Part shown: positions 1-64,000 of the stretch, piece by piece
How positions within the stretch are numbered: the first letter of the stretch is position 1
How the letters are laid out: each line of letters begins with the position of its first letter
Notes under the pieces: model-generated
Database searches by the model: none
Told to the model about the DNA's origin: nothing
The model's input: only the letters and a program-made list of their open reading frames with translations
Source: Cytophagales bacterium
GTDB taxonomy: Bacteria; Bacteroidota; Bacteroidia; Cytophagales; Thermoflexibacteraceae
NCBI GenBank assembly: GCA_013299115.1
Contig: JAAFKA010000010.1
Location: 62,001-126,000, forward strand
Length of the DNA stretch: 64,000 nucleotides
Direction: 5' to 3'
Position numbers and translations under genes: made by a program

Positions 1-3000
1 CGCAAAGGTCAGCCTCTATGGTTTGGTCTGTTGTTTGGTCTTTGCTTTTGGCAGCTATGAACAATGACCTTTTTGCTCCCGCAAAAGTCAATTTTCTTGG
101 TTGGTCTTCATAGGTAGTCAAAAGGCAAAGCACCACGTCCATGCCATCATCATTCACATTATTGTCTTGTTTGAGGGCAAGCCTTACGCCTATGTGCAGC
201 TCTTCGAGAATAACGGCAGGGCTGTAAATCTTTTTCTGTTCGGTAATTTCATTGAGCAAAGTCGTGCCAATCATAGACATTAAAGCCCCAGGCACGCCAT
301 GCCCTGTGCAGTCATTGACAGAGAAAAAAGTTTTGTTTTCTATCTGCTTGCACCAATAAAAATCTCCTGATACAATATCTTTTGGGCGAAAAATAATGAA
401 ATGTTGGGGCAAAGCAGCTGCCAGCACTTGTTCAGAGGGCAAAATCACTTGTTGTATTTTTTCTGCATAGCGGATACTACTCAAAATGTTTTCGTTTTTA
501 TCCGAAATGGTTTTGTAAGCCTCCTCTAATACATCTTTTTGCCTTTCCAAGTCTTGTTTTTGGGCATACACTTCGGCTTGTTTGTGGTGCAAGGCTTCGT
601 TTATGTTGCGAATTTCGGCAGTCCGTTGTTCTACTATTTTTTCTAACTTCTCTTTTTGTGCCTCCACTTGCTTAATTCGCAACTTGTAAACCCAATAGCC
701 AAAACCCGCAAAACTCAACAAAACCAAACCCCTAAACCACCATGTTTCCCAAAAAGGCGGAGTAATTCTCAACTTAATAGTCAAGGTTTTCTTTGCCCAC
801 AACCCATCGTTGTTGCTACCTTTTACCTTTAATACATACTCACCTGCGGGCAAATTTTGGTAGGTAATGCTGCGGTTGTTGCCGAGTTTTATCCATTCTT
901 TGTCGTAATTTTCCAATTTACATTCGTACATATTTTTGGAAGAGTGCCTAAAACTTAGGGCTACAAAGTCGAAAATTAGCGTATTTTTGTTGTAAGGCGT
1001 AACTAAAACGGCTGCATTACTCAAAATTTCTTTCACTTTTGGGTAGTGGGCAGAAGAGTCGGCAAAAATAGAAACCCCATTAACCGTAATATTGTTCATC
1101 ACCACCGTAGGCACAAAACCATTGGCATCTATGCTTTCAGGGAAAAAAGTATTGAAACCATTTGTACCACCAAAAAATAATTCGCCAGCTATGGTTTTAT
1201 AACTCGACTCAGGGTTAAATTCATCGCCTTGCAAATTGTCTAATCCATCGAAATTGAGAAATTTGGTCGTTTTAACATCTAATTTTGAAATTCCTTTATT
1301 GGTACTCACCCAAATATTGTCGTTGTCGTCTTGTTGTATGGCTTGAATGGTGTTGTGGGGCAAACCATCTCTGGTGGTGTAACGAATGAAAATGTTTTTA
1401 TAACGGTCAAAATAGTTCAAACCTCCATTGGTGCCTACCCATAAATTGCCACTTTTTTCCTCATAAATACACTTGACTATGTTGTTTGACAAAGAAAATT
1501 GGTCTTCGACCTTGTTTTTATAAATGGTAAATTGTTGGGTTTTGGTATCAAATTTATTCAAGCCGCCGCCTGTGGTGGCACACCAAATAAAACCCTGCTG
1601 GTCTGCAATCACACTTTCTACTGTGTTTTCGCTAAGAGAATTAGGCAAATTAATGTCGTTTTTGTAGGATTTAAACTTGCCTGTTTTGAGGTTGAGGCAA
1701 TTTAGCCCACCTTCACTGGTGCCAATCCAGAGAAAACCACTGGCTTCGCAAATGCTATTGATGTGTTCGTCTGACAAGGCTGCCGTATCATCAGGATTGG
1801 CTGCATAGATTTTAAATTTGCCCGATAATTTGTCAAATTCATTCAGCCCATGGTCTGTGCCTACCCACAATCTGTTGGGGTTTGACGGACTTTGAGCTAC
1901 GCTAATCACGTGATTATCAGTAATATTGCTATTTTCTGTCGTGTAATATGTATAGTGCGAATACTTGGGGTCATACCTATTTAGTCCGCCGCCACCTGTG
2001 CCAATCCAAATGATGTGTTGGGTATCGCCGACTATACTCCAAATCATATTGTTATTGACCGAAGTACCTGCGTAAGCCGAAAGTCGTTTGACGTGAAATT
2101 TCTCTTTGCCGTAGTCGTGTATGCTCACGCCGCCGCCAATAGTACCTACCCATAAAATTCCCGATTTGTCCACCAACAAACTACTTACATTGTTAAGACT
2201 CAGGCTTTGTGGATTATAAAAGTCGTTGATATACTGCACAATGTCGTACTCCTCCGACTCGTAGGCTTTGGGAACTAAACGATTGATACCGCCGCCAGCC
2301 GTACCCACCCAAATATGCTCACTTTGGTCTTCGGTAATAGAACTTACGTTGTTGTTGGTCAGGCTTTCCTCGTTGGGGTTGTGTGCAAAAAAAGCAATTT
2401 TGTTTGTTGCAGTTTCTATTTTTCTGATGCCCTGTGCCGTACCAATCCAAAGATTGCCTTTTTTGTCCTCAAAAATGCAGCGAATAAAGTCGTTTTTTAA
2501 CGTGGGCAAATAAGCAGAATGCAAGGTAAAAGTCTGTTTTTGAGGCAAATACATTTGCAAACCTGCCCCCATAGTGCCTATATAAATTTCGCCTTTTTTG
2601 TTTTCAAAAATAGCATGAACAGGCGAATTGAAGGAATTGGAATAATTAAAAGCATGGTTTTTAAATTGTTTTTTGCGTAAGTCCAAAATAGAAACTCCAT
2701 CTTCTGTACCCAACCACAAATTACCTTGTTTGTCTTGCAAAATAGCATACACTTTGTTGTGGGCTAAGGCATTTTTGTCTTGGGGGTTGTGCAAAAATCT
2801 TTCAATTTTGCCTGTCATCACGTCTATTCGGTTCAATCCGTTTTGCGTGCCTACCCAGATAAAGCCCTGTTTGTCTTCGTAAACAGTCCAGATAAAATTA
2901 TCGGAAATGGAATTAGGATTTTTTGGGTTGTGTTTGTAGGTCTTAAATTCATAGCCGTCATAACGGTCTAAGCCGTCTTGCGTACCCAACCAGATGTAAC

Positions 3001-3265
3001 CCTTTGAGTCCTGAAAAACGCAATTTACTGCATTGTGCGACAACCCATCTTCTACGCTGAGTCTATCGAAACTTTCTTTGCCTATTTGCTGGGCATACCC
3101 CGAAAAACAAACTACGCATGGCAAACATACACACGCACATACATATACATACACGCACAAAAGCCTGCAAAAAGCCCATTGCAAGCCCTTTTTTTCGTGT
3201 TTTGTACGAAGGGCAACAGGCAAGCTAAGGAGGAAAAAATTTACTTTTAGGCAGTAGGCAGTCAT
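1..3265 (-). CDS. Two-component-type propeller sensor with SpoIIE/PP2C phosphatase domain (C-terminus cut by window edge)
   Basis: This is a long open frame on the minus strand, about 1,088 codons inside the window, running off the left edge. After an N-terminal hydrophobic leader ending in GYAQQ, many repeats of the type IWVGTxxGLNRYD form reg_prop beta-propeller blades (roughly 3060 down to 1200). A Y_Y_Y-like domain follows (about 1130-790), then one membrane segment near 770-690 (WWFRGLVLLSFAGFGYWVYK), a coiled coil, and a SpoIIE-type phosphatase domain with VSGDFYW (about 375-355) and NDCTGHGVPGALMSMIG (about 318-265). By family knowledge the periplasmic propeller senses a ligand and the cytoplasmic PP2C domain dephosphorylates an anti-sigma-factor antagonist or similar target. 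The ATG at 3265 is the first in frame, but it gives an unusually long n-region before the signal segment, so the start is uncertain. Confidence 0.88.
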   Translation of the reverse strand, partial: MTAYCLKVNFFLLSLPVALRTKHEKKGLQWAFCRLLCVYVYVCACVCLPCVVCFSGYAQQIGKESFDRLSVEDGLSHNAVNCVFQDSKGYIWLGTQDGLDRYDGYEFKTYKHNPKNPNSISDNFIWTVYEDKQGFIWVGTQNGLNRIDVMTGKIERFLHNPQDKNALAHNKVYAILQDKQGNLWLGTEDGVSILDLRKKQFKNHAFNYSNSFNSPVHAIFENKKGEIYIGTMGAGLQMYLPQKQTFTLHSAYLPTLKNDFIRCIFEDKKGNLWIGTAQGIRKIETATNKIAFFAHNPNEESLTNNNVSSITEDQSEHIWVGTAGGGINRLVPKAYESEEYDIVQYINDFYNPQSLSLNNVSSLLVDKSGILWVGTIGGGVSIHDYGKEKFHVKRLSAYAGTSVNNNMIWSIVGDTQHIIWIGTGGGGLNRYDPKYSHYTYYTTENSNITDNHVISVAQSPSNPNRLWVGTDHGLNEFDKLSGKFKIYAANPDDTAALSDEHINSICEASGFLWIGTSEGGLNCLNLKTGKFKSYKNDINLPNSLSENTVESVIADQQGFIWCATTGGGLNKFDTKTQQFTIYKNKVEDQFSLSNNIVKCIYEEKSGNLWVGTNGGLNYFDRYKNIFIRYTTRDGLPHNTIQAIQQDDNDNIWVSTNKGISKLDVKTTKFLNFDGLDNLQGDEFNPESSYKTIAGELFFGGTNGFNTFFPESIDANGFVPTVVMNNITVNGVSIFADSSAHYPKVKEILSNAAVLVTPYNKNTLIFDFVALSFRHSSKNMYECKLENYDKEWIKLGNNRSITYQNLPAGEYVLKVKGSNNDGLWAKKTLTIKLRITPPFWETWWFRGLVLLSFAGFGYWVYKLRIKQVEAQKEKLEKIVEQRTAEIRNINEALHHKQAEVYAQKQDLERQKDVLEEAYKTISDKNENILSSIRYAEKIQQVILPSEQVLAAALPQHFIIFRPKDIVSGDFYWCKQIENKTFFSVNDCTGHGVPGALMSMIGTTLLNEITEQKKIYSPAVILEELHIGVRLALKQDNNVNDDGMDVVLCLLTTYEDQPRKLTFAGAKRSLFIAAKSKDQTTDQTIEADLC

Positions 3266-3396
3266 GTAGTTTTTTGGTAATAACAATTTTGCGTACTATA
3301 CTACAAAAAAATCTAAAAACTTGGGAATAATTGGAAAAATATTTTTTGTGTGATAGGTTTTAGTTACAAAATAATTGCTTTTCACTACAAAACTAC

Positions 3397-3404
3397 TAAC
3401 TTTG
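3397..3404 (+). promoter_or_regulatory. Bacteroidota -7 promoter box (TAACTTTG)
   Basis: TAACTTTG matches the Bacteroidota -7 consensus TAnnTTTG, 36 nt before the start of the membrane-protein gene at 3441. It lies in the only gap between divergent genes (3266-3440). No convincing -33 TTTG was seen. Confidence 0.45.
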
Positions 3405-3440
3405 CTTTCGTTTTATTCATTCAAAAAATTATAGCTACCC

Positions 3441-4034
3441 ATGATTCATAGGCAAACAGTCAAACAGCAAGTGCAGCAACCTCGCCCAAGTGGTCTGGTA
3501 ATTAAAACTAAAAAATACGAATTAGACAAGCAACTTTATGTGAGGTTGGCAATAGAAAATGTGCTAAAAGAGTTTTGGTATGCGTGGTTTGTGCCTGTAT
3601 TGATAATGCTTATTCCAATTTTTGTAACAGGTGCTTTTTGGTGGTGCTTTGCCATTGCCTTGATTACCAGCTTGTTATTTATTTTGTTTTGGGCTGCTCA
3701 GTTTACAGCTGTAACTCAAATGGAGCAAGGCAAATTGCTTTTCGAAAAATTGTTTTACGAAATAGATAGCAAAAATATCGTTATCAAACGCAACGACAAA
3801 GAAGGCATGATGCTTACTTGGGAGCAAATCAAAACTGTAACCAAAACCAAAACAGCTTTTTTGTGTTGGCTTTCACGTGGGCAATTTATCTATCTTCCTT
3901 TTGATTCTATCAAAGAACATGAATTGAAAATGCTGGAGGGACTACTCAAAAGAAAAAATATTTTGAAAGAAGACAACAGCCTGAAAGCCAACATTTTGGC
4001 TACTTTTAAGAAAAGACCAACAGTTTCACTTTAA
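3441..4034 (+). CDS. Small membrane protein, YcxB-like
   Basis: The 197-residue protein has a basic, glutamine-rich N-terminus and two adjacent hydrophobic helices at about residues 48-90 (WFVPVLIMLIPIFVTGAFWW and the following CFAIALITSLLFILFW). A soluble C-terminal part contains YEIDSKNIVIKRNDKEGMMLTWEQI and GQFIYLPFDSIKE. This two-helix hairpin followed by a PH-like beta domain resembles the YcxB-like family, whose function is unknown. It ends 6 nt before pheT, so the two are probably co-transcribed from the promoter near 3397. The family assignment is by pattern only. Confidence 0.7.
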   Translation: MIHRQTVKQQVQQPRPSGLVIKTKKYELDKQLYVRLAIENVLKEFWYAWFVPVLIMLIPIFVTGAFWWCFAIALITSLLFILFWAAQFTAVTQMEQGKLLFEKLFYEIDSKNIVIKRNDKEGMMLTWEQIKTVTKTKTAFLCWLSRGQFIYLPFDSIKEHELKMLEGLLKRKNILKEDNSLKANILATFKKRPTVSL

Positions 4035-4040
4035 TTTCCC

Positions 4041-6569
4041 ATGAAAATATCCTATAACTGGCTCAAACAATTTATAGACCTCCGAGAAGATGCCGAAGAA
4101 ATTGGCAAACTCTTGACCGCAGCAGGCTTAGAAGTAGAAAGTATTACGCCTTACGAAACCATTAAAGGTGGTTTGCAGGGGCTGGTCATTGGCGAAGTGC
4201 TGACCAAAGAAAAGCACCCCAACGCCGAAAAATTAAGCCTGACTACTGTTGCACTGGGCAATGAGGTAGTAGTGCCTATTGTGTGTGGGGCTGCCAATGT
4301 AGCTACAGGGCAAAAAGTGGTTGTTGCCACCGTAGGGGCAACTTTGTACCCCACTGCTGGTGAGCCTTTGACCATAAAAAAAGCCAAAATTAGGGGCGAA
4401 GCCTCCGAAGGAATGATTTGTGCAGAAGATGAAATAGGTTTAGGAACAGCACACGAGGGCATCATGGTTTTAGAAACCCAACTGCCCAACGGCACTCCCG
4501 CAGCCCACTATTTCGGTTTGGAAACTGACTATATTTTCGAAATTGGCTTGACACCCAACAGAGCCGATGCTGCTTCGCACTATGGCGTAGCACGTGATTT
4601 GCGTGTGTTGCTCCAACGCGAATTGTGCAAAACTTCCTTGCACGATTTTAAGGTCGAAAACCAAAATTTGCCTATCAAAGTCGTGGTCGAAAACCCAACG
4701 GCTTGCCCTCGTTATGCAGGACTTAGCATCACAGGCGTACAGGTAAAAGAGTCGCCAACTTGGTTGAAAAACAGGCTCAAATCCATTGGTTTAAATCCTA
4801 TCAACAACATTGTAGATGTTACCAACTATATTTTACATTCGGTAGGGCAACCTTTGCACGCCTTCGATGCCGATAAATTGGCAAACCAAACCATTGTAGT
4901 CAAAAATTTGCCCGCCCAAACTCCTTTCAAAACCCTCGACTCGGTGGAAAGAAAATTGGCAGCTACAGATTTAATCATTTGCGATGGCAACTCCACGCCT
5001 TTGTGTATAGGTGGCGTGTTTGGTGGTTTAGAATCGGGAATTAGCAACGGCACAACCAATATTTTCTTGGAAAGTGCCTATTTTTCTCCTGAAACTATCC
5101 GCAAAACTTCGCAACTGCATGGGCTAAAAACTGATGCCTCCTTCCGTTTTGAGAGAGGAACAAACCCCGATATGGTGTTGCCCGCCTTGAAACACGCAGC
5201 TTTGTTGATAAAAGAAGTGGCAGGTGGCACTATTTCCTCCGAAATTTCGGACAGCTACCCTACGCCTATCAAACCGTTTGACTTTTTGGTAAAATATGCC
5301 AATATCAACAGATTGATTGGCAAAGAAATAGACAAACATTTTATCAAACGGACTTTGCGTGCCTTAGAAATCAATATTTTGAGTGAAAATGCAGACGGGT
5401 TGCGTGTGGCTGTGCCGCCGTACAGGGTAGATGTGCAGAGAGAGGCAGACATCGTAGAAGAAATTTTGCGTATTTATGGTTTCAATCAGGTAGAATTGTC
5501 TGAAAATTTGGCTACCAGCTTTTTGGCAAATTTCCCCGCCATAGACAGCAACAAAGTAAGATACAAAACAGCTAACTTATTGGCTTCCAATGGTTTCTTT
5601 GAAATAATTACCAATTCGCTAACCAAACCTGCTTATGCAGAAACTTTGGGTTTGGCTGCTGAAAACAATGTAGAAATATTGAATGCCCTTAGCAACGAGC
5701 TAAGTGTGATGCGTCAAAGTTTGGTCTTGACAGGCTTAGAAATAGTTGCTTACAACATAAACCGCAGACAAAAAGATTTGCGTTTGTTTGAGTTTGGCAA
5801 GGTCTATCAAAAAACTACCAAAATTGCCAACGAAGTTGCGAAGGCAGAAACAGGCAATGCGGAAACAGCATCAACAATAGTACCAGAAACAGCACCAACT
5901 ACAAAGATAAAATACAGCGAAAAGGTGCAGTTGGCTCTGTACCTCACAGGCAGCAAAACTCCTGAAACTTGGCAGCACAAAACCCAAAAAGTAACTTATT
6001 ACGACTTGGGCGAGGCTGTTGCCAACTTATTGCAAAGTCTTAACATTACAGACTACCAACAAGTGGAAATTGGCAGTGGCAACAATGAAAATGCTTACAA
6101 TAGCCAACTTTTTGCTTACGGTATCACCATTGTTTGGCGTAAGAAAGAAATTGCAAGGTTGGGCTTATTGAAACCAACTTTGACAAGGCAAGCCGACATT
6201 AAACAAGAGGTGTTTTATGCCGAAATAGAATGGGATTATTTGACCGAAAAATTGTCTAACCAATTTAATTACAGTGAGTTATCTAAGTTCCCAGATGTTC
6301 GCAGAGATTTGTCTTTGGTAATAGACAAAGCCGTAAGTTTCGACCAAATACAAAAATTGGCACGCCAAACAGAGAAAAACCTGTTGCAAAATGTTCACGT
6401 CTTCGATGTCTATGAAGGCGAAAACATAGGGGCGGATAAAAAATCTTACTCCGTTAGCTTTATTCTCAACGACCAGAGCCAAACCCTTACAGATGAGGCA
6501 ATAGACAAGGTAATGGACAAGTTGATTAAGGTTTATGAGGACAAATTGGCGGCGGTGATTAGAAAATAA
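4041..6569 (+). CDS. pheT: Phenylalanine--tRNA ligase beta subunit
   Basis: The 842-residue product matches PheT throughout. The start MKISYNWLKQFIDL is followed by an EMAP/OB tRNA-binding domain (about 40-150, with HPNAEKLSLTTV and VCGAANV), then the B3/B4 editing region (about 210-385, with IVDVTNYILHSVGQPLHAFD and the RFERGTNP motif), the B5 domain (about 405-475), the catalytic-like core (about 490-690) and a C-terminal FDX-ACB domain (about 745-842, KFPDVRRDLSLVID). The protein forms the alpha2beta2 synthetase with PheS, which is not in this window. An Ala/Thr/Glu-rich stretch at about residues 600-630 (AETGNAETASTIVPETAPTT) looks like a lineage-specific linker. The length is close to that of other Bacteroidota PheT proteins. 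Confidence 0.97.
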   Translation: MKISYNWLKQFIDLREDAEEIGKLLTAAGLEVESITPYETIKGGLQGLVIGEVLTKEKHPNAEKLSLTTVALGNEVVVPIVCGAANVATGQKVVVATVGATLYPTAGEPLTIKKAKIRGEASEGMICAEDEIGLGTAHEGIMVLETQLPNGTPAAHYFGLETDYIFEIGLTPNRADAASHYGVARDLRVLLQRELCKTSLHDFKVENQNLPIKVVVENPTACPRYAGLSITGVQVKESPTWLKNRLKSIGLNPINNIVDVTNYILHSVGQPLHAFDADKLANQTIVVKNLPAQTPFKTLDSVERKLAATDLIICDGNSTPLCIGGVFGGLESGISNGTTNIFLESAYFSPETIRKTSQLHGLKTDASFRFERGTNPDMVLPALKHAALLIKEVAGGTISSEISDSYPTPIKPFDFLVKYANINRLIGKEIDKHFIKRTLRALEINILSENADGLRVAVPPYRVDVQREADIVEEILRIYGFNQVELSENLATSFLANFPAIDSNKVRYKTANLLASNGFFEIITNSLTKPAYAETLGLAAENNVEILNALSNELSVMRQSLVLTGLEIVAYNINRRQKDLRLFEFGKVYQKTTKIANEVAKAETGNAETASTIVPETAPTTKIKYSEKVQLALYLTGSKTPETWQHKTQKVTYYDLGEAVANLLQSLNITDYQQVEIGSGNNENAYNSQLFAYGITIVWRKKEIARLGLLKPTLTRQADIKQEVFYAEIEWDYLTEKLSNQFNYSELSKFPDVRRDLSLVIDKAVSFDQIQKLARQTEKNLLQNVHVFDVYEGENIGADKKSYSVSFILNDQSQTLTDEAIDKVMDKLIKVYEDKLAAVIRK

Positions 6570-6582
6570 GCAACTTTCTTTC

Positions 6583-6909
6583 ATGTCCATTTTAGTTATA
6601 GAAAATTTGTCGCAGCAACAAGTTCATTGCGAGCAAGACCAAACAGTGCTAAAAGCCTTGCAAAATGCACACATAGATTGGTTACAGGCTTGTGGCGGTA
6701 AAGGACGCTGTACCACTTGTGCAATGTATGTGTGCAAAGGGCAAGAAAATTTGACCTTTCCTACAGCTTTTGAAGAGCAGCAAAGCAAACTAACTAAACT
6801 GAGGGCAAACGAAAGATTGGCTTGTCAGTGCAAAATTATAGGTGAAAATGTGGTGGTGGTGGTGGTGCCAGACAGATTAAAATTGCCTCATTTGTCATAT
6901 TCAATGTAA
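6583..6909 (+). CDS. 2Fe-2S ferredoxin (plant/vertebrate type)
   Basis: The 108-residue protein has the [2Fe-2S] ferredoxin fold signature: CGGKGRCTTC (C-x5-C-x2-C spacing) and a fourth cysteine later in RLACQCK. It begins 13 nt after pheT stops and is probably in the same transcript. Such proteins carry electrons to oxygenases, desaturases or biosynthetic enzymes; the partner cannot be told from this context. The C-terminus has a run of valines (VVVVVVP) completing a beta strand. After the stop, 6910-7118 holds no gene, only an imperfect TAATGTAA/TTACATTA inverted repeat (about 6930-6960) and the palindrome at 7044-7074. Confidence 0.9.
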   Translation: MSILVIENLSQQQVHCEQDQTVLKALQNAHIDWLQACGGKGRCTTCAMYVCKGQENLTFPTAFEEQQSKLTKLRANERLACQCKIIGENVVVVVVPDRLKLPHLSYSM

Positions 6910-7043
6910 AAGAAGTGTGGTATAAGCTTAATGTAATGCTATTAGGCAAAAAATTACATTACTTACTATAAAAAAGGGTGTACCACAAACACAATGCTCA
7001 GCAATAACTTTCTGATAGTCATGTGTTTTAAAAAGTTATAAAA

Positions 7044-7074
7044 GAACTAACATTTTTCAAAGAAATGTTAGTTC
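7044..7074. repeat. Palindromic repeat family A, copy 1
   Basis: Perfect 12-bp arms GAACTAACATTT (7044-7055) and AAATGTTAGTTC (7063-7074) enclose a 7-nt loop TTCAAAG. The same stem recurs near 23958-23987, at 35002-35038 and at 36231-36262. Flanking words such as AGTATTATATT and GTGGCACC are shared with other copies. Confidence 0.85.
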
Positions 7075-7118
7075 CGAGTATTATATTTGTGGCACCATCT
7101 AAAAAGCCTATTGCAACA

Positions 7119-8345
7119 ATGACCGACATACTAATTTTGCAAGAACGAATTAAAAACTCTATTTTGGTGGGAGAGAGTGATTTTAGAGAATTTAAGTCGG
7201 CATGGGAAGGACGACCAGACAATAAAAAACCTCGTTTGGTAAAAAAAATATGCGAAGACATAGCCGAAGCCTTAGTTGCTTTTGCGAATACTGATGGTGG
7301 CGAAATTATTATTGGCGTGGAAGACGACCTGACCATTACGGGTGTACCACACGAAACGGAGGCTATTGAAGTGATGTTGGCAGCACCGCAGACTCATGTG
7401 TATCAGGGGCAAGAGTTGCCCATAGTTTATAAGCTAAAAGCTACGATAGAGGGCAAAACAGTTTTGTTTTTTCAGGTGGACAAAGGAATGAGTGAAATTT
7501 ACCAACTGAATGACGGCAGGGTGATGCGGCGAAATGAAAAACGCCAAACAGTGCCAGCCAATATAAAAAAGTTGCAATTTGATAGACAAGAAATTAAGTC
7601 GAGAGGTTATGATAGGCAATTTGTAGATGGGGCTTTGGTAACAGATTTAGACAGGGTTTTGCTGCAAAGTCTGGCAGATAGTTATTTGAGAGGTTATACA
7701 GTGGAAAGGTATTTGCAGCACTTAGGTTTGGCTCAATACACTACATCAGGTTTGCGATTGACAAGGGCAGCCTTGCTGTTGTTTGCAAAAGATATTCAAC
7801 GGTGGCATCCTCGATGCCAAGTTCGTTTTGTCAAAATTATTGGTACAGAGTTGTTGGCAGGAGAAAAATACAATGTGATAAGTGATGAATTTGTGCAGGG
7901 CAATATTTTTGAGTTGCTTGCCAAGTCGTGGGAGGCACTTCGCCCTTATTTGGCTTATCAAACGGCGTATCGTGCCAATGCTACTTTTGAGCAAAAATTT
8001 ATCTATCCAGAGGAGGCTTGCAAAGAGGCTTTGCTCAATGCCATTGCACACAGAGATTATGCAGCCGAAGGGAGAGGAATAGAAGTGCATTTGTTTGACG
8101 ACAGAGTAGAGATAAAAAGTCCGGGTGCTTTGCTTTCTACACTTACAGTAGAAGATTTAGAAACCTTAGACAATAGACATGATTCGAGGAATGCAAAAAT
8201 AGCTTATACGTTGAAAGTAAGTAAGTTTATGCGGGAAATGGGCGAAGGAATGAAAAGAATTTTTATGCTCATGCAACAAAATCAACTGCAAAAACCTAAA
8301 TTGTACTCGAATACGGTTTGGTTTAGTGTAATTTTATTCAAATAG
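7119..8345 (+). CDS. AlbA_2/Schlafen-type ATP-binding protein (copy 1)
   Basis: The 408-residue protein starts at the ATG of MTDILILQERIKN. An upstream in-frame ATG at 7065 lies inside a palindromic repeat, and the paralogue at 8389 starts at the equivalent of 7119. The N-terminal Schlafen AlbA_2 domain (about 15-130) shows ESDFREFKSAWEG and ALVAFANTDGGEIIIGVEDD. The C-terminal half has a GHKL-like ATPase signature, with ALLNAIAHRDY and later MGEGMKRIF. Such proteins are usually called putative transcriptional regulators; AlbA_2 domains also occur in nucleases and in anti-phage genes. Function is unproven. A close paralogue follows 43 nt downstream, so the pair is a tandem duplication and probably an operon. 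Confidence 0.85.
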   Translation: MTDILILQERIKNSILVGESDFREFKSAWEGRPDNKKPRLVKKICEDIAEALVAFANTDGGEIIIGVEDDLTITGVPHETEAIEVMLAAPQTHVYQGQELPIVYKLKATIEGKTVLFFQVDKGMSEIYQLNDGRVMRRNEKRQTVPANIKKLQFDRQEIKSRGYDRQFVDGALVTDLDRVLLQSLADSYLRGYTVERYLQHLGLAQYTTSGLRLTRAALLLFAKDIQRWHPRCQVRFVKIIGTELLAGEKYNVISDEFVQGNIFELLAKSWEALRPYLAYQTAYRANATFEQKFIYPEEACKEALLNAIAHRDYAAEGRGIEVHLFDDRVEIKSPGALLSTLTVEDLETLDNRHDSRNAKIAYTLKVSKFMREMGEGMKRIFMLMQQNQLQKPKLYSNTVWFSVILFK

Positions 8346-8388
8346 GTATTTATTGTTATTTTGACAGCTATATTTTTGACAGCTATAT

Positions 8389-9627
8389 ATGGATACGATT
8401 TTATTTTTGGCAGATAGGGTTAAGAACAATATTATACTTGGCGAGAGTCATTTCAGAGAATTTAAAACGGCTTTGGAAGGGAAACAAGATAATAAAAAAC
8501 CACGTTTGGTAAAATCTATATGTGCTGATATAGGCGAGGCGTTGGTAGCTTTTGCCAATGCTGATGGAGGCGAAGTATTGATAGGTGTGGAAGACGATGG
8601 CACCATAACAGGGGTGCCACACCAAGAAAAAGATGTGCAAACTTTGTTAGGTGCTGTGGAAACTCATGTTTACCAAAATCAAAAACTTCCTCTGTTGAAT
8701 GTAAGTAAGTTATTGATTGACAACAAATTGATACTCTATTTTTCGGTTGGCAAGGGAACTACTATGATTTATCAACTTCCAGATGGGCGATGTGTAAGAA
8801 GAAAAGATAAGGCAACTTTGCCTGCCTCTGTCGACCAAATACAGTTTGAAAGACAAGAAATTAGGTCGAGAGAATACGATAGTCAATTTGTAGATGGGGC
8901 TTTGGTAACAGATTTAGATAATAATTTGTTGCAGAGTATAGCCAATCAATATATCAAAGGGTTGAGTGTAGAAAGATATTTGCAACAAATAGGACTTGCA
9001 ATTTATGGATTGAATGGACTTAGGTTGCGGCGGGCTGCCCTGTTGCTTTTTGCCTTAGATATAGACAAATGGCATCCGAGAAGTCAAGTACGATTTTTGA
9101 AAGTAAATGGAACTACCTTAGAGGCAGGCGAAAAATATAATGTAATGATAGACACTTCGTGGAAAGGCAATATTTTTGAACTTCTATTTAAAATTTGGGA
9201 AGATTTAAAACCTTTTTTGAGTTATAAAACCGAGTTTAGTAGTGAGGCTAAGTTTGAGCAACAATATATTTATCCTGAAATGGCAGTAAAAGAAGTATTG
9301 TTAAATGCAATAGCCCATAGAGATTATAGTATATTCAATGCCATAGAAATTTATTTGTTTGATGACAGAATGGAAATCAAAAGCCCTGGTGCTTTGCTTT
9401 CTACTTTGACTATCAGCAATTTGTATGAATTGGAAGGGTATCATGAGTCGAGAAATTCGTTAGTAGCAAAAGTATTGCGTGAAAATGAATTGATGCGTGA
9501 ACTGGGCGAGGGAATTAAGAGAATATTTGGTATTATGGAGGCACAATCTTTTGCCAAACCAACCTTCTATTCCAATGGTTTATGGTTTAAAGTTATTTTT
9601 CTCAATAAAATGGTTGTTCGCCAATAA
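8389..9627 (+). CDS. AlbA_2/Schlafen-type ATP-binding protein (copy 2)
   Basis: This 412-residue paralogue of the preceding gene has the same order: GESHFREFKTALEGKQDNKK, then ALVAFANADGGEVLIGVEDD in the AlbA_2 part, and VLLNAIAHRDYS plus LGEGIKRIFG in the C-terminal ATPase-like part. By eye the two proteins agree over their whole length at well over half of positions, so this is a full tandem duplication that is still intact. It ends 15 nt before the polysaccharide ABC transporter gene, which may share its transcript. Whether the pair is a regulator or a defence component cannot be decided from sequence alone. Confidence 0.85.
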   Translation: MDTILFLADRVKNNIILGESHFREFKTALEGKQDNKKPRLVKSICADIGEALVAFANADGGEVLIGVEDDGTITGVPHQEKDVQTLLGAVETHVYQNQKLPLLNVSKLLIDNKLILYFSVGKGTTMIYQLPDGRCVRRKDKATLPASVDQIQFERQEIRSREYDSQFVDGALVTDLDNNLLQSIANQYIKGLSVERYLQQIGLAIYGLNGLRLRRAALLLFALDIDKWHPRSQVRFLKVNGTTLEAGEKYNVMIDTSWKGNIFELLFKIWEDLKPFLSYKTEFSSEAKFEQQYIYPEMAVKEVLLNAIAHRDYSIFNAIEIYLFDDRMEIKSPGALLSTLTISNLYELEGYHESRNSLVAKVLRENELMRELGEGIKRIFGIMEAQSFAKPTFYSNGLWFKVIFLNKMVVRQ

Positions 9628-9642
9628 GTTCGCAAAAAAAAT

Positions 9643-10923
9643 ATGTCAGACGTTGTATTAAAAGTAGAAAATTTATATAAAAGGTATCGGTTAGGCAATG
9701 TGGACAGACAGGCTTTTAAGGAGGATTTGATTAGTTTTTGGGCAAAACTCACAGGCAAACCAGACCCTTATGATACCTATATCACGTCTAACGAATTGGC
9801 TGCAGCCAAAGATGTAAACGAAATCAAGAGTCGTTATGTGTGGTCGTTGCAAGATATAAACTTTGAAGTGAAAAGAGGGGAAGTATTGGGTGTGATAGGC
9901 AAAAATGGTGCAGGTAAATCTACTTTGCTCAAAATCTTGTCTAAAACCACAGCCCCCACCAAAGGGCAGGTAAAAGTAAAGGGCAAAATAGCCAGTTTGT
10001 TGGAAGTGGGTACAGGTTTTCACCCTGAACTCACAGGGAGGGAAAATATTTATATGAATGGGGCAATTTTGGGCATGACTCGCCACGAAATTACAGCCAA
10101 ATTAGACGAAATTGTAGCTTTTGCGGGTATAGAAGCCTATATAGATACGCCTGTAAAAAGATACAGTTCGGGTATGTATGTGCGGTTGGCTTTTGCAGTG
10201 GCTGCTCACTTAGAGCCAGATATTTTGATAGTAGATGAGGTATTGGCAGTAGGCGATGCAGAGTTTCAGAAAAAGTGTATTGGCAAAATGAAAGATGTAT
10301 CGGCAGGGCAAGGAAGGACGGTGTTGTTTGTGAGTCATAATATGACGGCAGTTAAAAGTCTTTGCTCGCAGGCTTTGTATTTGAAGAGTGGAAATTTGAT
10401 AGGGCAGGGGCATACGCAAGAGATTATTAATACTTACTTAGACAATTATAGCAACAATATTACCCTGTTGGAGTGGAGTAGTCCTGAACAAGCTATTGGA
10501 AATGACAAAGTAAAAATAAAAAAATTTGAGATTATCAGTAAGATAGGCAATAGCAGTATTATAGATGTAAATACACCTATAGAAATCTGTTATGAATTTT
10601 GGAGCAACATCACAAGTGGTAAAACCAATTTGAGTATGCACCTTTTCAGCACCACAGACGAACATATTTTTAATATAGGCACAGATGCCAAGGAAATTGG
10701 TCAAGGTTTATTTCGTGGTGTTTGCAATATTCCCCCCAATTTATTAAATGATGGCACTTATTATTTACAGATGATGATTGTAAATGATTCAACTGTAATT
10801 TATGATATGCCTAAGCATTTATATTTTGAGGTTGTAGAAAACAGAGAAAATTCAGCGTGGTATGGCAAATGGGCAGGTGCTGTACGTCCCACTTTTATTC
10901 CGTTCTCCTTAGAAAAAATTTAA
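9643..10923 (+). CDS. Polysaccharide ABC transporter ATP-binding protein, Wzt/TagH-like
   Basis: The 426-residue protein has Walker A GKNGAGKST (residues 86-94), Q-loop region LLEVGTGFHPELTGRENIY, signature YSSGMYVRLAFA (about 174-185) and Walker B ILIVDEV (194-200). The 'LEVGTGFHPELTGREN' block is characteristic of the O-antigen/teichoic-acid exporter subfamily. Residues about 265-420 form an extra C-terminal domain like Wzt_C, which binds the terminal modification of the glycan. No partner membrane subunit (Wzm) is visible upstream, where the AlbA_2 genes lie, or downstream. It leads a plus-strand run of closely spaced glycan genes. Confidence 0.93.
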   Translation: MSDVVLKVENLYKRYRLGNVDRQAFKEDLISFWAKLTGKPDPYDTYITSNELAAAKDVNEIKSRYVWSLQDINFEVKRGEVLGVIGKNGAGKSTLLKILSKTTAPTKGQVKVKGKIASLLEVGTGFHPELTGRENIYMNGAILGMTRHEITAKLDEIVAFAGIEAYIDTPVKRYSSGMYVRLAFAVAAHLEPDILIVDEVLAVGDAEFQKKCIGKMKDVSAGQGRTVLFVSHNMTAVKSLCSQALYLKSGNLIGQGHTQEIINTYLDNYSNNITLLEWSSPEQAIGNDKVKIKKFEIISKIGNSSIIDVNTPIEICYEFWSNITSGKTNLSMHLFSTTDEHIFNIGTDAKEIGQGLFRGVCNIPPNLLNDGTYYLQMMIVNDSTVIYDMPKHLYFEVVENRENSAWYGKWAGAVRPTFIPFSLEKI

Positions 10924-10932
10924 TGATACCAA

Positions 10933-12003
10933 ATGATTAATGTAACCAAAACTTACCTGCCTTCTTTGGCTGACTATCAATCCTATTTGGAAAAAATATG
11001 GGCAGATGGACAAATTACCAATCGGGGCAATTTGGTAAAAGAGCTGGAGCAAGAACTCAAAAAGTATTTGGGAGTTTCTGAACTTCTCTTTGTTACCAAC
11101 GGTATGTTGGCTTTGCAGTTGGCTATCAAAGCCCTTGACCTCAAAGGAGAAATTATAACCACACCGTTTTCCTATGTAGCCACAACAACTGCTATTCTTT
11201 GGGAACATTGCGAGCCTGTTTTTGTGGATATTAATACCCAAAATTTTTGCATAGATGCCAATAAAATAGAAGAAAAAATTACTTCCAAAACATCTGCTAT
11301 TTTGGCTACCCATGTCTATGGCTATCCTTGCGAAGTGGAGAAAATACAAGCTATTGCAGACAAATATCACTTGAAAGTAATTTATGACGCAGCCCATTGT
11401 TTTGGCGTGCAATACAAAGGACAATCTCTGTTGAACTATGGAGATATGGCTATTCTTAGTTTTCATGCTACCAAATTGTTTCATACCATAGAAGGTGGTG
11501 CAGTGGTTTGCAAAGACAAAGCATTGATTAAAAAAGTACAGTTGCTGCATCAATTTGGACATATTGGCGATGAACATTACATCGTAGGCACTAATGCAAA
11601 AGCAAGTGAAATACAGGCAGCTATGGGGCTTTGCGTGTTGCCTAAAATCTCCGAAATTATACAGCGAAGAAAAGAAATTTACTTTCAGTACAAAGAACTG
11701 TTAAAACCTTTATCTTTGCAATATCCTAAAACTGAGGAAGATTTTAAATATAATTATGCGTATTTTCCTGTTGTTTTCGATAAAGAAGAAACAATGTTGA
11801 AGGTAAAAGAAACCTTAGCTTTGCACCAAATCAATGCCCGACGTTATTTTTATCCTTCGCTGAACACACTCAATTATTTGCCAACTTCCTATGCTTGCCC
11901 TGTTTCGGAGGATATATCTCGGAGGGTGTTGTGTTTGCCGTTTTATGATAGTTTGCAAATAGACGAAGTGGAAAAGATTGCTGAATTAGTTAAATCGCAA
12001 TAA
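10933..12003 (+). CDS. DegT/DnrJ/EryC1-family sugar aminotransferase
   Basis: The 356-residue protein carries family signatures: ITNRGNLVKELE at the N-terminus, FVTNGMLALQLAIKAL, TTPFSYVATTTAI, YDAAHCFG (Asp152 for the PLP nitrogen) and SFHATKLFHTIEGGA with the PLP lysine at 181. These enzymes transaminate nucleotide-linked keto-sugars, so the pathway very likely makes an amino-deoxysugar for the exported glycan. It most resembles the VioA/FdtB-like branch, but the exact substrate cannot be assigned. It starts 9 nt after the ABC ATPase and its stop overlaps the next start (TAATG). Confidence 0.92.
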   Translation: MINVTKTYLPSLADYQSYLEKIWADGQITNRGNLVKELEQELKKYLGVSELLFVTNGMLALQLAIKALDLKGEIITTPFSYVATTTAILWEHCEPVFVDINTQNFCIDANKIEEKITSKTSAILATHVYGYPCEVEKIQAIADKYHLKVIYDAAHCFGVQYKGQSLLNYGDMAILSFHATKLFHTIEGGAVVCKDKALIKKVQLLHQFGHIGDEHYIVGTNAKASEIQAAMGLCVLPKISEIIQRRKEIYFQYKELLKPLSLQYPKTEEDFKYNYAYFPVVFDKEETMLKVKETLALHQINARRYFYPSLNTLNYLPTSYACPVSEDISRRVLCLPFYDSLQIDEVEKIAELVKSQ

Positions 12004-13136
12004 TGATGAAACAAATAATTACTTTCGTTCTATCAAAAGTAAAAAATAACAATGCAATAAAGTTATTGTTGTTTGTTATCTATGTTTTTTTGATTGCTGA
12101 AATACTAAGTTATGTTAGTTATTTATATGTTGTACCAGCTAACTTGAAAGAACCAGCTAAATATGTATTAGGATTTAGACAAGACCGCAGTGATGAGGTT
12201 ACGTCTATCATAGATGATTTATGGACAAACTACCAATTAAATTCCCTTTCTTTGCGAGGTAATGAACATGGTTGGCGGTATGGTGGAGGTAATAAAAAAA
12301 AGAAAATAAGAATTGCTTGTTTAGGTGGCTCTACTACCTACAGTGACCCTGTACCCACAGGAGATTTGTCTTACCCTGCTCAGTTAGAAAAATATTTACA
12401 ACAAAAAGGCTTAGATGTAGAAGTTGTTAATTGTGGAATGCCCTATTATTCTTCTGCTGAGGTTTTGGCAAATTATTGCTTTAAAGGCGTCTATCTCAAT
12501 GCAGATATTGTGATAATTATGACAGGTTTGAATGATACAGAACCACTTATTTCTCCTTTTGAATATAAAAATGACTATTCACATTGGCGTAGAGCAAACT
12601 CGCAAATAGGCAAAGATGTATTATTCAAAAGGTTGTGGAAATTAAAATCTTGGACTATACGTCTGACATCTTTGTTATTAATAAAACCAGGACAGGGAGA
12701 AGAGGCATTAAATCAGGTATCAACGATTTATGAAGCTGCTGAAAGTAAAGATGAAAGCTATAAAAAAAGGTATCCGATTACTTTGTCTCAAAATTTATCT
12801 TCTCTCATAGGTATAATAAAGAATGCCAAAGCACAGCCTATTTTAGTGATTGATAATTATGTTCTTACTCGTAATGCAACACTTTATCCTAAATATAGTG
12901 AAATGGGGTATCCAGAGTTTAAACTGGATTGGTCTTATAAAAAGTGTATGGCTGTTGTAGATTCAGTGGGCAAAGCCTCTAATCTTCTCGTAATTCCGTT
13001 TAACAAATTTGAGCCAAGTAAAAAGGAGTTTTGGACAGATCATTGCCATTTGAATACAGAGGGAACACAAGAACAGGCTGTATTTATTGGAAATTTCATT
13101 TTAAATGATTCTATTTGTCTAAGTAAATTGAAATAA
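12003..13136 (+). CDS. Membrane-anchored SGNH/GDSL hydrolase
   Basis: The 377-residue protein has a single N-terminal membrane helix (about 19-45) and an SGNH core. Block I is LGGSTTYSD with Ser110, the Asn block is MTGLNDTE, and the C-terminal catalytic block is WTDHCHLNTEGT with Asp and His. In polysaccharide loci such enzymes are typically O-acetyl esterases or acyltransferase partners acting in the periplasm. The start overlaps the stop of the aminotransferase by one base; ATG codons at 12003 and 12006 are both possible. The next gene begins 2 nt after its stop. Confidence 0.85.
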   Translation: MMKQIITFVLSKVKNNNAIKLLLFVIYVFLIAEILSYVSYLYVVPANLKEPAKYVLGFRQDRSDEVTSIIDDLWTNYQLNSLSLRGNEHGWRYGGGNKKKKIRIACLGGSTTYSDPVPTGDLSYPAQLEKYLQQKGLDVEVVNCGMPYYSSAEVLANYCFKGVYLNADIVIIMTGLNDTEPLISPFEYKNDYSHWRRANSQIGKDVLFKRLWKLKSWTIRLTSLLLIKPGQGEEALNQVSTIYEAAESKDESYKKRYPITLSQNLSSLIGIIKNAKAQPILVIDNYVLTRNATLYPKYSEMGYPEFKLDWSYKKCMAVVDSVGKASNLLVIPFNKFEPSKKEFWTDHCHLNTEGTQEQAVFIGNFILNDSICLSKLK

Positions 13137-13138
13137 TT

Positions 13139-13843
13139 ATGAGATTAGCTATTATGCAACCTTATTTTATGCCTTACATTGGATATTTTCAATTAATCCA
13201 AGCAGTAGATAAGTTTGTTGTTTATGATAATATACAGTTTACAAAAAAAGGTTGGATAAATCGCAACAGGATTCTTGTCAATGGCAAAGATGAATATATA
13301 ACTTTGCCTCTGAAAAAAGACTCTGATTATTTGGACATTAACCAACGCAACCTGGCAGAAAGTTTTAGTGAGGATAGGAGTAAAATTTTACGTAAAATTT
13401 CTGAATCTTATAAAAAAGCCCCGTTTTTCAAAGAAACAAGTTTAGTAATAGAAAAATTATTTGCTTTTAGTGGGTCTAATTTATTTGACTTTATTCATCA
13501 TTCTATTCATATTTTATGTACTACACTTCAAATAGCTACCCCAATAATTGTTTCCTCTACCCTAACAATAGACCATACATTGAAAGCTGAGAATAAAGTT
13601 TTAGCTATTTGTAAGCAAATGGGAGCTACACATTACATCAATCCTATTGGTGGGGTCAATCTGTATGATAAAGATTTTTTTGCCTTGTCTTCAATAAAAT
13701 TAAATTTTTTGCAAACAAAAGAAATTAATTACCCACAACTTAAAGGACATTCATTTGTTCCGTTTCTCTCTATTATTGATGTCTTGATGTTTAATTCTAT
13801 TGAAACCATCAGTAATTACTTAAAAGAATTCGATTTAAAATAA
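13139..13843 (+). CDS. WbqC-like family protein
   Basis: The 234-residue protein opens with MRLAIMQPYFMPYIGYFQLI and continues with DKFVVYDNIQFTKKGWINRN and ITLPLKK, the hallmarks of the WbqC-like family found in O-antigen clusters. Also present is THYINPIGGVNLYD. The family is linked genetically to dideoxy-amino-sugar biosynthesis; its reaction is not settled, and it is often suggested to modify the amino-sugar made by the neighbouring aminotransferase. Gaps of 2 and 5 nt to its neighbours indicate one operon. Confidence 0.9.
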   Translation: MRLAIMQPYFMPYIGYFQLIQAVDKFVVYDNIQFTKKGWINRNRILVNGKDEYITLPLKKDSDYLDINQRNLAESFSEDRSKILRKISESYKKAPFFKETSLVIEKLFAFSGSNLFDFIHHSIHILCTTLQIATPIIVSSTLTIDHTLKAENKVLAICKQMGATHYINPIGGVNLYDKDFFALSSIKLNFLQTKEINYPQLKGHSFVPFLSIIDVLMFNSIETISNYLKEFDLK

Positions 13844-13848
13844 TAGTT

Positions 13849-14811
13849 ATGTTACATTGGCAAAAACTTGGGAAAATATTTGACCCACAAGATTGGCAAA
13901 CGCCGTCATGGATGCATTCATTTGCACAAGCTCCTTGCGTAATTCCTTATGATAATTTTTTGAGAGTTTATTTTTCTTGCCGCCCTGCGCCTGACAGTAA
14001 AGGTTCTTATGTTAGTTATTGTGGTTTCATAGAAATAGACAACGACAATTTTTTTAATATTCGTAGAATTAGCCAAAAGCCTCTATTAGAATTAGGAGGT
14101 TTAGGAATGTTTGATGAGTTTGGTACCTACCCTATTTCTGTGTTGCATTTGAAAAACAGTTATGTAGCTTACTACGCAGGATGGACACGTTGTGAGTCAG
14201 TACCTTTTAATGTAGCAATAGGGAGAGCAGAGAGTCTGAATGGAGAAACTTTTACAAAGACAGGAAAAGGTCCTGTTTTATCTTATTCTGTTGATGAGCC
14301 TTTTGTGATAAGTGGTCCCAAAATTAGAAAATTTGCAGACAAGTGGTATTTATTTTATATAAGTGGAACAAAGTGGGTTTTGGACAAAAATAAACCTGAA
14401 CCTGTTTATAAAATTAGATTAGCTGTTTCTGATGATGGACTGACGTGGCACAAAGTCAATAAAGACCTAATAGAAAGTAGGATTGAGGCAGATGAAGCAC
14501 AGGCAAGTCCCGATGTTTTTTTTTACAATGGGAAATATCATATGTTTTTTTGCTATCGATATTCTACCAATTATAGAAATTCAAACTTTGGGTATCGTAT
14601 AGGTTATGCATGGTCTGAGGATATGCTTACATGGCATAGAAACGACAGTAAAGTAGGATTGACTATTTCAGAAACAGGCTGGGACTCTGAAATGATAAGC
14701 TACCCACATATTTTTGAGTTAAATAATAAATTGTATATGATGTATTTGGGAAATGGCGTAGGAAAAACAGGTTTTGGTATTGCTGAACTATTAAATAAAG
14801 AACAACTATGA
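13849..14811 (+). CDS. Beta-propeller glycosidase-like protein (copy 1)
   Basis: The 320-residue cytoplasmic protein lacks a signal peptide. Repeated motifs (RVYFSCRPAP, YVAYYAGWTR, WYLFYISGTKW, YHMFFCYRYST, LYMMYLGNGVG) are spaced like the blades of a five-bladed GH43/GH32-type propeller. Acidic residues at blade starts (DEFGTYPI, DEAQASPDVF, DSEMISYPHIF) could be catalytic or binding residues. The true enzyme class is unknown; proteins like this recur in glycan clusters and are often annotated only as arabinanase/levansucrase-like. A paralogue follows with a 4-nt ATGA overlap, so the two are translationally coupled. Confidence 0.75.
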   Translation: MLHWQKLGKIFDPQDWQTPSWMHSFAQAPCVIPYDNFLRVYFSCRPAPDSKGSYVSYCGFIEIDNDNFFNIRRISQKPLLELGGLGMFDEFGTYPISVLHLKNSYVAYYAGWTRCESVPFNVAIGRAESLNGETFTKTGKGPVLSYSVDEPFVISGPKIRKFADKWYLFYISGTKWVLDKNKPEPVYKIRLAVSDDGLTWHKVNKDLIESRIEADEAQASPDVFFYNGKYHMFFCYRYSTNYRNSNFGYRIGYAWSEDMLTWHRNDSKVGLTISETGWDSEMISYPHIFELNNKLYMMYLGNGVGKTGFGIAELLNKEQL

Positions 14812-15755
14812 AATGGAATAGCAAAGGACTTATCTTTGATTTAAAGAGTAAACAATTATCTTTTTTATCATTTGCTCAGTCGCCGCAAACCTTAGTTTTA
14901 AAAGACCGTCTAAGAGTCTTCTTTTCTACAAGAAAAAAAGAGGAGAATGGCAAGTACGTAAGCCATATCGCATACGTGGATTATGATGAAGACTGGAATA
15001 TTATAGCCTTATGCACAGAAGGTATTATTCGATTGGGCAACTTAGGCGAATTTGACGAACACGGTATATTCCCAATCAATCCCTTGAAAGTAGGCGACGA
15101 AGTATGGGCTTATACCACAGGTTGGAGCAGGCGGGTTAGTGTTTCGGTTGAAACAGCAATAGGATTAGCAAAGAGTACAAACGAAGGACATACGTTTACC
15201 AAAATCGGAGCTGGAGGTCCCCTCGTAGCCAATAACCTACATGAACCTTTATTAGTTGGCGATGCCTTTGTAAAAAATTTCCATAATCAATTTTATATGT
15301 GGTATATCTATGGCACACACTGGTTGGTAGCCACAGATACAGAGCCTGAAGCAAGAATTTACAAAATAGCACAAGCAACATCTTCAGATGGCGTAGTATG
15401 GCAGAGAGATAGCCGTTGTATTATTGCCGATAGTATTCCAAATGAATGCCAGGCTTTACCCACTGTTATAGCACACAAAGGTACTTTTCATTTGTTTTTT
15501 TGTTTCAGACACCCTACAGATTTTCGTAAAAACCCACTTAGAGGTTATCAAATTGGTTATGCTTTTTCCAATGACCTATTGCATTGGACAAGAGATGATA
15601 CTAAACTTGCCCAACAAATGCTTATACAAGAGTGGTGCATGGATATGCGTTGTTATCCTCATATTTTTGAGTGGCAAGGCAAAATTTGGCTACTCTACAA
15701 CGGCAACGAATTTGGCAAGTATGGTTTTGGATTAGCTGAATTAGAATCTTTTTAA
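14808..15755 (+). CDS. Beta-propeller glycosidase-like protein (copy 2)
   Basis: This 315-residue paralogue of the preceding gene has aligned motifs: RVFFSTRKKE, EFDEHGIFPINPL, WAYTTGWSRR, FYMWYIYGTHW, FHLFFCFRHPTDF, MRCYPHIFEW and LLYNGNEFGKYGFGLAEL. It begins 4 nt inside copy 1 (ATGA). Both retain the DE(F/H)G, NECQALP/DEAQASP and YPHIF blocks, suggesting two active or partner subunits rather than one decaying copy. No signal peptide is seen, so they probably act in the cytoplasm on nucleotide- or lipid-linked sugars; this location-based reading is inference. Confidence 0.75.
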   Translation: MKWNSKGLIFDLKSKQLSFLSFAQSPQTLVLKDRLRVFFSTRKKEENGKYVSHIAYVDYDEDWNIIALCTEGIIRLGNLGEFDEHGIFPINPLKVGDEVWAYTTGWSRRVSVSVETAIGLAKSTNEGHTFTKIGAGGPLVANNLHEPLLVGDAFVKNFHNQFYMWYIYGTHWLVATDTEPEARIYKIAQATSSDGVVWQRDSRCIIADSIPNECQALPTVIAHKGTFHLFFCFRHPTDFRKNPLRGYQIGYAFSNDLLHWTRDDTKLAQQMLIQEWCMDMRCYPHIFEWQGKIWLLYNGNEFGKYGFGLAELESF

Positions 15756-15763
15756 ATAAAAGA

Positions 15764-16204
15764 ATGGAAATTATTTATAAATTAAACACTGCCACAACAG
15801 AGCATATAAACGAGCATCTGCAAAAATGCTCTATGCTATTTGTGCCTACTTTAGACACCACGGTAAATATCAATGAATATGCAAATAAAATAAGAAACCA
15901 TGCCCACACCTTTGAGGCATGGGTAGCTGAAGAGTTGATGGGGCTGAATGCAGCATATTTGAATCAAATAGAACAAAAAATTGGATTTATTACAAATGTT
16001 AGTGTAGATTTGCAACTACAAGGTTTGGGAGTTGGTAATCAATTACTAAAAAACTCTTGCCTTTATGCAAAAAACTTGGGATTTACACATATTAATTTGG
16101 AAGTTCACTCCTTAAATAAAAAAGCCTTTCATTTTTACCTAAAAAATGGCTTTACTGTCTTACATGAAAACAAAGAATATATTGTACTTCAAATCAAATT
16201 ATGA
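15764..16204 (+). CDS. GNAT-family N-acetyltransferase
   Basis: The 146-residue protein has the GNAT core. FITNVSVDLQLQGLGVGNQLLKNS carries the acetyl-CoA pyrophosphate-binding motif (Q/R-x-x-G-x-G/A type) and strand beta4. LGFTHINLEVHSLNKKAFHFYLKNGF is the C-terminal alpha4/beta6 signature seen in most GNATs. Within an amino-sugar cluster it probably N-acetylates the 4-amino-sugar made by the DegT-type aminotransferase; that substrate is inferred from position alone. It lies 8 nt after the previous stop and 6 nt before the next start. Confidence 0.85.
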   Translation: MEIIYKLNTATTEHINEHLQKCSMLFVPTLDTTVNINEYANKIRNHAHTFEAWVAEELMGLNAAYLNQIEQKIGFITNVSVDLQLQGLGVGNQLLKNSCLYAKNLGFTHINLEVHSLNKKAFHFYLKNGFTVLHENKEYIVLQIKL

Positions 16205-16210
16205 ATTAAG

Positions 16211-16951
16211 ATGACACAACGCAACTATAACCAAGAACTGAAAGACACCAAAGAGCATAAATATGCTTATAATTTTGATTTTGATGTCATGCACAAGTAT
16301 ATGTTGAAATCTTTTTTGCCCTTTTTCAAAGGAGGCAAAGCTTTAGAATTGGGAAGTTTTAAGGGAGATTTTACATGGCGTTTACTACCCTATTTTAGCG
16401 AAATTACTTGTGTAGAAGCCTCAACTGATGCAATAGAACAAGCAAAACATAGGTATCAACAGCAACCTATCTTATTTATTCAAAATATATTTGAAGAATT
16501 AGAACCTTCGCAAAAATATGATGCTATCTTTTTGATGCACACCTTAGAGCATTTGGACGACCCTGTATTGGTGCTTGCTAAAATTAAAAGTTGGCTTACA
16601 GATGCAGGAAAGTTATATTTGGTAGTGCCAAATGCCAACGCCCCATCGAGGCAAATAGCCGTCAAAATGGGTTTGATTTCGCATAATGCAGCCGTAACGC
16701 CAGCCGAAAAAGAACATGGGCATCAGATTACCTATACCTTAGACACCTTAGAAAGAGATGCCAGAAAAGCAGGGCTCAACGTAGTGTATAGAACAGGTAT
16801 TTTCTTTAAAGCCTTAGCAAATTTCCAATGGGACAGACTCTTAGAAACTGATATTATTTCTGAAGCCTACCTCGATGGTTGCTATGCTTTGGGGCAACAG
16901 TACCCAGATTTATGTTCAAGTATTTTTCTACTTTGTGATAATGGAAAATAA
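16211..16951 (+). CDS. Class I SAM-dependent methyltransferase
   Basis: The 246-residue protein has SAM-binding motif I KALELGSFKGDFTWRLL, an acidic residue after strand 2 (ITCVEAS) and motif IV/V DAIFLMHTLEHLDDPVLVL, with post-motif KLYLVVPNANAPSRQ. This is the Methyltransf_11/23 type common in glycan loci, where it methylates a sugar or lipid-linked intermediate. Its 3' end overlaps the following glycosyltransferase by 11 nt, implying coupled translation. Substrate unknown. Confidence 0.88.
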   Translation: MTQRNYNQELKDTKEHKYAYNFDFDVMHKYMLKSFLPFFKGGKALELGSFKGDFTWRLLPYFSEITCVEASTDAIEQAKHRYQQQPILFIQNIFEELEPSQKYDAIFLMHTLEHLDDPVLVLAKIKSWLTDAGKLYLVVPNANAPSRQIAVKMGLISHNAAVTPAEKEHGHQITYTLDTLERDARKAGLNVVYRTGIFFKALANFQWDRLLETDIISEAYLDGCYALGQQYPDLCSSIFLLCDNGK

Positions 16952-17828
16952 AGTGCCACTCGTAACTGTATGTTTGATAACATACAATCACGAAAAATAT
17001 ATTCGCCAGTGCATAGATAGTGTTTTAGCCCAAAAAACAAATTTTGAGTGGGATATTGTCATAGCTGAAGATTGTTCTCCCGATAATACACGAGCTATAT
17101 TGTTGGAGTATGCCCAGCAATATCCTCAAAAATTCCAACTAATTTTGCAAGAAAAGAATATAGGAGGAGGCGAAAATTATTTGCAACTTCTTCATACACC
17201 AAAAGGCAAATACATTGCCTATATAGAAGGAGATGATTATTGGACAGATGAAAATAAACTACAAAAACAAGCAGATTTTTTGGAGGCAAATCCTGAGTAT
17301 GCTATTTGTTCGCATAATGTAGAGGTAATTACTGAAATGGACGATGGTAGTTTCAAATCCACTGGTGAGTGGTTGGGAAAAGACCATAAGCCGCATTATA
17401 CTATCAAAGACCTTATTCAATATGGTTCTGGGGGTGCAAGTTGTTCACTGTTTTATAGAAGAACAGCCATTGAAGGGATTACTCCTTATTTACGTGCCTT
17501 AGCCTCTGGTGATGTAGCAACGCAAATCTATTGCACAAGGTTTGCCGATATGTTTTATATGCCCGAAGTCATGGGTGTATATAGACTCAATAGAACAGGT
17601 GTAGTTTCAAAACACAACTCAATCACTATCTACGATGACATGGGCGTAAAAAATTGGCAGCGTATTAACAAATATTTTAATTATCAATACCAATATGAAT
17701 TAGATTACAATTTATATCATTACTTTTACCCCAATTTAATGCAAGCCTATTGGCAACACAAACAAGTATTCAATTATTGGAAAATTCGTTTAAAGAAAAA
17801 AATTTTGCAACTAAAATACAATTTTTAA
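16941..17828 (+). CDS. Glycosyltransferase family 2
   Basis: The 296-residue protein is called from the ATG at 16941 (MENKVPLVTVCLITYNHEKY). A longer open frame from 16875 adds 22 residues that do not belong to the fold and overlaps the methyltransferase heavily. GT-A features are VTVCLITYNHEKYIRQCIDS, a nucleotide-binding acidic residue in IVIAEDCSPDN and the metal-binding YIAYIEGDDYW (GDD at about 97-99). It should transfer a sugar from a nucleotide donor at the inner membrane. The 6-nt gap to the next gene keeps it in the operon. Confidence 0.92.
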   Translation: MENKVPLVTVCLITYNHEKYIRQCIDSVLAQKTNFEWDIVIAEDCSPDNTRAILLEYAQQYPQKFQLILQEKNIGGGENYLQLLHTPKGKYIAYIEGDDYWTDENKLQKQADFLEANPEYAICSHNVEVITEMDDGSFKSTGEWLGKDHKPHYTIKDLIQYGSGGASCSLFYRRTAIEGITPYLRALASGDVATQIYCTRFADMFYMPEVMGVYRLNRTGVVSKHNSITIYDDMGVKNWQRINKYFNYQYQYELDYNLYHYFYPNLMQAYWQHKQVFNYWKIRLKKKILQLKYNF

Positions 17829-17834
17829 TTTTCT

Positions 17835-18449
17835 ATGACCATTCAAGATTATCTAAAAGCCTATTATTGGCAATATGTCAGACCAAATTTTGCACCTTCA
17901 AGTCCTGCTTACAAGCAACAAGAAATTATAAGATTGGCACAGCAAGCCCACATCAATACATTCATAGAAACAGGAACTTATCAAGGAGATACAACTGCAA
18001 TTTGTGCCTCTCATTTTGCACAACTAACTACCATAGAACTGAGCAAAGAACTGCACGCCGCAGCAGTAAAAAGATTTGCAGACCAGCCACATATTAAAGT
18101 TTTGCAGGGAGATAGTGCCTCTGTTATTGCAGAAACTCTTACTACGCTTAATGAGCCTGCCCTTTTTTGGTTAGATGCACACTATTCTATGGGACTTACG
18201 GCAAAAGCAGAAAAAAATACGCCAATCGTAGAGGAAGTTATCAGCATCTTGTCGCACAAGGTCAAAAATCATATCATTTTAATAGATGATGCTCGATGCT
18301 TTCACCCAAAATATCCAGACCAATTTATAGGAGAAGCAGCCAATTCTTTGAGGGGCTACCCTACCTTAACAGAATTGATACAACTCGTTAAGCAATACGG
18401 CAATTATCGGTGCTATATAGTAAACGATATTATTCGCATTCATCTTTAA
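17835..18449 (+). CDS. Class I SAM methyltransferase-like protein
   Basis: The 204-residue protein has INTFIETGTYQGDTTAICAS as motif I, then LTTIELSKELHAAA and IKVLQGDSASVI. PALFWLDAHYSMG resembles the Methyltransf_24/macrocin-type family with a DAHY block, and HIILIDDARCFHP follows. These enzymes usually O-methylate small substrates or glycans. It sits between a GT2 and a DUF268 protein in the same transcription unit. Substrate unknown. Confidence 0.82.
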   Translation: MTIQDYLKAYYWQYVRPNFAPSSPAYKQQEIIRLAQQAHINTFIETGTYQGDTTAICASHFAQLTTIELSKELHAAAVKRFADQPHIKVLQGDSASVIAETLTTLNEPALFWLDAHYSMGLTAKAEKNTPIVEEVISILSHKVKNHIILIDDARCFHPKYPDQFIGEAANSLRGYPTLTELIQLVKQYGNYRCYIVNDIIRIHL

Positions 18450-18482
18450 ACTATTATTCGAAACTTATTTATCTGATTTTTC

Positions 18483-19289
18483 ATGGTATTGGCATTTCTA
18501 AAAAAACTCCTCAAACGAATTCCGTTTGTAAAAAAACACCTCTACTACAAGGCGGTTGCCACCGCACAAGAGGCAATAACTTTGCAACGCAGGCAGGTAG
18601 AGGAAGATTTTAGAAAAGAATTTGATAATTTTTTGGCTACCAAAAAAGGAAACTCAACTTCTATCATTGCTTGGGAAGACCGTTATCCTTGCTTAAATGA
18701 CAAAACAGTCGCCATTGGTTTTGACAGACATTATCTCTATCATACAGCCTGGGCAGCTCGTGTAGTTAAGCAAATTAATCCCGAAAAACACATAGATGTT
18801 TCCTCTTTAGTTTATTTTCCTGCCTTGCTTTCGGCTTTTGTTCCTGTGGCTTATTATGATTTTAGAAAACCTGAATTGGAGTTATCTAACTTGCAAGCAG
18901 GGCAGGCAGACTTATTAGCACTTCCCTTTGTTTCGGATAGTGTGCATTCCTTGTCTTGTATGCACACCATAGAACACGTTGGTCTGGGTAGATATGGCGA
19001 CCCCTTAGACTATGAAGGAGACCTAAAAGCCATGCAAGAACTAAAAAGAGTAGTAGCAAAAGAAGGAAATTTGTTATTAGTAGTTCCAATTGGCAAAAAT
19101 AAAATCTGTTTTAATGCCCACCGTATTTATAGTTATGAGCAAATTGTCAATTATTTCAACGGATTTAATTTAGTCGAGTTTTCACTTATAGAAGAAGAAG
19201 GAACAAATGGGTTATTGCAAAATCCAACTTCGGAAGTCATAGCTACACAAACTTACGGTTGTGGCTGTTTTTGGTTTAAGAAACAATAG
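18483..19289 (+). CDS. DUF268-family methyltransferase-like protein
   Basis: The 268-residue protein has a hydrophobic/basic N-terminus (VLAFLKKLLKRIPFVKKHL) that may associate with the membrane. A DUF268-like core follows: HIDVSSLVYFPALLSAFVP, AGQADLLALPFVSDSVHSLS, CMHTIEHVGLGRYGDPLDYE and LLLVVPIGKNKICFNAHRIY. The pattern is methyltransferase-like although DUF268 activity is not established. Gaps are short (33 nt before, 15 nt after). It marks the last intact gene before the toxin-antitoxin remnant. Confidence 0.8.
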   Translation: MVLAFLKKLLKRIPFVKKHLYYKAVATAQEAITLQRRQVEEDFRKEFDNFLATKKGNSTSIIAWEDRYPCLNDKTVAIGFDRHYLYHTAWAARVVKQINPEKHIDVSSLVYFPALLSAFVPVAYYDFRKPELELSNLQAGQADLLALPFVSDSVHSLSCMHTIEHVGLGRYGDPLDYEGDLKAMQELKRVVAKEGNLLLVVPIGKNKICFNAHRIYSYEQIVNYFNGFNLVEFSLIEEEGTNGLLQNPTSEVIATQTYGCGCFWFKKQ

Positions 19290-19304
19290 ACTATCATACA
19301 ATCA

Positions 19305-19613
19305 ATGGAAAAAGAAAAAATTAAACAATATTTACAACAGGCTTTTTGGGACGTAAATTATAGTGCAGATGATTTATATACTATTCTCACAAAAGAAAAA
19401 GCACAAGTAAATGCCATGACCTTAGAACGGATTTATATTCGTTTGCTAGAAACCTACTCTTGGTATAAACTATTGGAATTAGTACCCAAAGAACAGTTAG
19501 CAGAAATGCTTTCTGAAAAAATTATAAAAAATTTAAGGGCAGAAGCCTTAAGAATTAGATACTATCATGTCGCAAGAATATTACGAAAAACAACTTTATC
19601 CGTTACAGGATAA
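19305..19613 (+). CDS. Small antitoxin-like protein paired with an AbiEii-type toxin remnant
   Basis: The 102-residue protein contains QQAFWDVNYSADDLYTIL, RIYIRLLETYSWYKLLELVP and LRIRYYHVARILR. From memory, short proteins of this type (AFWD-x-DY start) commonly sit directly upstream of AbiEii/AbiGii nucleotidyltransferase toxin genes. That is also its position here: the truncated toxin frame begins at 19567, overlapping its end. It is plausibly the surviving antitoxin-side partner of a broken AbiE-like pair. There is no DNA-binding motif I can point to, so the role is inference from context. Confidence 0.6.
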   Translation: MEKEKIKQYLQQAFWDVNYSADDLYTILTKEKAQVNAMTLERIYIRLLETYSWYKLLELVPKEQLAEMLSEKIIKNLRAEALRIRYYHVARILRKTTLSVTG

Positions 19614-19695
19614 GGTCTTGGCTGTCATAGACAAAGTGAATTCAAAGTTTTACTTGACTGGTGGCACAGCTCTAAGTAGAGCTAGTTGTGCTTAA
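19567..19695 (+). pseudogene. Truncated AbiEii/AbiGii-type nucleotidyltransferase toxin
   Basis: A 42-codon frame reads MSQEYYEKQLYPLQDKVLAV, then FYLTGGTALSRA followed by SCA and a stop. KFYLTGGTALSR is the N-terminal nucleotide-binding motif of AbiEii-type minimal nucleotidyltransferases, which normally continue with a conserved (Y/S)DDLDFF block over about 200-300 residues. Here the frame stops right after the motif. No continuation is seen in the 52 nt before the next gene, so most of the toxin is deleted. It overlaps the preceding small gene by 47 nt, as intact pairs often do. Confidence 0.65.
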
Positions 19696-19747
19696 TGATA
19701 TTCTTTTTGGGCAAGACAATTCTCTTTGTTTGTAATCATAGAAAAAT

Positions 19748-20548
19748 ATGAACTTCATCAAAAAAATACTTTTAACTCTGCCTCCTGTCCGCAAAATATT
19801 GGCTTGGAAACACGCCTATTTTATACAAGAGCAACAACAAAACATAAGACTCAATAGCATAGGCACAACCAATGAGGAAGTACGATTGGCTTGGACAAAA
19901 GAACAGCTACAAAAATTGCCTGCGGGCTTGCGAATTTTAGATGCAGGAGCAGGTGAAAGGAAATTCAAGCCTTATTGCAAACATTTACAATATGTGTCGC
20001 AAGATTTTGGGCAATACAACGGGCAGGGTAATCAGGAAGGACTGCAAACTTCTTCATGGAATCAAGAAAATTTAGACATTGTTTGCGATATTATTGCAAT
20101 ACCTGAGCCAGACCAATCTTTTGATGCTATTTTATGCACCGAGGTTATAGAGCATATACCCGATGCAGCCTTAGCCATCAAAGAATTTGGTAGGTTGCTC
20201 AAACCTAATGGCATTTTGATTATGACTGCACCTTTTTGTAGTCTTACGCATTTTGCTCCTTATCATTTTAGTACAGGCTTTAGCAAATATTATTACGAAC
20301 ATCATTTGGCTGCACAAGATTTTGCTATCAAAGAACTAACCCCAAATGGAAACTATTTTGAGTATTTAGCCCAAGAAGTACACCGTATTCAGCTTGTTGC
20401 TGAGCAATATACCAAAGAGGGTTTGACAGAAGATGAAGCCTTAGCACAAAAAACACTACTCCACGCCCTCAGCAGGTTTAGCCAACAAGATAAATTATCT
20501 AACGAATTGCTTTGTTTTGGTTATTTGGTGGTGGCTGTAAAAAAATAA
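19748..20548 (+). CDS. Class I SAM-dependent methyltransferase
   Basis: The 266-residue protein has a basic amphipathic start (MNFIKKILLTLPPVRKILAW), motif I LRILDAGAGERKFKPYC, then FDAILCTEVIEHIPDAALAI and LKPNGILIMTAPFCSL, typical of Methyltransf_11. It resembles the methyltransferases earlier in the cluster and probably modifies the same glycan. It follows the AbiEii-type remnant after 52 nt and is followed by a short hairpin at 20574-20597, so it may end the first polycistron. Confidence 0.88.
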   Translation: MNFIKKILLTLPPVRKILAWKHAYFIQEQQQNIRLNSIGTTNEEVRLAWTKEQLQKLPAGLRILDAGAGERKFKPYCKHLQYVSQDFGQYNGQGNQEGLQTSSWNQENLDIVCDIIAIPEPDQSFDAILCTEVIEHIPDAALAIKEFGRLLKPNGILIMTAPFCSLTHFAPYHFSTGFSKYYYEHHLAAQDFAIKELTPNGNYFEYLAQEVHRIQLVAEQYTKEGLTEDEALAQKTLLHALSRFSQQDKLSNELLCFGYLVVAVKK

Positions 20549-20573
20549 TGTAACAAGTAGAAAGGTAGCACTA

Positions 20574-20597
20574 GTTTCGGTTTTGAGAAACCGAAAC
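20574..20597. repeat. Short hairpin between methyltransferase and fucosyltransferase
   Basis: Ten-bp arms GTTTCGGTTT (20574-20583) and AAACCGAAAC (20588-20597) enclose the loop TGAG. No clean T-tract follows, so it may be a weak terminator or RNA-processing site rather than a strong stop. Confidence 0.55.
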
Positions 20598-20626
20598 CAC
20601 TTATCTCAAAAATAATTTTACTTCCT

Positions 20627-21502
20627 ATGATTATCACTCGTCTTATTGGAGGGTTAGGCAACCAAATTTTTCAGTATGCTATTGGCAAGCAGTTGGCAAT
20701 TTTGCATAAAACCAAACTGTTTTTAGATTGCAGAGATTTCGAGAACTATACATTAAGAAAATATGCCTTAGACTGTTTCCAACACACTGCCCAAATAGCC
20801 AGTACCGAACTATTAGAAAATTTTGAAAACTATCCTCACCACCTCAGCCGAATAGAAAGACTTTGGCAGTATCGTTTGTTGGGTAACCGAAACTTAAAAG
20901 TAACAGAAACTAATTTTGCTTATACCGAAGGAATTATCAAAAACTATGGCAGAAGGCAACACATTTATTTGGCTGGTTATTGGCAATCAGAAAAATATTT
21001 TAAGGCAGTAGAAAAAGAATTGAGAAAAGACTTGCAATTTTTCCCTATTGATACGCCGCTTACCTTACAATTTGGCAAGCAAATTAAACAAAGCACTGCC
21101 ATAAGTTTGCACGTCAGGCGTGGAGATTATGTGAGTAATACAATGACTAATCAAGTTCATGGCGTGTGTAGTTTGGAATATTACCAAAAAGCTATTACTT
21201 TTGTAAAAGAGAAAGTAGGTAATCCAACTTTTTTTGTCTTTTCAGATGACATCGCATGGTGTAAAGCCAATTTTACAGAAAAAAATATGATTTTTGTGGA
21301 GAATTTGGCACACGACTATGAAGACCTTTACCTCATGGCTGCTTGCCAGCATCATATCATAGCCAACAGCAGTTTTAGTTGGTGGGGGGCATGGCTCAAT
21401 CCTAACCCAAACAAAATAGTGATAGCACCCGAAAAATGGTTTGCTACCCAAGAAAATGATTATTCAGACGTGATACCTGTTAATTGGACAAAAATATTGT
21501 AA
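20627..21502 (+). CDS. Glycosyltransferase family 11 (alpha-1,2-fucosyltransferase-like)
   Basis: The 291-residue protein has all GT11 landmarks: GGLGNQIFQYAIGK at the N-terminus, the donor-binding motif HVRRGDYV (residues 162-169), FFVFSDD, and SSFSWWGAWLNPNPNKIVIAP near the C-terminus. The family transfers L-fucose from GDP-fucose to galactose O-2. The GDP-mannose 4,6-dehydratase gene directly downstream makes the GDP-fucose precursor, which supports the call. The acceptor is unknown. Confidence 0.93.
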   Translation: MIITRLIGGLGNQIFQYAIGKQLAILHKTKLFLDCRDFENYTLRKYALDCFQHTAQIASTELLENFENYPHHLSRIERLWQYRLLGNRNLKVTETNFAYTEGIIKNYGRRQHIYLAGYWQSEKYFKAVEKELRKDLQFFPIDTPLTLQFGKQIKQSTAISLHVRRGDYVSNTMTNQVHGVCSLEYYQKAITFVKEKVGNPTFFVFSDDIAWCKANFTEKNMIFVENLAHDYEDLYLMAACQHHIIANSSFSWWGAWLNPNPNKIVIAPEKWFATQENDYSDVIPVNWTKIL

Positions 21503-21532
21503 GATTGACTAAAAGAATATTAAAAACAATCT

Positions 21533-21540
21533 ATCTTTGC
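21533..21540 (+). promoter_or_regulatory. Bacteroidota -7 promoter box before gmd (TATCTTTG)
   Basis: TATCTTTG is an exact TAnnTTTG match, 22 nt before the gmd start. It suggests gmd has its own promoter in addition to read-through from the fucosyltransferase. Confidence 0.5.
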
Positions 21541-21562
21541 AAACTTATTTTAGAGCAAAAGC

Positions 21563-22672
21563 ATGAAAAAAGCATTAATCACAGGTGTAACAGGGCAAGA
21601 TGGAGCTTATTTGTCGGAATTATTACTCCAAAAAGGTTACGAAGTACATGGCATTAAACGCAGAAGTTCGTTGTTTAATACAGACCGCATAGACCATTTG
21701 TATCAAGACCCGCACACGTCTAACTATCGTTTTAAACTACACTATGGTGACCTATCCGACTCTACCAACATGATACGACTGATTCAGGAAATTCAACCTG
21801 ATGAAATTTATAATTTGGGTGCCATGTCGCATGTGCGAGTAAGTTTCGATATGCCCGAATATGTAGCCAATGTAGATGGCGTAGGTACGTTGCGGTTGTT
21901 AGAGGCAATTCGGTTGTTAAACTTGACCGAAAAAACTCGAATTTACCAAGCCTCTACTTCTGAATTGTATGGTTTAGTACAGCAAGTACCACAATCTGAA
22001 AAAACGCCATTTTATCCTCGTTCTCCTTATGCCGTAGCCAAAATCTATGCCTATTGGATTACTGTCAATTACCGCGAAGCCTATAATATGTATGCCTCGA
22101 ATGGTATTTTGTTTAACCACGAAAGCCCTTTGCGTGGCGAAACTTTTGTTACTCGCAAAATAACCAGAGCTGTAGCTCGTATTGCATTAGGGCTGCAAGA
22201 AAAATTGTTTTTGGGCAACTTAGACGCTAAACGTGATTGGGGACACGCCAAAGACTATGTGGAGGCAATGTGGCTCATTTTGCAACAGCCCAAAGCCGAA
22301 GATTATGTCATAGCTACAGGCACAACAACCTTAGTGCGTGAGTTTGTACGCATGGCTTTTGCAGAAGTAGGTATAGAAATAGAGTTTAAAGGCACAGGCG
22401 TAGAAGAAAAAGGCTACGTGGTGCGTTGCAACCAACAATACAAAATAGCCGAAGGGACAGAAGTTTTAGCCATTGACCCTCGTTATTTCAGACCTACGGA
22501 AGTAGATTTATTGATTGGCGACCCTACCAAAGCCCAGCAGCAGTTAGGTTGGAAACCAAAATACGACCTCAAGGGTTTGGTGGCAGAAATGGTGGCAGCC
22601 GATGTAAAATTGTTTGAAAAAGACCAATACCTCCGCCAAGCAGGGCATAAAACTTTGAATTATTACGAATAA
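21563..22672 (+). CDS. gmd: GDP-mannose 4,6-dehydratase
   Basis: The 369-residue extended short-chain dehydrogenase converts GDP-D-mannose to GDP-4-keto-6-deoxy-D-mannose, the first step to GDP-L-fucose and other 6-deoxy sugars. It shows the NADP-binding [10 protein letters not shown] (8-17), [15 protein letters not shown], the catalytic STSELYG region and YxxxK (Tyr156, Lys160 in [12 protein letters not shown]), plus [16 protein letters not shown] typical of GMD. The reductase/epimerase that would complete GDP-fucose synthesis is not adjacent. Expression probably starts at the box at 21533. Confidence 0.97.
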
Positions 22673-22724
22673 GAGTAATTGTTTAGGGTAGTTAGCTTAG
22701 GCAACTATCCTAAACACCTGTTAC

Positions 22725-23831
22725 TTAGGGTTTAAACTCAATAATTGTATGTTTCAAAAATTCGGCTTCTTCGGCTGTTTCAGTTTTTTGAATTTGTTGC
22801 AATAAAAGATGGTACTGCTCGAAGACATCTGCCTCAAAATCAAGGTCTTGCGACTGATTAACTTGCTGCATATTTTTCTCTTGTAATTTGTTCAGTTTGC
22901 TTGCTACATTTTGCAACTTCTGTTGTCTGCTCACTTTTTCTATGGTTTTTTGCAGTTTTTCCTGCACCTGCTTATATGCCTGCATACGATTCTGCACCAC
23001 ATTAAGGTTAGCATACGAAGCTGCCAACAAATCTTGGGCGGTGTTTCGGTCTGCCTCGTCTGTTTCAGGCAAAAAATCATCTTTCAAAAAATAGTAGTAC
23101 GTTTTATTATCGGGAGTATAGTGATACAAAACTTCCAAATTTTTTAGTTGTTCTTTCACAAATTCTTTCTCCTCTTGTTCTGCATACACGATGTGTGTCT
23201 GATAAACAGACCTGTATGTTTCTTGCAAGGCTTCAGTTATTTCTTTGGCAAGTTGCTTGTCTTGTTGCAACAGAGTTTCGCCTTGTTGGGCTGCTACCAA
23301 TAATTTTTCTTCGTGGGTATTGGTCAAATTGATGTGTTGCTGTTGAAAAGAAAGAATAAATTTTTCAAAATCGGTGTATTCATAATCGTAGCTATCAAAC
23401 TCCAAAGTAGCATTGCCCGATATATTTTTGGTAGCATGTGTAAGGTGCAAACGCAATTTTTTTATTTTTTGCGTATTGTTTTGCCCATCAAAAGTTTTAA
23501 GATTGCCAAGCAATACATCATTTTCTCCTATGAGTTCTACTTGTTGAATGTTTGCCAAAGCAATAGTTTCTTGACGATTTATCAAACCTCTACTTAGTTG
23601 CAGCCCTCCTTCGGGTAATAGAATGGTGTGTTTTTTTTGATAAAACAACTTATCTACGGCAGCCCCACCCATAAGCAAGGCTGCTGTGCCATAAAAAATA
23701 CCTTCTATAAAATTGACATCTACCAACCAGCCCAAAAAACCTGCTACGCCAGCAAACATAGCCAAGCCATAATACACACCATCAGAAGCCTGTAAAGAGG
23801 TAATTAATTGCATATTTTGGTTTGTTTTCAT
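22725..23831 (-). CDS. Membrane-anchored coiled-coil protein of unknown function
   Basis: The 368-residue protein starts MKTNQNMQLITSLQASDGVYYG and has two hydrophobic segments at about residues 20-60 (LAMFAGVAGFLGWLV and IEGIFYGTAALLMGGAAV). A beta-rich PH-like stretch follows (residues 65-165, KHTILLPEGGLQLSRG). A long glutamine/lysine-rich coiled coil occupies most of residues 180-368. I do not recognise a named family. It converges with gmd across a 52-nt gap and is divergent from the RND exporter; the intergenic 23832-24089 holds a palindromic repeat and presumably both promoters. Confidence 0.7.
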   Translation of the reverse strand: MKTNQNMQLITSLQASDGVYYGLAMFAGVAGFLGWLVDVNFIEGIFYGTAALLMGGAAVDKLFYQKKHTILLPEGGLQLSRGLINRQETIALANIQQVELIGENDVLLGNLKTFDGQNNTQKIKKLRLHLTHATKNISGNATLEFDSYDYEYTDFEKFILSFQQQHINLTNTHEEKLLVAAQQGETLLQQDKQLAKEITEALQETYRSVYQTHIVYAEQEEKEFVKEQLKNLEVLYHYTPDNKTYYYFLKDDFLPETDEADRNTAQDLLAASYANLNVVQNRMQAYKQVQEKLQKTIEKVSRQQKLQNVASKLNKLQEKNMQQVNQSQDLDFEADVFEQYHLLLQQIQKTETAEEAEFLKHTIIEFKP

Positions 23832-23957
23832 ATTGCCAAAGTAAAAGTATAAATAAAAATGTTAAAAAAAGAATGGTAATCAAATATTCTTTTGAACTTT
23901 GCAGGTGAGCAAAAAAGAAGATGCAAAAAATGGTAGTCCTACAGATGTTATGCTTAG

Positions 23958-23987
23958 ACATAACATTTCTCAAAGAAATGTTACGTT
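23958..23987. repeat. Palindromic repeat family A, copy 2
   Basis: Eight-bp perfect core arms TAACATTT (23961-23968) and AAATGTTA (23976-23983) extend outward with one mismatch, around the loop CTCAAAG seen in copy 3. The flanks (ACAGATGTTATGC before) resemble ACAGATGTAATGC before copy 4. It lies between the divergent genes at 23831 and 24090. Confidence 0.7.
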
Positions 23988-24089
23988 TAATAGGGTAGCC
24001 TTGCTTGTGTGCCACTACCCAAAAAATAATTAAGCTTTTTATTAACTGCAACTTTTCATTTGCGACACCTTACCTAAATTTTTTATCAC

Positions 24090-27000
24090 ATGAGTTTATC
24101 GTCTATCAGTATCCAACGTCCTGTTTTGACTTTGGTTTTGTCTATTCTTATCATTCTCTTTGGTGTCATAGGTTTCCAACGGCTGGGGATTCGTGAGTAC
24201 CCCAGCATAGATGCCCCTGTTGTCAATGTAGGCGTAACCTACGTGGGTGCGAATGCCGAAATCATAGAAAGTCAAATTACAGAACCTTTGGAGGAGTCTA
24301 TCAACGGCATTGGTGGTGTAAAAAGCATTACCTCCACAAGCAGAGATGGGAGATGTAATATTCGAGTGGAATTTGAACTGAATATAGACATAGATGCCGC
24401 CGCCAGTGATGTGCGGGACAGGGTAGCACGTGCCGTAAATCTCTTACCTCCCGATGCCGACCCTCCCGTAGTGGCAAAACAAGATGCTGATGCAGGATTT
24501 ATCATTGCGGTTAATCTCAAAAGTGAAACACGAGGACTGTTGGAACTCAATGAGTTAGGTGTGATGTTGCTGAAAGAAAAAATCCAAACCATTCCGGGCG
24601 TAAGCACCGTACAGATTTTGGGCGAAAGACGTTATGCCATGCGGTTGTATATAGATGCTGCCCGATTAGCTGCCTACCAACTCACAGCCTTAGATGTAAG
24701 AAATGCTTTGACAAGAGAAAATGTAGAGCTTCCATCGGGGCGGATAGAGGGCAAAACCACCGAGTTGAGTATCAAGACAATGGGCAAAATGACGACCATT
24801 GAGGAGTTTAACAACTTGATAATCAAGCAAGAAGGTGACAGAGTAGTGAAGTTCAAAGACATAGGCGAAGTAATGTTGGGTGCAGAAAATGACCGTACCA
24901 TGTTCAGACGTGATGGGATACCAATGATTGCCTACGGCATTGTGCCACAACCAGGCTCCAACCAAATTGCTATTTCTGATGAATTTCATAAAAGATTGGA
25001 AAAAATCAAAAAAGATTTGCCCCCAGATGTAAGTGTTGCCGTTTCTTTTGACAATACGGAGTATGTACGCACTGCCATAGAGGAGGTAAAAGAAACTATT
25101 TATATTTCCTTTGGCTTGGTGGTACTCGTCATTTTCTTGTTCCTTAGAGATTGGCGAACTACTTTAATTCCTGTTTTGGCTATTCCTATTTCGTTGGTAG
25201 GCACATTTTTTATTATGTACTTAGCAGGTTTTACTATCAACGTCTTGACTATGTTGGGCATTGTGTTGGCAATAGGTTTGGTGGTCGATGACGCTATTGT
25301 GGTCTTAGAAAATATTTACGCCAAAGTAGAGGAAGGTATGCCGCCTATGCAAGCTGCCTTTAAAGGTGCAGACGAAATATTTTTTGCAGTTATTTCTACC
25401 ACTGTTGTTTTGGCTGCGGTTTTCTTGCCCATTGCTTTTTTGCAAGGCTTGACAGGCAAGTTGTTTATAGAATTTGGCGTTGTCATTGCTGCTTCGGTCT
25501 TAATTTCTGCCTTTGTTGCCCTTACGCTTACGCCTATGTTGTCGGCAAGGTTGTTAAAAAGCCACCAAACAGCCCCCCAACCCCCAAAGGGGGAGTTTGA
25601 CGTATTGGAAACTCCCCCTGTAGGGGGTGGGGGGGCTATTTCTCCCCCTTCGGGGGATGGGGGGCTTGGTCATTCTTGGCTCTATGAAAAAACCGAATTT
25701 TTGTTTGTTGCCCTCACCAATGCTTACGAAAATTCGTTGGTAACTTTTATGCGTGCCAAATGGTTGGCTTTTCCTTTGGTGGTGGCATCAGGCTTTTTGA
25801 TTTATTATGTAGGTAAAAATTTACCGCAAGAATTAGCACCTTTGGAGGACAGGGGGGCATTTCGGGTGCAAGTTACAGGCTATGAGGGTGCAACGTATGA
25901 GTTTATGGACAAATATATGCTCGAACTCACCAATTTGGTGCAAAAAGAAATACAGGCAAGTGATTTGCAAGGCGTCATTGCCATTACTTCGCCTGCTTTT
26001 CAGGGAGCTACCAATGCAGGTTTTAGCCGTATCATTCTGAAAAAGAAACCCGAAAGGCAGCGTAGCCAACAAGATATAGCCGAAGGATTGGGCAAAAAAC
26101 TCAACCAACTCACCGATGCCAGAGGATTTGTGGTGCAAGAACCCACTATCAACGCATCAGGTGGCAGAGGTGGCGGTTTACCTTTGCAATATGTCATTCA
26201 AACTTCGACCTTAGAAAAACTAAAAGAGGCTTTGCCTAAATTTTTGGCAGAGGCAAGTCAAAGCCCTTTATTTGGTGTGGTCGATGTCAATTTGAAGTTT
26301 ACCAAACCTGAACTAAAAATTACCATTGATAGAGAAAGAAGCACGCAGTTGGGAGTTTCTGTTACAGATATTGCCCAAACTTTGCAGTTGGGGTTGAGTG
26401 GGCAACGGTTTGGTTTTTTTGTGATGAATGGCAAACAATACCAAATTTTGGGACAACTCAAACAAGACAGTCGAGATAACCCGCAAGACATCAAAACTTT
26501 GTATGTTCGCAACCGCAATAATCAACTCATACAATTAGACAACCTGATAAAAACCGAAGAAGTGAGTAGCCCACCACAACTTTTGCGTTACAATCGTTAT
26601 GTGGCTGCAACCATTTCGGCAAGTATGGTAAAAGGCAAAACTTTGGGGCAGGGCATAGACGAGATGGACAGAATAGCAGAAAAAACATTAGATACAGGTT
26701 TTACAACAGCCTTAGACGGGCAGGCACGTGAGTTTAAAGAAAGTTCGTCGAGTTTGTCTTTTGCCTTTGCGTTTGCACTGGTGTTGATTTATTTGGTATT
26801 GGCAGCCCAATTTGAAAGTATTAGCGACCCATTTATTATTATGCTTACAGTGCCGTTGGCGGTGGCAGGTGCTTTGTTTTCCTTGTGGTTTGCCAACGAA
26901 ACCCTCAATATTTTTGGGCAAATTGGAATTATTATGCTCATTGGTTTGGTAACAAAAAATGCAATTTTGATTGTAGAGTTTGCCAACCAACAAAAAGAAA

Positions 27001-27239
27001 CAGGCAAAGCACGCCACGAGGCAGTGGTTTTTGCTGCGGTTTCACGTCTTCGCCCTATTTTGATGACAACAGCTTGTACCATTTTGGGTATCTTGCCCAT
27101 TGCCTTGGCGTGGGGTGCAGGGTCAGAAAGTCGTGTATCTATGGGAATTGCGGTAATTGGTGGTATGGTGTTTTCTACTTTCCTTACGCTGTATATTATT
27201 CCTGCAATTTATGATTACATTAGCAGCAAAACGAAGTAG
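24090..27239 (+). CDS. RND-family multidrug efflux permease (AcrB/MexB-like)
   Basis: The 1,049-residue inner-membrane proton/drug antiporter starts MSLSSISIQRPVLTLVLSIL and has the typical first periplasmic signature REYPSIDAPVVNVGVTYVGA. TM4 carries GLVVDDAIVVLENIYAK with the paired aspartates of proton relay, and the second half ends in GIIMLIGLVTKNAILIVEFA and MTTACTILGILPIALAWGAG. Residues about 494-526, in the cytoplasmic loop between TM6 and TM7, are encoded by an in-frame GC-rich palindromic insertion (separate entry). No membrane-fusion or outer-membrane channel gene is adjacent, unlike most RND operons. Confidence 0.94.
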   Translation: MSLSSISIQRPVLTLVLSILIILFGVIGFQRLGIREYPSIDAPVVNVGVTYVGANAEIIESQITEPLEESINGIGGVKSITSTSRDGRCNIRVEFELNIDIDAAASDVRDRVARAVNLLPPDADPPVVAKQDADAGFIIAVNLKSETRGLLELNELGVMLLKEKIQTIPGVSTVQILGERRYAMRLYIDAARLAAYQLTALDVRNALTRENVELPSGRIEGKTTELSIKTMGKMTTIEEFNNLIIKQEGDRVVKFKDIGEVMLGAENDRTMFRRDGIPMIAYGIVPQPGSNQIAISDEFHKRLEKIKKDLPPDVSVAVSFDNTEYVRTAIEEVKETIYISFGLVVLVIFLFLRDWRTTLIPVLAIPISLVGTFFIMYLAGFTINVLTMLGIVLAIGLVVDDAIVVLENIYAKVEEGMPPMQAAFKGADEIFFAVISTTVVLAAVFLPIAFLQGLTGKLFIEFGVVIAASVLISAFVALTLTPMLSARLLKSHQTAPQPPKGEFDVLETPPVGGGGAISPPSGDGGLGHSWLYEKTEFLFVALTNAYENSLVTFMRAKWLAFPLVVASGFLIYYVGKNLPQELAPLEDRGAFRVQVTGYEGATYEFMDKYMLELTNLVQKEIQASDLQGVIAITSPAFQGATNAGFSRIILKKKPERQRSQQDIAEGLGKKLNQLTDARGFVVQEPTINASGGRGGGLPLQYVIQTSTLEKLKEALPKFLAEASQSPLFGVVDVNLKFTKPELKITIDRERSTQLGVSVTDIAQTLQLGLSGQRFGFFVMNGKQYQILGQLKQDSRDNPQDIKTLYVRNRNNQLIQLDNLIKTEEVSSPPQLLRYNRYVAATISASMVKGKTLGQGIDEMDRIAEKTLDTGFTTALDGQAREFKESSSSLSFAFAFALVLIYLVLAAQFESISDPFIIMLTVPLAVAGALFSLWFANETLNIFGQIGIIMLIGLVTKNAILIVEFANQQKETGKARHEAVVFAAVSRLRPILMTTACTILGILPIALAWGAGSESRVSMGIAVIGGMVFSTFLTLYIIPAIYDYISSKTK
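25571..25666. repeat. In-frame GC-rich palindromic element inside the RND gene
   Basis: Arms at 25571-25598 and 25609-25637 are near-perfect inverted copies of a unit made of C- and G-runs ending in GGGGGAGTTT. A third, degenerate copy lies at about 25638-25666. The 96 nt are extremely C/G-rich compared with the AT-rich gene around them, and equal 32 codons, so the frame is kept. The product reads QPPKGEFDVLETPPVGGGGA followed by ISPPSGDGGLG. Confidence 0.85.
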
Positions 27240-27403
27240 TTTTTAGTTATAAGTTGTTGTTAATCAATAGTTTATAAATTAAATTTACAACTTTTGAAAT
27301 CAAGCTTGAAATGAACCTTTGGAGAAAATTTAAAATACTCTTCTAAGTAGTTAGACTTAAATAATCGACAATATTTTAAACTCTATATAGTTCATTATCA
27401 GAT

Positions 27404-27432
27404 TTATCCGACACCTCAAAGGTGTCGGATAA
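27404..27432. repeat. Palindromic repeat family B, copy 1
   Basis: Perfect 13-bp arms TTATCCGACACCT (27404-27416) and AGGTGTCGGATAA (27420-27432) enclose the loop CAA. It lies in the 261-nt gap between the RND gene and the PLP-enzyme gene, which otherwise shows no gene. The same element recurs at 38455 with a compensatory change in the stem. It may serve as a transcription end for the RND gene, though no T-tract follows. Confidence 0.8.
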
Positions 27433-27500
27433 TTAGGTTCAATTACTTACTACTAAAGATTTAATCAAAAACTTTGCAAAACCAAAATACTTATTCTGAT

Positions 27501-28349
27501 ATGTTTGCAATACCTCTTATACAAGTCCTAAATCACCCACTTTTTGAGCAAAAACAAGTTCAAGTTTCAGTCAAAAGATTAGATTTGATTCATCCGCTGA
27601 TACATGGCAACAAATGGTATAAGCTAAAATATAATTTGGCAGCAGCCCAACAGCAGGGAAAAACTTGCATAGAAACTTTTGGTGGTGCTTTTTCCAATCA
27701 CATTTACGCAACGGCAGCAGCAGGTAAGCTGTTTGGTTTTCAGACCATTGGCAATATAAGAGGCGAAGAACATTTGCCATTGAATCCACTTTTGCGTTTT
27801 GCTACTACACAAGGTATGCAAATCCGTTATAAGGACAGGACTACCTACCGCCAACAAAGCAAACCCACAGCCCAATCGAATTTGCTTGAAAATTCTGAAC
27901 ACTATTTCCTTCCCGAAGGCGGCGCTAACGAGTTGGCGGTAAAGGGTTGCCAAGAAATAGCCGAAGGATTAGAAACTTTTGATGTGGTCTGCTGTGCTTG
28001 CGGTACAGGTAGCACCTTAGCAGGGATTTCGGCAGGTTTGCCACCTCACACACAAAAAATAGGCTTTGCGGTGCTAAAAGGTGGAAATTTTTTATACAAA
28101 GACATAGCTCAATGGACTAAGGCAACCGAAAACTTGCAAATCATGACAGCCTATCACGCAGGAGGTTATGCTAAACATACATCAACTTTATTGCAATTTA
28201 TAGCAGATTTTAAGCAAAATTTCCAAATTCCAATAGAATATGTTTATACGGGCAAACTGTTTTTTGGCTTGTTTGATTTAATCCAAAATGATTTTTTTAA
28301 GCCCAAAACCAATATTGTGGTAGTACATACAGGTGGGGTGTATGAGTAA
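27501..28349 (+). CDS. PLP-dependent ACC deaminase/D-cysteine desulfhydrase family protein
   Basis: The 282-residue fold-type II PLP enzyme is called from ATG 27501 (MFAIPLIQV); the frame is open to a TTG at 27474. Features are VKRLDLIHPLIHGNKWYKLK, holding the Schiff-base lysine, FGGAFSNHIYATAAAGK, a typical substrate/cofactor loop, and CACGTGSTLAGIS, the glycine-rich phosphate-binding loop. Bacteroidota members are annotated as 1-aminocyclopropane-1-carboxylate deaminase or D-cysteine desulfhydrase; sequence alone does not separate the two. It is monocistronic by spacing. Confidence 0.87.
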   Translation: MFAIPLIQVLNHPLFEQKQVQVSVKRLDLIHPLIHGNKWYKLKYNLAAAQQQGKTCIETFGGAFSNHIYATAAAGKLFGFQTIGNIRGEEHLPLNPLLRFATTQGMQIRYKDRTTYRQQSKPTAQSNLLENSEHYFLPEGGANELAVKGCQEIAEGLETFDVVCCACGTGSTLAGISAGLPPHTQKIGFAVLKGGNFLYKDIAQWTKATENLQIMTAYHAGGYAKHTSTLLQFIADFKQNFQIPIEYVYTGKLFFGLFDLIQNDFFKPKTNIVVVHTGGVYE

Positions 28350-28440
28350 TTGTTCATTTCCAAATTAATTGTAAGTTTTTGTTGATTTCCTTACTTGTTT
28401 TGCCTAACTTCGCCTTTTAAAAGTATAAAACACCAACAAG

Positions 28441-29394
28441 ATGAAACTATTTAATTTCTTCAACAAAGATAAAAAAGAGGCATTAGACAAAGGTTTGGAA
28501 AAAACTAAAGAAGGTTTTTTTTCCAAAATTGGCAAAGCCATTGCAGGAAAATCTGTTGTAGATGAAGAAGTATTAGATGAGTTAGAAGATATTTTAGTAG
28601 CCTCAGATGTAGGTGTGGAAACTACACTCAAAATAGTGCGTAGAGTAGAAGAAAGAGTAGCAAGAGATAAGTACCTCAATACCAATGATTTAGATAGAAT
28701 ATTAAAAGAGGAAATTACTAATTTATTGACCGAAAACAAGTCGGCAGACATAGAAGGTTTTACATTACCAACTAACATAAAACCCTATGTGATTATGGTT
28801 GTAGGCGTAAATGGTGTAGGCAAAACCACCACGATTGGCAAATTGGCAAATAATTTTCTCAAACAAGGTTACAAAGTAGTCTTGGGTGCGGGAGATACTT
28901 TCAGGGCAGCAGCCGTTGACCAACTCAAATTATGGGGCGAAAGAGTAGGTGTACCTGTCATAGCTCATGGCATGAATACCGACCCTTCAGCAGTAGCTTT
29001 CGATGCCGTAAAACAAGGCGTGGATATGGGAGCAGATGTGGTGATTGTGGATACAGCGGGCAGATTGCACACCAAAGTCGGGTTGATGAATGAATTGTCT
29101 AAGATAAAACGGGTAATGCAAAAAATAAGCCTCGATACTCCTCACGAAGTTTTGTTGGTTCTGGACGGTAGCACAGGGCAAAATGCTTTTATTCAGGCTA
29201 CCGAATTTACAAAAGCTACCGAAGTTACAGCCTTAGCCATTACCAAACTCGACGGCACAGCCAAAGGTGGTGTGGTATTGGGAATTTCAGACCAATTTAA
29301 AATCCCTGTCAAATACATAGGCGTAGGCGAAGGTATGGACGACTTGCAAATTTTTAACCGCAAAGAGTTTGTCGATTCTTTGTTCAAAAAATAA
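28441..29394 (+). CDS. ftsY: Signal recognition particle receptor FtsY
   Basis: The 317-residue SRP-receptor GTPase docks ribosome-SRP complexes at the membrane. A short acidic/basic A region (1-45) precedes the N helical bundle (45-110) and the G domain: G1 GVNGVGKTT (122-130), DTFRAAAVDQL, G3 DTAGRLHTK, G4 TKLDGTAKGG and the C-terminal GVGEGMDDLQIFNRKEFVDSLF. The absence of a long N-terminal extension is normal for Bacteroidota. TAACTTCG at 28405-28412 resembles a -7 box 28 nt upstream. Confidence 0.97.
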   Translation: MKLFNFFNKDKKEALDKGLEKTKEGFFSKIGKAIAGKSVVDEEVLDELEDILVASDVGVETTLKIVRRVEERVARDKYLNTNDLDRILKEEITNLLTENKSADIEGFTLPTNIKPYVIMVVGVNGVGKTTTIGKLANNFLKQGYKVVLGAGDTFRAAAVDQLKLWGERVGVPVIAHGMNTDPSAVAFDAVKQGVDMGADVVIVDTAGRLHTKVGLMNELSKIKRVMQKISLDTPHEVLLVLDGSTGQNAFIQATEFTKATEVTALAITKLDGTAKGGVVLGISDQFKIPVKYIGVGEGMDDLQIFNRKEFVDSLFKK

Positions 29395-29504
29395 TTCACA
29401 GATAAACAATAGTTTGTAACAAAGCATAAACTACAATCTGTAGTAATCATTCTTGGATTGAAGATGTTTTAGTTGTTTTATGGCTTTTTGTGTAAATATA
29501 GCTA

Positions 29505-31505
29505 TCAGTATTCTCTCAATAGTTTTGCTATTTCTGCCCAAATAATTGCCTTGTCGAGTTTAAAAGTGTAATATTGTTCAAACAAGGCTTTGGTTTTTGC
29601 CAAATCACGTTGGTTGTTCAGGTAGTAGCCTATACAGTTGTAGAGATAGGCTTTTCGTTCTCCTTCGTCTGTGTCGGTAAGTTGTTGCCCTGTTTCAAAT
29701 TCTTTCATAATTGTTGCTAATTCCAAAAAAGGTTCATCATAGTTTTTGAGGAGTCGCAACGGCATTTTGCTCAACTCCCCCATATTTTTGGTAATTTTTT
29801 TGTTTCTTTCCTCATCTGTTGGGGGCAATACCAATTTGCTATTTTCGAGATATAGGTCGTATTCATAAACCGCCAATCCAATTTCGCAAGCATAGCAACT
29901 GTGGTAATACGCCACGTCTTCGTAGTAAGAAACAACCAATCTCTGTTTGCCCTGTGCATCGAGGGCTGGGGCAGGAGTGATGTCTTTGCTGGTATTGGCA
30001 ATGGAATAATAGAGGTTGTCGGCTTTGTTTTTTTCCAATATTTCGGTTTGGTAGCAACAGTGCATTCCGCCTGTGTAGGTGCGTAAAACAATTTCGGAGG
30101 TCTGGTTTTGGTCGAGGTCTGCAAACAAAATATCTACCGAATAGCCTGTTTCGGCTTTGCGTTGGTTGCGGTAGGTTTTGAGATTCATACCTTTGGCTAA
30201 TTGATAAGTGTTGTATTTGTCCAAATCTTGTAACACTGTTGGGGCTGCTTGGGCGGGGTCAAAAAAAGTTTTGCCCTGTTGGTCGATATAGCCATAACCC
30301 TCCAAATAAAAAATACCTTGCTCAAAACCTTTTTGCATTTTGTCCTCAAAAGCCAATCCTTCGGGGGCTTGGGCGTCGTACTTTTTGTACTGAATGGGGA
30401 CTGCCAACTGCCCTTCGCTGTTCAGAAAACCAACGCAGCCCTCAAATTCTACCTTTGCCATGCCTTCTTGATACTTTTCTATTCTGTCGTATTGCGGTTT
30501 TGCCAATACCTTGCCCTCTTTGTCTATCACTCCAAAAGCCCCTTTTTGTTCTACTACTGCCTTGCCCTCACTAAAATCTTCTATCAAATCATAGAGAAAA
30601 GGGACAACCAAACGACCTTTTTTGTTGATAACTCCCCACACATTGCCCATACGCACAGGAGCTAATCCTTCTGAAAAATGCCTCACTTCGTCATACAAAG
30701 GCGGAATAACTTCTTCGCCTCGCTGGTCTATAAAACCCTGTAAATCATTTAGTTGGATAGGCAATAACCCTTCTCTGCATAGTCTATCATCAGCAAAAAG
30801 AGGTTGATATGTTTTTTTGCTTATCGTGGAGTTGGCACTATTAATCACAATTTCTTGCTTGGGATTGACCCGAACAACCGCCAGACCTTCGCTGAAAGGA
30901 AAGCAAAAATAGGCTTGCGTGGCTATTTGCAAATGCCCTTTGGGTGTGTAGTAGTTGCAATTATTTTGGGCAAAACCACCCGAAAAGTTGCCACTTCTTT
31001 TGGGGAGCAAATATTCATTGCCTTTGAGGTCTATGATGAGGTCTTTGGATTCTAATAGTTTTTTTTCGGTTTCATTGGCAAAAAAATGTCTTTCGGCTTT
31101 ATAAAAACCTTCGCCTGCGTGGGCGAGGGCTGTGTATTTCCACGCCAATAACTCTTGCCCTTTGCAGTTGAGCAAATTGCAACCTGTTAGGCTATCAGCC
31201 TTAAAAAACATTTTTACAATAAACAAAGTGTCTGCCTGTTTTTCTATTCTTTGCCAGCCCGCATACACAAAAGGCGTAAGCAATTTGCCCTGCAAGTTGA
31301 GCAAAGCCCATTGCTTTTTATCGTTTTGCACCCACGCCACACCAGCTTTAAAAGCCGTTGCTATCCTGTATTGGGCAGCTATGACAGGGGTTTGGTCTGG
31401 TTGGCAATAGCCCCATTTTTTATCCTTGTGAAAAGGAATTAACGGAGTGGTTTGGGCAAAACAACCCAAAGAAAAAAGGAAAAAATAAGCAAACAATAGT
31501 TTCAT
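29505..31505 (-). CDS. WG-repeat-containing exported protein
   Basis: The 666-residue protein has a signal peptide (MKLLFAYFFLFSLGCFAQTT) and a series of WG repeats of the form WGVINKKGRLVVPFLYD, FGVIDKEGKVLAKPQYDRI and GFLNSEGQLAVPIQYKK across residues about 25-400. A different C-terminal part contains VDILFADLDQNQTSEIVLRT and cysteine pairs (MHCCYQ, YHSCYACEIG), and a helical tail. WG repeats are a widespread surface/periplasmic repeat of unknown ligand in Bacteroidota. It converges with ftsY; its promoter must lie in 31506-31757, an AT-rich gap in which I saw no exact promoter box. Confidence 0.85.
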   Translation of the reverse strand: MKLLFAYFFLFSLGCFAQTTPLIPFHKDKKWGYCQPDQTPVIAAQYRIATAFKAGVAWVQNDKKQWALLNLQGKLLTPFVYAGWQRIEKQADTLFIVKMFFKADSLTGCNLLNCKGQELLAWKYTALAHAGEGFYKAERHFFANETEKKLLESKDLIIDLKGNEYLLPKRSGNFSGGFAQNNCNYYTPKGHLQIATQAYFCFPFSEGLAVVRVNPKQEIVINSANSTISKKTYQPLFADDRLCREGLLPIQLNDLQGFIDQRGEEVIPPLYDEVRHFSEGLAPVRMGNVWGVINKKGRLVVPFLYDLIEDFSEGKAVVEQKGAFGVIDKEGKVLAKPQYDRIEKYQEGMAKVEFEGCVGFLNSEGQLAVPIQYKKYDAQAPEGLAFEDKMQKGFEQGIFYLEGYGYIDQQGKTFFDPAQAAPTVLQDLDKYNTYQLAKGMNLKTYRNQRKAETGYSVDILFADLDQNQTSEIVLRTYTGGMHCCYQTEILEKNKADNLYYSIANTSKDITPAPALDAQGKQRLVVSYYEDVAYYHSCYACEIGLAVYEYDLYLENSKLVLPPTDEERNKKITKNMGELSKMPLRLLKNYDEPFLELATIMKEFETGQQLTDTDEGERKAYLYNCIGYYLNNQRDLAKTKALFEQYYTFKLDKAIIWAEIAKLLREY

Positions 31506-31757
31506 GTTAATTGTGAGTTTTTAATTGTAGTAATATATCCTGCCTTGTAATACCTAATAATTTCAAAAAAAAGCCAAAGTAAAAATTATTTTTCATAAAA
31601 AAAACTTACATTTGATTTTAAGTAGTGGAGCAAAATTAGTTTAAATCATTCCTTAGCACAATTAACTAATTATCAATAAGTTACAACAGTAATAATTAGC
31701 TGCTAAATTCTAACTACTACTTGCTATTATTATTTGCCTACTAAATTACAGCTTTTT

Positions 31758-33179
31758 ATGAAAAATATAATCTTTGCAACTTGTTTAGCCATAGGATTTG
31801 GCTCAGTTGCCCAAGCCCAAAGTGTGGCTATCAACACAGATGGAAGCACTGCTGCTCCTTCATCTATTCTCGACGTGAAAAGCACCGACAAAGGTGTCTT
31901 AATTCCACGTATGACATCAGCACAACGCAGTGCCATTGCAGCACCAGCCACAGGACTGATGGTATATGACACGACGTTTGGCGGTATCTATTTTTACAAC
32001 GGCACAGCTTGGACTTTGCTAAACAACAACTGGACAAACACAGGCAATGCAGCCGCAGCAAGTGATGTATTAGGTACGACCAATGCCCAGCCTTTGCGAT
32101 TTATGAGCAACAACGCAGTCAGAGGTTTGGCTAATGCTTCAGGGCAATTAGTTTGGGGAGCTACCTCTCCACAAAATGCTGGTGATTTGGTCAGCGTAAT
32201 TGGCTCTGCAACACTTCCTTTTACCCTCAATGGTTATTCTGCACAAAATGGGTCAGGTGTATGGGGAGAAGTTTTGTCAGCAAGTTCTACCTCTTTTGCT
32301 GCTATACAAGGCACATACAATGGTAGTGGAACAGGTAATGGCGTATTGGGTAACTACAATGGCACAAATACAAGTACCACGCGTGCAGGTGTATATGGGG
32401 TAGTGAGCCAGCCCACATTAGCAAGTGGTGGGGCGGGGGTTTATGGTTTCAATAACATAGCTTCGGGCAATCAACGCATAGGCGTATTGGGTGCTTATAG
32501 TAATTCAGCTTTTGGTATTGGGGTGCATGGAATTGCCTTTGGGGGTTCATTAATGACAGGAGATAATCATGTGGCAGTAGTCGGTTGGCGTGCTAATAAT
32601 CAAAATTATAGTGGTTATTTTAATGGCAATCACGTGATTGCAAACGGAACAAAGTCGGCTTCTGTACCTACTTCTAAGGGCAATCAACTCTTGTATTGTG
32701 TAGAAAGTCCCGAAGTGTGGTTTGAGGATTTGGGAACTGCCCAACTCGTGAATGGTGAGGTGGAAGTACAACTCGACCCTTTGTTGTTAGAAACTGTGAG
32801 AATAGACGATACGCACCCGATGCACGTCTTTGTGCAGCCCCAAGGCGAATGTGAAGACTTGTATGTGGTGCATAAAAAAACAGGTTTTATTGTGAAAGAA
32901 AAAAATGGTGGCACTTCCAATGTTAAATTTTCTTACAAAATTATGGCAAAAAGATTTCACTTCCCCGACCACCGTTTTGGTAGTGATGCCGTATGGGGCG
33001 AAGGCGACACTCGCAAATATTCGCAAGTTGCACCCAAAAAACCAATAGATTATCACGAAGCATTGAAACAACAAAAAGAAATGGATAAAAATTGGAAACC
33101 TATACCAAATCCTGCTGTAACCTATCCACAAGAAACGACAGAAGGAGCAAATAACAGGAGTTCGCAAAAGCAGAATTGA
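31758..33179 (+). CDS. Secreted surface protein, tandem paralogue 1
   Basis: The 473-residue protein is called from ATG 31758 (MKNIIFATCLAIGFGSVAQA signal peptide); the open frame extends to an upstream TTG at 31734. After the signal comes the Bacteroidota motif SSILDVKSTDKGVLIPRMTS and LMVYDTTFGGIYFYNGTAW. A Gly/Asn/Thr-rich middle with GNGVLGNYNGTNTSTTRAGV looks like an adhesin-type beta structure. The C-terminal domain starts SVPTSKGNQLLYCVESPEVW and contains FHFPDHRFGSDAVWGEGDTR. No sorting-signal Pfam can be named with confidence. A paralogue lies downstream. Confidence 0.8.
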   Translation: MKNIIFATCLAIGFGSVAQAQSVAINTDGSTAAPSSILDVKSTDKGVLIPRMTSAQRSAIAAPATGLMVYDTTFGGIYFYNGTAWTLLNNNWTNTGNAAAASDVLGTTNAQPLRFMSNNAVRGLANASGQLVWGATSPQNAGDLVSVIGSATLPFTLNGYSAQNGSGVWGEVLSASSTSFAAIQGTYNGSGTGNGVLGNYNGTNTSTTRAGVYGVVSQPTLASGGAGVYGFNNIASGNQRIGVLGAYSNSAFGIGVHGIAFGGSLMTGDNHVAVVGWRANNQNYSGYFNGNHVIANGTKSASVPTSKGNQLLYCVESPEVWFEDLGTAQLVNGEVEVQLDPLLLETVRIDDTHPMHVFVQPQGECEDLYVVHKKTGFIVKEKNGGTSNVKFSYKIMAKRFHFPDHRFGSDAVWGEGDTRKYSQVAPKKPIDYHEALKQQKEMDKNWKPIPNPAVTYPQETTEGANNRSSQKQN

Positions 33180-33185
33180 TAATGT

Positions 33186-33522
33186 TATTAGACCTTATTA
33201 AGATTTTGTATCATAGGCTTTAGCCCAATGCTGTTAAGCTAAGTAAGTAAATTTGTGCCGTTAGGCATTACATATTGGTAGTAAAATGAGCTACACCAAT
33301 ATTTTGTCCCGTAGGGACTTCATATTGGTAGCCCTATCAAGTTTCAGATATTTTGTGTAGTCCCTACGGGACAAAAAGTGTGGGGGAGGTCTATTTTTCT
33401 ACCAATATATAGCCCTTACAGGGCAAAAAAAGGATTTTGTAATTACTCCTTAGCTTAACAGCATTGAACTAAGGTGTCCCCGACTAAAGTCTATGTTACA
33501 AACCTTAATAATGTCTATTATT
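33186..33522. repeat. Nested inverted-repeat block between surface-protein paralogues
   Basis: Almost the whole 368-nt intergenic region (33180-33547) folds on itself. Outermost arms of about 39 nt (33185-33223 and 33484-33522) match with a few mismatches and one indel. Next are perfect 18-bp arms CAATGCTGTTAAGCTAAG (33226-33243) and its complement (33449-33466). Inside is a perfect 18-bp pair TTTTGTCCCGTAGGGACT (33302-33319) with 33359-33376. Copies of CATATTGGTAG occur twice in one direction (about 33270 and 33321), and a related CTACCAATATA in the other (about 33399). No gene was seen in it. Confidence 0.85.
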
Positions 33523-33547
33523 TTCCTAACCTTTTAATCATCTTCTT

Positions 33548-34960
33548 ATGAAAAATATATTAATTTTTAGTTTTACCTGCTGCCTCACTTACTTTGCACA
33601 AGCACAGCAAGTAGCTATCAACAACACAGGAGTAGCCCCACATACTTCTGCTATTTTGGATATGAGTAGCAATACACAAGGGCTGTTGATTCCTCGCATG
33701 ACTGATGTGCAACGTACTGCCATTACAGCACCAACCACAGGCTTGTTGGTCTATCAAACCACAGCCCCCGAAGGGTTTTATTTCTATGACGGCACCGTTT
33801 GGCAAGCCTTGACAGGAAATATCTGTTACCTCACAGGCAATACACCCACAGCAGCCCTAACCGTAGGCACTACCAATGCCCAACCGCTAAAGTTTTTTAC
33901 CAATAATTCAGAAAGAGGAAGATTAAACTCAACTGATGGAGAATTTATATGGGGAGCTACTGCCTCTCCTTATAGTAGTGATATGTTTAATGCTGCAAGC
34001 ACTGCAACTTTTACCAGAGCCTTAGCAGGTTATACAGCCCACAATGGTTCGGCAGTGCGAGGTGAAATTTTGAGTGGAACAACTGCTTTCTCTGCTACGC
34101 AAGGGGTTTATGGAGGTTCAGGTACAGGAAATGGCGTATTAGGCAATTACAATGGCACTAATACAAGTGCTACACGAGCAGGTGTATATGGAGAAGTAAA
34201 TGCTCCGACTGCTACCAATGGTGGTTCGGGTGTATATGGTTATAACTCCATAGCATCGGGGAATCAACATATCGGTGTATTGGGTGCTTACAATGGTTCA
34301 GCTTTTGGTATTGGCGTACATGGGCTTGCTTTAGGTGGCGGACTCATGGCGGGTAATATAGATGTGGGAGTAGTTGGGTGGCGAGCCAATAACTTAGATT
34401 ACAGTGGCTACTATAATGGTAATCACGCCATTGCAAATGGCACAAAATCAGCTTCTGTACCTACTTCTAAGGGTAATCAACTCTTATATTGTGTAGAAAG
34501 TCCCGAAACTTGGTTTGAGGATTTTGGTACAGCCCAATTTCAAAATGGAGAAGTAGAGGTGCAACTTGACCCTTTGTTTTTGGAAACTGTTTTGATTGAT
34601 GACGAACACCCGATGCACGTTTTTATACAAGTACAAGGCGAATGTAACAAGGTGTATGTGATGCCCAAAAAGACAAGTTTTGTGGTAAAAGAAAAAAATG
34701 GTGGCAACTCCAACGTCAAGTTTTCATATAGGGTGGTGGCAAAAAGATTTCACTTCCCCGACCACCGTTTTGGCAGTGACCCTACTTGGGGCGAAGGCGA
34801 TACCCGCAAATACTCAGAAGTTGCACCTAAAAAACCAATAGACTACCAAGAAGCACTGAAACAGCAAAAAGAAATGGACAAAAATTGGAAACCTACGCCA
34901 AATCCTGCGGTAACGTATCCGAAAGAGGTGTTAGAAAATACCAATAGGCAGGAGAAGTAA
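33548..34960 (+). CDS. Secreted surface protein, tandem paralogue 2
   Basis: This 470-residue paralogue of 31758 has a signal peptide (MKNILIFSFTCCLTYFAQAQ), SAILDMSSNTQGLLIPRMTD, LLVYQTTAPEGFYFYDGTVW, the repeat-like GNGVLGNYNGTNTSATRAGV, and a C-terminal domain that is nearly the same as in paralogue 1 (SVPTSKGNQLLYCVESPETW, FHFPDHRFGSDPTWGEGDTR, KQQKEMDKNWKPTPNPAVTY). The middle differs more than the C-terminal domain, as expected if the latter has a conserved anchoring or assembly role. The pair is separated by the nested inverted repeat. Confidence 0.8.
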   Translation: MKNILIFSFTCCLTYFAQAQQVAINNTGVAPHTSAILDMSSNTQGLLIPRMTDVQRTAITAPTTGLLVYQTTAPEGFYFYDGTVWQALTGNICYLTGNTPTAALTVGTTNAQPLKFFTNNSERGRLNSTDGEFIWGATASPYSSDMFNAASTATFTRALAGYTAHNGSAVRGEILSGTTAFSATQGVYGGSGTGNGVLGNYNGTNTSATRAGVYGEVNAPTATNGGSGVYGYNSIASGNQHIGVLGAYNGSAFGIGVHGLALGGGLMAGNIDVGVVGWRANNLDYSGYYNGNHAIANGTKSASVPTSKGNQLLYCVESPETWFEDFGTAQFQNGEVEVQLDPLFLETVLIDDEHPMHVFIQVQGECNKVYVMPKKTSFVVKEKNGGNSNVKFSYRVVAKRFHFPDHRFGSDPTWGEGDTRKYSEVAPKKPIDYQEALKQQKEMDKNWKPTPNPAVTYPKEVLENTNRQEK

Positions 34961-35001
34961 CCAAAAACATTGGTAATAATCCAAGTAATATTGTAACTCT
35001 G

Positions 35002-35038
35002 TTAGAACTAATATTTCTCAAAGAAATATTAGTTCTAA
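35002..35038. repeat. Palindromic repeat family A, copy 3
   Basis: Perfect 15-bp arms TTAGAACTAATATTT (35002-35016) and AAATATTAGTTCTAA (35024-35038) enclose the loop CTCAAAG. Compared with copies 1 and 4 the stem carries a paired C-to-T/G-to-A change (ACATTT/AAATGT to ATATTT/AAATAT), which keeps the pairing. It lies immediately next to the stop codon of the permease remnant at 35041. Confidence 0.85.
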
Positions 35039-35040
35039 AA

Positions 35041-35157
35041 CTATCCTTTTTTCAACACCTCGCCCACTTGCAATTTGTAGGCTTGCCATGCAGGAACTAA
35101 GGCTGCTGCCAAAGCTAATGCCCAAACCAAGCCAAAAAACAGAAGTAGGTTTAATGA
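35041..35157 (-). pseudogene. Remnant of an FtsX/MacB-type ABC transporter permease (C-terminal end)
   Basis: Reading the minus strand down to the TAG at 35041-35043 gives LNLLLFFGLVWALALAAALV followed by PAWQAYKLQVGEVLKKG and stop. A hydrophobic helix ending in (I/V)PAWQAYK-x-x-V-x-EVL-x-x-G is the typical C-terminal end of FtsX-like lipoprotein-release or MacB permeases. About 38 codons upstream the frame meets a stop, so only the last transmembrane segment survives. It sits in a 509-nt gap (34961-35469) that also holds a palindrome and a small doubtful frame. Confidence 0.6.
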
Positions 35158-35309
35158 ATGAAAATAAAATTAAAGCAATTATGTCCAACTATGGAAAATA
35201 TGATTTGATAACAACGGCTTACCAAAGATTCAAAGCAGACAAAGAAGAAAATAGAAACCACAAAGCAGATTCGACAACGGAGTATTTGCACATATTGGAA
35301 AAATGCTAA
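35154..35309 (+). CDS. Doubtful small hypothetical protein
   Basis: A 51-codon frame from ATG 35154 encodes a charged, soluble peptide (KIKAIMSNYGKYDLITTAYQ, then RFKADKEENRNHKADSTTEY). An upstream in-frame ATG at 35088 would overlap the permease remnant. I do not recognise it; composition is protein-like, but no promoter box or homologue is recalled. It may be a fragment of a larger lost gene. The region beyond it, 35310-35434, shows nothing recognisable. Confidence 0.25.
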   Translation: MNENKIKAIMSNYGKYDLITTAYQRFKADKEENRNHKADSTTEYLHILEKC

Positions 35310-35434
35310 CGATTTAGGTCTTGTTTTTATACGATTGGCAGGTTTGCAACCATTACAACATACCTAATAATGAACGTAACTAACTTTTCTAAAAATACTT
35401 AACCTATATTAATTTTTTTCAGGTTTTTTCCCTA

Positions 35435-35442
35435 TACTTTTG
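35435..35442 (+). promoter_or_regulatory. Bacteroidota -7 promoter box before pirin gene (TACTTTTG)
   Basis: TACTTTTG fits TAnnTTTG and ends 27 nt before the pirin start at 35470, a normal spacing for this phylum. Confidence 0.5.
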
Positions 35443-35469
35443 TATTGTTAAAACAAAACAATTACGACA

Positions 35470-36198
35470 ATGACAACAAGTCAAGAGAAAACAGTAGTTC
35501 ACAAAGCTGACTCTCGTGGAATGGCTAATCATGGTTGGTTGCAAGCCCGCCATACATTCAGTTTTTCCAGCTATCGCAATCCTGAACGGATGCACTTCGG
35601 CGTATTGCGGGTGTTGAATGACGATATTGTAGCAGGTGGAACAGGTTTTGGTACACACCCTCATGACAATATGGAAATCATTACTATTCCTCTCGCAGGT
35701 GATTTGGAACACAAAGATAGCATGGGCAATACGGCTGTTATTCGTCATGGAGATGTGCAGGTAATGAGTGCAGGCACAGGCATTGAACACAGCGAATACA
35801 ACAAAAACAAAGACAAACCTGTCCAATTATTGCAGATTTGGGTGCTTCCAAACAAACGCAACGTGAAACCTCGTTATGACCAAATTACCTTGAATTTGGA
35901 AGATAGAAAGAATAAATTGCAACAAATCTTGTCGCCAAGTTCTGATGATGCAGGCGTATGGATACACCAAGACGCATGGTTTCATCTGGCAGTTTATGAC
36001 AAAGGTGTAAATAGTCAATACCAAATGAAAAAAGAAGGCAACGGTTTGTATGTTTTTGTTATCAAAGGAGATTTGCTAGTAAATAACCAGTTGCTTAATA
36101 CCAGAGATGGTATGGGTATTTGGGATACTGCAACGGTTCAATTAATAGCAGAAACTGCAACGGAGTTTTTGTTGATGGAAGTACCTATGACGTTGTAA
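35470..36198 (+). CDS. Pirin-family (YhhW-like) bicupin protein
   Basis: The 242-residue protein has two cupin domains. The N-terminal cupin carries the metal ligands in GTHPHDNMEIITIPLAGDLE (His63, His65) and GTGIEHSEYN (His107, Glu109), matching active YhhW-type quercetinases. The opening block SRGMANHGWLQARHTFSF and NPERMHFGVLRVLNDD are family-typical. The C-terminal cupin has no metal ligands, as expected. Its physiological substrate in Bacteroidota is unknown; a redox or flavonoid-dioxygenase role is possible. It is monocistronic, followed by a palindrome at 36231. Confidence 0.92.
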   Translation: MTTSQEKTVVHKADSRGMANHGWLQARHTFSFSSYRNPERMHFGVLRVLNDDIVAGGTGFGTHPHDNMEIITIPLAGDLEHKDSMGNTAVIRHGDVQVMSAGTGIEHSEYNKNKDKPVQLLQIWVLPNKRNVKPRYDQITLNLEDRKNKLQQILSPSSDDAGVWIHQDAWFHLAVYDKGVNSQYQMKKEGNGLYVFVIKGDLLVNNQLLNTRDGMGIWDTATVQLIAETATEFLLMEVPMTL

Positions 36199-36230
36199 AT
36201 AAGGTGGCACCACAGATGTAATGCGTAGCA

Positions 36231-36262
36231 GAACTAACATTTTTTTTGAGAAATGTTAGTTC
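36231..36262. repeat. Palindromic repeat family A, copy 4
   Basis: Perfect 12-bp arms GAACTAACATTT (36231-36242) and AAATGTTAGTTC (36251-36262) enclose TTTTTGAG, the reverse-orientation loop of copies 2 and 3. It lies between the convergent pirin and nuoM genes and is preceded by GTGGCACCACAGATGTAATG-like flank shared in part with copy 2. Confidence 0.85.
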
Positions 36263-36278
36263 TAATTTAGTTTCAGTA

Positions 36279-37847
36279 TTATATTGCTGATACTATAGCT
36301 GCCAACCTACTCAACAAAATATTTGGAAACAAACCCAGCAACAAAGTAAGCAAAGTTAAAACCCACAAAATAATTTTTTCGGGCAGGTCGAGGTCTTGCA
36401 AAAAGCTAACAGGCAAAGAATTTTTAAGGCTAAACGAGCCTAAAAACATACGTTGATAAGTCCAGAGGAAGTAAGCAGCACTCAACAGCAAGCCCAAACT
36501 TGCTGCCACCGCCCAATACCAAGCCAACTGTTTGGCGTGAAAAGCACCAACTAAGGTAAGCATTTCGCCAATGAAACCAGAAAATGCGGGCAAACCTAAT
36601 GAGGCAAAAAAAGCAACGGCAGTGAAAAAACTGTATTGGGGCATTTTTTGCAACAAACCTTTGTAATTTTCTATTGCCAAATCAGCAGTTTGTCTGTATA
36701 AAAAACCTGCCAACAAAAACAGCATTGCCGACAAAATACCATGACTAACTAATTGATAAACAGCACCTTGCATACCTTCTTCGGTTTGCGAACCTATACC
36801 CAACAGCACAAAACCCATGTGCGAAATAGAGGAATAAGCAATTAATCTTTTCAAATTGGTCTGCCCCAAAGCCACAAAACCACCATAGCCAATAGAAAAT
36901 ACGCCTACAATGGCAATGAGGTTAGCAAATTGATAGGTTTCGGCAGGGAAAACCGAGCAACCTATTCTGATGATACCATAACCGCCAATTTTTAGCAAAA
37001 CTCCCGCCAAAATGATAGAAACAGGCGTAGGGGCTTCGGTGTGGGCATCGGGCAGCCACGTATGCAGGGGTACAGCAGGCAATTTGATTGCAAAACCAAA
37101 CAACAGAGCCAAAAAAGCTATACTTCGCAAGGAAAAACCCGCAAGAGAAAAATTATTGGCAGGGTGCAAAAGAGAATTTTCGATAAAATTATTAGGTTGG
37201 GTCATTGCCAACCAACTAAAAGTATGTAAAGTTTCGCCATTGATTTGGGTAGTAACAGACAAACCTAATCCTATCAAAACCAACAAGATAGCCAAAGAAC
37301 CAACAAAAGTATAGATAAAAAACTTGATAGCTGCATATTCTCTCCGTTGCCCTCCCCAAAGTCCGATAAGAAAATAAAGAGGCAACAGCATGAACTCAAA
37401 AAAGAGGAAAAACAAAAACAGGTCTAAGGCTGCAAAGCAACCCATGAGGGCAGCATTGAGCAGAAAAAACAGGGCAAAATAAGTTTTTTGTTGCTCTTTT
37501 ATCTCCACCGAAGCAACCGCAGCCACCAACAGCACCAAAGCCGACAAGCAAAGCAAAACTGCATTTAGACTGTCCACACCCACAAAATAGTCCACCGCCA
37601 AAGTTCCCAAAGCACCCAAAGGCAATCGAAACCATTGGTACTGCTCCACAAAGAGCAAAGTAGGAGAAGTTGGCAGCGTGGTGGGAAAATTTTGGGTGGG
37701 CAACTGCAAAAAAATATAGCAAGTCATGACACATTGCACCAAACCCAACAAAATAGCTATACCTTGATAGGTTTTATTGCTTTGCGAAGGAGCAAAAGCC
37801 ACGCCCAAAGCCACCAACAAAGGCAAGAAAATTAGAACAGAAAGCAT
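36279..37847 (-). CDS. nuoM: NADH-quinone oxidoreductase subunit M
   Basis: The 522-residue proton-pumping membrane subunit of complex I is called from ATG 37847 (MLSVLIFLPLLVALGV); a TTG at 37883 would add 12 polar residues. It has about 14 membrane helices, the conserved glutamate in FFEFMLLPLYFLIGLWGG, and the antiporter-type block KLPAVPLHTWLPDAHTEAPT followed by VSIILAGVLLKIGGYG, with the functional lysines. No other nuo gene is adjacent: divIC lies upstream and pirin converges downstream. Confidence 0.93.
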   Translation of the reverse strand: MLSVLIFLPLLVALGVAFAPSQSNKTYQGIAILLGLVQCVMTCYIFLQLPTQNFPTTLPTSPTLLFVEQYQWFRLPLGALGTLAVDYFVGVDSLNAVLLCLSALVLLVAAVASVEIKEQQKTYFALFFLLNAALMGCFAALDLFLFFLFFEFMLLPLYFLIGLWGGQRREYAAIKFFIYTFVGSLAILLVLIGLGLSVTTQINGETLHTFSWLAMTQPNNFIENSLLHPANNFSLAGFSLRSIAFLALLFGFAIKLPAVPLHTWLPDAHTEAPTPVSIILAGVLLKIGGYGIIRIGCSVFPAETYQFANLIAIVGVFSIGYGGFVALGQTNLKRLIAYSSISHMGFVLLGIGSQTEEGMQGAVYQLVSHGILSAMLFLLAGFLYRQTADLAIENYKGLLQKMPQYSFFTAVAFFASLGLPAFSGFIGEMLTLVGAFHAKQLAWYWAVAASLGLLLSAAYFLWTYQRMFLGSFSLKNSLPVSFLQDLDLPEKIILWVLTLLTLLLGLFPNILLSRLAAIVSAI

Positions 37848-37953
37848 AAGCAAAGTTGGTAAAAATTTCGTGTTTTTGCACAATTAACCAAAAAAGAAAT
37901 TGCTATAACAGTCATTTTTGTCCTTCGTTTATGTTTAAATCTTATAAAGCATC

Positions 37954-38253
37954 CTACTCCTTCTCCAAAATATACACATCTTCTTCGGGTTTTTTCATCA
38001 TATACTTTTCTCTTGCAAACTTCTCAAACAGTTCAGGACTTGAAGACAATTCTTTAATGTCTTTTTTCAACTGTTCTATTCCTTGTTGATAAAACTCTTT
38101 TTCTTGTTCCAAATCTTTTAGTTTTTTTTGCAGCAAATATTGTTCATACACATTGTTGCTATCAAAAAATGCCATCCAAAGCACAAAAAAAGCAGCAAAG
38201 AGTACGTAGAAATTGCGGAAACGAAGGAAAAAACGAAAGATTTTAGTTTTCAT
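37954..38253 (-). CDS. Septum formation initiator, DivIC/FtsB family
   Basis: The 99-residue bitopic protein has a short basic N-terminus (MKTKIFRFFLRFRN), one membrane helix (FYVLFAAFFVLWMAFFD), a coiled coil of about 40 residues (LLQKKLKDLEQEKEFYQQGI) and a C-terminal block FAREKYMMKKPEEDVYILEK, the DivIC/FtsB signature (ARE-x-Y-x-M-KK). It should bind FtsL and FtsQ at the divisome. It is upstream of nuoM on the same strand with a 106-nt gap that shows nothing clear. Confidence 0.9.
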   Translation of the reverse strand: MKTKIFRFFLRFRNFYVLFAAFFVLWMAFFDSNNVYEQYLLQKKLKDLEQEKEFYQQGIEQLKKDIKELSSSPELFEKFAREKYMMKKPEEDVYILEKE

Positions 38254-38278
38254 TGAGTTTTGTAGAATAATATTTTTC

Positions 38279-38324
38279 CCCTACGTTGCACGTAGGGCTA
38301 TTGTTGTTTAACCTCTTCGAGGTT
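38279..38324. repeat. Two short hairpins upstream of divIC
   Basis: CCCTACGT (38279-38286) and ACGTAGGG (38290-38297) pair around TGC, and AACCTC (38310-38315) pairs with GAGGTT (38319-38324) around TTC. They lie in the 326-nt divergent gap between divIC and ligA, together with two longer palindromes at 38455 and 38514. Confidence 0.65.
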
Positions 38325-38454
38325 TTCTTTGGAGTTCATCAGACCCCCAAATTTACTATTTTTTTCTATACAAGTGCCAAACACCAAAAAAAAGATAAAA
38401 ATTTTGCAAAGTCAAGGCAAAATATCGAACTTTAAAAACAATTAAGAAACCTAT

Positions 38455-38483
38455 TTATCAGACACCTCGCAGGTGTCTGATAA
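38455..38483. repeat. Palindromic repeat family B, copy 2
   Basis: Perfect 13-bp arms TTATCAGACACCT (38455-38467) and AGGTGTCTGATAA (38471-38483) enclose the loop CGC. It differs from copy 1 (27404) by an A:T to C:G pair swap on both arms plus the loop. Confidence 0.85.
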
Positions 38484-38513
38484 TTCTTAATGATACCAAT
38501 TTCTTGCAAAGAC

Positions 38514-38546
38514 AGCCATCGGGTGGCTCAAAGCCACCCGATGGCT
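38514..38546. repeat. 15-bp GC-rich palindrome upstream of ligA
   Basis: Perfect 15-bp arms AGCCATCGGGTGGCT (38514-38528) and AGCCACCCGATGGCT (38532-38546) enclose CAA. It ends 33 nt before the ligA start and would form a stable hairpin in the ligA leader if transcribed. It shares the CAA loop with family B copy 1 but not the stem. Confidence 0.85.
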
Positions 38547-38579
38547 AACAAATTCAACATTCAAAATTCAAAATTCAAC

Positions 38580-40616
38580 ATGAATCCTACCACCGAGCTA
38601 AAGATAAAGCAATTAAGTGAAAAAATAAATCATTACAACACGCAATATTATCAAAATCATTTATCGGAAATTTCTGACGAGGAATTTGATAAATTATTGG
38701 CAGAATTGCAGCAATTAGAAAAGCAACACCCGCAATATGCACAGGCAGACAGCCCCACGCAACGCGTAGGTGGCACAGTAGCCAAAGAGTTTGTGCAAGT
38801 TCGGCATCGTTATCCCATGTTGTCGTTGAGCAATACATACAGTGCGGAGGAATTGCAGGAGTTCGACGAAAGAGTAGCCAAAGGTTTGGAACAGCAGCCC
38901 TATCAATACATTTGCGAAATGAAGTATGACGGTGTAGCCATTAGCCTGATTTATGAAAACGGCAACCTAACCAAAGCCATAACCAGAGGAGATGGCGAGC
39001 AAGGCGATGACGTTACGGCAAATGTGCGGACTATCAAAACTGTACCTTTGCGGGTGGTGGCAGCCGATTTGCCCGCCTATTTTGAGGTGAGAGGCGAAAT
39101 TTATCTGCCACGTGAAAGTTTCGACAAAATCAATGCAGAAATAGAAGAGGAAAACGTCATGCGGGCAAAACAAGGCAGAAAAACTTTGACTCCGTTGGCA
39201 AATCCGCGAAATGCAGCTTCGGGAACTATCAAAATGTTGGATTCTGGTGTAGTTGCCAAACGAAATTTAGCTTGTTTTGTCTATGATTTGTTGGGCGAAA
39301 ATTTGCCTTTTCGCACCCACGAGGAAAGTTTGCAAGCCCTCAAAAAGTGGCAATTTAATGTATTTGACGACAACCGAAAAGTGAGCAATATTGGTGATGC
39401 CATAGCCTACATTGCCGAGTGGGAAACCAAACGATACGAATTGCCTTTGGATACAGACGGCGTAGTGGTCAAACTAAACGACAAAGCCCAAAGAGAGCAA
39501 TTAGGTTTCACTTCCAAAAGCCCACGTTGGGCTATTGCCTACAAATACAAGGCTGAAAATGAGCCAACTATCTTAGAATCTGTTACGTACCAAGTCGGGC
39601 GGACAGGGGCAGTTACGCCTGTTGCCAACCTCAAACCTGTTCGTTTGGCAGGCACTACGGTCAAACGTGCCACTTTGCACAACGCCAACGAAATAGCAAG
39701 ATTGGATTTGCACGAAGGAGATACCGTATTTGTGGAGAAAAGTGGCGAAATTATCCCCAAAATTACAGGCGTGGACAAAACCAAACGCAAACCTAATGCT
39801 CAGCCCATTTTGTACGTTACGCATTGCCCTGAATGTGCAACTTTATTGGTGCGAAACGAGGGCGAAGCCATTTTTTTCTGCCCCAACGAAAAAGGTTGCC
39901 CGCCACAAATCAAGACCAAAATAGAGCATTATGTTAGTCGCAAGGCAATGAACATAGACAGCGTAGGAGGCAAAACAGTGGAGGCTTTGTTTGAGAAAAA
40001 ACTCCTCCGCACGGTTGCAGATTTATACAAACTCACAGCCGAGCAAATCCGAAGTTTGGACGGTTTTAAAGAAACTTCTACCAATAATTTGCTCAAAGGA
40101 ATAGAAAATTCTAAACAACAGCCCTTTAAAAACGTCTTGTTTGGGTTGGGTATTCGTTTTGTAGGTGAAACAGTAGCTGAAAAATTGGCTGATTTTTTCA
40201 AAAATATAGACAATTTGGCAAAAGCCTCCATAGAAGAATTGCAACAAGCCCCCGAAATTGGCGAAAGAATAGCCGAAAGCATAGTAGCTTGGTTTCAAGA
40301 CGCAGACAATCAACAACTGATTGCCGAACTCAAACAAGCAGGTTTGCAATTTGCTACTACCGACACGCCAAAAGTCATTTTGGGCAACCAATTAGTAGGC
40401 AAAACTTTTGTTATTTCAGGCACATTCAAAAGTTTTGGCAGAGAAGAACTCAAAGACTTGATAGAACAATATGGAGGCAAAGTCTTGTCGGGTGTATCGG
40501 GCAAACTCAACTTTTTGGTGGCGGGCAACGAAGCTGGTAGTTCCAAATTGGAAAAAGCCCAAAAAGCAGGTGTAGCCATTATTTCAGAAGCAGAATTTAA
40601 GGCAATGATTGAGTAG
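38580..40616 (+). CDS. ligA: NAD-dependent DNA ligase
   Basis: The 678-residue protein is called from ATG 38580 (MNPTTELKIKQLSEKINHYN). A frame open from 38490 adds 30 residues, but these translate a palindromic repeat and are rejected. Domains: Ia NAD-binding (1-65), adenylation with the nucleophile Lys115 in CEMKYDGVAISL, OB fold, four-cysteine zinc finger (CPECATLL and FCPNEKGCPP), helix-hairpin-helix block (about 440-585) and C-terminal BRCT (about 600-678, VFSGTFKSFGR-like). It seals nicks in replication and repair. A terminator hairpin follows at 40640. Confidence 0.97.
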   Translation: MNPTTELKIKQLSEKINHYNTQYYQNHLSEISDEEFDKLLAELQQLEKQHPQYAQADSPTQRVGGTVAKEFVQVRHRYPMLSLSNTYSAEELQEFDERVAKGLEQQPYQYICEMKYDGVAISLIYENGNLTKAITRGDGEQGDDVTANVRTIKTVPLRVVAADLPAYFEVRGEIYLPRESFDKINAEIEEENVMRAKQGRKTLTPLANPRNAASGTIKMLDSGVVAKRNLACFVYDLLGENLPFRTHEESLQALKKWQFNVFDDNRKVSNIGDAIAYIAEWETKRYELPLDTDGVVVKLNDKAQREQLGFTSKSPRWAIAYKYKAENEPTILESVTYQVGRTGAVTPVANLKPVRLAGTTVKRATLHNANEIARLDLHEGDTVFVEKSGEIIPKITGVDKTKRKPNAQPILYVTHCPECATLLVRNEGEAIFFCPNEKGCPPQIKTKIEHYVSRKAMNIDSVGGKTVEALFEKKLLRTVADLYKLTAEQIRSLDGFKETSTNNLLKGIENSKQQPFKNVLFGLGIRFVGETVAEKLADFFKNIDNLAKASIEELQQAPEIGERIAESIVAWFQDADNQQLIAELKQAGLQFATTDTPKVILGNQLVGKTFVISGTFKSFGREELKDLIEQYGGKVLSGVSGKLNFLVAGNEAGSSKLEKAQKAGVAIISEAEFKAMIE

Positions 40617-40639
40617 GAGAGTTTTAAGCAATCAGGACA

Positions 40640-40676
40640 AAAACCCCACAAGAGTTTGAAACTTTTGTGGGGTTTT
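40640..40676. terminator. Bidirectional intrinsic terminator between ligA and lipoprotein gene
   Basis: Fifteen-nt arms AAAACCCCACAAGAG (40640-40654) and CTTTTGTGGGGTTTT (40662-40676) pair with a single G-T type mismatch around TTTGAAA. The A-run at the 5' side and T-run at the 3' side make it usable on both strands, matching the convergent genes ending at 40616 and 40698. Confidence 0.8.
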
Positions 40677-40697
40677 GTATAAACTATCCAAAATAAT

Positions 40698-40922
40698 TTA
40701 TTTAGGATAAAACTTTGTGCGGATAGAATCTACTCTTGCCGCCGCCTTCCCATCTGCATCGGCAGTATAGGTGTTGAGAGTTTGCTTAGCTGGGGCACCT
40801 CTTTCTCCATAAATACGAGGGTCCTCTGCATTTACAGCTTTGAGTTCTGCGTGGTTGTGTCCGTTGATACCGCAAGCCGAAAACAACATAATGGAGGATA
40901 TAGTAACGAATATTTTTTTCAT
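40698..40922 (-). CDS. Small lipoprotein
   Basis: The 74-residue protein has a lipoprotein signal (MKKIFVTISSIMLFSACG, lipobox FSAC with the lipidated cysteine at residue 17) and a mature part of about 57 residues, mostly charged and Ala-rich (HAELKAVNAEDPRIYGERGA). No domain is recognised. It is transcribed divergently from the gene at 41040. Confidence 0.75.
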   Translation of the reverse strand: MKKIFVTISSIMLFSACGINGHNHAELKAVNAEDPRIYGERGAPAKQTLNTYTADADGKAAARVDSIRTKFYPK

Positions 40923-41039
40923 ATAGCCAAAACTTTACAGACTTTTGGAAACAAATTTGTTTATTGGTTTCAAAGTTATTTAACTAATTTAAAACTGCAA
41001 AGAAAATAGGGCTTTTTTTGCATACAGCCCCCACAATTT

Positions 41040-41783
41040 ATGGAAGAAAGAAAACGCAGACGTTATAAACGGAAAGGCAGAACTAAAAAAATGACTACCA
41101 AAAGGTTTTTTACCTTAGCAGCAGTGTATTCCTTAGGTTTATTTTTGGTGTTTTTATTGGCTTATGGCTTGATGGCACTATTTGGAGTTTTGTTCCCCTC
41201 TAACAAAGATAGTGTAGCTGCCAAAGAAGGTATAGATATTTTTGTAACCTCCAACGGTTTTCATACAGATTTGGTCGTGCCTATTCGCAACGCCAAGACT
41301 GCAACGGATTGGCTTGCAAAATTTAATGACTCTACTTTTACTGCCAAGTATCAAAACTACCAATACGTTTCTTTTGGTTGGGGAGATGACGGCTTTTTTA
41401 TGGAGTCTTACAATGACCAATTTCCTTCTTTGCCTACTACTTTTATGGCATTGTTTGTACCCACGCCTACGCTGATGCACGTGCAGTTTTATCAAACAGG
41501 GTTGCAAACCTCCGAATATGTAGCCCCGATGAAAATAACCGAAGACCAATACAAAAGTTTGATTTTATACATCGAGCAGTCGTTTAAGACAGATTTAGAC
41601 CAACATTTTATTCCTAAAAATGCCAAAGGTTACAGAGCAAATGATTATTTTTTCCACGCCAAAGGCAGTTATCATTTGTTTAGCACTTGCAATGATTGGA
41701 CAAATACAGGTATTAAATGGACAGGTAACAAAACGGCAAGCAAAGCACCTTTTGCCCAAAGTGTGATGTATTTTAGGAAATAA
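41040..41783 (+). CDS. DUF2459/TIGR02117-like membrane-anchored protein
   Basis: The 247-residue protein has a strongly basic N-terminus (EERKRRRYKRKGRTKK), one membrane helix (about 22-52) and a periplasmic domain with IFVTSNGFHTDLVVPI, YQYVSFGWGDDGFF and DYFFHAKGSYHLFSTCNDWT. This fits the DUF2459 (TIGR02117) family of unknown function, whose conserved His, Trp-Gly-Asp and Cys-Asn residues suggest a hydrolase-like fold. An ATG at 41091 (MTTKRFF) is an alternative start. Single-gene unit; 41784-41945 holds only the promoter of the next gene. Confidence 0.82.
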   Translation: MEERKRRRYKRKGRTKKMTTKRFFTLAAVYSLGLFLVFLLAYGLMALFGVLFPSNKDSVAAKEGIDIFVTSNGFHTDLVVPIRNAKTATDWLAKFNDSTFTAKYQNYQYVSFGWGDDGFFMESYNDQFPSLPTTFMALFVPTPTLMHVQFYQTGLQTSEYVAPMKITEDQYKSLILYIEQSFKTDLDQHFIPKNAKGYRANDYFFHAKGSYHLFSTCNDWTNTGIKWTGNKTASKAPFAQSVMYFRK

Positions 41784-41891
41784 TCTTTGCTTTATTTTCT
41801 AAGATAAATTGTTTTTCTGGGAGTGCAATACAAGTATTGTTTACAAACTATCTATTTTAACTCTTTTGTTGCTCTTTTCATTGCAAATGAT

Positions 41892-41899
41892 TAGCTTTG
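41892..41899 (+). promoter_or_regulatory. Bacteroidota -7 promoter box before cyclase gene (TAGCTTTG)
   Basis: TAGCTTTG is an exact TAnnTTTG match, 46 nt before the cyclase start. A possible upstream TTTG lies at 41865-41868. Confidence 0.5.
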
Positions 41900-41945
41900 A
41901 AAACTTTTTTTGTAGCTCATCAATCTAATCCACCAAGTCTGTTTT

Positions 41946-43016
41946 ATGGAAAAATCAGTTTTATTAGTGGCAGATGATAATCCTGAAAATTTGAGGGTTA
42001 TCAAAGATATTTTGAATCAGGAGGGAGATAATTATACACTGATGACTGTTCCCAATGGCAGAGTGCTGGTAGAAGTAGCCAAAAAGAAAAAACCTAATTT
42101 GATTATTACAGACTGGGAAATGCCCGAAATGGACGGTTTAGAGGCTACCAAAGCCATAAAACAAGACCCTGAAATTAAAGATATTCCTATTTTGATGTAC
42201 ACAGGGATTATGACTTCGCCCAAAAACTTGCAAACGGCTTTGGCAGCAGGAGCAGTGGACTTTATTCGCAAGCCCTTAGATGCAACGGAATTGTTAGCAA
42301 GAGTACAATCTATGTTGCTGTTGGGAGATTCTTACCGCCAAATCAAAGCCCAAAAAGAGGAAATAGAAAGAGAACGTAAAAAATCAGATGAGTTGTTGCT
42401 CAATATTTTGCCCGAAGAAGTGGCAGAGGAACTGAAACAAAAAGGATTTGCCACACCCAAACATTACGAATTGGTTTCTGTTTTGTTTACAGACCTCAAA
42501 GGCTTCACAAGTATTGCAGAAAGACTATCAGCAGAGGAAATTATCCAAAAACTAAATTATTGTTTTCAGGCTTTTGACCAAATTGTGCAAAAATACGACT
42601 TAGAAAAAATCAAAACCATAGGTGATGCCTATATGTGTGCAGGGGGCATACCCAATGCAAATACAACAAATCCTGTGGACATTGTAAGAGCAGCTTTAGA
42701 GATGCAGGTATTTATGGAGGAGTGGAAAAAAGAAGCAAAAGCAAAAGGCGAGGCTGTGTTCGAACTCCGATTAGGTATCAATACTGGTAATGTAGTAGCT
42801 GGAGTCATTGGAACAAGGAAATTTGCTTATGATATTTGGGGAGATGCTGTCAATCTGGCAAGTCGCATGGAATCTTCGGGTGAAGTGGGCAAAGTCAATA
42901 TTTCAGGTGCTACCTACGAATTGGTAAAAGATTATTTCCACTGTGTGTATAGAGGCAAAATAGAAGCCAAAAACAAAGGCGAAATAGATATGTATTTTGT
43001 AGAAGGGACAAAGTAA
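41946..43016 (+). CDS. Response regulator with adenylate cyclase output domain
   Basis: The 356-residue soluble protein has a REC domain (1-120, phosphoacceptor Asp56 in LIITDWEMPEMDG, Lys109 in IRKP) joined by a coiled coil (about 128-160) to a class III nucleotide cyclase domain. Metal aspartates are Asp183 (VLFTDLKGFTS) and Asp227 (KIKTIGDAYM). The substrate residues, a lysine in KIKTIGD and Asp296 in YDIWGD, specify ATP, and the transition-state residues Asn303 and Arg307 (AVNLASRMES) are all present. It should be an active homodimeric adenylate cyclase controlled by a histidine kinase not in this window. Confidence 0.92.
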   Translation: MEKSVLLVADDNPENLRVIKDILNQEGDNYTLMTVPNGRVLVEVAKKKKPNLIITDWEMPEMDGLEATKAIKQDPEIKDIPILMYTGIMTSPKNLQTALAAGAVDFIRKPLDATELLARVQSMLLLGDSYRQIKAQKEEIERERKKSDELLLNILPEEVAEELKQKGFATPKHYELVSVLFTDLKGFTSIAERLSAEEIIQKLNYCFQAFDQIVQKYDLEKIKTIGDAYMCAGGIPNANTTNPVDIVRAALEMQVFMEEWKKEAKAKGEAVFELRLGINTGNVVAGVIGTRKFAYDIWGDAVNLASRMESSGEVGKVNISGATYELVKDYFHCVYRGKIEAKNKGEIDMYFVEGTK

Positions 43017-43099
43017 GATTTTCATGCACAAAAAACAGACTAAATTCCGTTCTACAGCTACTATGCAACTTACGTTACTTACTAATTTTGGTAAATATT

Positions 43100-43513
43100 T
43101 CACAGCAAGGCAGTTAATTGTTGTTTTACTTTTTCGGTTATTGGGGCAGTTTTTTGCTGTTTGAAATCAAAACAAACCATTGTAAAAGTAGCTTCTGCAA
43201 AAACTTTCAACATATCATTTTCGGTTGTAGCCAATACATTGTGCAAGACAAGGCTCGAATTGCCAATTTTGATACAACGTACAAAAATTTTTGGGTCGTC
43301 TTGCAAACGCAAGGGAAACCGAAAATCTATGTTGGCATTGGCAACCACAATACCAACTTCTTGCCAATTCCAATCGAGAAAACGACTGAAAAATTGAATT
43401 CTTGCCTCCTCAAAGTAGGTAAAATAAACTGCATTGTTGATAACGCCAAATTCATCTAAGTCTGACCATCTTTTGGCTATGGTGGTCGAAAATGGAAAAT
43501 CTTGTGGGGTCAT
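43100..43513 (-). CDS. Acyl-CoA thioesterase, hotdog (4HBT) fold
   Basis: The 137-residue protein is called from ATG 43513 (MTPQDFPFSTTIAKRWSDLD); the frame is open 26 codons further upstream but overlaps the CheB gene. RWSDLDEFGVINNAVYFTYF is the 4HBT active-site signature (catalytic Asp, then N-x-x-Y), followed by VANANIDFRFPLRLQDDPKI and a beta-rich C-terminus ending in a lysine/glutamine tail. It likely hydrolyses acyl-CoA thioesters. It lies 19 nt downstream of the CheB-like gene and may be in that transcript. Confidence 0.87.
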   Translation of the reverse strand: MTPQDFPFSTTIAKRWSDLDEFGVINNAVYFTYFEEARIQFFSRFLDWNWQEVGIVVANANIDFRFPLRLQDDPKIFVRCIKIGNSSLVLHNVLATTENDMLKVFAEATFTMVCFDFKQQKTAPITEKVKQQLTALL

Positions 43514-43532
43514 ATTATAAAATAATAGGTAT

Positions 43533-44114
43533 TTAAAACCAATTTTTATTTTGATTGAGGAAAGTAGCAATTTCTTGGCTGTATAGCACATGGTCTATGG
43601 GAGCAAGAGCCAAAGCAGCTTGGGGCATAGTAGGGATAAAACAGTCTTCGGGGTGCTGTACAATGGTCAGACCACCAGTTTCTTTGATATTTTTCATACC
43701 AAAAGCTCCATCTCTATTTGCACCTGTGAGCAAAATACCAACTACTCTGTGCTTGTAACTATCAGCAGCCGACAAAAACAACACATCAATAGAAGGTCTT
43801 GAATAATGTACCAACGGACTTGACGATAATTCAAACTCAAATTGTTCATTGATGACCAAGTGTGTATTGACAGGGGCAAGATAAACCACACCACCTTTCA
43901 CTTTTTCGCCATGTTCAGGTTCACAAACGGGCATAGCTGTAGCATACTGAATGACATCACGCAAACCCGATGTTTTATCAGTTTGTAGGCGGTGCAATCC
44001 AATAATGACAGGGATAGTAGGCGTAAAATTCAATTCTTTTAAAATCTGTTTCACTACTTTTATACTTCCTGCCGAGCCACCCATGACTAAGGCTTGGTAT
44101 TTATTTTTTTCCAA
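43533..44114 (-). CDS. Stand-alone CheB-type methylesterase
   Basis: The 193-residue protein is a CheB catalytic domain with no receiver domain. The triad residues are visible: Ser14 in VMGGSAGSIKVV, His41 in IGLHRLQT and Asp135 in LLTGANRDGAFGM. GGVVYLAPVNTHLVI is also typical. CheB removes methyl (or amide) groups from chemoreceptor glutamates. A separate single-domain response regulator overlaps its start by 14 nt, so the two may work as a split CheB. No chemoreceptor or CheR lies in the window. Confidence 0.9.
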   Translation of the reverse strand: MEKNKYQALVMGGSAGSIKVVKQILKELNFTPTIPVIIGLHRLQTDKTSGLRDVIQYATAMPVCEPEHGEKVKGGVVYLAPVNTHLVINEQFEFELSSSPLVHYSRPSIDVLFLSAADSYKHRVVGILLTGANRDGAFGMKNIKETGGLTIVQHPEDCFIPTMPQAALALAPIDHVLYSQEIATFLNQNKNWF

Positions 44115-44496
44115 GTGCTTTGTGTTCTATAACAATTAATAAGTCTTCTATTACTGTACTAAGGTAAGTCAAGCAGGCTTCGCTTTTTACCAAATAATTA
44201 TATACGCCCTCTGCCTGCACCTGTGCTAATACTTCTATATCTCTTTGTGCCGAAACCACCACCATTCGGGTCGTTGGACTTGACTCTTTTATCTGACGTA
44301 TCAACTCCAAACCACTCATATCGGGCAGGTTGAGGTCTATGATGGCAATAGTGGGCAATGCCGCTATGTCGTTGAGCATAGACGAAGCATTAGAATAGGT
44401 TTTAATTTCCAAATTTGGTATTTCGGAAAGGGCTAACAGCAAGAGCATACCTTCTGTGCGGTTGTCTTCAATCACAAAAACTTTGTACTTTATCAT
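44101..44496 (-). CDS. Single-domain response regulator
   Basis: The 131-residue protein is a lone REC domain: acidic pocket VFVIEDNRTEG, phosphoacceptor Asp54 in IAIIDLNLPDMSGLELI, switch Ser in VVVSAQ, and a lysine in NYLVKSEA. There is no output domain. Its stop overlaps the start of the CheB-like gene, so phosphorylation of this protein may control that methylesterase in trans. The cognate kinase is not visible. Confidence 0.92.
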   Translation of the reverse strand: MIKYKVFVIEDNRTEGMLLLLALSEIPNLEIKTYSNASSMLNDIAALPTIAIIDLNLPDMSGLELIRQIKESSPTTRMVVVSAQRDIEVLAQVQAEGVYNYLVKSEACLTYLSTVIEDLLIVIEHKALGKK

Positions 44497-44594
44497 GCGT
44501 ATAGGATAGTTAGAAAGTTAGGGTACACTGTTAGCAAAAGTATAAAGAATAGGCTGTTTTGCAAATTATTTGTAGTTTATTTTAATAAAGTAAC

Positions 44595-44675
44595 AAAATA
44601 GTTGTTTATCAGGAATTTAAAGATGTCATCTTTTCAAAAGATGGCATCTTTAAATTCCTGATAAACAACTATTTT
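44595..44675. repeat. Long near-perfect hairpin at the coaBC stop codon
   Basis: About 40-nt arms (44595-44634 and 44636-44675) match with one G-T type mismatch and include GTTGTTTATCAGGAATTT on one side. The 3' arm contains the coaBC stop codon (44669-44671). Further T-rich sequence follows on the minus strand, so it can act as the coaBC terminator, though the stem is far longer than a normal one. The TTTATCAG end resembles repeat family B. Confidence 0.8.
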
Positions 44676-45904
44676 CTTATTTTTCCCCATTTTTCAATAA
44701 TTGCCTCTACAATGTCTTGGGCTACGGCAGTTTTGCTTTTCAGCGTAAATTCTTTTTGACCTTCGTGGTCTATCAGCGTAATTTTGTTGGTATCATGCCC
44801 AAAACCTGCCCCTTGTTCTTGCAACGAATTGAGTACAATCATATCCAAATTTTTGCGTTGCAATTTGCCCTTGGCGTGAGCAACTTCGTCATTGGTTTCT
44901 AAGGCAAAACCTATGTGCAACTGTTTGGGGCTGCGAATAGCACCTACTGCTGCTGCTATGTCTTTGGTTTTTACCAATTCTATGGTTAGTTCATTGTCGT
45001 TTTTCTTAATCTTAATTGGAGATTTTACTTTGGGTGTATAATCTGCAACAGCAGCCGAATGAATGATAATATCTTGTTTATCAACGCATTGCATCACAGC
45101 CTGATACATTTCTTCGGCACTTGTAACGTCTATTCGCTGCACACCATCAGGCACAGGCAAATTGGTAATGCCACTTATTAAGGTTACTGTTGCCCCTTGT
45201 GCTGCCAAATTTTGGGCTAAGGCATAGCCCATTTTTCCTGTCGAGTGATTGGAAATAAACCGAACAGGGTCTAAGGCTTCGCGTGTGCCACCTGCGGTGA
45301 GCAACACATGCACACCTGACAAGGCAAGCACAGGAGGAGTTTTTAGGTTGAGTGCAGTAGCAAAAAAGTCTTGCAAAACGGCAACTATTTTTTCGGGTTC
45401 CTCCATACGTCCTCTGCCCGACAAGCCACTTGCCAATTCGCCATCGGTTGCCTCTATCACAAAATGTTTGGGAAACTGTTGCAAAACTTGCAAATTTCGC
45501 AAGGTGGCGGGGTGAACATACATATCCAAATCCATAGCAGGGGCTACGCACACAGGACAACGTGCCGACAAATAAACCGCAGTAAGCAAATTGTCGCACA
45601 AGCCGTTTGCCAATTTAGCTAAGGTGTTGGCACTGCAAGGAGCTATGAGTAATAAATCTGCCCATAAACCCAACTCCACGTGGTTGTTCCATTCGCCAGT
45701 ATCTTTGCTTTTTTGGTAGTGTAGCAAAACAGGATTTTTGGCAAGCGTAGCCAAAGTCAAAGGGCTGATGAAGTCCGTTGCTGTTTCGGTCATCACCACC
45801 TTGACCTCTGCCCCTGCCTTTACCAATAACCTGACCAAAAGAGCTGTCTTGTAAGCTGCAATGCTGCCTGTTACACCCACTATTATTTTTTTGCCTGCTA
45901 ACAT
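44669..45904 (-). CDS. coaBC: Phosphopantothenoylcysteine decarboxylase/phosphopantothenate--cysteine ligase
   Basis: The 411-residue bifunctional coenzyme A enzyme has an N-terminal flavodoxin-like CoaC domain (1-190) with GKKIIVGVTGSIAAYKTALL, ADLLLIAPCSANTLAKLANG and the active-site region VAPAMDLDMYVHPATL. The C-terminal CoaB ligase (about 200-400) has VLLTAGGTREALDPVRFISN, HSTGKMGYALA, AAVADYTPK and IGFALETNDE. It makes 4'-phosphopantetheine from 4'-phosphopantothenate and cysteine. The ATG at 45904 is supported by conserved MLAGKKIIVG. Confidence 0.97.
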   Translation of the reverse strand: MLAGKKIIVGVTGSIAAYKTALLVRLLVKAGAEVKVVMTETATDFISPLTLATLAKNPVLLHYQKSKDTGEWNNHVELGLWADLLLIAPCSANTLAKLANGLCDNLLTAVYLSARCPVCVAPAMDLDMYVHPATLRNLQVLQQFPKHFVIEATDGELASGLSGRGRMEEPEKIVAVLQDFFATALNLKTPPVLALSGVHVLLTAGGTREALDPVRFISNHSTGKMGYALAQNLAAQGATVTLISGITNLPVPDGVQRIDVTSAEEMYQAVMQCVDKQDIIIHSAAVADYTPKVKSPIKIKKNDNELTIELVKTKDIAAAVGAIRSPKQLHIGFALETNDEVAHAKGKLQRKNLDMIVLNSLQEQGAGFGHDTNKITLIDHEGQKEFTLKSKTAVAQDIVEAIIEKWGKIRK

Positions 45905-46098
45905 AGAAAATGAAACAAAAATATTTTTTCATAAAACAACTTAATCTAAAGGGTAAGTGAGAAATAGAATATTAAAAGTATTCTATTGATAAGTCCCTAT
46001 TCAGCCTTCAATAGTTGCAAAGCTCTAAAATTTTTTACATAATTTGCTGAAAATTCATTTTTTTAATTATCTTACCAACAAATTTATTTTCAAAGGCA

Positions 46099-48672
46099 AT
46101 GCTTCGTCTGTTTTTGGTTTTTCTTTTTGGTTTTTTATGCTGCTTACAAAGCCTGTATGCCCAACAAGCTGCGTTAGACAGTTTGGAAAAACTATTGGAA
46201 CAGCCTTTGCCCGATACCACCCGCATAGATATTTGGTTTGACTATACCCAAAAAGGACAATATGCCCAGCCCGACAAATCCTTAGCTTATGCCAAAAAAG
46301 CCTACGAATTAGCCCAACAGTTAGGGGACAAAAAACGGTTTGCTATTGCTTGCAACAGGTGTGGCACTACCAACTGGGGCAAGGGCAATATGAACATAGC
46401 CATGATGTATTTGCAACAGTCGTTGGGTCTTGCCAAAGAATTGAAAGATGAACTATTGGAGGCTCGAAACATTGGCAATATTGGCTTAATTTACAGTGCC
46501 ACAGGCAATTATCAACAAGCCTTAGTCTATTACAACAAAGCCTTGTTGCTGTTCGAAAAACTGAAAATTGAGGAAAGAATTGCTGTTTTGTCTAATAACA
46601 TGGGCAATGTTTATATCAGCCTCGAACAATACGACCAAGCCCAAGCCAAATTATTGCACGCCTTGCCTATATCCGAAAAAGTAAACCCTTCTTTGTTGTC
46701 GAGTATTTATTTTAATTTGGGCAATATTGCTTTTAAAACCAAGCAATATGAAGTGGCAAAAACCAATTTGGAAAAAGCCTTAGCTTATGCCCAACAGTAC
46801 AAAAGAGAAAGTACCCAATCGAATGCGTACAGGTTGCTGGCAGAATTGGATTTTGTGCAAGACCAACAGGCAGCAGGAGAAAAAAAGATATTGCAAGCCG
46901 TAGCCCTTGCCGAAAAATTACAGGCAAAGGAGGAAATGTATCGGGGCTATTTGACTTTGAGTGCCATGTATGCCAGCAAAAAAGATTTTGCCAATGCCTA
47001 CAAATACAAAAAACTCTATGCCATTTACAAAGACAGCGTGCAAGGGCAAGCAACGCAAAACTCTTTTCAGATTTTCGAATACGAAAGAAAATATGGTGAG
47101 GTAGCCCTGTTGAAAAAGGAAAAACAGTTGCAAGAAGAAGAAAATACCAAACAATATTACTTTTTATTGTCTTTGGGCTTAGGTTTTCTGTTGCTGTTGG
47201 GTTTGTCTTTCCTGTTTTACCGCAATATGCGTTTGCAAAAACAAACCACCCAAAACATCAAATTATTGGGCGAAATTGGGCAAAAAATCACTTCGAGTTT
47301 GGAGTTAAACGAAATTTTTGAGCAAGTATATTTGAATGTAAAAAGCCTGATGCCCGCAGATAGTTTTGGAATTGGCGTGTATGATGCCGAAAAAAATAGT
47401 TTGCGGTACGATTTGGCAATAGAAAATGGCAAAAGGTATCTGCCTTATCACCGCAGTTTAGACGATAAAAACCAATTTGGGGTGTATTGTTTTGAGAACA
47501 AAGAGGCTTTTATGCTCAATGACGTGGCAAAAGAGTACCAAAAATACATAGCCGAAAATACTGTATTAGGCGAAAAACGCCAGTTAGAAACAGGGGAAAT
47601 GGCAAAAACAGCCCAAGCTATGCTTTATGTGCCGTTGGTGGCAAACAATGAAGCCGTTGGTATTATCACTGTGCATAGCAAAATCAAAAATACCTATCAG
47701 CCTATTCATTTGGATATGCTCAAAACCATAGCGGCTTATACGGCTGTTGCTCTCAAAAATGCAGAGATTTACCAAGAAACCGAGCAAAACCGCAAGGAAA
47801 TAGAAATCAAATCGGAGGAATTGCAACAAACCAACGAGGAATTGCAACAAACCAACAATGCTTTGAGTGGGGCATACCAAGAAATTAAGTACCAAAACGC
47901 AGAAATTACCGATTCTATCAACTATGCGTTGCGGATACAAACCGCCATCTTGCCTTCGGTGGAGGAAATTACGGCAAGTTTGGGCAAAGAAAGTTGTTTT
48001 ATTTTGTATAAACCTCGCAATATTGTATCAGGAGATTTTTATTGGTTTGCAGACAAAGGCAAACGAAAAATCTTAGCCGTAGGCGACTGCACAGGGCATG
48101 GCGTGGCGGGGGCTTTTATGAGTATGATAGGCAATGAACTGCTCAACCACATAGTCCACGACAGCGAAATTTACCAACCTGCCCAGATTCTGAGCCAAAT
48201 GCACAAAGGATTGATACAAGCCCTTACCAAAAGTGGACAAAACCACATAGCAGATGGATTGGACATTGCCCTTATCAAAATCAATACAGAAAAGCAAACT
48301 ATCAGATATGCAGGGGCTATGAACCCAATTTATGTGGTGGAAAACAACGTCTTGCGTGAACTCAAAGCCTATAAACTACCCATTGGTGGACACTATAACA
48401 ACAACGAAAGGAATTTTACCGAAGAAGAATTTAGCTACATTGGCAATGGATTTACTACGATTTACCTTTTTTCAGACGGCTACCAAGACCAATTTGGTGG
48501 CTCGCAAGGCAAAAAGTTTATGACTAAGCAGTTCAGAAATCTCTTGCAAAGTATTCACCACAAAAAAATGCAAGACCAACAGCACATTTTAGAAACCACT
48601 ATCAACGATTGGATTCTTGCCAGCAACGAAACCCAAACAGATGATATGACGGTAGTGGGGGTGAGGGTGTAA
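46099..48672 (+). CDS. TPR-GAF-SpoIIE sensor phosphatase
   Basis: The 857-residue protein has a signal/anchor (MLRLFLVFLFGFLCCLQSLY), about six to seven TPR repeats (40-310, for example IGLIYSATGNYQQALVYYNK and NMGNVYISLEQYDQAQAKLL) and a membrane helix (YYFLLSLGLGFLLLLGLSFL). A GAF domain follows (about 385-560), then a coiled coil with repeated EELQQTN and a SpoIIE/PP2C domain (about 610-857) with SGDFYWFADKGKRKI, GDCTGHGVAGAFMSM and DGYQDQFGG. The TPRs are periplasmic and the phosphatase cytoplasmic. It closely resembles 57729-60329 in its C-terminal half. It is divergent from coaBC across 45905-46098. Confidence 0.92.
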   Translation: MLRLFLVFLFGFLCCLQSLYAQQAALDSLEKLLEQPLPDTTRIDIWFDYTQKGQYAQPDKSLAYAKKAYELAQQLGDKKRFAIACNRCGTTNWGKGNMNIAMMYLQQSLGLAKELKDELLEARNIGNIGLIYSATGNYQQALVYYNKALLLFEKLKIEERIAVLSNNMGNVYISLEQYDQAQAKLLHALPISEKVNPSLLSSIYFNLGNIAFKTKQYEVAKTNLEKALAYAQQYKRESTQSNAYRLLAELDFVQDQQAAGEKKILQAVALAEKLQAKEEMYRGYLTLSAMYASKKDFANAYKYKKLYAIYKDSVQGQATQNSFQIFEYERKYGEVALLKKEKQLQEEENTKQYYFLLSLGLGFLLLLGLSFLFYRNMRLQKQTTQNIKLLGEIGQKITSSLELNEIFEQVYLNVKSLMPADSFGIGVYDAEKNSLRYDLAIENGKRYLPYHRSLDDKNQFGVYCFENKEAFMLNDVAKEYQKYIAENTVLGEKRQLETGEMAKTAQAMLYVPLVANNEAVGIITVHSKIKNTYQPIHLDMLKTIAAYTAVALKNAEIYQETEQNRKEIEIKSEELQQTNEELQQTNNALSGAYQEIKYQNAEITDSINYALRIQTAILPSVEEITASLGKESCFILYKPRNIVSGDFYWFADKGKRKILAVGDCTGHGVAGAFMSMIGNELLNHIVHDSEIYQPAQILSQMHKGLIQALTKSGQNHIADGLDIALIKINTEKQTIRYAGAMNPIYVVENNVLRELKAYKLPIGGHYNNNERNFTEEEFSYIGNGFTTIYLFSDGYQDQFGGSQGKKFMTKQFRNLLQSIHHKKMQDQQHILETTINDWILASNETQTDDMTVVGVRV

Positions 48673-48678
48673 AAATAT

Positions 48679-49338
48679 TTATCCCTGCCCTCTACACATA
48701 TTCATATCAGAAATTTCAAACTGCATTTTGTAATAGTCAAAATGCCACCATTCGTTGCTAATAGCCTTAAAACCAACCTGTTGCATAATATCTTTTAGCA
48801 ACTTACGATGAGCCTGCACAGTAGTTGAGTGTGGGTAGTTGAGGTGGGCAGCTTTGCCCAAAAAATCATAAGGAGTACCCATGTCTAACTCTTTGCCTGT
48901 TTGGTCTATCAAAGTCATATCTACGGCAGCTCCTCGGTTGTGCATACGCATACCCTTAGCGGGGTGCGAAATATAACCTTTTGGAGCTACTTCCCAGAGT
49001 TTCCACTGCACCGAAATAGGTCTGTAGCCATCAAAAATCTTGATTCGGTAACCCTGTTTTTTGAAAAGCTGTTGGGCTTTTACCAAATCCAAAGCCACTT
49101 TTTTGCGTAGCCAAACCCTGCCGCAAGGATACAACACCTGCCCTGTAAAATTATCTGCAGTTGCATATTTGACATCAAGCACCAAGGTAGGGTCTAAGGT
49201 CAGCAGTTCTACCATTACAGTATCTTCACTGGCTAATTGATTGGCAGAAATAGGCAAAGCAGAAGTAGTTAGTTGCGTAGTAAAACAATCAAAATAGCTT
49301 GCAAAAGCCCATAAACAACTAAAAATAGTAAGTAGCAT
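48679..49338 (-). CDS. D-alanyl-D-alanine dipeptidase (VanX-like, M15D)
   Basis: The 219-residue zinc peptidase has an N-terminal hydrophobic leader (MLLTIFSCLWAFASYF) for export. VanX landmarks: LDVKYATADNFTGQVLY, the arginine in IFDGYRPISVQ, zinc ligands His133 and Asp140 in RMHNRGAAVDMTLI, and Glu196 with ligand His199 in SNEWWHFDYY. Such enzymes cleave D-Ala-D-Ala for cell-wall turnover; there is no vanA/vanH nearby, so resistance is not implied. It converges with the SpoIIE gene. Confidence 0.92.
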   Translation of the reverse strand: MLLTIFSCLWAFASYFDCFTTQLTTSALPISANQLASEDTVMVELLTLDPTLVLDVKYATADNFTGQVLYPCGRVWLRKKVALDLVKAQQLFKKQGYRIKIFDGYRPISVQWKLWEVAPKGYISHPAKGMRMHNRGAAVDMTLIDQTGKELDMGTPYDFLGKAAHLNYPHSTTVQAHRKLLKDIMQQVGFKAISNEWWHFDYYKMQFEISDMNMCRGQG

Positions 49339-49430
49339 AATTATATTTTATTAATTCGTGCAATTTTTTTCATTTAGGTAGCTAAACCTTTGTTGGTATT
49401 GATAAGTCTTGACTTACTCTATTTTTTTTT

Positions 49431-49438
49431 TATCTTTG
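49431..49438 (+). promoter_or_regulatory. Bacteroidota -7 promoter box before MGMT gene (TATCTTTG)
   Basis: TATCTTTG is an exact consensus match. TTGAC at 49409-49413 ends in range for a -33 element. The distance to the preferred MGMT start (49573) leaves a leader of about 130 nt. Confidence 0.5.
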
Positions 49439-49572
49439 TAATAGAAAAAAGGTTGCCCAACTTTTTTGTGAAAACGTAGTTTTTGGTTTATCAAAAACCC
49501 TTTTGGACAAAGCATTTGATAAATCATATATACAAATTATTTAACAAATTTTCTAATTCTCAGCCCAATACC

Positions 49573-50097
49573 ATGCCAACTATTGCCATTCAGTCTTACC
49601 AAAGTCCAGTAGGAGAATTATTGTTGGGAGTTTTCAATGAGCAACTCTGCATTTGTGATTGGAGCTATAGAAAAATGCGAAAGCAAATAGACCATCGGAT
49701 ACAAAAAAATTTGCAAGCCACTTACCAGATGCAAGACCATCATCTGCTCAGGCAAACACAGGCAGAATTGACTGCCTATTTTGAAGGCAAACGCCAAGAA
49801 TTTACTATTCCTTTGTTGTTAGTAGGTACACTTTTTCAGCAAACAGTTTGGCAACACCTCCAAAAAGTTCAATATGGTAATACAGAAACATATTTGGGTT
49901 TAGCAAAAAAAATGGGCAACGAGTTGGCTATCAGAGCAGTGGCTTCAGCAAACGGAGCTAATGCTATTTCTATCCTAATACCTTGCCACCGAATTGTTGG
50001 TAGCAGTGGCGAATTGACAGGTTACGCAGGGGGCTTACCAGCCAAAAAAAAATTACTCGAATTAGAAGGTGTTCAGCAACAGTTGCAACTTTTTTGA
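49573..50097 (+). CDS. Methylated-DNA--protein-cysteine methyltransferase
   Basis: The 174-residue protein is called from ATG 49573 (MPTIAIQSYQSPVGELLLGV), because the fold begins there; the frame is open to a TTG at 49483. The acceptor cysteine is Cys138 in ISILIPCHRIVGSSGELTGY, with the helix-turn-helix arginine in AIRAVASANGAN and the typical AGGLPAKKKLLELE. It removes methyl from O6-methylguanine by suicide transfer. It is a single-domain Ogt type without an Ada domain. Confidence 0.95.
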   Translation: MPTIAIQSYQSPVGELLLGVFNEQLCICDWSYRKMRKQIDHRIQKNLQATYQMQDHHLLRQTQAELTAYFEGKRQEFTIPLLLVGTLFQQTVWQHLQKVQYGNTETYLGLAKKMGNELAIRAVASANGANAISILIPCHRIVGSSGELTGYAGGLPAKKKLLELEGVQQQLQLF

Positions 50098-50116
50098 TTT
50101 GGGTTCTTATAAAAAA

Positions 50117-50153
50117 CTATTCGTAGCACAACTTTAAGTCGTACTACGAATAG
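50117..50153. terminator. Hairpin between convergent MGMT and GT117 genes
   Basis: CTATTCGTAG (50117-50126) and CTACGAATAG (50144-50153) pair perfectly, with further imperfect pairing inside. It lies 20 nt after the MGMT stop and 10 nt before the GT117 stop, with T-rich sequence at both ends, so it is probably a shared terminator. Confidence 0.65.
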
Positions 50154-50162
50154 ATATGTTTT

Positions 50163-53100
50163 TTACTCCTTATAAAACCTATCGTAGTAGCTCCTAAAAA
50201 TTTCTTCGTGCCTGTCAAATTCGGCTTTGTAAAATTCTTGGCGTTTTTTGGCTCTTTCTATCCGTTTTTTCAACTTTTCTACCTCCGTATTGGTGGCATT
50301 GGCAGTAGAGTCGTCTTCTGCGGATAGGTTAGGCTCGTCTTCTACTATGGTAATATTGAGTTCAGGTTTTTCAAATTTTTGGATACGTCTTTCCAAAGAG
50401 GCTGCAATGCCGCCTTCTCTGTCGGCTGCACGTCTGTAACCCAGCATGAGTTGCTGCATACTCATCATGGCGTAGTCTTTCAGGCTACTGTATTGAATAC
50501 CATTGCCTGGGTTTGCCACCACAAATTTGAGATTGGTTTCTGACATCTCCAACAGTCTTTTGCCCAAAGCCTTTGCCTTGTCGTCTTTGCCTAAGAGGTG
50601 GTAAAGTTCCACGTATTTTGGCAAATGATAGTCGTAATCGTAAGGAATACTGTAATCTGGAATTTGTATCAATGCCGAGTCTAATACTTCCTCTGCACGT
50701 TTTTTGTTGCCGTCTAAGAACAGTTGCATACCCAAACGGTAATAACATTCTCTTTCGTTTGCTCCAAATTTTCTATATTCTTCGTCGTGGTAATTGGCAG
50801 CACTTTCAAAACCTCTGAATTGGAAGGTCTGCATATTTTTGTCCATGATTTTTGCATCTACTTCGCCCAATTCTCCGCCCAAAGTTTCGGCTTTTACAGG
50901 CACTAAACGGTAAGCCATGCCTTCCATTTGGAGGTAATCACGCAATTCGAGAGCCATAGACCTCGACGAAGTGTTGTTGAAATAAATAGGTCTGTCCCAA
51001 TTAGAACTTGCAATCAAATCCAAAATCATCATATCACTTTTGTAGAGAGCAGACGAACTTTGTTTCATTTTGATAACTAAGGTGTCCACTATTCGGTGGT
51101 GTTTTTCTTTTGGCACTACATTTTTGGCTATAATTTCCTTTTTGTTTATAGGCAAAAACAGGGTACGTGTCGGAATAGAAGCCGTAAAACTTCCACCTTG
51201 TAACTCTACCAACAGAGCCTCGTCATTTTTACGAATCAAGGTAAGGTATTGTTTCAAATCAATGCCACCTTTCACATAAGGATTTTCTACATAAGGAAGA
51301 AAGTCGTTTACGCCAGATTTGTAGTTGTCGAAGGTCAAAGAATAAGGCAACGGGGCAGATTCGTAGGCTTGTCTGCGAGTTTGCTCTATGTACCAATCTG
51401 TTGCATAATAACTCAATACCAAAACCCTTACATCAGTTCTAAACCCTTCCACGTCTTGCACATACCAAAGGGGGAAAGTGTCATTGTCGCCACCTGTAAA
51501 CAAAACAGCATTTTTGGCACAACTTCTTAGCGTATTTTTGGCTTGGTCTATCGAGTGGTAACGACCTGACCTGTTGTGATTATCCCAACCTTTGAAACCC
51601 ATCAAGGCTGGCACTACCAAAGCCAAACTTCCTGCCACCACAGGGCGTAAGGTATCGTTGGCTATTGCTTTTTTCAGAAACTCCATAATTGCCAAAGCCC
51701 CAAAACCTATCCACATTGCAAAGGCGTAGTACGAACCTACATAAATATAGTCCCTTTCGCGTGGCTCTACGGGTGGCGAATTGAGGTAAACCACAATGGC
51801 TACGCCTGTCAAAATAAAGAGCAAACCGACAATGATAAATCCTTTTTCGTCTTTTTTAAGTTGGTAAAACAAGCCAATCAAGCCCAAAATCAAGGGCAAC
51901 ATATAATAATTATCTCTTGCTTTGTTGTTGGCCACAATGGCGGGCATTCCTTCGCTGCTTTCAAACGGCGACAACCACGCTGCCTCTTTTTCATCTCCAT
52001 CACGTCCCGCAAAATTCCAGAGGAAATAACGGAAATACATGTGTCCAATTTGGTATTTGAACATATAGTACAAGTTGTTGGCTAAGGTTGGTTTTTCGCC
52101 TTCCCTCATGTTTGCCCAAGACCTATACAAGTCGGGGTGGTCGTCCCCTTGACTATACATACGTGGGAGCAATACGTTGTCCTTGTAAATAACTTCGGTG
52201 CGGTAATCGTAAATTTCGTAAGTATCTTTGCCTTTTCTGTACATTGCCTCGCCTTTTTCTACTCCATCTCTTTCAGACATAAAAGTACGACCATACAACA
52301 AAGGTCTGTCGCCGTATTGCTCACGTTTGAGGTAAGAAACGAAACTCATCACGTCTTGTGGGTCGTTTTCGTCTATGGGTGGGTTGAAATTTGAACGTAT
52401 CAAAATAATGGCGTAAGAAGCATAGCCAATTAAAATAAAAGAAAAACTTAGCAAAATGGTGTTCATCAACACTTTTTGGTGCTTGATAGAATATTGAATA
52501 CCATAAACCAAAGCACCCAAAAACAAGAAGGTAAAAAACAAAGCACCTGCACCAAAAGGCAACCCAAAAGTGTTTTTAAATACAATTTCGAACTTGCCTG
52601 CAATAGACGGAAGCCCTGGTATTACGCCTACCATGATGATACCAACAATGACCAAACTCAACAACATGGCGATAACAAAACCTTGAAAATCTTGCTTTGC
52701 GTATTTTTTGTTATAATAAATATAGCCCAAAGCTGGTACTGTTACCAAGTTCAATAAGTGGACCCCAATAGACAAACCTATGATGTAAGCAATAAAAATC
52801 ATCCATTTGTTTTCATCGCTGGCATCTTCTATGGTTTCCCATTTGAGCATAGCCCAAACCACGAAAGCCGTAAAGAAAGAGGACATACCATAGACCTCTG
52901 CCTCTACTGCCGAAAACCAAAACGAATCGGAAAAAGTATAAGCCAAAGAGCCAATAGCCCCTGTAATGATTAACGAAAGTTGTTCTCCTTGTGTGTAAGT
53001 CAATTCATTGCCGTTATTGGCAGTTGGTTTTACTATTTTTTTGGCAATAAACACAATAGACCAATACATAAACAAAATGGTAAAGGCACTGGAAAGTACC

Positions 53101-53345
53101 GAAACCATATTTATCCAAAACGCAACTTTTTCTACGTTGCCCAGTGCCAAGAAAGAAAATAGTCTGCCAATGAGCAGAAAAAGAGGGGCACCTGGGGGGT
53201 GAGGCACCATGAGTTTGTAAGAAACGGCAATAAATTCGCCACAATCCCAGAAACTTGCCGTAGGCTCTACGGTGAGTGTATAAACAAGGGTGGCAATGCC
53301 AAAAAGCACCCAGCCCACCATATTATTAAGTTTGTTAAAAGTCAT
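50163..53345 (-). CDS. DUF2723/GT117-family membrane glycosyltransferase-like protein
   Basis: The 1,060-residue protein is called from ATG 53345 (MTFNKLNNMVGWVLFGIATL); a TTG at 53357 would add four residues. The DUF2723 N-terminal signature VEPTASFWDCGEFIAVSYKL and HPPGAPLFLLIGRLFS is clear, followed by about ten to twelve membrane helices to residue 590. A large C-terminal soluble region has NAVLFTGGDNDTFPLWYVQD and TPR-like helices, with a charged coiled-coil end. The family (TMEM260 relatives) is regarded as protein O-glycosyltransferase-like and is nearly universal in Bacteroidota. Confidence 0.9.
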   Translation of the reverse strand: MTFNKLNNMVGWVLFGIATLVYTLTVEPTASFWDCGEFIAVSYKLMVPHPPGAPLFLLIGRLFSFLALGNVEKVAFWINMVSVLSSAFTILFMYWSIVFIAKKIVKPTANNGNELTYTQGEQLSLIITGAIGSLAYTFSDSFWFSAVEAEVYGMSSFFTAFVVWAMLKWETIEDASDENKWMIFIAYIIGLSIGVHLLNLVTVPALGYIYYNKKYAKQDFQGFVIAMLLSLVIVGIIMVGVIPGLPSIAGKFEIVFKNTFGLPFGAGALFFTFLFLGALVYGIQYSIKHQKVLMNTILLSFSFILIGYASYAIILIRSNFNPPIDENDPQDVMSFVSYLKREQYGDRPLLYGRTFMSERDGVEKGEAMYRKGKDTYEIYDYRTEVIYKDNVLLPRMYSQGDDHPDLYRSWANMREGEKPTLANNLYYMFKYQIGHMYFRYFLWNFAGRDGDEKEAAWLSPFESSEGMPAIVANNKARDNYYMLPLILGLIGLFYQLKKDEKGFIIVGLLFILTGVAIVVYLNSPPVEPRERDYIYVGSYYAFAMWIGFGALAIMEFLKKAIANDTLRPVVAGSLALVVPALMGFKGWDNHNRSGRYHSIDQAKNTLRSCAKNAVLFTGGDNDTFPLWYVQDVEGFRTDVRVLVLSYYATDWYIEQTRRQAYESAPLPYSLTFDNYKSGVNDFLPYVENPYVKGGIDLKQYLTLIRKNDEALLVELQGGSFTASIPTRTLFLPINKKEIIAKNVVPKEKHHRIVDTLVIKMKQSSSALYKSDMMILDLIASSNWDRPIYFNNTSSRSMALELRDYLQMEGMAYRLVPVKAETLGGELGEVDAKIMDKNMQTFQFRGFESAANYHDEEYRKFGANERECYYRLGMQLFLDGNKKRAEEVLDSALIQIPDYSIPYDYDYHLPKYVELYHLLGKDDKAKALGKRLLEMSETNLKFVVANPGNGIQYSSLKDYAMMSMQQLMLGYRRAADREGGIAASLERRIQKFEKPELNITIVEDEPNLSAEDDSTANATNTEVEKLKKRIERAKKRQEFYKAEFDRHEEIFRSYYDRFYKE

Positions 53346-53373
53346 TATTTCTACCAAATAAGTATTTTGGCTG

Positions 53374-53381
53374 CAAAGCTA
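53374..53381 (-). promoter_or_regulatory. Bacteroidota -7 promoter box for GT117 gene (TAGCTTTG on minus)
   Basis: On the minus strand TAGCTTTG is an exact TAnnTTTG match, 28 nt before the ATG at 53345. Confidence 0.5.
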
Positions 53382-53515
53382 CTGATTCTTAAAAGTTATA
53401 AAAAGATTTAACAATTTTTATTTTGCGTGGCGTGTTTGTATAGCTGTGGCACTATCAAAATTAGCACATTTTGCGAGTTGTAATAGAACTCTTACGAAAG
53501 TTCTTGAAAATCTAT

Positions 53516-53544
53516 TTATCAGATAGCTAAGAAGTGTGTGATAC
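53516..53544. repeat. Palindromic repeat family B, degenerate copy 3
   Basis: TTATCAGATAGCT (53516-53528), then AAG, then AAGTGTGTGATAC aligns base for base with the 29-nt family B unit, with about seven substitutions that break much of the stem. It lies in the 304-nt divergent gap 53346-53649, which otherwise holds only promoters. Confidence 0.6.
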
Positions 53545-53649
53545 ACATTTTTGGACTTCCGCAAGAAATCTAATAATTTTATCTGGAAAATCTATAAAAT
53601 TTGGATTGCAAATATAAAATAATTAACTTGTTTGCCTAAATTTGCTTGT

Positions 53650-55656
53650 ATGCCAAAAAACTTATTCCTATTTGCTTTCTTGCTATTTTTTACGTCCTAT
53701 TTTGGTCTTGCCCAAGACACTTTACCCACCGTTTTACAGCCTGATGTAAAAGAACTGTTGGAGGCAAAAGTGGAAGTCAATCAAGAGGAAGTTATCTCTA
53801 CGGGGAGTTCCAAAGAAACTTTGTTGCGAGAAGCAGCGGGGATAATGTCGGTTATCAATGCCGAAACTATCCGCAATTTGGCAGTCCGTGATTTGCGAGA
53901 ACTATTGCAAACGGTGGCGGGTTTTGATTTTGGGACAGAACCCTCCGAAGGCACTATTTCGGGCATTATGCGAGGCAATGGGGCTGCTTCGGGTGGGATA
54001 CTGCTGATGATTGACGACATAATGATGAACGAAGTTGCTTATAATACCTATCTTTTCGCCAATCGTATTTCCTTAGACCACATAGAGAGAATAGAAATTA
54101 TTAGAGGAGCAGGCTCTGTACGCTATGGCGGTTCGGCGGCTTTGGGTGTAATCAATGTGATAACCAAAAAGTATGAACAAGGCATTGGGACTACTGCCTC
54201 CGTACAGTCGGGCGTATCGGAAGGAGCTTTGTCGAGGAGTAATTTCTATTTTTCTACTGCCCAACGCTATAACAACAAGGTGGAAATTTCGTTGGCTGCT
54301 TCGCGTGGCTACAACCGCCAAAGTAATTCCATAGATAAATTAACTATTGGTGGAATAGACAGAACTATCAGCTACCGAGATTCTGCTATGAATACCAGCA
54401 CCAATATTAGTTTGGGACTGAAATACAATGCCCTGAAAATCAATATAATGTATGACGAATTTGAAAATAAAACTTATTATGGTGATGGCAATCCTTATTT
54501 CAAAGGCGTATTTGCAACCATAGAAAATACGTTTCAATTAGGAAAAAAACTTACTTTTACGCCCTCCTACGCCTTGCGGGTACAAGAACCTTGGAACTAT
54601 AATAACATTGCAATAGGTGCTTATTACAATATATATGCAGTTAGGCACACCGCCAATGCTATTTTTCGCTATGCACCTCACCCACACTTTAACATGATAG
54701 CAGGGCTAAGTTTTTTTGGAGACGACCTGCAAGGCAAAAGTTCTTTGCTTGTCTTTTCTAATGGCACAGGCAGAGCAAACCTCAATGACATAGCCTTATT
54801 GAGTGAATTGGTCTATAATTCCAAATATGGTAACCTCATTGTTGGTGCAAGGTTAGACAAATACAGCAGTGCTACTTCGCCTGTTTTTATCCCTCGTTTT
54901 GCTTACACCAAAATTTTTGGTAATTTTCACGCCAAAGCCTTGTATAGTTTTGCGTTTAGAAACCCCTCACCCGCCGAAGCAGGTTATGCAACAAAAGCCT
55001 TAGAACCGCAAAAATCGCAAAGTGCAGAGGTTGAAGTGGGCTACAAATGGAAAGATAGACTAACTTTGACTGCCAATTTGTTCAATATTATTATTTCTGA
55101 TATTATTGTCTTTACATTTGATAACCAACAATCGGACTATAAAAATCAAGGCTCTACGGGGACAAATGGTGTGGAATTGGAACTTAAGTACCAACACAAA
55201 AAGCTGTTTTTTAGGGGTAACTATGCCTATTATGCCACCAATTACAGCCAAGCGGGGTTGGCAAACTTGTTTTTTGGTGTGCCACTTGCCGAACAGACCA
55301 AAGAGATTATTGTGCCAACTAACGACCAGCAATTTTTGGGTTTTCCAAACCACAAGGTTACTGCCCAAATAGGCTATCGGTGGACAAACAATTTTTCTAC
55401 ACAAGGCACTGCCATTGTGCATGGCACAAGAACCACCGCCTCGCAATATGAATTTTTGGAACTGCCCACAACAACGGTTTTAAATCTTAACCTTTCATAC
55501 AGAAATTTTTTTATCAAAGGGCTAACCGTAGAGGCGGGGGTATATAATTTGCTCGACCAACGCAGCATAGTAGCAGCTTATTCAACAGGTGATGAAACCT
55601 ATTATGTTTTAGACCCCAAAAGGGAGTTTATTATGAAGTTGAGGTATGGGTTGTAG
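53650..55656 (+). CDS. TonB-dependent outer-membrane receptor, paralogue 1
   Basis: The 668-residue protein is called from ATG 53650, giving a clean signal peptide (MPKNLFLFAFLLFFTSYFGL followed by AQD); the frame is open to a TTG at 53632. A TonB-box-like EEVISTGSSKE precedes a plug domain (about 60-165) with RDLRELLQTVAGFDFG, DHIERIEIIRGAGSVRYGGS and ALGVINVITKK. The rest is a beta-barrel with alternating aromatic strands to the terminal KREFIMKLRYGL. There is no SusC-type carboxypeptidase-like N-terminal domain. The substrate is unknown. A close paralogue is at 61924. Confidence 0.92.
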   Translation: MPKNLFLFAFLLFFTSYFGLAQDTLPTVLQPDVKELLEAKVEVNQEEVISTGSSKETLLREAAGIMSVINAETIRNLAVRDLRELLQTVAGFDFGTEPSEGTISGIMRGNGAASGGILLMIDDIMMNEVAYNTYLFANRISLDHIERIEIIRGAGSVRYGGSAALGVINVITKKYEQGIGTTASVQSGVSEGALSRSNFYFSTAQRYNNKVEISLAASRGYNRQSNSIDKLTIGGIDRTISYRDSAMNTSTNISLGLKYNALKINIMYDEFENKTYYGDGNPYFKGVFATIENTFQLGKKLTFTPSYALRVQEPWNYNNIAIGAYYNIYAVRHTANAIFRYAPHPHFNMIAGLSFFGDDLQGKSSLLVFSNGTGRANLNDIALLSELVYNSKYGNLIVGARLDKYSSATSPVFIPRFAYTKIFGNFHAKALYSFAFRNPSPAEAGYATKALEPQKSQSAEVEVGYKWKDRLTLTANLFNIIISDIIVFTFDNQQSDYKNQGSTGTNGVELELKYQHKKLFFRGNYAYYATNYSQAGLANLFFGVPLAEQTKEIIVPTNDQQFLGFPNHKVTAQIGYRWTNNFSTQGTAIVHGTRTTASQYEFLELPTTTVLNLNLSYRNFFIKGLTVEAGVYNLLDQRSIVAAYSTGDETYYVLDPKREFIMKLRYGL

Positions 55657-55736
55657 GGTAGATTTTATCTATGAATGAGCTATTGCAATAGGATTTTCAC
55701 TACTTTTATTTATCTTGCCGTTTGAAAATTAGTATT

Positions 55737-56810
55737 ATGCAACTAAAAAGTATTTCTATAAAAAAATTTCAGAGCATCAAAGAAACTGCTATCCTAAATA
55801 TTCCAGCCAATAATCAGTGGATTTTTATGACAGGAGAAAATGGCAAGGGGAAAACCAACCTTTTGCAAGCAATAGCTTTGGGTCTAATGGGCTATGAAAA
55901 TCATACCTATTCCTTTGCCAAAAAACGGAGTATAGAGATTATTAGCACCTTGCATAAAACAGCTACAACCGAAACAAGCAAACTAACAACTTCTACAAAG
56001 CCTTTGGTGGCGATGGCTGCTTATGGTTCTTCTCGCCAAGACATAGCCCCCTATGACAATGACGAAGAGGCATTAAATAGTCCTACCTATAGCTTGTTCA
56101 GAACCAGAGGCTACTTAAAAAGTATAGAATTAGAATTAGCCAAATGGTATTTGAAACGGGAAATTAGCAATGAATTTAAAGAAAAATATGACAATGTGGT
56201 GGCGGTATTAAAAAAATTACTACCAAATATTGCAGAAATTACAATAGATATAAACAATAAAGACAAAGTAAAATATACAGAACAAGACGAAAATGGAAAA
56301 ACTTATCCACCTGTTTATTTTGCACAGTTGGCATCGGGTTTCAAGTCTATTATCAGCATTGTTGGCGATATGATTATTCGGTTTTTTGAGCAAACAAAAA
56401 CAAATAATCCAGCAAAGTTTGAAGGTATTGTTATTATAGATGAATTGGATTTGCATTTACACCCTAATTTGCAGATGCAATTACCGACCTTGCTATCAAC
56501 AATTTTTCCACATATTCAATTTATTGTATCTACCCACAGCCCTATTCCTTTGTTGGGTGCAGTTCGCAATTCTGTATTTATCAACGTAACAAGAAATGCA
56601 AAAGATGGCACAATGGTTAGCAACCTTGACCACATAGATATTTTTAATCTTACGCCAAATACGATTTTGTCTTCGCCTTTGTTTGAATTTAATACCATTT
56701 ATCCGAAAAATCACAAACCCGAAGACAACATAAGAACAGAAGATTTATATGATGAGGTAAAACTCAATGATTTTTTGCGAAAAAGATTAGAAAAATTTGT
56801 AAATTCTTAG
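55737..56810 (+). CDS. AAA/ABC-type ATPase, Septu PtuA-like
   Basis: The 357-residue protein is called from ATG 55737 (MQLKSISIKKFQSIKETAIL); a TTG at 55722 is possible. It is an SMC/RecF-like ATPase: Walker A GENGKGKT (33-40), Gln-loop region LVAMAAYGSSRQ, ABC-signature-like QLASGFKSII (197-206), Walker B IVIIDELDLHLHP (231-243) and the switch histidine in STHSPIPLLG. An ATPase of this type followed within 3 nt by an HNH nuclease is the layout of Septu anti-phage systems (PtuA+PtuB). The function is inferred from this pairing. Confidence 0.82.
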   Translation: MQLKSISIKKFQSIKETAILNIPANNQWIFMTGENGKGKTNLLQAIALGLMGYENHTYSFAKKRSIEIISTLHKTATTETSKLTTSTKPLVAMAAYGSSRQDIAPYDNDEEALNSPTYSLFRTRGYLKSIELELAKWYLKREISNEFKEKYDNVVAVLKKLLPNIAEITIDINNKDKVKYTEQDENGKTYPPVYFAQLASGFKSIISIVGDMIIRFFEQTKTNNPAKFEGIVIIDELDLHLHPNLQMQLPTLLSTIFPHIQFIVSTHSPIPLLGAVRNSVFINVTRNAKDGTMVSNLDHIDIFNLTPNTILSSPLFEFNTIYPKNHKPEDNIRTEDLYDEVKLNDFLRKRLEKFVNS

Positions 56811-56813
56811 GCT

Positions 56814-57719
56814 ATGGTAAAAGTAGAAAAAGACTTAAAAGTTATTCCGAATAGTTTGCAAGATGCTGATTGCAAGCATAATTTGATAATTATTCTTGCA
56901 GCAGGTAATGGGGAAGCTATCAATGACAAGATTTACAAAGGTATCAAGAATAATACAAACTCAGATGGTTTTGGAGATGTGCAACAAGCCCTAAAAGACT
57001 TGTATCGCAATAAATGTGCGTATTGTGAAAGCCCCGAATTTAACCCACAGATAGAGCATTATAGACCGAAAAAGGGCTTAATGACTAAAAATAGTGCTTT
57101 GAAATGGAAAAAAGTAGAAACTCACAAAGGTTATTATTGGTTATGTTATGATTGGAGTAATTTAGTGCCTTCGTGTGCAAGTTGCAACGGAATAGGGCGA
57201 GGCAAAGATGTAAAATTTCCATTGTTGAACGAAAGCAAACGGATTTTTAAGCCAACTGTTGATAACAATGCTATTGCTCTGAACGAAATAGAAAAACCCT
57301 ATTTGTTACACCCCGAAATTGACGAACCTAAAAACTTCTTTCGTTTTGATGACAAAGGTAATATTTTTGGGACAGACACAGCAGGCAGAGGGGAAATGAC
57401 CATAGAAATTTGTTGGCTACGGGCTAACGAAACTTTGAGATTTAACAGAAAAGACCAAGTTTTTGATTACTATACAGATGCCCTAATTGCAGCACTAAAT
57501 TTGTCTGATGTTGTTGCTAAACAGGGTTTAATCAAAAAAATTATTGAAAAATTATATAGAGATTTACACAACCCTGAAAAATCTTTTCGGTTGTATCGTT
57601 GGTATTTCTATACACATTTCAAAGAGTTTTTGGCTATTTCTTTGCTCCCACAACCAGAAATAGATTTTATTCTGGGGATTTATGAGGAGGTTTATGAAGA
57701 AAATAGTGAAGCAAAATGA
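56814..57719 (+). CDS. HNH endonuclease, Septu PtuB-like
   Basis: The 301-residue protein has a zinc-bound HNH motif: RNKCAYCES (Cys68, Cys71), then IEHYRPKKG with His82, then YDWSNLVPSCASCNGIGRGK (Asn116, Cys121, Cys124). This is the McrA/TIGR02646-like form used by PtuB effectors. The C-terminal half (about 150-301) is helical and has no motif I recognise. It starts 3 nt after the ATPase stop. By Septu logic the ATPase holds the nuclease until infection, after which DNA is cut; no experiment supports this here. Confidence 0.82.
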   Translation: MVKVEKDLKVIPNSLQDADCKHNLIIILAAGNGEAINDKIYKGIKNNTNSDGFGDVQQALKDLYRNKCAYCESPEFNPQIEHYRPKKGLMTKNSALKWKKVETHKGYYWLCYDWSNLVPSCASCNGIGRGKDVKFPLLNESKRIFKPTVDNNAIALNEIEKPYLLHPEIDEPKNFFRFDDKGNIFGTDTAGRGEMTIEICWLRANETLRFNRKDQVFDYYTDALIAALNLSDVVAKQGLIKKIIEKLYRDLHNPEKSFRLYRWYFYTHFKEFLAISLLPQPEIDFILGIYEEVYEENSEAK

Positions 57720-57728
57720 AAACATAGC

Positions 57729-60329
57729 ATGAAAAACACTCTACCATATTTTCTCCTCCTCTGTTTTTGCTTTTTGGCAATGCAGATGAGCCACGCCCAA
57801 CAAAATAATACTGCCCTTTGGAAACAATCCTTAGCGGAGGCTGAACAACAGGGCAACACGAGCCAAATTGTAAACATTGCCAACCAATTAGCAGCGTTTT
57901 ATGTGCAGCAAAAAGATTATGCTGCTGCCTTGCCACACACTTTGACTGCCTTAAAAAGTGCCGAAAGTTTGAGCAAATCACCTGAAAATGATAAAAAAGT
58001 TGCTGAATTGCATTTTTTGCTTGCCAATATCTACAAAAATCAAAAGGCGTATAGCCAAAGTTTAGTACATTTGCAAAAAGCACAACCTGTTTACCAAAAC
58101 TCTGTCCGCCAAACCGAATGGACAAAGGAAATGGCTGTTTGCTATGCTTTGCAAAAAGATTATGCCAATGCCGAAAAACATTATGCGGACTTGTTGCCAA
58201 TAGCCCAACAAAATAAAGACACAAACACCGAAGTTTTGGCTTTGTCTAATTTAGTCAGCCTTTGTTCGGCACAAAAAAAATATACAGCAGCTACGGAATA
58301 TTCCCAAAAATTGGTGGCTTTTTATGAAAAAACGGAGGCAAACAACCCAAACAAAAAAGACGAAAAAACTACCGAAAATTTGGCTTTGGGCTACCAAAAC
58401 ACAGGCTATTTGTTTCGCCAACAAGGAGATTTGAAAAACTCTGCCTTGTATTTGAACAAAGCTATTGAAAAATTTAGCCAACAGAACCAAGAAAATAGTA
58501 CGGTTGTCAATAACATGGCGGTTACGTATTCTATGCTCGGCAATTTTGCTGCCGCCGATGCCTATTACAAAAAGGCAATAGAGTTGGGTAGCAAAAGCAA
58601 AAATCTCACAGACCTTGCGACTGCCTACAATTTGGCTGCGGGCAATGATTTAGTCCGCAAACGGAGTTTTGATGCCATTTCCCTCGCCAATAAATCTATT
58701 GAAGTTGCCAAACCTATCAACGCCTACAAAGCATTGAGTGATGCGTATTTGGTGCTAAATAATGCTTATACGCAGCAAGGTGATTTTAAGCAAGCCCAAG
58801 AAAATTTTAAATTGGCGGAGGACTACCGCAAATTATTGGAGGCACAAGCAGCCAAACAAAAAGAGGACAACCAAAAAGCACAGGCAGCTACGCAACAAAC
58901 CGAAAATGATTTGTTGTTGGCAATGGCGGACAAGGAAAAGCAAAACTTGACCTTAAAACAAATGGCGTTGGAGGCTCAAAAGCAAGAACAGGCTTTGCAA
59001 CTTTTGCAACAAGAAAAAAACTTGCAAACAGCCAAACTAAAAAATGAACAATTAGCCAAAGAAACTGCCGAACAGCAGCTAAAACTTGCCCAACAAAGAC
59101 TGGAAACAGAGAGAAAAAACCAAGAAATTGCACGTTTGGAACAACAAAAGCAACTGCAAAATCTGGAAATAGAGAAAAAACAAGCCCAACAAGAGGAGCA
59201 AAAAAAGGCGTTGGAATTAGAAAAAAATAGAAATCAGTTGTTAGAAACCAACCGAAAAGTGCAAGATTTGGAATTGAAGGAGGGCAAAAACAGAGAACAG
59301 TTGGCATATTGGGCTATTATTGGTGCTTTTTTGATTGTGGCTATTGTGGCAGTGGCTTTGTGGCGAAACCATAAGCAAAACAAATTATTGAGAATACAGC
59401 AAGCAGAGATTGGTGAGAAAAATGCAGAATTGCAAGCCTCCGAAGAAGAACTGCGACAAAATGCAGATATGTTGGTGGCAATGAATGATAATTTGTCCGA
59501 AACTTTGGGGCAGGTGCAGGAGCAAAAAGTGATTATAGAAAAGAAAAACGGCGACATTGTGGCTTCTATCAACTATGCGTTGCGGATTCAAAAAGCTATT
59601 TTGCCACCGTTGAGCCAAATACAGGCTGAGTTTCCCGAAAGTTTTGTGTTCTACAAACCTCGCGATATTGTGAGTGGAGATTTTTATTGGTTTGCCACAC
59701 TGCCCGAAAAAACTATTTTGGTGGCTGCCGACTGCACAGGACATGGTGTTTCAGGTGCTTTTATGACCATGATTGGCAACAATATGCTCAACCAAATCAT
59801 AGAGGAGCAAAACATTACCGAGCCAGACGAAATCCTTAACCAAGTGCCAGCCTTGCTCCTCAAAATTCTATCTTCTTCCGAAAATAAGATGAAAGACGGT
59901 ATGGATTTGGCTATTTTATCGGTTGCCAAACCCAAACAACAAGATGCAACCACGCCCATACCCGTTAGCTATGCAGGGGCAATGATACCTTTGTATTACG
60001 TTGAAAATCAAGAACTTAAAGAAATTAAAGCCGACAAAATGCCGATTGGAATTAGCAAAAATGAAGGGTTTAGATACAAAAAACACAGCTTGGCGGTGCA
60101 AAGTGGCACCAGTTTCTATTTGGCTTCTGATGGCTACCAAGACCAATTTGGTGGCGAGGCTAATCGCCGTTTTATGAAACGCCAAGTGCGTGAGTTGCTG
60201 CTGTCTATTCACGCAAAACCTATGGCAGACCAGCAAATTCTTGTTGAAAATACGATTAGGGACTGGCAAGACGCAGGCAATGAAAACCAAACTGATGATA
60301 TGATGGTGGTGGGAATAAAGGTTGGGTAG
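57729..60329 (+). CDS. TPR-coiled-coil-SpoIIE sensor phosphatase
   Basis: The 866-residue protein has a signal peptide (MKNTLPYFLLLCFCFLAMQM followed by SHAQQ) and about seven TPRs (30-360, for example NLALGYQNTGYLFRQQGDLK). A long Gln/Glu/Lys coiled coil (about 370-510) is followed by one membrane helix (AYWAIIGAFLIVAIVAVALW), a second coiled coil and a SpoIIE/PP2C domain (about 610-866) with SGDFYWFATLPEKTI, ADCTGHGVSGAFMTM and DGYQDQFGG. Unlike 46099 it has no GAF domain. It starts only 9 nt after the HNH nuclease, so it may be co-transcribed with the Septu-like pair. Confidence 0.92.
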   Translation: MKNTLPYFLLLCFCFLAMQMSHAQQNNTALWKQSLAEAEQQGNTSQIVNIANQLAAFYVQQKDYAAALPHTLTALKSAESLSKSPENDKKVAELHFLLANIYKNQKAYSQSLVHLQKAQPVYQNSVRQTEWTKEMAVCYALQKDYANAEKHYADLLPIAQQNKDTNTEVLALSNLVSLCSAQKKYTAATEYSQKLVAFYEKTEANNPNKKDEKTTENLALGYQNTGYLFRQQGDLKNSALYLNKAIEKFSQQNQENSTVVNNMAVTYSMLGNFAAADAYYKKAIELGSKSKNLTDLATAYNLAAGNDLVRKRSFDAISLANKSIEVAKPINAYKALSDAYLVLNNAYTQQGDFKQAQENFKLAEDYRKLLEAQAAKQKEDNQKAQAATQQTENDLLLAMADKEKQNLTLKQMALEAQKQEQALQLLQQEKNLQTAKLKNEQLAKETAEQQLKLAQQRLETERKNQEIARLEQQKQLQNLEIEKKQAQQEEQKKALELEKNRNQLLETNRKVQDLELKEGKNREQLAYWAIIGAFLIVAIVAVALWRNHKQNKLLRIQQAEIGEKNAELQASEEELRQNADMLVAMNDNLSETLGQVQEQKVIIEKKNGDIVASINYALRIQKAILPPLSQIQAEFPESFVFYKPRDIVSGDFYWFATLPEKTILVAADCTGHGVSGAFMTMIGNNMLNQIIEEQNITEPDEILNQVPALLLKILSSSENKMKDGMDLAILSVAKPKQQDATTPIPVSYAGAMIPLYYVENQELKEIKADKMPIGISKNEGFRYKKHSLAVQSGTSFYLASDGYQDQFGGEANRRFMKRQVRELLLSIHAKPMADQQILVENTIRDWQDAGNENQTDDMMVVGIKVG

Positions 60330-60375
60330 TTTTTGTGTGAAATATTTTTTAAAAATTTAGTTATTACTAAACTTT

Positions 60376-60771
60376 ATGCCTAAATTTGAACTCCAAAAGA
60401 TAGATGCTATTGTTGGCAAGCAAGCATTTTATAAATTGCTGAAAGATGGTAATTGTGAGTTTGACGAATTTGTTGCACAAATTAAAGCAGAAGGAAGTTT
60501 TGATAAAGAAATTACAAAAATTTATGCCTTAATGCAGCAAATAGTAGAACTCAAAACTTTGCCACAAGAAAAATTTAAAGAACTCCCAAATCCGAAATCA
60601 GAGATTAAGGAGTATGAAATCAAAACCAAACATTTAAGGGTTTATTTATTTCATCAGGCAAATACAGGCAAAATAATTGTTACAGGTGGCAAAAAAACTA
60701 CACAAGACCAAGACATTGCACATTTCAGAGAAACCAAAAAGAAGTATTTGGAAAACTTAAAAACTAAATAA
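60376..60771 (+). CDS. HigB/Gp49-like type II toxin
   Basis: The 131-residue protein has a RelE-superfamily C-terminal core: EYEIKTKHLRVYLFHQANTG, KIIVTGGKKTTQDQDIAHFR and a terminal helix KKKYLENLK. This is the pattern of phage-derived Gp49/HigB toxins, which are ribosome-dependent or free mRNA interferases. The N-terminal 55 residues (EFDEFVAQIKAEGSFDKEIT) are helical. The Xre-type gene 28 nt downstream fits the 'toxin first' order of higBA operons. Toxin activity is inferred. Confidence 0.82.
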   Translation: MPKFELQKIDAIVGKQAFYKLLKDGNCEFDEFVAQIKAEGSFDKEITKIYALMQQIVELKTLPQEKFKELPNPKSEIKEYEIKTKHLRVYLFHQANTGKIIVTGGKKTTQDQDIAHFRETKKKYLENLKTK

Positions 60772-60799
60772 ACAAAATAGCTTAAACAAAACTAAAAAA

Positions 60800-61153
60800 A
60801 TGACAAGAGAAGAACTTTTGCAATCAGAAGAATACTGGCTGACAAGCATACAAACGGATTTGTTTAACGAATTGCATAGCTACATGGAAACTCACAACCT
60901 TAATCGTACACAATTAGCTGCACATTTGGGCGTAAGCAAGGGCTATGTAACGCAAGTTTTGAGTGGAGATTTTGACCATAGACTTTCAAAATTGATAGAA
61001 CTTTCTCTGGCTATTGGCAAAGTTCCTGTTTTGCAGTTTAAAAATTTGGCTGAGGTTTTGCAAAAAGAAAAGCAAACCAAATTCACAATCCTTTTCAATA
61101 AATCTTTCAATAGTTTTAATACAGAAAAGACACCAACACTAAAAATAGCTTAA
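60800..61153 (+). CDS. Xre/HTH antitoxin (HigA-like) with C-terminal extension
   Basis: The 117-residue protein has a Xre-type HTH at about residues 34-75 (NRTQLAAHLGVSKGYVTQVL followed by SGDFDHRLSKLIELSLAIGK). About 40 further residues (LQFKNLAEVLQKEKQTKFTI, then LFNKSFNSFNT) are hydrophobic and aromatic. In toxin-antitoxin-chaperone systems such a tail is the chaperone-addiction segment; here that reading rests on the SecB-like gene downstream. The antitoxin should also repress its own operon. Confidence 0.85.
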   Translation: MTREELLQSEEYWLTSIQTDLFNELHSYMETHNLNRTQLAAHLGVSKGYVTQVLSGDFDHRLSKLIELSLAIGKVPVLQFKNLAEVLQKEKQTKFTILFNKSFNSFNTEKTPTLKIA

Positions 61154-61165
61154 AACTATCGTACA

Positions 61166-61573
61166 ATGAATGTAGATATATCCTTAGCAAGTATTGAGGA
61201 AACAGAATTTTTTTATAAAAACTCTATTCTCAATGTTGCCAATTTTGATGCAGATGTCCTACAAATGCACGTTAATTTGCTAAAAAATATTGATTTAAGC
61301 CAAAACTTTGTAAATATTCTTACCATTGTAACTTATACTTACAATGAGCAGGAAGCACTACGTTTGCAAGTCAAGATTGATTTTGCTTTGCCACAACTGC
61401 CCGAAATTATTACACAAAACGCAAATGGCTGGCAACTTCCCGAAGCCATTGATACCGTCTTACAAAGCATTAGTTACTCTACTGTTCGTGGTTTTTTGGC
61501 TGCCAAAACGCAAGGTTTGCCACTTCATAAGTTTTATATGCCGATTGTAGACCCACAACAGTTTGTGAATTAA
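61166..61573 (+). CDS. Probable SecB-like chaperone of a toxin-antitoxin-chaperone module
   Basis: The 135-residue protein has a central beta region (NILTIVTYTYNEQEALRLQV, then KIDFALPQLPE) and a C-terminal block SISYSTVRGFLAAKTQGLPL followed by HKFYMPIVDPQQFV. That end matches the SecB-like pattern of a Tyr/Arg helix followed by a Pro-rich strand (P-I-x-x-P), as in small chaperones that follow HigBA-type pairs. It starts 12 nt after the antitoxin stop, in the same operon. The fold assignment is from pattern memory and needs profile or structure confirmation; otherwise it would be a hypothetical protein. Confidence 0.65.
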   Translation: MNVDISLASIEETEFFYKNSILNVANFDADVLQMHVNLLKNIDLSQNFVNILTIVTYTYNEQEALRLQVKIDFALPQLPEIITQNANGWQLPEAIDTVLQSISYSTVRGFLAAKTQGLPLHKFYMPIVDPQQFVN

Positions 61574-61582
61574 GAAAAAAAT

Positions 61583-61700
61583 AATTGTTTAGGTACGTTG
61601 GCAATGGTCGCAGCCCTTGACAATCGTACCACGTTTTTTATACGATTGTCAAGGGCTGTGACCATTGCCAACCCATAAAAAGTGGAGTACCTAAACAGTT
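61583..61700. repeat. 118-nt two-stem hairpin after the TAC-like operon
   Basis: Outer 14-nt arms AATTGTTTAGGTAC (61583-61596) and GTACCTAAACAGTT (61687-61700) have one G-T type mismatch. Inner 32-nt arms (61597-61628 and 61641-61672) also have one, at GGTCGC/GTGACC. A 12-nt T-rich loop (61629-61640) separates the inner arms. It begins 10 nt after the chaperone-like gene ends, within the otherwise gene-free 61574-61923. Confidence 0.85.
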
Positions 61701-61805
61701 ACGAAAAAAAATAACTACCAAAACTAACAGGGGAAGTTCTTAGGAAAAACACTTTATACTTTCCAAGTTTTAAAAACTTGATAGATATTTTTGTTTTGTT
61801 TTTCG

Positions 61806-61813
61806 TATATTTG
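61806..61813 (+). promoter_or_regulatory. Bacteroidota -7 promoter box before TonB receptor 2 (TATATTTG)
   Basis: TATATTTG is an exact TAnnTTTG match in the leader of the receptor gene at 61924, leaving a 5' untranslated region of about 105 nt. Confidence 0.45.
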
Positions 61814-61923
61814 TGTAAACCAAATTTGCTGGTTAGTAAAACAAGTGTGGGAAATGAAAGAAGATATGCAGAAGTTTGATTTTATGATGAGTTATTAGTA
61901 AATATACGTAAAAAATTGAACCA

Positions 61924-63936
61924 ATGATAAAAACTTCACTTCTTCTTATTGTTTTACTTTCCTTAGTTAGCAGCCACCAAAATTTTGCCCAAGACAGTCT
62001 GCCACCTATTTTGCAGGCAGATGTAAAAGAATTATTGGAAACAAAATTGGAAGTCAATCAAGAGGAAGTTATCTCTACGGGAAGTTTCAAAGAGGCTTTG
62101 CTGCGAGAGGCTGCGGGCATTATGTCGGTCATTTCTGCCGAAACTATCCGCAACACCGCAGCACGAGATTTGCGTGAGTTACTTTCCATTGTGGCTGGTT
62201 TTGATTTTAATGTAGAAACATCAGACAATGTGATTACGCTGGTGGTGAGGGGCAATTCGGCAGGTTCGGCAGGTTTGTTGCTCATGGTCAATGACGTGAT
62301 GATGAATGACGTAGCTTATGGAACTTATCTTTTTGCCAACCGCATACCCTTAGACCATATAGAAAAAATAGAAATTGTTAGGGGAACAGGCTCTTTGCAA
62401 TATGGCGGGGCTGCATCTTTGGCGGTTATCAACATTATCACCAAAAAATACGAACAAGGCAAAGGCACTACCATTGCTGCCCAAAACGGCATTTCTGATG
62501 GCAAATTTTCTCGGCATACTATCTATTTTTCCACAGCCCAACGCTATCAAAACAAGGTTGATGTATCCTTATCTGGTTTTCGGGGCTACCTCCGCCAAAG
62601 CAACGCCACAGACAACGTAATGGTAAACGGGGCAGAAAAATTTATCAACTATGCAGACAGTGCCATGACTACAAGCACCAATGTTAGTTTGAGCATACAA
62701 TATAAAGATTGGAAGGTCAGTATGCTATACGAAGATTTTGATAGCAAAAATGCGTATTTGGCAGGCGAAGTTTATTACAAAGGATTGTATGCAACCCTTA
62801 GCAATACTTTTCATTTGGGCAAAAAACTCACTTTTACACCGCTGTATAGTTTTCGTTCACAAGAGCCTTGGAACTATAGCAACCACCCCACTGCCAATAA
62901 GTTGTTTAATTTGGACATCCGCAGACATACGCTAAGTGGTATTTTTCGTTACATACCCAACAAAAATTTGGCTATCAACACAGGGTTTAATTTTTTTGAT
63001 GATGTATTGACTGCCCAATTTCCCCAGCAAATTTTCTCCAACGGTAAGGGCAATTTCTCCGTTAGTAACTTTGGCGTGCTTGCCGAAATGACCTATAATT
63101 CCAAATTTGGAAACCTCATAGCAGGCATAAGGTTAGACAAATACAGCAGTAGCAAAAATGCCGTTTTGATACCTCGCCTTGCTTACACCAAAATTTTTGG
63201 TAATTTTCACGCCAAAGCCCTGTATAGTTTTGCCTTCCGAAATCCATTGGCAGCCGAAATAGCCATAGCCACAGAGGGAATAGAACCACAAAAATCGCAG
63301 AGTGTGGAGGTAGAAATTGGCTACAAATGGAAAGACAAATTAACCATAGCCGCCAATGTTTTCAATATTATGAACTCTGATGTAATTGTTTATACTTTCA
63401 ACAACAACGTATCTGATTATGCCAATCAAGGAAGTTCTGGCACAAATGGGGCAGAAATAGAACTAAAATACCAATACAAAAAGTTGTACTTTCGCAGCAA
63501 TTATTCCTACTATACCACCAATTACAGTAAAAATGGACTTGCAAGCCTGTTTTTTGCCGTAGCCCCCGAAGACCAAACTCCCGACAACATCATTCCCAAC
63601 AATCCTAACCAATTTTTGGGCATTGCCAACCACAAAGTTACTGCACAAATGAGCTACCAATGGACAAGTCAATTCAGTTCGCAAGTTGCTTTCACAGGGC
63701 ATGGGGCAAGGACAATTCCTTCGGGCAACGAGTCTTTGCAACAAGGCGAAACCTATTTGCTCAATCTCAATTTTTCGTACAGAAATTTATTGACAAAGGG
63801 CTTAACCTTAGATGTTGGAGTCTATAATTTGCTCAACCAACGGCTGCTGCTTGCCCCCTATAATTTTGGCGACGAAGCCTTTTATGTGTTGGAAAATAAT
63901 AGGGAGTTTGTGGTGAAAGTGAAGTATGGGCTGTAA
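61924..63936 (+). CDS. TonB-dependent outer-membrane receptor, paralogue 2
   Basis: This 670-residue paralogue of 53650 has a signal peptide (MIKTSLLLIVLLSLVSSHQN), the same LQADVKELLETKLEVNQEEV start, the TonB-box-like EEVISTGSFKE, and a plug with ARDLRELLSIVAGFDF and DHIEKIEIVRGTGSLQYGGA. The barrel ends in NREFVVKVKYGL. The N-terminal 40 residues of the mature proteins, the plug and several barrel strands (NFHAKALYSFAFRNP) are nearly the same in both, so the pair is a duplication that now flanks the defence/TA island. The substrate is unknown. Confidence 0.92.
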   Translation: MIKTSLLLIVLLSLVSSHQNFAQDSLPPILQADVKELLETKLEVNQEEVISTGSFKEALLREAAGIMSVISAETIRNTAARDLRELLSIVAGFDFNVETSDNVITLVVRGNSAGSAGLLLMVNDVMMNDVAYGTYLFANRIPLDHIEKIEIVRGTGSLQYGGAASLAVINIITKKYEQGKGTTIAAQNGISDGKFSRHTIYFSTAQRYQNKVDVSLSGFRGYLRQSNATDNVMVNGAEKFINYADSAMTTSTNVSLSIQYKDWKVSMLYEDFDSKNAYLAGEVYYKGLYATLSNTFHLGKKLTFTPLYSFRSQEPWNYSNHPTANKLFNLDIRRHTLSGIFRYIPNKNLAINTGFNFFDDVLTAQFPQQIFSNGKGNFSVSNFGVLAEMTYNSKFGNLIAGIRLDKYSSSKNAVLIPRLAYTKIFGNFHAKALYSFAFRNPLAAEIAIATEGIEPQKSQSVEVEIGYKWKDKLTIAANVFNIMNSDVIVYTFNNNVSDYANQGSSGTNGAEIELKYQYKKLYFRSNYSYYTTNYSKNGLASLFFAVAPEDQTPDNIIPNNPNQFLGIANHKVTAQMSYQWTSQFSSQVAFTGHGARTIPSGNESLQQGETYLLNLNFSYRNLLTKGLTLDVGVYNLLNQRLLLAPYNFGDEAFYVLENNREFVVKVKYGL

Positions 63937-63940
63937 AATA

Positions 63941-64000
63941 CTATTTATCTATCACAATGACTTCCAACTCTTTTCCCACTTTTATTGTGGCTGCCTTGTT
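63941..64000 (-). CDS. C-terminal end of an unidentified minus-strand gene
   Basis: The minus strand is open from the right window edge to a TAG at 63941-63943, ending NKAATIKVGKELEVIVIDK and stop. The beta-strand-like, codon-usage-compatible peptide suggests a real gene converging on the TonB receptor, but 19 codons do not allow identification. Confidence 0.35.
   Translation of the reverse strand, partial: NKAATIKVGKELEVIVIDK

Follow-up and report, generated by a model that had tools for sequence, protein, structure and literature searches.

We analyzed a stretch of 64,000 nucleotides of Cytophagales bacterium DNA (the window), in which three open reading frames follow one another on the plus strand with intergenic gaps of 28 and 12 nt. 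We refer to the three products as T, A and C. The coordinates and the spacing given in the original prediction were confirmed. The features of the locus are as follows.

60356..60371, no strand assigned: candidate operator TTTAGTTATTACTAAA, a near-palindrome 4 nt 5' of the toxin start codon
60376..60771, plus strand: predicted toxin T, a long Gp49/HigB-like protein (131 aa) that is extended at its N terminus
60800..61153, plus strand: predicted antitoxin A, 117 aa, with an Xre-type helix-turn-helix core in residues 1-80
61040..61150, plus strand: antitoxin tail, residues 81-117, ending TPTLKIA, a putative chaperone-binding and degradation segment
61166..61573, plus strand: putative SecB-like chaperone C, 135 aa, identified by a PDC-M64C match, its predicted fold and a profile-profile link

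The hairpin that had been noticed behind the trio exists as a near-perfect structure of 120 nt (61582-61701; arms 61582-61596/61687-61701 and 61597-61628/61641-61672) with a folding z-score of -16. In this genome 103 pieces match its sequence, distributed over 41 separate places and 25 contigs. Therefore, we regard it as a dispersed repeat that adjoins the module, and rejected it as a module-specific part. It is also absent from the list produced by a terminator scan. On the other side of the trio, the Septu-like neighbor was confirmed by PADLOC models for PtuA (2.4e-87) and PtuB (2.3e-63) at 55722-57719; a 2.6-kb TPR/SpoIIE gene stands directly after the Septu genes, between them and the module. 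Describing the region as an island was only partly right, because the scanned neighbors other than Septu are the SpoIIE phosphatase and a TonB receptor at 53632. Elsewhere in the window, a protein encoded at 41946-43016 contains a domain that matches the PADLOC PycC cyclase models (2e-15).

The third protein had been called SecB-like from its sequence pattern. Residues 5-133 of C match the PADLOC model PDC-M64C (3e-9). Pfam returned nothing above its cut-off for this protein (best chance-like match E 0.023) and NCBIfam returned nothing. An AlphaFold2 prediction from 29 rows gave one model of pLDDT 80.3 and four of 53-57, and in the best model a long helix comes after four strands, as in SecB. 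SecB occupies ranks 1-9 of a Foldseek search with this model, with E values of 4e-3 and up and low TM scores of 0.3-0.4. VIA-align placed a Streptococcus protein of undescribed function on top (2o2a; Z 8.3, rmsd 4.7 over 105 residues), followed by the mycobacterial chaperone Rv1957 (Z 8.0, rmsd 2.8 over 100) and SecB entries; these three are tied by Z, and the next value drops to 5.8. The same protein from a relative with a toxin and an antitoxin of the window type (L081) was modeled with a pLDDT of 93.5. This model retrieves SecB by Foldseek at E 2.3e-6 and superimposes on E. coli SecB (1qyn; Z 11.7, rmsd 2.6 over 127) and on Rv1957 (Z 10.7, rmsd 3.3 over 128). A fold unrelated to SecB would have spoken against the original prediction; the predicted fold is that of SecB, modestly so for the window protein and clearly so for its relative.

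Profile comparison also links the family to SecB. A family alignment of 25 rows (A1, 24 distinct proteins) matched an alignment of SecB, itself validated by retrieval of PDB SecB at 2e-11, with 88.9% over 136 columns. With the repeated row removed the score was 41.2, compared to at most 20.5 in 300 shuffles, 13.3 for the reversed alignment and less than 11 for toxin and antitoxin controls. A narrower alignment (A3) reached only 9% in this comparison, none of the 25 rows of A1 matched the Pfam SecB model (PF02556) at E 0.05, and searches of PDB sequences from C with one protein and two profiles found no SecB. Hence C is best described as a predicted SecB-fold chaperone that diverges from the standard SecB models and is linked to them by profile comparison and fold only. 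The remark that this chaperone has only about 135 residues was correct as to its length; within the family this length is ordinary (132-165 residues, not counting L029 with its over-long frame).

The toxin matches PADLOC PDC-M64B (3.8e-7) and, weakly and far below the cut-off of the model, the RelE/ParE-type NCBIfam model TIGR02683 (E 2.5e-4). A Pfam scan and searches of PDB sequences with T found no match, and among the 19 toxins of alignment A4 a single one matched Gp49 (PF05973), below cut-off (0.0066). A profile of four window-type toxins matched 38 of 395 genomes of the class at E 0.001, with 12 strong matches (<1e-15) including the window; among 118 relatives it matched 11, one of them a further strong match. 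The weak matches include toxins of about 100 aa from two-gene systems, and the two-gene relatives that were scanned are true Gp49 proteins (4/4, up to 1.8e-23 in Pfam). The 13 strong window-type toxins matched seven such two-gene toxins in profile-profile comparison with 96.8% and a score of 62.5 (best of 150 column shuffles: 17.5), a relatedness that spans about 84 columns. The Gp49/HigB-like character proposed for the first protein is supported in this form: T appears to be Gp49-like, as judged by profile-profile comparison only.

The antitoxin accounts for the sole Pfam match in the trio, to HTH_3 over residues 27-76 with an E value of 2.8e-4 that lies under the Pfam cut-off. It shares 43 and 37% identity with the antitoxins of two related loci (L074 and L076). 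Past the 80-residue core follow 37 further residues, which bears out the description of this protein as an Xre protein with an extra C-terminal tail. Across ten window-type antitoxins, of which that of the window is the shortest, the mean identity is 42.6% in the core (first 80 residues) and 12.7% in the tail. This pattern suggests a working DNA-binding core joined to a free tail. TAC antitoxins have an extra C-terminal chaperone-addiction region; A likewise has an extra tail, variable past a conserved core, that could bind the chaperone. Published TAC antitoxin tails show no significant similarity among one another either (PMC5105189). Across the family as a whole, the last residue is A, G, S, V or C in 53 of 67 distinct antitoxin tails (a count inflated by related rows), compared to 29 of 173 other long ORFs at the same loci (a crude background that may include frames cut by the locus end).

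Upstream of the toxin gene we found a short palindromic site. All 13 window-type modules contain the palindrome TTTAGTTATAACTAAA with 12-16 of 16 positions matching, 4-14 nt 5' of the toxin start, and the window site TTTAGTTATTACTAAA retains 15 of the 16. A match of at least 13/16 within 40 nt of the toxin start occurs at 12 of the 13 loci, with one other such site in 84,270 positions of these loci. The consensus was taken from L120 after the sites of the window and of L074 (the locus of L118) had been viewed; the other ten rows did not contribute to it. When each row was shuffled 2000 times, the observed match was reached 0 to 37 times (worst case L116), and 4 of 5000 random stretches of the window reached 13/16. 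For the pattern TTTAGTWATWACTAAA, the window site is the sole exact match genome-wide; a control with the pattern reversed likewise gives one site. Since identity to the window toxin falls as low as 25% among the compared toxins, the site has been kept by selection, and it is most simply read as the putative operator of the antitoxin. Its conservation across modules suggests that the operon is probably self-regulated. Two loci with a window-type pair and no recognizable C (L123 and L145) also have the site, which therefore belongs to the toxin-antitoxin pair.

With the genome of the window counted in both cases, the PDC-M64C model matched 24 of 194 relatives and the A1 profile 39 of 395 sampled genomes of the class. 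The same model matched all 25 rows of A1, and at the window locus neighboring genes match the two PDC-M64 models, PDC-M64B by T and PDC-M64C by C. Homologues of the third gene occurring mostly without an upstream pair would have counted against a TAC module. Among 85 distinct C proteins, distinct meaning not identical so that near relatives remain, with 33 loci from the query of one subfamily and 16 of 46 profile matches from class genomes omitted because no DNA had been retrieved for them, 72 have A and T upstream, six stand alone, four are preceded by A only and three by neither. The count leaves out two rows with Pfam-type SecB (L040 and L043), allows for over-long C frames, and uses A and T profiles built from the family itself; before the first two adjustments it stood at 65 full trios among 87 distinct C. 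The loci with A only are L093 and L035, both near the locus start, L106 and L078. Those with neither are L011 (near a contig end), L066 and L067. In L067, A and C are fused in one frame of 291 aa (L067:160-1917) behind an interrupted toxin frame.

Of 32 module loci with scanned flanking ORFs, six (L091, L093, L097, L099, L105 and L110) have hsdR starting within about 65 nt after C, the hsd assignment being based on family counts. By the same counts, L091, L097 and L110 share genes on the upstream side that are consistent with hsdM and hsdS. A module positioned directly upstream of hsdR fits a defense role. The PADLOC candidates reportedly came from genes embedded in known defense systems. A scan of IMG/VR viral contigs with profile A2 found one relative (L114), and viral-contig scans from the window C and from two further family members gave no relative. 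Over the part compared, the trio of L114 reads like that of Flavobacterium subsaxonicum (L089), and the contig is possibly a prophage or a stretch of host DNA. Similarly, a trio on a short contig labeled Acholeplasmataceae reads like that of a Bacteroidales bin over the part compared (L096/L098), which is probably a binning error.

Taken as a whole, the module is best explained as a self-regulated toxin-antitoxin-chaperone operon, a reading that supports the original prediction and that we hold with considerable confidence. The main rival is a plain two-gene toxin-antitoxin pair accompanied by a SecB-fold passenger that does not act on A, such as a chaperone for general export or holding. All 13 strong window-type toxins are accompanied by A and 10 by C; L120 stops at the contig end, and the two remaining pairs (L123 and L145) have no recognizable third gene, so that the pair may work without C. 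In L123, a third gene of 154 aa that is unmatched by the C profile occupies the C position (L123:2278-2742, oriented). C without a pair is also kept in six genomes of one genus (L015, L016, L017, L018, L020 and L031). Against this stands the retention of the full trio by 72 of 85 distinct relatives, and the stand-alone copies group with L019 in a single clade of one genus (100/100), which is nested inside the TAC chaperones and has one of these as its neighbor (98/81), in a tree with 36 of 78 inner branches open and a bootstrap that had not settled. The stand-alone genes adjoin a gene that is TauE-like by eye, and in L019 a toxin-antitoxin pair lies between the TauE-like gene and C. The A-C fusion in one relative also speaks against a passenger. 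Finally, the 13 matches to Pfam-type SecB in the 118 relatives, one of them below cut-off, all lie behind small genes resembling TAC partners, a likeness judged by eye except for L037, L038 and L049, which were scanned; therefore, ordinary use of SecB was not seen in these genomes. We consider a passenger chaperone unlikely.

Gene order alone does not reveal which partner C binds, and C might be a co-antitoxin or a direct inhibitor of T rather than a chaperone of A. The SecB fold argues against this, as does the presence among its best matches of Rv1957, which has been solved with the tail peptide of its antitoxin; moreover, the part of A that would hold a chaperone site and a degradation signal, its tail, is freely variable. 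Such a role for C seems highly improbable. The window module could also be a decayed remnant that no longer works: its chaperone sits on a very long branch of the tree (2.53) and its antitoxin is the shortest of those compared. We think this very unlikely, given three open frames, tight spacing and an operator-like site with 15 of 16 positions intact.

If the module is a working TAC operon, T would probably be a ribosome-dependent mRNA-cleaving toxin like the known Gp49 toxins, which are ribosome-dependent mRNases (PMC11980606). A would neutralize T and repress the operon by binding the near-palindrome before the toxin start. Its variable tail may make A unstable or slow to fold and may bear a C-terminal degradation signal, and C, by its predicted fold, would bind this tail and keep A alive. 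Were C sequestered, for instance by a capsid or tail protein of a phage, A would be degraded and T set free, and the infected cell would stop growing. By analogy, such a phage trigger is borrowed from CmdTAC and HigBAC; likewise toxicity, chaperone dependence and phage defense are expected rather than observed properties of this module.

The closest known arrangements are the HigBAC TAC of M. tuberculosis (Rv1955-Rv1956-Rv1957) and HigBAC of E. coli, which have the same order of toxin, tailed helix-turn-helix antitoxin and SecB-fold chaperone and a toxin of the HigB/Gp49 class in common with the window module; Rv1957 is one of the best structural matches to C. A difference is that the window-family chaperones are missed by the Pfam SecB model. 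The antitoxin tails are unlike each other, as is usual among TACs (PMC5105189). HigA1 ends in the ClpX signal Val-Ala (PMC8165232), and a phage trigger for HigBAC is summarized in PMC11980606. CmdTAC (PD-T4-9) shares the TAC logic; CmdT is an ADP-ribosyltransferase, whereas the window T appears Gp49-like and has no match to the PD-T4-9 models of PADLOC. CmdA has the C terminus LAA, and ClpP degrades it once the T4 capsid protein takes the chaperone (PMC11618068). Two-gene HigBA systems (Gp49, PF05973) are related to T over about 84 columns, and A is likewise Xre-type. The toxins of seven such relatives (99-118 aa) have a shorter N-terminal part than T, and neither the C nor the SecB profiles have a match behind them. 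The window T and C match the models of PADLOC PDC-M64, an entry without description that we read here as a TAC. In open-licence literature the name PDC-M64 was not found, and no title or abstract opening described PDC-M64 as a TAC. By its logic the module is a TAC; what is new is the explanation of PDC-M64, and the kind of system itself is known.

The same genome contains two SecB genes that Pfam recognizes, both in TAC-like sets. In L037, SecB follows a HEPN protein and an antitoxin-like protein of 125 aa (L037:1065-1442, G000:C16). In L038 (L038:610-1842, G000:C23), it follows a protein that matches PD-T4-9 (CmdTAC) models and a protein of 94 aa, which makes this set CmdTAC-like. ARAGORN predicts GERTYAMAA as the tag of the host tmRNA (located at L176), and the 125-aa middle protein of L037 ends in exactly these nine residues, encoded with three synonymous DNA differences. 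YAMAA followed by a stop occurs in three places of the genome: the tmRNA, the middle gene of L037 and the middle gene of L038. In a species of the same genus that has the same tag, the homologue of the 125-aa protein ends in HTIAA.

We compared 19 PDC-M64 and 11 SecB-type antitoxin ends with the tags of their genomes where ARAGORN gave a plausible tag, leaving out G032, G061, G071, G086, G093 and G107 (no usable tag) and G200 (a tag of 8 residues). Compared with other ORF ends, both groups of antitoxin ends are more similar to the tags, strongly so for the SecB type and weakly for PDC-M64. Over the first four residues of the tag, PDC-M64 ends fit the tag of their own genome no better than those of others, and the exact match in L037 is the only one among the ends tested. 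That the C-terminal end of a TAC antitoxin can be a ClpX-type signal is known from CmdA (PMC11618068) and HigA1 (PMC8165232). Titles and abstract openings in the open-licence literature report no antitoxin with an exact host tmRNA tag.

One doubtful extension of these observations is that TAC antitoxins of this lineage borrow the host ssrA tag and that the PDC-M64 chaperones are a second SecB lineage, divergent in sequence, built around this trick. The chaperone would then hide the tag, and the toxin would in effect read the load on trans-translation and ClpXP. The LKIA end of the window antitoxin, which in register shares only its last residue with the host tag, might be a drifted form of it.

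Reading PDC-M64 as a TAC would give a mechanism to a defense candidate that databases list without one. It also suggests that Pfam recognizes only part of the antitoxin chaperones with a SecB fold. With the conserved operator-like site, the stand-alone chaperones and the exact tag on the antitoxin-like protein of the sister set, how chaperone addiction arose and is controlled becomes accessible to direct tests.
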